Of a stretch of DNA of 27,179 nucleotides, positions 1 to 27,179 are shown in pieces (position 1 is the first letter of the stretch; each line of letters begins with the position of its first letter). The notes beneath the pieces were generated by a model that saw nothing but the letters and a program-made list of their open reading frames with translations, ran no database searches and had not been told where the DNA came from. Source of the stretch: a virus; the IMG/VR virus record IMGVR_UViG_3300020436_000071, positions 1-27,179 of that record, one strand, 5' to 3'. A program made the position numbers and the translations under genes.

Positions 1-2186
1 TTACTCATACAATAAGAACATTCGGAATCATATTCCAAGTCACCTAATTTTTCCAATTTATCAAGTTTATTTCTAACTTCAATTTTTAGTTTGTCAATTT
101 CTACTTTTAGACCTGACTTATCTTCCTCAAGTTTTATTAGTTTTGCATAATTCTCATTAGTCTTTTCTTTATTGTATATGAGAATTTGAGTTTGTAATTG
201 TTTTTCTGTTGATGAAAGTAATGATAATGAACCTTGAAATTCAGTAACAGTATCGATTGATGTATCTACATACTCAACTAACTTCTGTTTTTCGTCTTTC
301 AATGAATCTATATCTACAGCATTAGTATCTACTTTCTGTATATCTTTCATCAATGTTTTTATCTTAGTATCTATTTTATCTTTAGATACTTTTAGTTCTC
401 CTCTCTCAGATTTTAACTCTTTCAAAGTTTTGTTGAATATTTTATAATCGTCTTTTATTCTATTTAGTTCTATTTCATAATCTGTCTGTTTAAAGTTTTT
501 CAACAATACTCTTACATCTTGAGATTCCTCAGAAGCCTTGACATACAATTTATCAAAAATACTAATACCCATAAATTGTGCCAATAAGTCTTTTCTTTCT
601 TTTTGAGTCTTATCAATAAAAACAGTAAAGTTATTTTGTAATGACATTGCAGTCAATACAAAGTCTTCATATGTACCAATAACTTTTCTAATATTTACAT
701 TTGTTGTTCTTCTTTGGTCTCCATTCAAACTAACTACTTCATCTGAATCATCGATAGTCCAAAAGTTTACATCCACTTTGACATGCCCTTTGTATCCAGT
801 TTTAGCCGTTCTCTCAATAAAATAATCTTGACCATCAATCTCAAAATTTACCTTACAATGAAATGTATCTTTTCGTGTATTCAATACCGAATCCGCTTTG
901 AATGCCTTTGATGATGTGTCAAATAAACAGAAAGATAAAGCATCTAATAATGAAGACTTACCACTTGCATTACTTGCAAACAATCCCACAATACCATTTA
1001 GTTTTGTAAAATCAACTTTGTTACCTTCTCCATAACTAAACATATTATCAAATTCAAATGTCTTCAATTTATAATTTACATTTCTTTGATATTGTTCTTC
1101 TGGTACTTGTGAGTTTATTTCCTCATTTATCTTCTTTACTCTCAACAAGGTTTCTTCGTCCATAGCATAGTTCTGTTCAAGATACTCTGAAATCAATGAG
1201 AACTGATAATCAGTATCACCAATATCACCAACCTCAATAGTTTGACCCCTTACCTTTTCAGTAGTTATACCACCAACTTTATTTATCGTGATTTCGTGTA
1301 CACCATATTCGGAATGTATGTATGTGAGTGCCTTTTTCAAATCAGATGGAGTGGTATCAGACACTCTCAATCTCAATCTTGCTTTCTTTGGCATATCATC
1401 TACTTTTGGAACATTACCATTCTCAATATCCAATGTATAATAACCATAGTCATTTGGTATTTCTATGTATTTGGATTTTCTCTTTGGTACATCCCATAGT
1501 AAATATCCGTGACTCAATCCCTCTCCGTGATTCTGTTGTACCAATGAACCACAATAACCAATTGTTTTCTTTCGATTTAGAAATTGTCGTTTATGTATAT
1601 CACCAAGTAATCCTAAATCATATCCTTTGAATTTAGATATTTTCACATCGGATGGTAAGTGATAACCCAAATCAGTTTTTGAACTATCTACAGTTCCGTG
1701 AAATAGTACTACTTTAGTATCACCCTCTACATCTTTAGCGAGTATAAAGTCTTTTTCATCATCCCAACAATCCCATACCACAAAAGATACATCAGCAACT
1801 TTATACACACCAGTATTTTTGAAATAATGTAAATTAGGATGTTGTAGATTATTTACTATTGGGGAAAGTACATCTAATCGAGAACGATTATTTAGATTAC
1901 AATCGTGATTACCTGCAATCAAAATTGTAGGACATATGTCTGCCAGATTTACAAATAAGTCCGATAACATTTGTATCAACTCAGGACTCATATCGGTTTT
2001 TGAGTGAGCTATATCACCACCAATATAAACAACTGAATTGTCTTTATTTTTTCTTATTTCTTCATATGTCCTTTCAAATACTTCATTATACTCTTTATGT
2101 CTTTTCAGATTTCTAATTTGTATATCTGAAATATGATGTATATGTTTTAGTTTACGAAAAGGTACTTTTACTTTTTTATTTATCAT
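1..2186 (-). CDS. Fused SbcD-SbcC (Mre11-Rad50; T4 gp47-gp46-like) recombination nuclease, C-terminus off window
   Basis: One uninterrupted frame of 728 codons runs from ATG at 2186 to the window edge; I checked it codon by codon for stops. Residues 1-330 are a calcineurin-type metallophosphatase like SbcD/T4 gp47: SDIQ (20-23), GGDIAHSKTD (56-65), GNHD (92-95), H163, GDIH (195-198). Residues from about 365 are the Rad50/SbcC ATPase: a Walker A-like ASNASGKSS with K410, a Q-loop region (SLQNNF), a long coiled coil, then the CxxC zinc hook C723-S-Y-C726 just before the edge. The returning coiled coil, Walker B and signature motif must lie outside. In T4 these are two genes that together resect DNA ends for recombination-dependent replication. 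No ribosome binding site precedes the internal Met342, so re-initiation looks unlikely. The first motif has Gln where D-x-H is usual. The start overlaps the primase stop (ATGA), suggesting coupling. Confidence 0.93.
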   Translation of the reverse strand, partial: MINKKVKVPFRKLKHIHHISDIQIRNLKRHKEYNEVFERTYEEIRKNKDNSVVYIGGDIAHSKTDMSPELIQMLSDLFVNLADICPTILIAGNHDCNLNNRSRLDVLSPIVNNLQHPNLHYFKNTGVYKVADVSFVVWDCWDDEKDFILAKDVEGDTKVVLFHGTVDSSKTDLGYHLPSDVKISKFKGYDLGLLGDIHKRQFLNRKKTIGYCGSLVQQNHGEGLSHGYLLWDVPKRKSKYIEIPNDYGYYTLDIENGNVPKVDDMPKKARLRLRVSDTTPSDLKKALTYIHSEYGVHEITINKVGGITTEKVRGQTIEVGDIGDTDYQFSLISEYLEQNYAMDEETLLRVKKINEEINSQVPEEQYQRNVNYKLKTFEFDNMFSYGEGNKVDFTKLNGIVGLFASNASGKSSLLDALSFCLFDTSSKAFKADSVLNTRKDTFHCKVNFEIDGQDYFIERTAKTGYKGHVKVDVNFWTIDDSDEVVSLNGDQRRTTNVNIRKVIGTYEDFVLTAMSLQNNFTVFIDKTQKERKDLLAQFMGISIFDKLYVKASEESQDVRVLLKNFKQTDYEIELNRIKDDYKIFNKTLKELKSERGELKVSKDKIDTKIKTLMKDIQKVDTNAVDIDSLKDEKQKLVEYVDTSIDTVTEFQGSLSLLSSTEKQLQTQILIYNKEKTNENYAKLIKLEEDKSGLKVEIDKLKIEVRNKLDKLEKLGDLEYDSECSYCMS

Positions 2187-3109
2187 ATTGAATCCATTTT
2201 GAATTTTACTTCGTCTATAAACTTTAGAGAAGATGAGTTCATTATTTTCCTTGTAATTTTTTCAAATCCAATTTCACTTGGGTCACCATTTTTCAATGGT
2301 ACTATATTACATTCCACTCCATAGGATTTTAGTTTCTGTGTTAGTTTTACCAAATCTATAGTTGCATCACTATCTAATACTATTGTTATTTTACTAACAC
2401 CATTTTCTATTATTTTCTTTAGTAATTTTCTTGGTATAGTTTTACCAAATAAAGGTATTGCATTTCTCTTGATTGCAATTGCATCAAATACACCCTCACA
2501 TAATACAATTGGTAAATCCCAATTTATAAATAATTCAAATCCAATCACATCTTTGGATACAGGTGGATTTTTATATTTTAGTTTAGAATTATCAATGTCT
2601 CTACCTACAAAATAATTTAGTTTACCATCCGAATCATAACTTGGAATTATTATACGATTATCATACAACCCACCTTGACAAAATCCAATTCTATATCTCA
2701 GTACTTCTTCAGCCTCAACTCCCCTACTTTGTAGATATCGGTAAATCTTATTACCTAAAATGTTATCAATAAAGTTAGGCCAAATGGTTTTATATTCTTT
2801 TGGTAAAGTTAGTACTTCTTCGGTTTGTGGTTTTTCTTCTGAATAGGTATAAAAATCATCATCAAGTATTTCGGATAACTCTTTATAATAACCTCTTGGT
2901 GAATTTAACTTTTTTAGTAATTGATAAAAGTTACGACCACCCTCATTACTAACCCAACAATGCCACTTCTGAGTAACTATGTTTATTTGTAATTTAGGTT
3001 TATGATGTGATACAAATGGTGACCAAAACATATATTCATTTTGTTTCTTTAGTGGTCTACCATTATTACCAATTACTTTATTTAGGAACGATAATAATAA
3101 CTGATTCAT
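2183..3109 (-). CDS. DNA primase, TOPRIM family (T4 gp61/DnaG-like)
   Basis: This 308-residue protein should make RNA primers for lagging-strand synthesis. The TOPRIM core is clear: the acidic CEGVFDA (E205), the LDSDA motif (D246, D248) and a GDPSE segment (275-279) that matches the usual G-K/D-D-P. The N-terminal part (about 25-61) has the layout of the CHC2 zinc-binding domain (SPF-x-x-HH-x-P, then KWHCW, then GGRNF), but most zinc-ligand cysteines are missing; only H35/H36 and C51 remain. Length is close to T4 gp61 (342 aa). Its ATG directly follows the stop of the upstream nuclease, and its TGA overlaps the start of the SbcDC gene, so the three form one replication/recombination unit. 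No helicase gene is seen in the window. Primase identity is well supported; the zinc-site loss is read directly from the sequence. Confidence 0.87.
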   Translation of the reverse strand: MNQLLLSFLNKVIGNNGRPLKKQNEYMFWSPFVSHHKPKLQINIVTQKWHCWVSNEGGRNFYQLLKKLNSPRGYYKELSEILDDDFYTYSEEKPQTEEVLTLPKEYKTIWPNFIDNILGNKIYRYLQSRGVEAEEVLRYRIGFCQGGLYDNRIIIPSYDSDGKLNYFVGRDIDNSKLKYKNPPVSKDVIGFELFINWDLPIVLCEGVFDAIAIKRNAIPLFGKTIPRKLLKKIIENGVSKITIVLDSDATIDLVKLTQKLKSYGVECNIVPLKNGDPSEIGFEKITRKIMNSSSLKFIDEVKFKMDSI

Positions 3110-3454
3110 TTATTTTTTTATAAGATTTACAAAATCCTCTAATTCTAAAACTGCGTATATTTTACTTCTATTTCTTTTAAATATCAAGCAAGGAGTGTAA
3201 CCATTAGAATTTTCTTTAGCCTGTTCTAATGATTTCCATATATTTATAGATTCTTGATTTTTACATTCAAAGGAATAAGGGATTTCTTTACGAGCTGCAG
3301 GTGATAATTTTATATCTTCACCCGATTCACCCATTATTGCAGAACGGATGTCATCTTGTTCTAAACCTCTACTCTTGAAATTTTCATACAGAGTATCTCT
3401 TACTTTGTTTTGTAATCTTCGTCCTTTAGATTTTCGACTTCTTGGTGTACTCAT
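3110..3454 (-). CDS. PD-(D/E)XK-type nuclease, possible Holliday-junction resolvase
   Basis: A small basic protein of 114 residues. Residues 42-48 read GESGEDI, and 16 residues further comes FECK (62-65), which fits the D-(x)n-E-x-K catalytic core of the PD-(D/E)XK fold: D47, E63, K65. A later stretch (YTPCLIFKRNRSKIYAVLEL) looks like the following beta strands. The Lys/Arg-rich N-terminus (residues 5-19) could contact DNA. Phage proteins of this size and motif layout are often junction resolvases or VRR-NUC-like nucleases; which one cannot be decided here. It is the first gene after the large structured gap and has a GAGG ribosome binding site before ATG 3454. It leads straight into primase and SbcDC, which fits a role in recombination or branched-DNA processing. 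Confidence 0.7.
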   Translation of the reverse strand: MSTPRSRKSKGRRLQNKVRDTLYENFKSRGLEQDDIRSAIMGESGEDIKLSPAARKEIPYSFECKNQESINIWKSLEQAKENSNGYTPCLIFKRNRSKIYAVLELEDFVNLIKK

Positions 3455-3469
3455 TTATCCTCGATATTG

Positions 3470-3618
3470 ATTTGTTACTTTGATTTAAGATCTTAAGTTG
3501 CTAAGTGCTAAACTGCTAAGTTGCTAAATGCATTAAGCTTAAACAGTTAATTGGCAATTTTCAATCAGAGCGTAGTTATATTGTTCAGAACATAACCATT
3601 TCTTTCAAAGTAACAAAT
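3470..3618. repeat. 14-bp perfect inverted repeat bounding a 121-bp core
   Basis: ATTTGTTACTTTGA at 3470-3483 is the exact reverse complement of TCAAAGTAACAAAT at 3605-3618. The match stops abruptly on both sides. On the minus strand the pair could close a long hairpin around the TGCTAA array, or act as two opposed protein sites or element ends. No target-site duplication is obvious next to the arms. Confidence 0.75.
3495..3527. repeat. TGCTAA short tandem-like array (four copies)
   Basis: TGCTAA occurs at 3499, 3506, 3514 and 3522, spaced 7, 8 and 8 bp. The 10-mer AAGTTGCTAA occurs twice exactly (3495-3504 and 3518-3527). The array sits between TTAAGATCTTAA and TTAAGCTTAA. The layout resembles an iteron or multi-site operator; the spacing is less than one helical turn, so adjacent copies would present different faces. 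Confidence 0.65.
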
Positions 3619-3639
3619 ATTTGTATATATATAAGTAGT

Positions 3640-4017
3640 CTACTTTTTTAGAAAAGACTGATATTTCTTTAACTCATTTCGTGCAAATGATTCAGCCTTC
3701 TCTTCCCACTTGTTATCATCGTGTGGGTTCAATCCTCTATAAGCTGCCATAGTACCAGCTTGGTTGTACATTTTTAAAAACTTTCTTTTTCCGTGTCTTT
3801 GTGCCATTAGTGCGTGATGTATTTCGTGTAATACGGTCATCAAAAATTCCTTGACACTTGGATAACTTTTTCGTAATTGTATTTCGTCTGTCTCTACAAC
3901 ATAATCACCATAGTCTTTTGTGTTTACAAATACTACTTTAGATTTTAGTTTATATTTTTTTACGAATTGTTGGGCCACATCAAGGTAGTCAATTCTTTCC
4001 ATTATTCTTTTAGTCAT
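3640..4017 (-). CDS. Small HEXXH zinc metallopeptidase-like protein
   Basis: A 125-residue protein with a zincin signature: H64-E-I-H-H68 in a helix preceded by hydrophobic residues (FLMTVL), then a downstream acidic helix (WEEKAESFARNE, 104-115) where E106 or E109 could be the third zinc ligand. This matches minimal gluzincin or SprT/IrrE-like proteins, whose substrates range from cell-wall or host proteins to repressors; nothing here picks one. There is no signal peptide, so action in the host cytoplasm is most likely. The start ATG 4017 lies inside the last codons of the upstream 47-residue gene (overlap ATGACTAA) and lacks its own ribosome binding site, so translation is probably coupled. 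It is the last gene before the structured gap. Confidence 0.72.
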   Translation of the reverse strand: MTKRIMERIDYLDVAQQFVKKYKLKSKVVFVNTKDYGDYVVETDEIQLRKSYPSVKEFLMTVLHEIHHALMAQRHGKRKFLKMYNQAGTMAAYRGLNPHDDNKWEEKAESFARNELKKYQSFLKK

Positions 4018-4153
4018 CTTTTAGTGTCTCACTTGCATATGTGGTAAGTACATCAGGTAACCAAGCGTGTACAAATAATGCCCCACTTAGTTTTATTGCA
4101 CGATACCAATGTTCCCAATATCCCATTTTAGATTCTTTTAGATGTTTAGTCAT
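4010..4153 (-). CDS. Small 47-residue protein, DUF6356-like
   Basis: This short gene fills the space between the metallopeptidase and the holin-like gene. It starts at ATG 4153, inside the end of the upstream gene, and stops at 4010, inside the start of the next; both overlaps are the same eight bases, ATGACTAA. The product has a charged N-terminus, then YWEHWYRAIKLSGALFVHAW, an amphipathic to hydrophobic segment with aromatic residues and two histidines (15 and 29). The pattern of an E-H followed by a hydrophobic stretch and a second H-A resembles the small DUF6356 proteins as I remember them; this is recall, not a search. It probably associates with membrane. No ribosome binding site is seen, consistent with coupled translation. 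Function unknown. Confidence 0.68.
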   Translation of the reverse strand: MTKHLKESKMGYWEHWYRAIKLSGALFVHAWLPDVLTTYASETLKDD

Positions 4154-4460
4154 CTGCGTGTTCTAATAACTTGTTATCATTCTCTTGGTTGTTGAACCAA
4201 AAGTCAATGACTTTAGCAAACGAACCTACAAATCCACCTAACATCAATAATAAAATTTCTTTCCAACCCTCAGTAACATCTTTACCTTGAGCCATAAAAA
4301 ATATCATAAGTGCTAATATAAAGGAAAACAATCCCACAACAGCAATACTCACATACCACTTCCGTGATTGTCTGTATTCCATTATCTCTACTAATTTAGT
4401 ATTGATAAAATGTTTTTGATTTAGACGAGGGTCTTTGGTCATCATATTTTTAACTTCCAT
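4146..4460 (-). CDS. Two-helix membrane protein, holin-like
   Basis: The 104-residue product has about 35 charged N-terminal residues, a first membrane helix (WYVSIAVVGLFSFILALMIF, about 35-57), a short loop with charges, a second helix (EILLLMLGGFVGSFAKVIDF, about 68-88) and a charged tail ending in Asp. Size, two helices and a polar tail recall phage holins and the 3TM-type holins that end in a similar segment, but no endolysin gene lies nearby, so the holin call is only inference. A GGAG site precedes ATG 4460. The start overlaps the end of the cupin gene by 11 bases, and its stop overlaps the 47-residue gene. A second in-frame Met (residues 6-7) is possible but worse placed relative to the ribosome binding site. 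Confidence 0.7.
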   Translation of the reverse strand: MEVKNMMTKDPRLNQKHFINTKLVEIMEYRQSRKWYVSIAVVGLFSFILALMIFFMAQGKDVTEGWKEILLLMLGGFVGSFAKVIDFWFNNQENDNKLLEHADD

Positions 4461-4728
4461 CGTACTCCTTTATATGTAATATAAGTCTATCTTTACCTTG
4501 ATGTAATCTATGAAATACATTTTTCTTTATTTCAAATACATCTCCGATTTTCAAATCTATTGGTAGTTCATTATCCATTTGGAATTTCCAACCTTTACCT
4601 TTTACTACCGAAACTTTTCTATCTTTTTTGTCTCTATGCCAAACCAATTCTGATTCATTTACATTTGGTTCAAACATTCGTATAAATCCATTTGATGTTG
4701 GATATTCTTTATACGGACTTACCACCAT
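4450..4728 (-). CDS. Small cupin-fold (RmlC-like) protein
   Basis: The 92-residue protein has the spacing of a single-domain cupin: W30-H31-R-D33 on the first strand, K-V-S-V-V-K-G as the turn with G44/G46, I-G-D-V (61-64) as the second cupin box start, then F-H73-R. H31, D33 and H73 could bind a metal, but the usual second histidine of box one is absent, so catalysis is uncertain. Small cupins occur in T4-like marine phages without a settled role; sugar or metabolite binding is possible. It overlaps the end of the upstream gene by 10 bases (ATG inside the final QWW codons) and the next gene by 11, so it sits within the same transcript. Confidence 0.72.
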   Translation of the reverse strand: MVVSPYKEYPTSNGFIRMFEPNVNESELVWHRDKKDRKVSVVKGKGWKFQMDNELPIDLKIGDVFEIKKNVFHRLHQGKDRLILHIKEYDGS

Positions 4729-5705
4729 TGCCCCCCACCACTCAATCCAAGTGATTTTGCATATCGTGGTAACCTACAGGCCCAATATCCAGCTTTTGTT
4801 TTGTCCTTTTTTTGTTCACAATTATGTCTGTCTTTGAATGCCTTTTTAGCTTTTGGGTCTTTGAGTTTTACTGATAAAGAACCACCACCTCCAGATGCAC
4901 CAAAACTTACTTTTCTAACATTACCACTCTTTGGGTCTTTTACATAAACTTTGAATTTTTTACCACTTGATTGTCTCATTGGTTTTGAGAGTTTTACTTT
5001 ACGACCTTGATATTCAGCTTCTTTCATAGGAATATCTAATGGTACTCTTTTACCCTCGTAGATACCAACCTTACCTAAATCAGTTTTTAGTAACTCTTCA
5101 TCAAACCAATGTAGATTTTCTAACTTACCTTTTTTATAAATTTTTCTTGACTCGTTGAAAAATCTGAAGTAATTTTCACTATACATTCTGTATATATTAT
5201 CGTGGAATGGAATTTTATTTTCTAAATGATATTTTATTCCTTCATTTACAGATTCAAATTGTTTCATAAGTTTCTTAACTTTTTTATTACCTTGTAAATC
5301 TCTCCATATATCTGGTTTATATTTTCTCATATAAACTAAGTAATCGTATTGTTGTTTATCGGTCATCTTTTGTTCACTTACCGATTTTGACATAGTTTTC
5401 TCACCTCGTTGTCTTGCTTTTCTACCATCACAATGTGCCTTCTGACTAAATCCTTTTGGATTGGAACAACTAATTTTCTTTTTATATTTTTTACTCCATT
5501 GATTTTCATCAACTCTTTCATAGACACTAACATACATACAATCACATCCAGTTTTCTCTACGACTATATGTTCATACTTACTAGCCTTTACAGCCTTTTC
5601 TTGGTTTCTTGCAGACTTTTTGGTATCGTGTGTACCTAATCTTTTCCCACCTTTCTTTGGGTAGAGTACATATTTGTTACCAACTTTTTTTATTACTTCA
5701 TACAT
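4719..5705 (-). CDS. Composite Lys/Cys/Gly-rich phage protein, probably structural
   Basis: The 328 residues look like several small modules joined together. Residues 8-43 (GNKYVLYPKKGGKRLGTH then a Lys/Ala helix) resemble a short basic module found in phage head-region proteins. Residues 54-102 hold C54-D-C56, then SCSNPKGFSQKAHCDGRKAR, a Cys/His-containing motif. A helical middle (about 108-215) follows. The C-terminus (248-328) has KFKVYVKDPKSGNVRKVSFG, a Gly run, then DRHNCEQKKDKTKAGYWACR with C296 and C310, and ends GGGQWW. The RHxC...K(T)KAxYWxC motif is one I recall from virion or head-core proteins of T4-like phages. The cysteines might bind zinc. It abuts the DUF5872-like gene (TAATG), and both are very basic. 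A virion or DNA-packaging role is an inference. Confidence 0.62.
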   Translation of the reverse strand: MYEVIKKVGNKYVLYPKKGGKRLGTHDTKKSARNQEKAVKASKYEHIVVEKTGCDCMYVSVYERVDENQWSKKYKKKISCSNPKGFSQKAHCDGRKARQRGEKTMSKSVSEQKMTDKQQYDYLVYMRKYKPDIWRDLQGNKKVKKLMKQFESVNEGIKYHLENKIPFHDNIYRMYSENYFRFFNESRKIYKKGKLENLHWFDEELLKTDLGKVGIYEGKRVPLDIPMKEAEYQGRKVKLSKPMRQSSGKKFKVYVKDPKSGNVRKVSFGASGGGGSLSVKLKDPKAKKAFKDRHNCEQKKDKTKAGYWACRLPRYAKSLGLSGGGQWW

Positions 5706-6049
5706 TACTTTTTGGCCTTTGTTTTTACCATTATTGGTTTCTTACCTTGACCTCTTGATTGAGAACCACCTCTACCAGCTTTATTTTGTGCCGCTCTCTT
5801 CCGTCTTGTTGCACTTGCCTTCTGTTTTTTCGACATACTTGCAGCTTTTTTAGCAGGTACACATTTTGCATATCCTCGTTTCTTACCACTTGTTCCACAA
5901 GGTGGGTGTTTACCACTCTTATCTTTCTTACCAATGTTTACCCATTTGTCTTTGAACCATTTTCTCAAATCTTCATTTGTTAGTTCACCACAATGAATAC
6001 ATATATTATCTTTTATTATTTCGAGAGCTAATTTAGTTTTTTTATTCAT
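5705..6049 (-). CDS. DUF5872-like basic protein
   Basis: A 114-residue, strongly basic protein. After an N-terminal helix with a CxxC (C17, C20), residues 31-69 read KWFKDKWVNIGKKDKSG, then PCG and KCVPAKKAA, which is the layout I associate with the DUF5872 domain of phages and large viruses. The C-terminal half is Lys/Arg/Gly/Gln-rich, likely disordered and nucleic-acid binding. The four cysteines (17, 20, 51, 63) could form a metal site. Start and stop both overlap neighbours by one base (TAATG). Role unknown; its neighbour at 4719-5705 shares the same chemistry, so they may act together in the virion or on DNA. Confidence 0.7.
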   Translation of the reverse strand: MNKKTKLALEIIKDNICIHCGELTNEDLRKWFKDKWVNIGKKDKSGKHPPCGTSGKKRGYAKCVPAKKAASMSKKQKASATRRKRAAQNKAGRGGSQSRGQGKKPIMVKTKAKK

Positions 6050-6423
6050 TAGAATACATCCTCTGCTAATACATCATCAATGGCACCTTTTATATCTTTA
6101 TTGTCAATATCCAACTCACCATCCATATCAGCCTTCCAAGTCTCTTTCTTAGAACCATCGTAGAATAGAGCTAATGATGGAAAGTTTCTGAACCGAAGTT
6201 TCTTGACAACCTTTGGTGCATCCTCACTTTTTACAGTAACTATTTCACAATCTTGATATCCCTTGACACCTTTTAGGATGTCCTTATCAAAGTCTTGTTC
6301 TTGCCATTCCGCTGTCACTACCACTACGACCATTCCACCATTTATTGTTTCTTTGAAATTCTTATCATTTACTTGACCTAAAGTAACAGAAAGAAGTAGT
6401 AACAATCCTAATAAGTATCTCAT
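6049..6423 (-). CDS. Exported thioredoxin-fold protein lacking the CxxC
   Basis: The 124-residue product begins with a clear signal peptide (MRYLLGLLLLLSVTLG, cleavage likely before Q17) and then a thioredoxin-like fold: a hydrophobic strand VVVVVTAEW (32-40), a helix, a strand EIVTVKSED, a helix KVVKKLRF, the cis-Pro loop NFPSLALFYDG (P82), and a terminal helix. Where thioredoxins have W-C-G-P-C it has W40-Q-E-Q-D, so both redox cysteines are gone; one Cys (C59) remains. It therefore cannot run normal disulfide exchange and more likely binds a protein in the periplasm. AGGAG precedes the start and overlaps the stop of the upstream gene. It is the last gene of the envelope cassette (6049-9111). 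Confidence 0.78.
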   Translation of the reverse strand: MRYLLGLLLLLSVTLGQVNDKNFKETINGGMVVVVVTAEWQEQDFDKDILKGVKGYQDCEIVTVKSEDAPKVVKKLRFRNFPSLALFYDGSKKETWKADMDGELDIDNKDIKGAIDDVLAEDVF

Positions 6424-6432
6424 AAATAACTC

Positions 6433-7110
6433 CTATTTATCTTTCTTTTTAGCAACTTCAACTCTAAGGTTGGATACTAACTTTTCTAAATCTTCTATTT
6501 TTTCTTCAAACTCCTCAATGTATTCATATACTTCGTCCATATCTTTTTGAAGACCACCGACCTGTGTTTTATATTGTTCGTATGAACGAGGCCAGTTATG
6601 ACCATCTGGTTTGGATGGATACTCATCACCAAATATGGATTCGATGGATGGTGGTTCAGGTAAGTTCTTTGCTTCTTCAATCTCTTGTAGTAACATATAG
6701 TAACCACCGACACCTGCCGCTATTACACTAACGAGTGCTATCAATGTTTGTATAGACATTGTAAATTTTGTACCCATAACTTTATCTTCAGAAAGTTCTA
6801 TTGGTTCTTCTTCCTTTGGTTCTTCTCTTACAGGTTCAGGTTTATTTGGTGGAAGTCCTGTAACCATTTCAGGTTGAATTGGTTCTTTATGAATCTCCTC
6901 GTGTTTGTCTTCGTGTTGTTTAGTATCTGTTGGAGAGTTCATCAAGGCATCTGTAATGTCATCAAACGAGCAAAATCCCATCTCAACAAGAATCTCACCA
7001 ATCGTTCCTTTACGACCTTTGACTTGTTCTTGTAAGGCTTTACTCAATTGTCTCTTTGTGATGATATCAGCATCACATAACAATTGTCCTAATTTGACAC
7101 CATCACTCAC
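6433..7110 (-). CDS. Membrane protein with GspE/MshEN-like N-terminal domain and coiled coil
   Basis: The start is GTG 7110, overlapping the upstream stop (TAGTG), with AGGAG nine bases before it. Residues 5-57 match the N-terminal domain of type II secretion/type IV pilus ATPases (T2SSE_N/MshEN): V-K-L-G-Q-L-L, then IITKRQLSKALQEQ, then G-T-I-G-E-I-L-V-E-M-G and a final helix. In MshEN domains paired RLGxxL motifs bind c-di-GMP; here the Arg is replaced by Lys6 and by Thr36, so binding is doubtful. A Pro/Glu-rich linker (60-110) follows, one membrane helix (about 118-141), then a C-terminal coiled coil (about 185-222). No ATPase domain is present. With the domain at the N-terminus before a single helix, it would probably lie in the cytoplasm and the coiled coil in the periplasm. 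It is part of the envelope cassette. Confidence 0.75.
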   Translation of the reverse strand: MSDGVKLGQLLCDADIITKRQLSKALQEQVKGRKGTIGEILVEMGFCSFDDITDALMNSPTDTKQHEDKHEEIHKEPIQPEMVTGLPPNKPEPVREEPKEEEPIELSEDKVMGTKFTMSIQTLIALVSVIAAGVGGYYMLLQEIEEAKNLPEPPSIESIFGDEYPSKPDGHNWPRSYEQYKTQVGGLQKDMDEVYEYIEEFEEKIEDLEKLVSNLRVEVAKKKDK

Positions 7111-7724
7111 TAATAAACTCCTTGATAAAAAGTAGCCTCAGGATCTGTACCTACTTCTAAGTTCTCGAAAATAATTATACCGTGTTGCATTTCATTTCTG
7201 TAAGGATTGAAGAAGTAACCATCTACCATACCATCAACAAGTCCATCCTCATACTTAGTGATTGCACCTTGACCAAATTCTGTAAAATCAGATAGACCAA
7301 CAATCTCTAATGTTACCCTACCACTTGTACTTTCAAGTAAATCAGGTCTAAGTGAATCAACCGCTGTTCCACCTATGTACAATTTTTCATCTATCAGTTG
7401 TCCATTATCTGCACCATCATTATCATACATAATCAAAGCGTAATGTTCTTTCTCAGGTGTAACTCTACCATCTTCCCTTTGGAAGTGTAATACAAATACT
7501 TTTTTTATAGAACCATCTTCTTGTACTGAGGATGCTCCATATGAGGTTATACTCTCGTAATATTCACGAGCTACAATCTCTGCACCATTTACCCACATCT
7601 CAATACTTTCGACTAATGGTTCTTCTACTTTGTCGTCCTCACAACTTGACATCAAAAACATTGTTGATAACAATATTGAGCCACAAATCGTTCTTACTAC
7701 ATTATATACTTCTTCGTGATTCAT
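7110..7724 (-). CDS. Phage-encoded lipoprotein of unknown function
   Basis: The 204-residue protein has a signal sequence (about 11-27) ending in a lipobox M-S-S-C, with Cys28 as the lipidation site, followed by E-D-D. Acidic residues right after the Cys are typical of Bacteroidota surface lipoproteins, whereas in Enterobacteria Asp at +2 gives inner-membrane retention; here +2 is Glu. The mature part is acidic, with predicted beta strands and no family I recognise. ATG 7724 has AGGAG seven bases upstream, overlapping the stop of the Cys-rich microprotein. Met22 or Met25 could not serve as start without losing the signal helix. Phage lipoproteins often block superinfection at the receptor, as in T5 Llp; this is a possibility only. 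Confidence 0.75.
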   Translation of the reverse strand: MNHEEVYNVVRTICGSILLSTMFLMSSCEDDKVEEPLVESIEMWVNGAEIVAREYYESITSYGASSVQEDGSIKKVFVLHFQREDGRVTPEKEHYALIMYDNDGADNGQLIDEKLYIGGTAVDSLRPDLLESTSGRVTLEIVGLSDFTEFGQGAITKYEDGLVDGMVDGYFFNPYRNEMQHGIIIFENLEVGTDPEATFYQGVY

Positions 7725-7733
7725 TTTTATCTC

Positions 7734-7805
7734 CTAACACTTACAACATTTGCAATTCATACATCCACCATTGCAAATACAGTCTTTACATCCACATTCG
7801 GACAT
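7734..7805 (-). CDS. Cys-rich 23-residue microprotein (metallothionein-like)
   Basis: A short frame between the outer-membrane protein and the lipoprotein encodes 23 residues, nine of them Cys: positions 4, 6, 9, 11, 15, 18, 20, 21 and 23, in C-x-C, C-x-x-C and C-C spacings, with Lys, Gly and Asn between. A strong AGGAG lies seven bases before ATG 7805, and its TAG overlaps the AGGAG used by the lipoprotein gene, so it sits exactly where a gene is expected in this tightly packed operon. The composition is that of a minimal metallothionein or other metal-cluster peptide; a reduced cytoplasmic location is likely since there is no signal peptide. Function is inference; the frame, ribosome binding site and cysteine count are read directly. 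Confidence 0.72.
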   Translation of the reverse strand: MSECGCKDCICNGGCMNCKCCKC

Positions 7806-7818
7806 CAGATTCTCCTAT

Positions 7819-9111
7819 TTACCAACCTACAAACTGATAGTTTATACCAAACTTCACATCATATGCTGGTCGTTCCCAATAATATAAATATCTACCCTCA
7901 GTAAATACTCCTAAGTTGTCTTTTAGTTTTACACCAAATATAGCACCAACATCATAATCATTCCAATCATGCCACATTGGCTCCATATACATAAATTTAT
8001 GAGCAGGTCTACCTTCTTCTAAGTGAGTTTGGTAATGAGCTGCATTATGGTATGCGTGTTTTGAATGACCATAATGAACAGGCATCCAATTACCCCAAGT
8101 ATGTATCCACCAATTCTCACCATAATGATAAAAATCAATACCTAATACTAAAGATGTCTCACTCTGATAACCCAAGTCTTTCTTTACACCATCTACATAT
8201 TCCTCTAACATACCAGGAAAATGATATAAGAAATATTCTCTATCGGTATATGCAAATATTCTACCATTCTCATCTCTCCACAACCAATCGTGTCCCCAAT
8301 ATTGTCCACCTTCATTCCAAAAAGGCCCATCACCTTCTATGAGTCTAAGTTCACCTGTTACAGGATCTACTTCATATAAATCTTGATGAATCCAATTTCC
8401 GTCTTCATCTTGCATTGTTGGGTCATACCACATATTATCATCGATACCAAAAGCATCTTCCGCAAAATTCCACCATTGTCCTTTATACCAAGTTGTATCC
8501 AATACCATAGCATCGAATCCATATACAGGATGTTGTCTGTGTTTAGCACCAATAGAAAAATGTAGTTTGTTTCCTAATACCTCAGGTGTTAGATGTAATC
8601 TAATATCACCTTGACCATAACTAATATCTTCAAGACCTAAATCTGTCCAACCAATTTTAGCCATTAGATATTGACCAATATATCTTACCCAAAACTCTTG
8701 GTTTTTATAATCATTACCCCATTGTCTACCCTCAGAAAATTTGATGAGATACTCCCATCCCTTTACAGGTCCGAATGTAGCACTTTCATTTGCATTTTGT
8801 TCTGAACCATCATACCAAGTTCCACCTTTACCAGCAGACTTTACACCTCTCTTTGGTTCGTATTGGAATCTACCAATCTTACGAAGACCGAATGATGTTT
8901 GAAAATCTGGTTTTAGTTCTCTTTCAGTTCTTTTTACCTCAAGTGCTCCTGTAGATAATCCACCTGTTATTGCAAATCTATCGTCTTGATATCGTGGTGC
9001 ATTTAAACTGAAACTACCATACGCAGTAGAGTATTTAAAAAACTTCCAAATTTCGTTTTCACCAAACAACAAGGAAGAAGTCAATAGTGTAATTAATAAA
9101 CCGTATTTCAT
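7819..9111 (-). CDS. Outer-membrane beta-barrel-like protein, 430 residues
   Basis: The product begins with a signal peptide (MKYGLLITLLTSSLLFG, cleavage near 17) and continues with alternating strands rich in Tyr, Trp and Gly, ending in KFGINYQFVGW, a terminal strand with aromatic ends as seen in outer-membrane barrels. Examples of barrel-type stretches are FGLRKIGRFQYE, LHFSIGAKHRQHPVYGF and TSLVLGIDFYHYGENWW. Residues about 215-300 are Asp/Trp-rich and may be a large surface loop. I recall similar sequences in uncultured marine phage contigs, without assigned function. It could alter the host surface, exclude other phages, or act as a porin; a virion role is less likely given the signal peptide. 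GGAG precedes ATG 9111. A hairpin lies just upstream, after the tail genes, so this may start a separately controlled cassette. Confidence 0.72.
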   Translation of the reverse strand: MKYGLLITLLTSSLLFGENEIWKFFKYSTAYGSFSLNAPRYQDDRFAITGGLSTGALEVKRTERELKPDFQTSFGLRKIGRFQYEPKRGVKSAGKGGTWYDGSEQNANESATFGPVKGWEYLIKFSEGRQWGNDYKNQEFWVRYIGQYLMAKIGWTDLGLEDISYGQGDIRLHLTPEVLGNKLHFSIGAKHRQHPVYGFDAMVLDTTWYKGQWWNFAEDAFGIDDNMWYDPTMQDEDGNWIHQDLYEVDPVTGELRLIEGDGPFWNEGGQYWGHDWLWRDENGRIFAYTDREYFLYHFPGMLEEYVDGVKKDLGYQSETSLVLGIDFYHYGENWWIHTWGNWMPVHYGHSKHAYHNAAHYQTHLEEGRPAHKFMYMEPMWHDWNDYDVGAIFGVKLKDNLGVFTEGRYLYYWERPAYDVKFGINYQFVGW

Positions 9112-9128
9112 ATTTTTTCTCCATATAA

Positions 9129-9144
9129 AATGGGATTTCCCATT
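9129..9144 (-). terminator. Short hairpin between tail genes and envelope cassette
   Basis: The 16-mer AATGGGATTTCCCATT is a six-to-seven base-pair inverted repeat, 25 bases past the stop of the tail gene ending at 9170. On the minus strand it reads AATGGG-AAAT-CCCATT followed by TTAT, a weak U-run. It may be a leaky terminator, or a protein site near the start of the outer-membrane protein gene at 9111. Confidence 0.4.
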
Positions 9145-9169
9145 CTAATATAAATATTATGTAATTTTA

Positions 9170-10303
9170 TTATGTGTCGAATCTAAGGATAAATGATAGG
9201 GATAGGTCTTCAAAATTCTTTATTGGTTTCGATGTCTTACCAATTACTAATAAATTACCCTCATCGTCATATAACCCAACCGTAGTAATGTAGGGTTGCC
9301 ATTCAGATGAGGTCAATTCTGACCTAAGAGATGCTTTTGCAACATTATCAACACTATATTTGGTATGGTCAAAGGTTTGTCCATCATCAGTTAGATACCA
9401 AGATTGTGAGTCATATCCCCAAAAATTTGGAACTCTACCATCTAATATCCACTTACCTGTAAGTTCATCTACTTCATCTAATAAGGATGAACTAACTCCA
9501 GAAGACATTACAATGGATGATGTGGGATTATTTGTGTTGTTTGTCCACGCACTTGGATTGTTTGTGGAATTGAATTGACCTTGTTTTGCAGTAACTAAGT
9601 ATTCGTATTCAAATATTTTCTGAGTACCCTCAAAATCTATTTCAAATCCATCTGTTCCATCACCCAATCCAATATTTCTATATCTTGAACCAGTATGAGT
9701 AAAACATAATAACCCAGCATCATAAAATACATTACCGACTACAGAACCCGAACCATTTGCTATCTCACCAGCTGCAAAACTTGCAGAAAAATCGTTATCA
9801 TATAGGTTACCAAATCCATCATCTTTTATGGTAACTGTCGAATCTCCAGAATTATCTGTTAGTTTTATCGATTTAGGTTTTATATTTTCACCAAAATGAG
9901 ATTGAGGTAATGTGATTACATTGATGTGGTCGTGTATTGGTTTGATATTTCGTAACGAGCCAGATGGTCTATTATAAGGATAGAACATATTTGGTGGATT
10001 GAATACAAATGGTGCATATCTATTGGATATACTTTGTCTGTTCGGTAATTGGTCATATTCATAAAACATATGTTTTACCGTATAGTATGTTGGTATATCA
10101 TAGAATGTAGCCAACTCTGTACTACCACTAAAAAAACTCTGACTTGCCGCAGATTCTGAAACGAATAAATGAGTAGATCCAGTTATCCCTCGTAGTCCAA
10201 ATACTCCACTACCACTATCTTTTTGTGTTAGAGAAAAATCCTTATGGGCTGTGTACTCTCGTAGATTTATGTCTTCAGGATCAACGGTTCTAAATACTCC
10301 CAT
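9170..10303 (-). CDS. Tail/baseplate-associated virion protein
   Basis: The 377-residue protein is Ser/Gly/Asp/Asn-rich with many predicted short strands, as in fibre or baseplate accessory proteins. Its last 45 residues (PYITTVGLYDDEGNLLVIGK, then KPIKNFEDL and FILRFDT) match the C-terminus of the upstream gene at 10322-11356, a module found in structural proteins of T4-like marine phages. The N-terminus MGVFRTVDPEDINLREYTAH and a Ser/Gly patch suggest an attachment segment. No enzyme motif is seen. GAGG precedes ATG 10303, and the gene is 18 bases after its neighbour. It closes the tail block before the hairpin at 9129. Confidence 0.68.
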   Translation of the reverse strand: MGVFRTVDPEDINLREYTAHKDFSLTQKDSGSGVFGLRGITGSTHLFVSESAASQSFFSGSTELATFYDIPTYYTVKHMFYEYDQLPNRQSISNRYAPFVFNPPNMFYPYNRPSGSLRNIKPIHDHINVITLPQSHFGENIKPKSIKLTDNSGDSTVTIKDDGFGNLYDNDFSASFAAGEIANGSGSVVGNVFYDAGLLCFTHTGSRYRNIGLGDGTDGFEIDFEGTQKIFEYEYLVTAKQGQFNSTNNPSAWTNNTNNPTSSIVMSSGVSSSLLDEVDELTGKWILDGRVPNFWGYDSQSWYLTDDGQTFDHTKYSVDNVAKASLRSELTSSEWQPYITTVGLYDDEGNLLVIGKTSKPIKNFEDLSLSFILRFDT

Positions 10304-10321
10304 TTCAATCCTCTATTATGT

Positions 10322-11356
10322 TTAGAAATCTAATCGTACCTTTATTACTGCTTCTCTCGCACTTGATTTCAATATCGGCTGACTCAACTTAGCCACGGCT
10401 AATAAGTCATTACTCTCATTGTAAAGACCGACAGTAGTTATGTATGCCTTTGGGTCTTGTTTGAAAGATGGTACTACAAAATCACCACTACCAGTTTGAT
10501 AAGTTGGATTAGAACTATAATTGAACTCATCGTGATTCACCCTACAGAAATAATGTGTAGATTTTACAGACTCTTCTCTTCTTGCCACAAAGTATTGTGA
10601 TGCAGAAACTTGACTAAATAATTTGAATGCATTATTGTCATTTGCATTTGAAGAAGAAGCTGCAAAATTGATTGGATTTATTTCAGATACATCGTATCTA
10701 CCACCTAACTCATCTTGAGATAGAACAATAATTCCGTGATTTGGAAAAAATAAACCAAGTGGATTGGTATCACTATCAAATACAGAATCACCACTTGCAA
10801 TAGAACCACTAACAACATTGAATACCGTTTGTGTTCTTGCGACACTTGGGTCTGTTGTAGCATTACTATCGTCAATTAGTTTTACGATACCATTATCTGC
10901 TGCAGTTGCTCCGAAACTACCAGAAAGACGAAGTTCCCAATTACCTGGATCCATCTTTTCTCTCATACGAGACCTATTCAGTACTATAGCATATAGACCA
11001 TCAAAGTCTGTTACAGTTCCACCTTTGGTGATTTTGAATCTACGATTCCCACCAGGAGATAATAAGACATTTGACAATTGTCTGTAAATTGCCTTACTTG
11101 GATTATTACCATCTACTGTGTTGAATGAACCACTACCTTGAAAATGTCCATAAGTAATCCCAAACTGAGCGGTTGCGGTGGTATCAGTTGCTGGGTTATC
11201 CTTATAAACATCGTAGTAGTAATTACCACTCGATCCAGATTGTGTTGTGTTTATGAAAAATGTAGTAAGTGTACCTGTTCCACCACTCCATATACCCGCG
11301 GAAACTGTACTTCTTTGACTTGGTACTACACTTTCTATTGTTTTGAATGTTGCCAT
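10322..11356 (-). CDS. Tail/baseplate-associated virion protein, shares C-terminal module with next gene
   Basis: A 344-residue protein with Ser/Gly/Thr-rich beta-type sequence. The C-terminus (about 301-344: AYITTVGLYNESNDLLAVAK, then LSQPI and IKVRLDF) closely parallels the end of the protein at 9170-10303, so the two share a C-terminal domain even though their N-terminal parts differ. The central part includes short aromatic-rich segments (SQYFVARREE, HYFCRVNHDEF). The shared domain probably docks the protein on the baseplate or neck, with variable parts outward. AGGAG precedes ATG 11356. Identity as a virion protein rests on this module and on its location. Confidence 0.68.
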   Translation of the reverse strand: MATFKTIESVVPSQRSTVSAGIWSGGTGTLTTFFINTTQSGSSGNYYYDVYKDNPATDTTATAQFGITYGHFQGSGSFNTVDGNNPSKAIYRQLSNVLLSPGGNRRFKITKGGTVTDFDGLYAIVLNRSRMREKMDPGNWELRLSGSFGATAADNGIVKLIDDSNATTDPSVARTQTVFNVVSGSIASGDSVFDSDTNPLGLFFPNHGIIVLSQDELGGRYDVSEINPINFAASSSNANDNNAFKLFSQVSASQYFVARREESVKSTHYFCRVNHDEFNYSSNPTYQTGSGDFVVPSFKQDPKAYITTVGLYNESNDLLAVAKLSQPILKSSAREAVIKVRLDF

Positions 11357-11402
11357 TTTAATTACTCCTACGAATAAATATTAGTTAATTTTAAATTTGT
11401 TT

Positions 11403-12017
11403 CTACTTTTCCATATTGAGGATACCATCATCAACACCATCATCTTTTGTTCCACCAAATTCTGGTGGTACTGAAGTCTTATCAATTCCTTGTTCCTTCA
11501 TTGTCTCAAGTTGTTGTATCAATTGGTCAGCCTCTGCCTGTTTTTGTTGTAAAACTTGTTTTTCTTGTTTGACTTGTTCGTCATTACTCAACATACTAAA
11601 ATCTTTTGATTTATCTTCCAAAGTACCTGTATCAGGTTTTGGTGTACTGATAAATGGTGTTGTTCCTTTGAAATCAAAATCTTGTATAGGTTTCACATTT
11701 TTCTTGTCACCTTTTTTTATAGTAACGACTATTCTTTTAGTTGCTCCACTTTTTCTACCCTTCAAAACCACTACCACTTCTCTATCTTGTGATACGGGTT
11801 TTGCAATCAATCTTACAGATTTACCAGTAACAACCAATGGGTCTGTTGTAGCAAACTCTGTATTTTTTGCCTTTTTGGTTTGTTCCTTACCTTTTTTTAT
11901 CAAAGGTTTTGTTTTGGTTACTTTATCACCAAATGCTGGAGAACCATCTATTGCAGCTTGTACAAGTTTATCAACATCACCTTTTGTTATATTACTTGCA
12001 CTAAAAGTTTTTGCCAT
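11403..12017 (-). CDS. Hypothetical virion-associated protein with C-terminal coiled coil
   Basis: I do not recognise a family. The 204 residues start with a short helix, then a Lys-rich segment (residues 36-52), a compact beta-type part (DPLVVTGKSVRLIAKPV through RIVVTIKKG), and a Gln/Glu-rich coiled coil (about 148-178: KQEKQVLQQKQAEADQLIQQ). The end is acidic and Pro/Gly-rich. Its ATG overlaps the stop of the upstream tail gene by one base (TAATG), so translation is probably coupled. Location between paired tail proteins suggests a tail or assembly role. Confidence 0.6.
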   Translation of the reverse strand: MAKTFSASNITKGDVDKLVQAAIDGSPAFGDKVTKTKPLIKKGKEQTKKAKNTEFATTDPLVVTGKSVRLIAKPVSQDREVVVVLKGRKSGATKRIVVTIKKGDKKNVKPIQDFDFKGTTPFISTPKPDTGTLEDKSKDFSMLSNDEQVKQEKQVLQQKQAEADQLIQQLETMKEQGIDKTSVPPEFGGTKDDGVDDGILNMEK

Positions 12018-12850
12018 TATTTTCCTCCTCCTGTTTCCTTACCATCAAATCCTGGAGGTGTAAGGTTATCAGACTTAGTATCAGCCTCTCCCTTTTCGGT
12101 ACTTATCAATCCACTTTGAAATTGAGGAATATCTTTTGGTGTAGGTGGTTTGACACCTGGTTTCATTCCCTTAGTTGGGTTTGGTGGGTCATTCTTATAT
12201 CCAGAATTTACCCACTCTTTGAAGTTCTCAACTTCTTCAGGTGATGCTAATTGTGATATTTGTGAAATACCTGTAATACCACCAGGTAAACCTAATGCTG
12301 TCAATAGAGAATCTGTCAAGTCTACAGAACCAAGTAATTGTGCTGATGTGACTTCCGTACCATTGTTGAATACAAAAATACTTTCAAAGTCTGAAGATAA
12401 TCCATCATCCTCTGTTATTACTTCTAAGTATGCATAATTTGTATTTTCCAATATGAAATCAACTGCCTCATCACTACCACCTATAAATGGAGTAAGGTCT
12501 AAGAAATCATCTTCACCAGTTAGTGTTACTGTTTCACTTACACCTTCTATTTGTGGTGCTTGTTCTATTTGTTCAACTTGACCAGTTTCCTCGTCAATTG
12601 GAGTATATAATTTATATTGCATTTCAATAGGTTCACCATTTGGGTTTGCCTCTAAAATTCTCATATTATCAATTATTGCTCCGTAAAAATCAGGACCTTG
12701 TGGATGAGTTTCATCCCATAGATTATAGTCTACTTCGTCATCCGCTAATGCAAACTTTACTGGAAAGAAATTATTTTCAGCAAGCATTGTACGACCAACT
12801 TTGGTCACTACTGCATCTACGACTAATTTATCATCTGAAATGAATCCCAT
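12017..12850 (-). CDS. Tail/baseplate protein, shares N-terminal module with next upstream gene
   Basis: The N-terminal 70 residues (MGFISDDKLVVDAVVTKVGR, then KFALADDEVDYNLWDETHPQ, YGAIIDNM) parallel those of the protein at 12867-13580; the KFALADDE-D-Y module recurs in structural proteins of T4-like marine phages. The middle is acidic and predicted beta; the last 60 residues are Pro/Gly/Lys-rich, probably disordered, ending GKETGGGK. Length is 277 residues. The two proteins share an attachment domain but have different distal parts, so they may occupy equivalent positions in the virion. The stop overlaps the next start by one base. Confidence 0.66.
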   Translation of the reverse strand: MGFISDDKLVVDAVVTKVGRTMLAENNFFPVKFALADDEVDYNLWDETHPQGPDFYGAIIDNMRILEANPNGEPIEMQYKLYTPIDEETGQVEQIEQAPQIEGVSETVTLTGEDDFLDLTPFIGGSDEAVDFILENTNYAYLEVITEDDGLSSDFESIFVFNNGTEVTSAQLLGSVDLTDSLLTALGLPGGITGISQISQLASPEEVENFKEWVNSGYKNDPPNPTKGMKPGVKPPTPKDIPQFQSGLISTEKGEADTKSDNLTPPGFDGKETGGGK

Positions 12851-12866
12851 TTACTTATCCCTTATT

Positions 12867-13580
12867 TTATAATGCTGTACCTTGTTTAGCGTGTACTTCT
12901 ATAGAAGTAACGAAGACTGCACCTGATAAATCACCTTGTATAATAATGTTAGTAGACCTTGACCCACTTCCACCATTATTTCCTGTTACATCAGTATCAC
13001 CTATCAAAATTGGTTTAGACCTAACTGAAAATGATGTTGTACCAGCTGCAATTTTTACAGTTTGAGCGGTTTGTACATTTGCAAGAGCACCACCGACAGT
13101 ATACTGATTGAAATCTCCAGTAACACCAGCTTGTTGTGGTATTACACAAACAATTGAGTTCTGAACAGTCACGGTATATGACTCACTATCAACTGGTGAA
13201 TTTTGTGTTTGACCAATTGTCAATTGAGCCTCTGTAAATTTTTGACCACTATTATTTGGAAAATATGATATTGTCTGAGACTCTAATCCTGAAGAATCAA
13301 TAAATGCTAATTTTTCAGGTTCGTCTGCACGAGTGACAAGTTTATATCTCAATGATAAAGATTGGTCTTGTACAGGTTCAAGTACGGGCATATTTTCAAT
13401 TACCGTACCATAAGAATTTGTTCCATTAGGATGTGAAGGATCCCACAAAGCGTAATCGACTTCATCATCAGCTAATGCGAATTTTGTTATATTTAACTGG
13501 CCAGTTTGTGCAAGTCTTTCCCTACCTCGTTTGGTGAGAATTGCATCAATAGTCTGGCTAGTATTATTAAGAAATCCCAT
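12867..13580 (-). CDS. Tail/baseplate protein with KFALADDE module
   Basis: The 237-residue protein starts MGFLNNTSQTIDAILTKRGR and continues with KFALADDEVDYALWDPSHPN and YGTVIENMPVLEP, the same N-terminal module as the protein at 12017-12850. The remainder is Ser/Thr/Gly/Gln-rich and beta-type, with a Gly/Asn/Ser loop (TGNNGGSGSRSTN) near the end and a final strand AVFVTSIEVHAKQG. AGGAGAG precedes ATG 13580. It follows the giant tail protein after an 87-base gap, so it probably attaches to the baseplate or tail. No enzyme motif is visible. Confidence 0.67.
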   Translation of the reverse strand: MGFLNNTSQTIDAILTKRGRERLAQTGQLNITKFALADDEVDYALWDPSHPNGTNSYGTVIENMPVLEPVQDQSLSLRYKLVTRADEPEKLAFIDSSGLESQTISYFPNNSGQKFTEAQLTIGQTQNSPVDSESYTVTVQNSIVCVIPQQAGVTGDFNQYTVGGALANVQTAQTVKIAAGTTSFSVRSKPILIGDTDVTGNNGGSGSRSTNIIIQGDLSGAVFVTSIEVHAKQGTAL

Positions 13581-13667
13581 TTCTTTCTCTCCTATTGTAA
13601 TTTAGTTTTAACGGATGACTTGTAACCATTTGTAATAAATATTTGTTTTTTGAATTATCAATCATTT

Positions 13668-16600
13668 TTATATAGTTGTTATGTCTGTTAGATTATCACC
13701 TTGTACTGAAATATCTGTTCCATTGTCCGCCTCAGTTTGAACAGATGTTGGTGAAACTATGTTTATTTCTACTGGTAAGGATTCGTCTGGCATTTCACTA
13801 TTCTTTACTCCACCATAAAATGAACGGAATGTAGATTCAAACTCATCATACCAAGGTTTGATATCAGAAGTTACTAATGATGAAGAATAAACATATGGTT
13901 GATTTGTAACTTCATCTAATGAACTACTATAATTCAATATAGTTTTTTGTATACCTCTTTTTAGTGTAGAATCTTGTGCTACTGAACAAGTTGCCTCATA
14001 GAAAAATTTTGGTGGTGTACCAACTACCATTGAACCACTATGTTCTGAACCATACAATGTACCATCAAAATCCAATCCTTTTAGTGAACCCAATCTATAT
14101 GTCCAACTAATGTTTGAACCACTATCCAATACAATTTCATCCTTTGATGAAGTTATATTTACCAATCCATTTACATTTCCTATGTGACCAAAACTACCAG
14201 TTCCTCTTGCTAAATCTAATCCAAAGTAATTAGTACTACCAGTAACTGCTCTGTTGAAATCTGTTACCTCTATATTACTTGATAATCCACTTGCACTTGA
14301 CTCGTATTGTACCATACCATCTGTTTGTGCAGAAATAGATTCTGATATTCTTACTAAATCAGGTAACGAACCAGATATAAAGTGGTGTGAACCACTTACA
14401 TTTTCATTATACACATCTATACTTTGACTCAAGAACTCATTCTTATCAGTATGCATACTTGATGTTATTTGATTACCATATGCAGTTTTTCTCTCATCAG
14501 GAAAATCATCAGTAACATATTCTTGTCTTTGGTTCAAAAATATAGTATCTTCTAAAATAAGTTTTTCTGGTACTGGTGTTAGTGAAGTTTTTACTTTTGA
14601 CCTCTCTAAAATATTAGGTTCTACCAATACACCTAATGTTGCATTAGCTCGAGCAGGAATCATTTGTCTCAATTGGTCAAATAATGTTTGGTCATAGTAA
14701 GTCAATAATCTCAAATAGTCAAAAAAGTTATTTGGACTTGAGTACTTTCTCCAATACCTATCACCTATGTATCTCAATGTTGGATAAAATTCTTTTTCTA
14801 AATCTTGTGGGTCACCAATGTAATTATCAAAATCTAAATTAGCAACTGTTGATATTATGTCTTCATTGATAACATCAGTTGGTGCAAAATATACTCCAAC
14901 CTTATTACTATCCAATGGTGCATAATCTAAAGAACTTTGTTCTCTACTCTCATCAACAGATAAAGGTGGAGCAGTACCACCACCATCAAATGAATCTTTT
15001 GGTCTTTGTCTTTCTATTCTAACCTTTACTGCACTTCTACGATTAGGACCGAGATTAGGTGTTTGCATCTGTTGTTTATCCACCACAGATGAAAAGTGTG
15101 GTCTATTACCACTTGTGTAATTATGTACACTTGCAGTATAAACTGCAGTTTGACGAGAACTTACATCATTTAGAAACTCATTACCACTCTCGTCTAAATT
15201 TTTATCATCATCACCTGATATTCTCAAAATCAATTTATCATAATGTGAATCGGAATCATTACCATTATATGTTTTTGGTGCACGAGTAAAATTATTGAAT
15301 ACACTTTCACTCAATGGTTCTGTCCATAATCTCATCTCCATCATCGAACCACTAAATGGTAAATAAGTCACACTACCAGATTGATATGTTGTGAGTAATG
15401 TTGGAGTTCCGTTACCACCAAATTGTAAAAAGTCACTACCAGTCCATGCAGTATTTACACTACCACTTAGAGCACTAACATTACCATCAAAACTAAAACT
15501 GACATGCGATGAGTATTGAATTTTTTCTCTACTTGCATCGTATTTTTTGACAAACATATCATATTGTACATCAGATGGTACTGAATCACTTGTGATTGGT
15601 GACAAGTATGAACCAGAACCTCTTGTAATCATTACAGAATAAAATTCATTATCATATACTGGCATTATTGATGATGTTACAAAATGATTCTTACCATTGG
15701 AATCTTCAAGAAATAATCCAACAGAACCCATATTATCAGAAGAACCATTGTCATTTAGAACTACGAACATTTTATCATTATCAGCCTGTATCAACATTTG
15801 ATTTGAACTCGATAGTTCTGACCTAAATCTAAATTGTAAGGTTTCAAACTTTCTACTTGATTGGTCATCAATTGGATTTGGAACTTTTATATAAGTACCA
15901 CCACTTCTCTTGAACTCTAATGCCTTTGTAAACTTACGAGTTATCTCAAAGGTTGGGTCTGCAGTAACATCTCCACCAACTGCTGGGCCACCATATTCTC
16001 TGACTCTCAATATTGTACTTGGTATACCATAACAATTCAAAATATATTTCATTGCTCTTGGAGTACCTTTGTACTTCAAAAATAATGGCATATTATTTAG
16101 TATTCTATTCCAAATTTCATTTGTAATGTCTTCTTCTGGTGTGAGTGAACTTTGTGCATATTTTCTTTGGTCACCACTACCACTCACATAAGCACCTAAT
16201 GCTATTTTGTCAAGTTTTACTAAATCTCTACCTTGTTGTAATTTCCAACCAAATGATTTTGCAACTGAAGTAATTAAGTTTTTAGACAATCCTTTGTTTA
16301 CATCGTCTTCTCTATCATAAGTTTGTGTCAATCCACCAATGTACGCTCTTTCATTATCAAAGAAATGACCAACCATTTTGAATAATTTGACAAATTCTGT
16401 ATTGTCTATATTTTCTTGTACATATAATGGTAAATTATTATCCAATGAACCAAAGTTATTTGTATCAAATAATGATGCACTTGTAATCTGTTCTGTTAGC
16501 CAACTTTGTGCCTGTGAAGTTGAAACTGGTGCAAGAACATATGGGTCGAAATAAGTACCACTACCACCAATTTTTGGCCACGCATTATCGTAAAATTCAC

Positions 16601-19600
16601 CATTTGAACTTGATAGGTAAGAAGAAGATTGTTCATACATATAAGTTTCAAATGGGTCAAAACTATTTAGTACTTCTCTTCGTAATTTTGCCCACTTTTT
16701 TATTTCGTCTTTTACTATAGAACCAGTAGCTGGTGTGTTTGCAGCATTTCCTAAATATCCACTACCACTATATGTACCAACTAAAGAAGAACTATAATTT
16801 GCATATGTTTCCATCCTTATCAGTTTGTCTCTAAATATTTTTATTCTGTCCTCAACACTTGATAAGTTTATAAAATTTTCAAATTTACTAAAATCAACAT
16901 TCATAGTAGCCGAATCACTACCACTAATGTATTTATTTTCTATTGCCTCTTGTACAGAAGAACCACTCAACCCAACCACATCATAATAATTTTCAAATTT
17001 TGTAGTTCTATCACGAACTGGTGAATCTAATCCCGTACCAAGATTTGGTAATCTCAAAACACTTGTGGGATTGGGTGCATTTATAAATGGATTCAACCTA
17101 ACTTTTTCTACCATTGGTGAAACAATCTCTTCACATACATAAACATTATCTTGTGGATTTACATCTGTCATAGAATTTAATGTTTTGTATACTACTGAGT
17201 ATGGATAGTTTGGAACTGTATCTTTGTCCGCTTTAAAATTTGTAGTTAGATAATGTTTACCATTACCAAAGTTCAATATTGTGTTTAGATTATCTTCTTT
17301 TGTCATATTGTAACGAGATACCCAATTCAAATGTACTTTTTCAGTTGGTACAACATCATTTGTTTCCCAACCCAATGGTGTTGCCTTTGACTCATAAGTA
17401 CTCTCCAATCTTATTAGGTCTGGAGTTATTATCTCAGTAATATTTGCTTCAAAATCTGCATATACAGGTGAAGAAGATTCTTCTTTTGAGGTATATTCTA
17501 TAATGAATTCAAATGAATTGAATTGGTTCACACCAGCAATATTTCTAGCAACCCCACTCATACCTAAAACACCATCGGTGTACGAGTTATCAGGTACAGT
17601 AATTGTATTGTTTTCTATATCAACTTCGGTAATTGGTATTTTCATATCACCAAGTGTTGGTGTTGCCACTTGTACACCATCTTCTCTTTCATCCATAATA
17701 CCAGTAGCAAGTATTGGACCACTAACAAAAGTTGTGTTACCTATTGGTATTGGTTGTCTATGACCATAAAAATAAAGTTGTATATCTCTGTTTATTACCC
17801 ATGCACTTCCAACTGGAAATTCAACAAAGTAATCACCAAACTCATTTACTTTATTTACTTGAACTAATTTTAATGCCTTTGGAGTTTGTTCTGGATTTAC
17901 ATCACTTGACATTTGACCAAATGTTCTTACAAAAAAGTGGTCATCATTTAGTCTCCAATTCCAACCTCTCCACTCATACTCATTACTTGTGGTTAGTGTA
18001 CCTCTCTTCATATTTTGTCTACCAAATCTGATAGCACCTAAGATGTAAGAGAAGTACAATCTTCTAGCTCTTCGTACTTCGTTTCTTCTTCTTATCAATT
18101 CTCTAAATCTTCTAAATGCATATGCATACCAAGCAGCTGTTGTGGTTGCAAAAAGACCAGCACCTACTGCAGCTAAAGCAAGAAGATTTTTAGGTTGTAG
18201 TCTTGGCATATTTTTAGTAGTTGGAATCTTATCTTTACCACCCCATCTTATCTCAAGTTCAGATTTTGCCTCAGGAAATGAGATAGTTGCATCTGTATCG
18301 GGTACAAGAAATTTTATCACAAGTGATTGGTCACTTTCTAATGTTTCTGGTGTTAATAAATTATTGAATGTAGCAAGTGGTATAGGTTCTTTAGCATTTG
18401 TGATTGCATCATCCGTGATGATATCTTCTATATCTTCAGCATCAAAATCAATTCCAAAATCTTCTGGTTCAGGATCGAATCTGTTTACATTTGCCTCTAC
18501 TGTTATTTCATCATTTTCATTCAAAACACTTACAGGAACTCTCAACAATCTATTTGGGCCAGCCCAAGACTCGTTAGTCACATCATTACCATTTATAAAC
18601 CAAGTAAATGTTACGGGTTTTTGTTCTGTTTGTGAACTAAATACACCAACCTCAACATCTATTGTTCCTGCTTCCACATCATCATCTGATATGTACAAAT
18701 AGTATCGTTTATCGTCACTTCCTTGATTGGTTAGTCTTTGACCATTACCATTACCAACATCTTGATTTCTTATAAATCTTGGATTACCAAACCAAACTCC
18801 TCTAAATCCTGATGGTGGGTTTACTGGTGGTTCTTGTGGAGTTTGTGATATATTTGCTCTTGGTTCATAGTGATATAATCCAACATGCACACCACCACCA
18901 GCTTTTGTTGCTGACATTTTGAAATCTAATCTAACCTTATCACCATTTTTCAAATAATTAGAAGTCAATGGTTGTATTCTTGAGGATAAACCTAACCATC
19001 TTCTTGGGTTAGATGCACCTACTGGATCTTGTGCAGTACCTTGCCAACCATCGTCTGTTTGAAATTGGTCGTTTAGGTTAGGAAATACCATTGCAATATC
19101 TCCTTCTGCTCCTTTCCCATCAGTAAAATGTGCGTGATATCCTGAAGTTGAAGTTCCTCTATGTGCACCTCTTGTAAAATAATTAAAACCAGGTGTCCAA
19201 TTTTGAACTCTTATTGAATTTTTATGTAATGTGTTATCCCACTTATATCTTCTTGATAAAGGTCTTCGTGTTTCTTGTTGTTCAAAGTCACCAAAACTAT
19301 CATCAATCATAGGTATTTCAACTCTATTCTCACTATTATCTCTTTCGAGTTGTTCAGTTTTTACAACAGATTTTTTCAAAGTTATCATACCACCTTGACT
19401 CATCTTTTCATTTAGTGAATCTGTGTCTGATAAAGTAAGTTGTATTTTATTTTCAGATAGATTTGAATTTTCTGTTTGTATAAATCTTGCAGTACCTGTT
19501 GTTTGTTTTTCCAATTCTTCAGACCTAGCAGTTCTAACAAAATCTGTTACCTCTTCACCACTTTCAATCTGAAATCCTGTTAGAAATAAATTAGAACCAG

Positions 19601-21218
19601 CCTGTGGGTCTAAATGTGATATAGAAACCATCATATTACTTGGAGAACCTTTCGTTGATTCTTCAGAACCACGATATGTTTTTGAGATTCTTATGTATCT
19701 AAATTTATCATCGGTTTCTAACGCACTATATGTTGTAACATCCACAACTCTTGATGGGTCATTTGAACCATCCATATTACTTATTTCAGTTCTGATTCTG
19801 ATTTCTCTTCCTAAAACATCATCAGAAACATTATGGTCTTCAAATGGAAATGATGTTTGATTTCCCAATTCATATGCAGCAACATAATAGGAAATTGTAA
19901 AAGGCCCATCCGTTAGTGGAGTTTTCAAATCAAATACTTTTTTTATACCATACATCCAAACATAATTGTTTGATGCTGCAATCTGACCAGGTAAGTCTGC
20001 CCTTTCTTGTGCAACTCTCATTCTCACTACAGAATTACTTATAGGAGTTTTTCTAAAAATATCAAATCTTGGATTAGTATTACCATCAGGTAAATTCAAT
20101 AGTTCAGTATCTGCTGGTAAATATGTTAGTTCTACTAATCCGTTGTCTAACTCATAAAGTGCATTTGGATTACTTACATCATCTCCAAAGGCTACTTTTC
20201 TTTTGAAAACAGGTCTTATTGGTGCCCAAGGAGTTTCATATGTTAGTTGAAATGTTGGAAATCCATTAAAATTATTTTCTAAAAATTCTGTTTGTGTAAA
20301 TTTACCAGCACCTTGTGATATACCAAAGTCCTCTAAGAATGTATTGTTTCTTGCTAAATTTACAGTTGGGTCTATAATTTCAGTTTCTATTGTTGGTGAT
20401 AAAGTTTCCGATTCAGATGGGTCTATTTCTTCTCCAAGATATATTGAATCCCTTACCAACAATCTACCACCTTTGAATTTACTTGTAAAACCTGGATCAT
20501 CAGGATGTCTATTTGTTAGTCTGAATGTATTATGTTCATCAATATTTGTTCCGTATGTCTCGAATCTACCACCACCAAAATCAGGTTTACCAAGACCCTC
20601 ATAGTAAACACAAGTGTATCCAAGTAGTCTAAAATCTTCTTTGAATTTATCATCGTTTATAAAGTGTGGTATTATTCGTGCTTCAGTTTGGTTTGGTGAA
20701 ACTTCGTGAATCATATATGCATAAGGTTTTAGAAATAACTCAAAACTTATTTCTGGTTTTATACCAGCATATATTCTACCATCAACATCTACCCAATAAT
20801 CTCCATCATATGGAGTATCACTTGAATCAACTAATATGAATTCATCTCTACCACCAGTTGCTCTAAAGAAATACACCTCTACATTATAGTTACCAATAAC
20901 ATAGTCAGCTTCATTCAGTATTCTATGAACATCAACCCTAATTTTTTCTAATCCACCATCAAAAGATGCATCTCCTGTACCATCAGGTTGTATGATATTC
21001 ATATATGGATTATCTATTTGGTCTAACCAATAATGTTTTACACTCTTTAGAAAATTATCATCCTCATCTTTTATGATGACTTCAATAAAATCATTTTCGT
21101 GTGTACCATATGGTGGGTCTACAATTACAGGATCAACAGAATCTACAATTAGTAAATCTTCAATACTATTTGGTATTCTACTATAATGACCTGTTTTTTC
21201 GTTATACTCTAATGCCAT
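13668..21218 (-). CDS. Giant baseplate/tail structural protein (gp7 position) with LamG-like domain
   Basis: The 2516-residue protein follows gp25 and gp6 where T4 carries gp7, but is more than twice as long (T4 gp7 is 1032 aa). Residues 1-110 read as an Ig-like or baseplate strand-rich segment. Residues 290-600 include jelly-roll-like sequence (NLARNNTFLEDF; FTISYYVAAYELG) that could bind carbohydrate. A hydrophobic stretch (about 1012-1035) and an Arg-rich stretch (1036-1053) sit mid-protein. At 1705-1745 comes WNRILNNMPLFLKYKGTPRA and ILNCYGIPSTILRVREYGG, a motif typical of large phage tail proteins. A concanavalin/LamG-like domain spans about 1760-1980. The C-terminal 500 residues contain YIGDRYWRKYSSPNNFFDYL and Ser/Gly-rich sequence. 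Its start overlaps the upstream stop by one base. Gp7 homology is by position only. Confidence 0.8.
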   Translation of the reverse strand: MALEYNEKTGHYSRIPNSIEDLLIVDSVDPVIVDPPYGTHENDFIEVIIKDEDDNFLKSVKHYWLDQIDNPYMNIIQPDGTGDASFDGGLEKIRVDVHRILNEADYVIGNYNVEVYFFRATGGRDEFILVDSSDTPYDGDYWVDVDGRIYAGIKPEISFELFLKPYAYMIHEVSPNQTEARIIPHFINDDKFKEDFRLLGYTCVYYEGLGKPDFGGGRFETYGTNIDEHNTFRLTNRHPDDPGFTSKFKGGRLLVRDSIYLGEEIDPSESETLSPTIETEIIDPTVNLARNNTFLEDFGISQGAGKFTQTEFLENNFNGFPTFQLTYETPWAPIRPVFKRKVAFGDDVSNPNALYELDNGLVELTYLPADTELLNLPDGNTNPRFDIFRKTPISNSVVRMRVAQERADLPGQIAASNNYVWMYGIKKVFDLKTPLTDGPFTISYYVAAYELGNQTSFPFEDHNVSDDVLGREIRIRTEISNMDGSNDPSRVVDVTTYSALETDDKFRYIRISKTYRGSEESTKGSPSNMMVSISHLDPQAGSNLFLTGFQIESGEEVTDFVRTARSEELEKQTTGTARFIQTENSNLSENKIQLTLSDTDSLNEKMSQGGMITLKKSVVKTEQLERDNSENRVEIPMIDDSFGDFEQQETRRPLSRRYKWDNTLHKNSIRVQNWTPGFNYFTRGAHRGTSTSGYHAHFTDGKGAEGDIAMVFPNLNDQFQTDDGWQGTAQDPVGASNPRRWLGLSSRIQPLTSNYLKNGDKVRLDFKMSATKAGGGVHVGLYHYEPRANISQTPQEPPVNPPSGFRGVWFGNPRFIRNQDVGNGNGQRLTNQGSDDKRYYLYISDDDVEAGTIDVEVGVFSSQTEQKPVTFTWFINGNDVTNESWAGPNRLLRVPVSVLNENDEITVEANVNRFDPEPEDFGIDFDAEDIEDIITDDAITNAKEPIPLATFNNLLTPETLESDQSLVIKFLVPDTDATISFPEAKSELEIRWGGKDKIPTTKNMPRLQPKNLLALAAVGAGLFATTTAAWYAYAFRRFRELIRRRNEVRRARRLYFSYILGAIRFGRQNMKRGTLTTSNEYEWRGWNWRLNDDHFFVRTFGQMSSDVNPEQTPKALKLVQVNKVNEFGDYFVEFPVGSAWVINRDIQLYFYGHRQPIPIGNTTFVSGPILATGIMDEREDGVQVATPTLGDMKIPITEVDIENNTITVPDNSYTDGVLGMSGVARNIAGVNQFNSFEFIIEYTSKEESSSPVYADFEANITEIITPDLIRLESTYESKATPLGWETNDVVPTEKVHLNWVSRYNMTKEDNLNTILNFGNGKHYLTTNFKADKDTVPNYPYSVVYKTLNSMTDVNPQDNVYVCEEIVSPMVEKVRLNPFINAPNPTSVLRLPNLGTGLDSPVRDRTTKFENYYDVVGLSGSSVQEAIENKYISGSDSATMNVDFSKFENFINLSSVEDRIKIFRDKLIRMETYANYSSSLVGTYSGSGYLGNAANTPATGSIVKDEIKKWAKLRREVLNSFDPFETYMYEQSSSYLSSSNGEFYDNAWPKIGGSGTYFDPYVLAPVSTSQAQSWLTEQITSASLFDTNNFGSLDNNLPLYVQENIDNTEFVKLFKMVGHFFDNERAYIGGLTQTYDREDDVNKGLSKNLITSVAKSFGWKLQQGRDLVKLDKIALGAYVSGSGDQRKYAQSSLTPEEDITNEIWNRILNNMPLFLKYKGTPRAMKYILNCYGIPSTILRVREYGGPAVGGDVTADPTFEITRKFTKALEFKRSGGTYIKVPNPIDDQSSRKFETLQFRFRSELSSSNQMLIQADNDKMFVVLNDNGSSDNMGSVGLFLEDSNGKNHFVTSSIMPVYDNEFYSVMITRGSGSYLSPITSDSVPSDVQYDMFVKKYDASREKIQYSSHVSFSFDGNVSALSGSVNTAWTGSDFLQFGGNGTPTLLTTYQSGSVTYLPFSGSMMEMRLWTEPLSESVFNNFTRAPKTYNGNDSDSHYDKLILRISGDDDKNLDESGNEFLNDVSSRQTAVYTASVHNYTSGNRPHFSSVVDKQQMQTPNLGPNRRSAVKVRIERQRPKDSFDGGGTAPPLSVDESREQSSLDYAPLDSNKVGVYFAPTDVINEDIISTVANLDFDNYIGDPQDLEKEFYPTLRYIGDRYWRKYSSPNNFFDYLRLLTYYDQTLFDQLRQMIPARANATLGVLVEPNILERSKVKTSLTPVPEKLILEDTIFLNQRQEYVTDDFPDERKTAYGNQITSSMHTDKNEFLSQSIDVYNENVSGSHHFISGSLPDLVRISESISAQTDGMVQYESSASGLSSNIEVTDFNRAVTGSTNYFGLDLARGTGSFGHIGNVNGLVNITSSKDEIVLDSGSNISWTYRLGSLKGLDFDGTLYGSEHSGSMVVGTPPKFFYEATCSVAQDSTLKRGIQKTILNYSSSLDEVTNQPYVYSSSLVTSDIKPWYDEFESTFRSFYGGVKNSEMPDESLPVEINIVSPTSVQTEADNGTDISVQGDNLTDITTI

Positions 21219-21571
21219 TAGAATTCCTCAAATTGTCTTGATATAATTAGATTCATTTCGTCCCCACCACGATATTTTGGTTTTGATTTTTTTATGTATG
21301 CAAACTGATGAAAATCTTGTGAACGAGGTGCTTCATTTACATCCAAATCACCGACAATTTCTGAATATAATTGTATTCGTCCATCATCACCTTTTAGTGA
21401 TGTTTGTGTATTTATCTGATAACCTGGATCATCTCCATTACCTAATGGAAAAGTTTTTGCAATCCACTCTGCTACTATTTTTTCATAGTTTTGTCTATAT
21501 GCTCTTTCATCACGAGTTGTTATTTCTTGATAAAGAGCACTATATTTTAGTTCTTCTGGTGTATATGGCAT
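21218..21571 (-). CDS. Small hypothetical baseplate-region protein
   Basis: A 117-residue protein between the DNRLRE-like gene and the giant tail protein. It has an N-terminal helical half (YTPEELKYSALYQEITTRDE, then a Tyr/Arg/Lys helix with VAEWIAKTFP) and a polar C-terminal half ending in IISRQFEEF. No family recognised. GAGG precedes ATG 21571 and the stop overlaps the giant gene's start (TAATG), so the two are translated together; it may be an adaptor or assembly partner of the giant protein. Confidence 0.62.
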   Translation of the reverse strand: MPYTPEELKYSALYQEITTRDERAYRQNYEKIVAEWIAKTFPLGNGDDPGYQINTQTSLKGDDGRIQLYSEIVGDLDVNEAPRSQDFHQFAYIKKSKPKYRGGDEMNLIISRQFEEF

Positions 21572-21573
21572 TT

Positions 21574-22710
21574 TTACCTCGTAACATCAAATTGAAAATC
21601 GTTGTCATATATTTCATTGGTTTCATCAAGTGTACCACTACCACTAACAACTTTATATAATATTCTATACGACCTTTCTGATTGTAATCCATTCAACCAA
21701 ACATTGAAGTAATGTCCAGTAGAATCTAAACTTAGTTTTGACCCACTACCAAATGGTACAATTACATCTTCAGTTTTTGCATCTCTAATTGAGTAATAAG
21801 AAGTTTGTGGTAAATATTTTATATCACTTGCAACAGATGCAGTTGCAAAACTTCTTGCTGGATATCTGTCTCTAGCAGCTACTCTAAATCTTACTTTTGA
21901 ATTTTCTTTATATTCAGGTCTCAAACCTTTCATATAAAATACTATATCATCAAGTTCGGAAGAACTAAATGCAGATAGTGAACCTGTAGTAAAGGAAGAA
22001 TCGTCCCATACTAATTCAAGTCTTGGTGAGAATACAGTATTTGTTTGTCGTGAGAAGAAAGAAAAATTACCATAATGTGTAGTGTTACCTTCGGGTTGAG
22101 TTGTGTCTTCATTACCAATACTACCACTTCTCTTCAACATAAATCCATCATTGTTTAGAGAACCTGATAACCAATGTTGTACTATGTTGGTAACTTTCAT
22201 TCTCATATCTTCTGTTTCATTTGTAAATGATTGAGAAGCCTCAACACTACGAGCAACTGAATCTAAATTAGTCACACTACCACTATACCAAGTTCCACCA
22301 CTTTCGTTACTACCACTTACCCATTGGTCTGCAGTAGTCTCATTAGTTCTGTATCTCCAAGAACATCCATCGGTGGTTGTTGGGTTATCAAATCTTTTAC
22401 CACTACCCTCTGTCCAAGATTGACTAACAGGATATGCATATAACTCATCCTCACTTGTCAATTCACTTGGATTTGCATCATATAAGTTTAGATAGAAATC
22501 AGCGGAAGGTGGAATCAACCCATCTTCTATGGATTGTGATATACTTGTCAAATCAAATTTGATAAGAACTCTCGAAACATTTACAACTGAACCATCATCG
22601 TTCATATGTTTTACTACTTCTAAAATCTCGTCCCTACCAGAATTTATACTTGAGGAAGCACCACCTTCATATAAGGTTGAATCTGAATTTGGATATATAA
22701 AATAATGCAT
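21574..22710 (-). CDS. Baseplate-region structural protein with DNRLRE-like N-terminus
   Basis: The 378-residue protein opens with MHYFIYPNSDSTLYEGG, then NSGRDEILEV and a strand RVLIKFDLTSI, the signature of the DNRLRE (disaggregatase-related) beta fold: P-x-x-D-x-x-x-Y, N-x-G-x-D, L-I-K-F-D. Further parts are Ser/Gly/Trp-rich (QHWLSGSLNNDGFMLKRSG is the second half of that fold). The remaining C-terminal 170 residues look like a Fn3/Ig-type strand domain. Proteins of this kind sit on phage baseplates and may touch polysaccharide; no catalytic site is seen. GGAG precedes ATG 22710. It follows gp6 by only three bases. Confidence 0.7.
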   Translation of the reverse strand: MHYFIYPNSDSTLYEGGASSSINSGRDEILEVVKHMNDDGSVVNVSRVLIKFDLTSISQSIEDGLIPPSADFYLNLYDANPSELTSEDELYAYPVSQSWTEGSGKRFDNPTTTDGCSWRYRTNETTADQWVSGSNESGGTWYSGSVTNLDSVARSVEASQSFTNETEDMRMKVTNIVQHWLSGSLNNDGFMLKRSGSIGNEDTTQPEGNTTHYGNFSFFSRQTNTVFSPRLELVWDDSSFTTGSLSAFSSSELDDIVFYMKGLRPEYKENSKVRFRVAARDRYPARSFATASVASDIKYLPQTSYYSIRDAKTEDVIVPFGSGSKLSLDSTGHYFNVWLNGLQSERSYRILYKVVSGSGTLDETNEIYDNDFQFDVTR

Positions 22711-22713
22711 TTA

Positions 22714-24732
22714 TTACTCCGTTGCCGACTCTATGTCGCCTACAACTCTACCCTCAATATCAGTATTAGGGAATTTTAGTTCAAAAATTGCTGGGTCAAG
22801 TGATGGATAAATAACTCCACCTTTTGTTGCTTCATTTATATCGTACAAATTACCACTATATCCAGAGGATGATTCGTACTTGTTTGTAATCACTATCGGT
22901 AAATTGTTTGGATTACCATCACTCTTTATCGGTACAATGGCAGCCACACCAGGTACTTTTGAGATAATAGATGAAAGTTCACCAACAATTATAGGTTGAT
23001 TTATTTGCCACTTGTCTATTTCAAAAAATCTTTTTATTTCTTCTATACACGCCAACACAACTTCGTGTTTATTATAATTTGATAAAGTAAGTACTTGAAA
23101 TCTAACACCAATATTTATCACATATGCATCTTTTATATTTACTGCATCTGTCATAAGTCTGTATTGTGTCAAATAAGTTCTTATGTTTTGTTTTACTGCC
23201 TCATTTGTAGGAATACAATATTTGTTACTATCATATCCAAGAGTATAAAAATTTAGTGCTAATGGATTTTCTTTTTGTGCCAATAAATCACCAAAAGTTA
23301 TTTCTCCACCAAAATTATCATCTAAATATTGTGCATCTATTTTAGTATCGTATCCAAGTTGTTTTTCACTACCACCTAAAGTTGTATCTTTTGTGATGTA
23401 TAGTTTTGAAATATTACCATACTTGGTCGGTAGTGATGCAATTCTTGTCATATAATCTTCTTTAGTTACTGCACGACCTTGTGCTTGAAAGTATGCAGCT
23501 GCTTCTTTTTTGATTTCATCTATACTTTCACCAGACCTACCACCAGTTGATGGTTGTTTGTTTGATGTAACAAGAGTATTTTTCATATTACTTATTTTTG
23601 TTGCATCTAATCCATCTGGAAAATCATCATACTCTACTCTTGTGGGTGAATCTATTGTATTACTTCTAACATTATCTTCTGCACCACCACCATAACTATA
23701 TCTAATTGTTAGTGTTGTGTTTGCTGGTGCTTGACCATAAGTTTTTGTATTTAGAAAATTGGTTGGGTCAAACGCTATATCCAACTTAGATGTACCACCT
23801 GGTAATGATGAACCAACACTATCTGGATTTGGTATTATTTCTTCATCAGGTGAATTTGCAGTACCACCACCAAATCTAATCTCAGTAGTACCATTTGAAT
23901 TCACATATCGTGTAAATCTTCTTGATGTCTTTAGTAACTTCAACATATAAGGTACATCTGATGCATACACGGAAGTTTCAGTATCAAACTCTGGTGTATT
24001 TGGTGCTTCAGTAAAAATAGTATCTTGTGCTAAATAAGGAACTTCATACCAATTGTTTCCATCACTATCTACACACGATATAATTTCTAAAATATTATTT
24101 TGTTGTAATGTTACTTTATCATATTTTTTAGGGGACTCAAATGTAAATGTTTCATTTACAACTTCACCACTAACTGCATTTGCTTGTTTTTGTAAAAGAT
24201 ATTTAGTGGCTAATCCTGAACTATCTTGTTCATACATAGTCACACCGATTGGTGACCTTGAACCAGATGCCTGAAAATTTATAGGGTCTGGTACTCTAAA
24301 TGTTTGTCCACCTTGTGCAGTAACTTGCATTCCAGCTTTTATTCTTGGTGCATAATCGTAATCTGGATTACCTTCTGCATTTGCTGGTATCACGACATAG
24401 ACATCGAGTTGTGCCTGTGATGGATATGATAGTGATGGTTTGTACCCATATGTTTGTGCAATTTTATAAACCGTTTCTAATTCTTCTGCAAAAGGTAATA
24501 AACTTTCTTTGAAAGATAAGTCGGTATAAAAACTCATAACATCACCAACATATGCAGCACTTTCTAAGAACATCATACCAGGTGATGCTTCATTGAAATC
24601 ATTATATGTATTTGGATAGTATTCTTTTGCAAAATCTATAAGATTTTTACGAAGAGTTGCAAAATCTCTACCATTATATTTTACATTTATATTTCGTTCA
24701 TCTGCTTTATTTCCACCGTATTTTTGTGGCAT
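22714..24732 (-). CDS. 6: Baseplate wedge protein, T4 gp6-like
   Basis: At 672 residues this is almost the length of T4 gp6 (660 aa). Residues 16-85 carry the familiar start of the family: NVKYNGRDFATLRKNLIDFA, then FNEASPGMMFLESAAYVGDV with YTDLSFKESLL. The middle has FRVPDP and IRFGGG (as in phage J-type baseplate proteins: GNG/FGGG followed by a beta domain), and the C-terminal part has RAVTKEDYMTRI and LSSIISKVPGVAAIVPI, both conserved in Baseplate_J-like wedges. Gp6 forms the iris-like ring that opens at sheath contraction. GGAG precedes ATG 24732, which follows the gp25 stop by one base. Order gp25 to gp6 to the giant protein resembles T4-like marine phages. Confidence 0.9.
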   Translation of the reverse strand: MPQKYGGNKADERNINVKYNGRDFATLRKNLIDFAKEYYPNTYNDFNEASPGMMFLESAAYVGDVMSFYTDLSFKESLLPFAEELETVYKIAQTYGYKPSLSYPSQAQLDVYVVIPANAEGNPDYDYAPRIKAGMQVTAQGGQTFRVPDPINFQASGSRSPIGVTMYEQDSSGLATKYLLQKQANAVSGEVVNETFTFESPKKYDKVTLQQNNILEIISCVDSDGNNWYEVPYLAQDTIFTEAPNTPEFDTETSVYASDVPYMLKLLKTSRRFTRYVNSNGTTEIRFGGGTANSPDEEIIPNPDSVGSSLPGGTSKLDIAFDPTNFLNTKTYGQAPANTTLTIRYSYGGGAEDNVRSNTIDSPTRVEYDDFPDGLDATKISNMKNTLVTSNKQPSTGGRSGESIDEIKKEAAAYFQAQGRAVTKEDYMTRIASLPTKYGNISKLYITKDTTLGGSEKQLGYDTKIDAQYLDDNFGGEITFGDLLAQKENPLALNFYTLGYDSNKYCIPTNEAVKQNIRTYLTQYRLMTDAVNIKDAYVINIGVRFQVLTLSNYNKHEVVLACIEEIKRFFEIDKWQINQPIIVGELSSIISKVPGVAAIVPIKSDGNPNNLPIVITNKYESSSGYSGNLYDINEATKGGVIYPSLDPAIFELKFPNTDIEGRVVGDIESATE

Positions 24733-24733
24733 T

Positions 24734-25153
24734 TTATTCTCCGCTACTTACTACTGAAAAAGTTACAGCATCATAAACATCTGGTGATGACACTACTGTA
24801 AATTTCAATATACAATTTAGTTGATTTAGATTTCTTTCATCTTGAGAAATATTGAGTTCTAATATTTGAACATATGGTAGATGTGTAGAAATATTTTCTT
24901 CTACTTCACTCTTCAAATTTTCAATCGTTTCATCTGATATATTGTCAAATAAAAAATCATATATCCCACTACCAAAATCTGGTTGAAATACTCTCTCACC
25001 TTTACGAGTCAATAAAACACTTTCTATATTTACTCGTGCAGCTTGTATTAGAGTAGATGTTCGTTTAAAATATCCTTTGTTTCCCAATCTAACAGGATAA
25101 TCTAAACCAACAGATTTATCTGGATTTTTATCTATTTGTACATATGTACTCAT
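24734..25153 (-). CDS. 25: Baseplate wedge protein, T4 gp25-like
   Basis: The 139-residue protein matches the GPW/gp25 family (T4 gp25, 132 aa). The core reads ESVLLTRKGERVFQPDFGSG, with the E-R-V-F-Q-P-D-F-G segment standing in for the usual E-R-x-x-x-P-x-F-G, followed by IYDFLFDN and a helix (DETIENLKSEVEENI), then strands with VQILELNIS. Gp25 bridges the wedge to the sheath in contractile tails. The start overlaps the upstream stop (ATGA, 25150-25153); the upstream ribosome binding site is weak, so coupling is likely. It is one of the two anchors for calling the genome T4-like. Confidence 0.9.
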   Translation of the reverse strand: MSTYVQIDKNPDKSVGLDYPVRLGNKGYFKRTSTLIQAARVNIESVLLTRKGERVFQPDFGSGIYDFLFDNISDETIENLKSEVEENISTHLPYVQILELNISQDERNLNQLNCILKFTVVSSPDVYDAVTFSVVSSGE

Positions 25154-25662
25154 CTAAGTTTTGCCCTTTTGGGTTTCATTCTAAATCTACCTCTCAACCT
25201 CTCACAATTATCTAATGTGGATGGTACTTCTCTACCGTTTGGTAATCTACATACACCAACATATGCTTTTCTTTCACCACTTACACCAACACGAACTCTA
25301 TTTCTTGGTATACCCGCAGCGTTCTGAAAATTATTATCTCTTTCCCCTCTCGAATAAACCTCAGCTCGTATCTCATCTGGTTTCCTAAGATTGTCACCCT
25401 TGACATCATTTGGAAACTGAATTGCTGGTGGTAAATCTTGTTCGTAATTTACTTCCAAAAAAGATGGTGATTTCTTCTTACTACCAAAACTACCATCTAT
25501 TCCACTAATCCAATCCATAAAAATATCAGCCTCTTCTGTTGCAGTTTTGAGATTGTTTTTCATAATATTCAACCTCAACTTCTTTGGTTGGTCTTTTTGG
25601 ATTGTATACCTATTTTTGTACCGATATAATCTCTGTACTAAATAATTCTTATTTAGAGCCAT
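25150..25662 (-). CDS. Hypothetical protein upstream of gp25
   Basis: A basic protein of 170 residues that I do not recognise. The N-terminus is helical and basic (YLVQRLYRYKNRY), the middle has a loop with Gly/Lys/Ser (GSFGSKKKSPSFLEV) and an Arg/Glu-rich part, and the C-terminus has two Cys (AYVGVCRLPNGREV, then NCERLRG) before a Lys/Arg tail. The cysteines might pair or bind metal. Its start lies inside the end of the upstream gene (14-base overlap), and its stop overlaps gp25 by four. Position suggests a baseplate or tail assembly protein. Confidence 0.6.
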   Translation of the reverse strand: MALNKNYLVQRLYRYKNRYTIQKDQPKKLRLNIMKNNLKTATEEADIFMDWISGIDGSFGSKKKSPSFLEVNYEQDLPPAIQFPNDVKGDNLRKPDEIRAEVYSRGERDNNFQNAAGIPRNRVRVGVSGERKAYVGVCRLPNGREVPSTLDNCERLRGRFRMKPKRAKLR

Positions 25663-26128
25663 TTGGTGCTGACCTCTTCAGATTCATAGCATTCATTACT
25701 GCCGAGTAATCCTTAGTCAATGCATTTACTACTTCCTCACCGACCTGTTCTGGATTTACATTCTTTTCTCTCAATGTTTGAGCTGCTAAATGTTGTCTCT
25801 GAACTTCTTTACTAGCAGGTACACCAAAACCTTCACCGTATCCCATAAGTTCTGTAGCTCTACTTGAATCAAATGTTCCACCACCCATTGTTGGCCACTC
25901 TTCATCACCACTATCTTTTTTACTTAAAGCAACTGTTTCATTCAAGATGTCATTTAGTGATTTATTTTTGGTATATTGTTTTTTAGAAACTGGTTTCTGT
26001 TTTTTAGTTTCAGAAATTTGTTTCTTCTTACCATCAATAAATATTTCTTTTAGTAACTTATTCATCTCAAGAGTTACTTCTTCTTTAACTATTTTTCTAA
26101 TGTATGATGCCAATTGTTTTTTAGTCAT
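25649..26128 (-). CDS. Hypothetical virion-region protein with helical N-terminus
   Basis: A 159-residue protein with an N-terminal helix (KKQLASYIRKIVKEEVTLEM), a Lys/Gln-rich linker, then an acidic segment with DEEWPTMGGGTFDSSRA and GYGEGFGVPAS, and a helical C-terminus. Helix-then-linker proteins of this type, with a short Gly-rich motif, are common near the baseplate genes of T4-like marine phages, with no settled role. AGAGG precedes ATG 26128. No known domain seen. Confidence 0.58.
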   Translation of the reverse strand: MTKKQLASYIRKIVKEEVTLEMNKLLKEIFIDGKKKQISETKKQKPVSKKQYTKNKSLNDILNETVALSKKDSGDEEWPTMGGGTFDSSRATELMGYGEGFGVPASKEVQRQHLAAQTLREKNVNPEQVGEEVVNALTKDYSAVMNAMNLKRSAPNGSK

Positions 26129-26182
26129 AATAAACCTCTATATTCTGTATGATAATAATTATTTATTTTTTGAAAAGGTCGT

Positions 26183-27142
26183 TTATATTTCTAATGTATC
26201 GAACATATTTATACATTTATTTAGATTATCAAACGCGGTTGCTAACTGATTATTGAAATCATCTGTGTTTGCATCAAAATCATTATCTATCTCATCTTCT
26301 AAATCATCAGATGCATCACCATCTCCATCACCAGTTGCAACTCTACCTAATTCTTTTAAACTTTCTGTTGGGTCACAAGGTTCACCACCCTCACCTTGAT
26401 TGAAATCACATTGTGATATAATACCTAATAATATTGCCTGTAAACCTGGTAGTGATTGTTTTAGTTTTGATACATTCTTTTTTACTGACCCAATTATTAT
26501 ACCACCACTTTGTATCAACATATTTAGTGCAATTGCTGTTAACATTGCTCTTACTGCAGGTCCTGTAATTGGATTATTCTTTATAAAGAACAATGCAAGT
26601 TTACCTACCTTTATAGCAACTTGTATTATTTTTATTATTGCTAAAATTATAGGAATGTACCTTTGTAATTTTTGTATTATCATCAGAAGTTTTTGTACCT
26701 CACGAATCAAATCACAAGCAACACCAGGATCGAACTGAACTCTGTTTGCTAAATTTTGAACTTTTTCAATTAGTTTACCTGTAGCTCTATCAATCTTTTG
26801 TGTTAGTTTTACGACTTGTCCCAATATACTTGGTATCTGTGGAAAGTCAATATTTGGCATAGTTAGTTTTGCCAAAAATTCATTTAGAAAATCTAACTCA
26901 TCATCTTCACCTGCAGTACCAGGAGGACAATAGTGTTTTTCTTCATCTCCTTCTTCTTCCACATCAGAGGAAAGTGTAGATTCTCCGTTGGATGTGTACT
27001 TACCAGCTTTTGCATCAGAATCACTAACACTAAATGGTGCCTGATACATTTCACCATTTTCATCAAATGCAGTTCCGTTTATCATAATACCAGGTATGTT
27101 TAGTTTCTCTTGGTCTGAAAAAATAAAATAGTTTCTTGCCAT
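26183..27142 (-). CDS. Hydrophobic-core virion-type protein, N-terminus possibly beyond window
   Basis: The frame from ATG 27142 gives 319 residues. The frame stays open to the window edge, with TTG 27154 as another possible start; neither has a GGAG-type site, unlike most structural genes here, so the real start may lie outside. After an acidic region with one CPPG motif come amphipathic helices, then a long hydrophobic region (about 150-235: PIILAIIKIIQVAIKVGKLA; NPITGPAVRAMLTAIALNML; SGGIIIGSV) that reads as two or three membrane-type or buried helices. The C-terminus is very acidic with Asp repeats (DGDGDASDDLEDEIDNDFDA) and ends in a helix. No family recognised. Given its neighbours it is probably a virion protein, perhaps part of the tail core or a membrane-active component. 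Confidence 0.6.
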   Translation of the reverse strand: MARNYFIFSDQEKLNIPGIMINGTAFDENGEMYQAPFSVSDSDAKAGKYTSNGESTLSSDVEEEGDEEKHYCPPGTAGEDDELDFLNEFLAKLTMPNIDFPQIPSILGQVVKLTQKIDRATGKLIEKVQNLANRVQFDPGVACDLIREVQKLLMIIQKLQRYIPIILAIIKIIQVAIKVGKLALFFIKNNPITGPAVRAMLTAIALNMLIQSGGIIIGSVKKNVSKLKQSLPGLQAILLGIISQCDFNQGEGGEPCDPTESLKELGRVATGDGDGDASDDLEDEIDNDFDANTDDFNNQLATAFDNLNKCINMFDTLEI

Positions 27143-27179
27143 AGTTGGTATCAATACACATTCACCAACCGTACAGAAT

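Follow-up and report, generated by a model that had tools for sequence, protein, structure and literature searches.

The junction between two genes of a viral operon holds a real gene for a 23-residue protein with nine cysteines, and the make-up of this protein suggests, with a probability of roughly 0.6, a cytoplasmic metal-thiolate microprotein that works like a minimal metallothionein in the buffering or scavenging of metal. The gene lies on the minus strand of the window, by which we mean the whole stretch of 27,179 nucleotides analysed here, and it belongs to a widespread, unannotated set of predicted phage proteins of 11–43 residues that are packed with cysteine. All evidence is sequence-based, and from it we infer metal binding, the choice of metal, the buffering role and the time and level of expression. 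The set offers a concrete, testable case of real coding genes of 11–23 codons in viral metagenomes, and points to a layer of phage genes, probably metal-binding, that stays hidden because gene callers do not go down to such lengths.

The microprotein gene and its neighbours

The original prediction described, without naming a strand, a frame of nine cysteines in 23 residues that starts seven bases after AGGAG and ends inside the ribosome binding site of the next gene. These features are all found on the minus strand (Table 1), and the translated plus strand of 7734–7805 contains no cysteine. The stop of the upstream gene lies at 7819 and the ATG of the next gene at 7724 on the minus strand. 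Cysteine makes up 39% of the peptide, in C-x-C, C-x-x-C and C-C spacing.

Table 1. Features of the microprotein operon in the window
Feature	Coordinates	Strand	Basis
Upstream gene: 430-aa exported beta-barrel-type (outer-membrane-like) protein, no Cys	7819..9111	minus	sequence; weak AlphaFold model
AGGAG of the microprotein, 6-nt spacer (ATG from the seventh base after AGGAG)	7816..7812	minus	sequence
Cys-rich microprotein gene, MSECGCKDCICNGGCMNCKCCKC (23 aa, 9 Cys), with stop	7805..7734	minus	translation; recurrence and controls
AGGAG of the next gene, overlapping the microprotein stop TAG (7736..7734)	7735..7731	minus	sequence
Downstream gene: 204-aa protein, lipoprotein-like start (MSSCEDD)	7110..7724	minus	no family match
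225-aa gene, next in operon; directly after the microprotein in some relatives	6433..7110	minus	
Exported thioredoxin-like protein, same operon	6049-6423	minus	Pfam Thioredoxin below cut-off

The barrel protein is 71–86% identical across 57 viral loci, yet neither cultured phages nor GTDB species genomes nor protein families gave a match. Its AlphaFold model is weak (mean pLDDT 59), with barrel strands and only generic porin-like fold matches, which gives the predicted fold roughly but does not settle the identity of the protein. None of the genes beside the microprotein was recognised as serving metal resistance or metal transport. In the 126-kb relative G015, a few kb from the barrel gene, a run of four genes (L104:10955-13020) includes at least three prepilin-like starts of the GFTLIELIMVMIILGILGAVAIP type. 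The 120-kb relative G012 encodes a tmRNA (L111:4945-5348; tag GDSQPSYAYAA) and a tRNA-Cys (L111:11196-11270) on the phage contig; the DNA of the tag has no match in GTDB species genomes and so gives no clue to the host.

Controls against a chance frame

Cysteine-dense ORFs, counted as frames of 12–60 aa with at least six cysteines and at least 33% cysteine, were sought in 424 kb of sequence from loci retrieved through the barrel-type neighbour. The coding strand held 27 of them, 23 with a Shine-Dalgarno core, and the opposite strand of the same 424 kb held four, none with such a core; ten Markov-1 simulations of both strands produced none. A looser scan of approximately 0.7 Mb of further contig pieces, three contigs of 120–130 kb included, found five with ATG and Shine-Dalgarno sequence besides that of the window. 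A chance open frame without function, for which only the shortness of the ORF speaks, has a practically negligible probability: it is excluded by the bias towards the coding strand and the Shine-Dalgarno sequence and by the empty simulations, and contradicted also by the recurrence of the ORFs at junctions and the synonymous-only variation of one phage group (group a, below). The microprotein ORF is thus confirmed as a real gene and, as had been proposed, a translationally coupled one, in keeping with its Shine-Dalgarno sequence, its strand and its placement at the junction.

Gain, loss and movement at the junction

The sample for comparing related junctions comprises 47 contigs with a complete barrel gene, the counts being taken from a list. 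A cysteine-rich ORF is present in 28 of them: in 21 it starts at most 13 nt after the barrel gene, in six it ends at most 64 nt before it, and in one it follows at a distance of 617 nt, with the lipoprotein gene in between. The other 19 have no cysteine-rich ORF in the available stretch, which for one of them extends only 75 nt downstream, and in ORF-less relatives the barrel stop can directly abut the lipoprotein start. Because the three states of the ORF require at least eight changes on the tree of barrel proteins, the ORF is a mobile cassette, gained, lost and moved repeatedly.

The nearest relative that differs carries MSECGCKNCNCNGGCMDCKCCKC, which, compared by eye, has three replacements, none at a cysteine, and one synonymous change in a cysteine codon. 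At the same junction other phages carry MKKCDCCNCCDCGCGC, MCNCNDCSCDKCLSGCTCTSCDC, MCECKNCKCNESCGCGNCNC or a 43-residue version with 17 cysteines. Stops or frameshifts in this frame beside intact flanking genes had been named as the observation that would speak against the gene; the intact junctions of relatives hold either an intact variant or a clean absence, with no stop or frameshift remnant seen. The two ends of the 120-kb contig G012 (L044 and L089) carry different barrel versions with different cysteine-rich ORFs, representing either two copies of the barrel gene or two mixed strains.

The suggested link to an exported-protein cassette stands for the window's clade, where the ORF lies no more than 64 nt before or after the outer-membrane-type gene in 27 of the 28 positive contigs; in another phage group (c) the ORF sits after a different exported gene. 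However, the exported cassette is not the defining partner, because other phages place the ORF beside tail-fibre-like, terminase or IscU genes. Metal delivery, redox buffering and protein binding, which the original prediction drew from this link, are candidate roles.

Constraint and residue composition

Group a was refetched through its neighbour protein, free of pattern bias. The peptide is identical in 12 contigs whose neighbour proteins are 82–100% identical, and the three DNA alleles among them differ only synonymously; a thirteenth contig has an extended start with the same core, and relatives with a 77%-identical neighbour cleanly lack the ORF. Twelve replacements separate the members of three close pairs in the window's clade (window/L002, L004/L010 and L005/L067), and all of them avoid cysteine, although it forms 39–50% of the residues; the chance of such avoidance is approximately 0.002, calculated by hand as a product of non-cysteine fractions with no mutation model. 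These comparisons show constraint on the cysteines and, in group a, on the whole peptide. Single cysteine losses are tolerated, as the L043 variant, with one cysteine replaced by tyrosine, indicates.

High cysteine content, polar and glycine spacers and almost no aromatic residues or histidine are the make-up of metallothioneins. In the barrel-anchored set, which was not selected by pattern, Asn, Asp, Gly, Glu or Lys occupy 160 of the 201 non-cysteine residues, and aromatics and histidine are as scarce as in metallothioneins (no Phe or Trp, three Tyr, one His). Length and cysteine spacing differ among the variants and cysteine density stays, as would be expected if the job of the peptide is to present thiolates. 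No signal sequence is visible, so that, in contrast to secreted peptides rich in disulfides, this one should remain in the reducing cytoplasm.

Distribution among phage groups

Two degenerate DNA scans of IMG/VR for Shine-Dalgarno sequence, ATG and cysteine spacing yielded 50 and 45 stretches, the majority ending as short cysteine-rich ORFs; as the scans were pattern-selected, the sizes of the resulting groups and the first few positions of the peptides are no evidence of conservation. L096, L181, L184, L187 and L211 were left out as starts of longer proteins, as was a group of 42/43 aa (L191, L194, L207, L220 and L221), and L196 is a doubtful pattern match. Approximately 46 distinct peptides of 11–43 aa and 33–62% cysteine are found in several unrelated phage groups, and roughly 100 contigs carry such peptides by a hand count with duplicates removed. 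Group a (MCKCCKCCTCTCPECN) comprises phages partly similar in DNA to T4-like cyanophages and to a marine single-cell virus. Group b (MCKCC[KDN]CK[DNE]CNC) is accompanied by a short stretch resembling pelagiphage tail fibres. In group c (MCECKQCECESCNCSCCEC and relatives), a further neighbour has a sub-threshold match to a type IX secretion sorting domain. In group d, MCKCKDCKCNPCRCK immediately precedes the terminase gene in T7-like phages, and a further group (MCGCENCKCESCECNCCDC) occurs in phages having late genes in common with the window's type. The five sequences of 42/43 aa form a separate family with a cysteine-rich start (MCECNSCKCGLIPTKALSDGVKEW...), in phages of higher G+C.

Searches of cultured phages by tblastn with the 23- and 43-aa peptides gave no match, a test weakened by low-complexity filtering. 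Regions of known phages near possible relatives were covered too, and no convincing comparable ORF was seen in those of HTVC120P, Jormungand, HTVC008M (first 50 kb), HTVC031P, CRP-171 and S-SSM7, or in those of Mel-JY01, immuto, AG-345-L05, C48C1 and two MedDCM phages. The gene psbA, a sign of a cyanobacterial host, was absent from 50 records.

Proposed function and alternatives

The closely spaced cysteine thiolates would wrap a cluster of soft metal ions such as Zn(II), Cu(I) or Cd(II), and nine cysteines would suit three divalent ions. The peptide would be translated from its own AGGAG within a small mobile cassette inside phage operons, and the likely benefit would be metal buffering or scavenging in the infected cell, with thiol redox as a secondary role. 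Both metallothioneins and the MSL2 CXC domain are known to hold clusters of three zinc ions and nine cysteines (Zn3Cys9; PMC3447885). Since the genes that follow the ORF span at least ten families, the peptide probably acts in trans. A wider and more tentative proposal, held at a little short of even odds, is that minimal metallothioneins, most of them 11–23 residues long, were acquired or evolved independently in several unrelated phage lineages as a mobile micro-cassette controlling metal in infected cells; if so, they would rank with the smallest known metal-binding genes and form a phage cargo that current annotation does not see. Should the peptides bind metal, they would amount to a metal-handling cargo of the phages themselves and would provide dozens of naturally occurring versions of a minimal metal-thiolate scaffold.

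The reading of the peptide as a miniature metallothionein or metal-cluster peptide, already made in the original prediction, fits the sequence anatomy, from which metal binding is predicted. Low mass and approximately 30% cysteine or more in CxC, CC and CxxC spacing are as typical of the window peptide as of the other peptides of the set. Single-cluster metallothioneins include the nine-cysteine beta domain of animal metallothionein and the copper metallothionein of Neurospora, of approximately 25 residues. They share with the microprotein the size of one cluster, the very high cysteine content, the C-x-C, C-x-x-C and C-C spacing, the polar and glycine spacers, the near absence of aromatics and histidine, and the cytoplasmic location; the microproteins differ in being phage-encoded, in reaching down to 11 residues, in lacking detectable homology and in that their metal binding is a prediction. 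Prokaryotic metallothioneins of the SmtA/BmtA type are, like the microprotein, cysteine-rich proteins of a metal-binding type in prokaryotes or their viruses, but they are roughly twice as long and have histidine ligands and a folded zinc-finger part, features that the microproteins do not show.

No metallothionein profile matched above the cut-off, the window peptide having no Pfam match, which is a weak test at 23 residues; Metallothio_Euk matched one relative only (E 0.49), PHROGs gave no match and a PDB search with the peptide matched no chain. The likeness to metallothioneins is one of kind rather than of proven descent. Other points against the minimal-metallothionein reading are the shortest variants, whose four to six cysteines are few for a closed cluster, the tolerated change in L043, the lack of detectable metallothionein-family homology, the lack of recognised metal-handling genes beside the ORF, and the close positioning of the ORF by the outer-membrane-type gene of the window's clade, which simple buffering would leave without explanation.

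That tight placement, which two phage groups show beside an exported or outer-membrane-type gene, is what a peptide shaped by metal merely to bind a host or phage protein, for example in the outer membrane assembly route or a host enzyme, would account for, and the exact conservation of the group a peptide, non-cysteine residues included, points the same way. Such partner binding is nonetheless unlikely, as the variants differ freely in their non-cysteine residues, length and spacing, which would not be expected of a conserved binding surface, and the neighbours differ among groups.

Equally unlikely is a dedicated iron-sulphur accessory that holds or passes on iron or a nascent cluster together with phage IscU, A-type carriers and radical-SAM enzymes. 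In L149 the next genes encode IscU (PF01592, 1.3e-37) and then an A-type carrier (PF01521, 1.3e-13), in L209 IscU is the next gene, in the T7-like group d it lies approximately 0.4–0.75 kb upstream of the microprotein, and group a genomes hold IscU, an A-type carrier and seven to nine radical-SAM genes; gene sets of this kind are known from ocean viruses (PMC5332604). These assembly genes are, like the microprotein, phage-borne and concerned with metal cofactors, and adjoin it in some phages, but their products are large folded scaffolds, unlike the microprotein. IscU and A-type carriers are absent from the tested records of the window's clade and of group c, contigs of 120–130 kb included, and the cysteine spacing is denser than is usual for iron-sulphur proteins; one 126-kb relative in the window's clade has three radical-SAM matches, two above the cut-off. 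A general metal-thiolate role is preferred to a specific iron-sulphur one because the tested records of the window's clade are without IscU.

A thiol redox buffer that exchanges disulfides and thiols instead of binding metal would make use of the many thiols per residue, and an exported thioredoxin-like protein is encoded further down the same operon; this protein has a single cysteine and hence no CxxC active site, no redox gene stands beside the ORF in the other groups inspected, and the idea is quite improbable. The same low rank falls to a cis-acting leader whose cysteine codons sense charged Cys-tRNA and tune the next gene, as the translation of polycysteine upstream ORFs does in mycobacteria. 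The stop of the microprotein overlaps or almost touches the start region of the next gene and one relative phage encodes a tRNA-Cys, but the ORF has no fixed place upstream of one gene family: the genes that follow it are of many families, and within the window's clade it can either precede or follow the same gene; it also reaches 43 codons with 17 cysteines, and its non-cysteine residues are restricted too. No regulatory RNA structure overlaps it, the fold of the window sequence being ordinary (z-score 0.04) and without an Rfam match, by which a structured-RNA explanation was likewise rejected.

Relation to earlier reports

No report of phage metallothioneins was found in the open-access papers searched; the 'metallothionein' of the Ab31 phage paper comes from the gene table of its bacterial genome section and is not a phage gene. 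The small-gene catalogue of Fremin et al. 2022, which reportedly covers predicted phage small-gene families, might list some of the ORFs. Its families, like the microproteins, are very small phage genes overlooked by ordinary gene callers.
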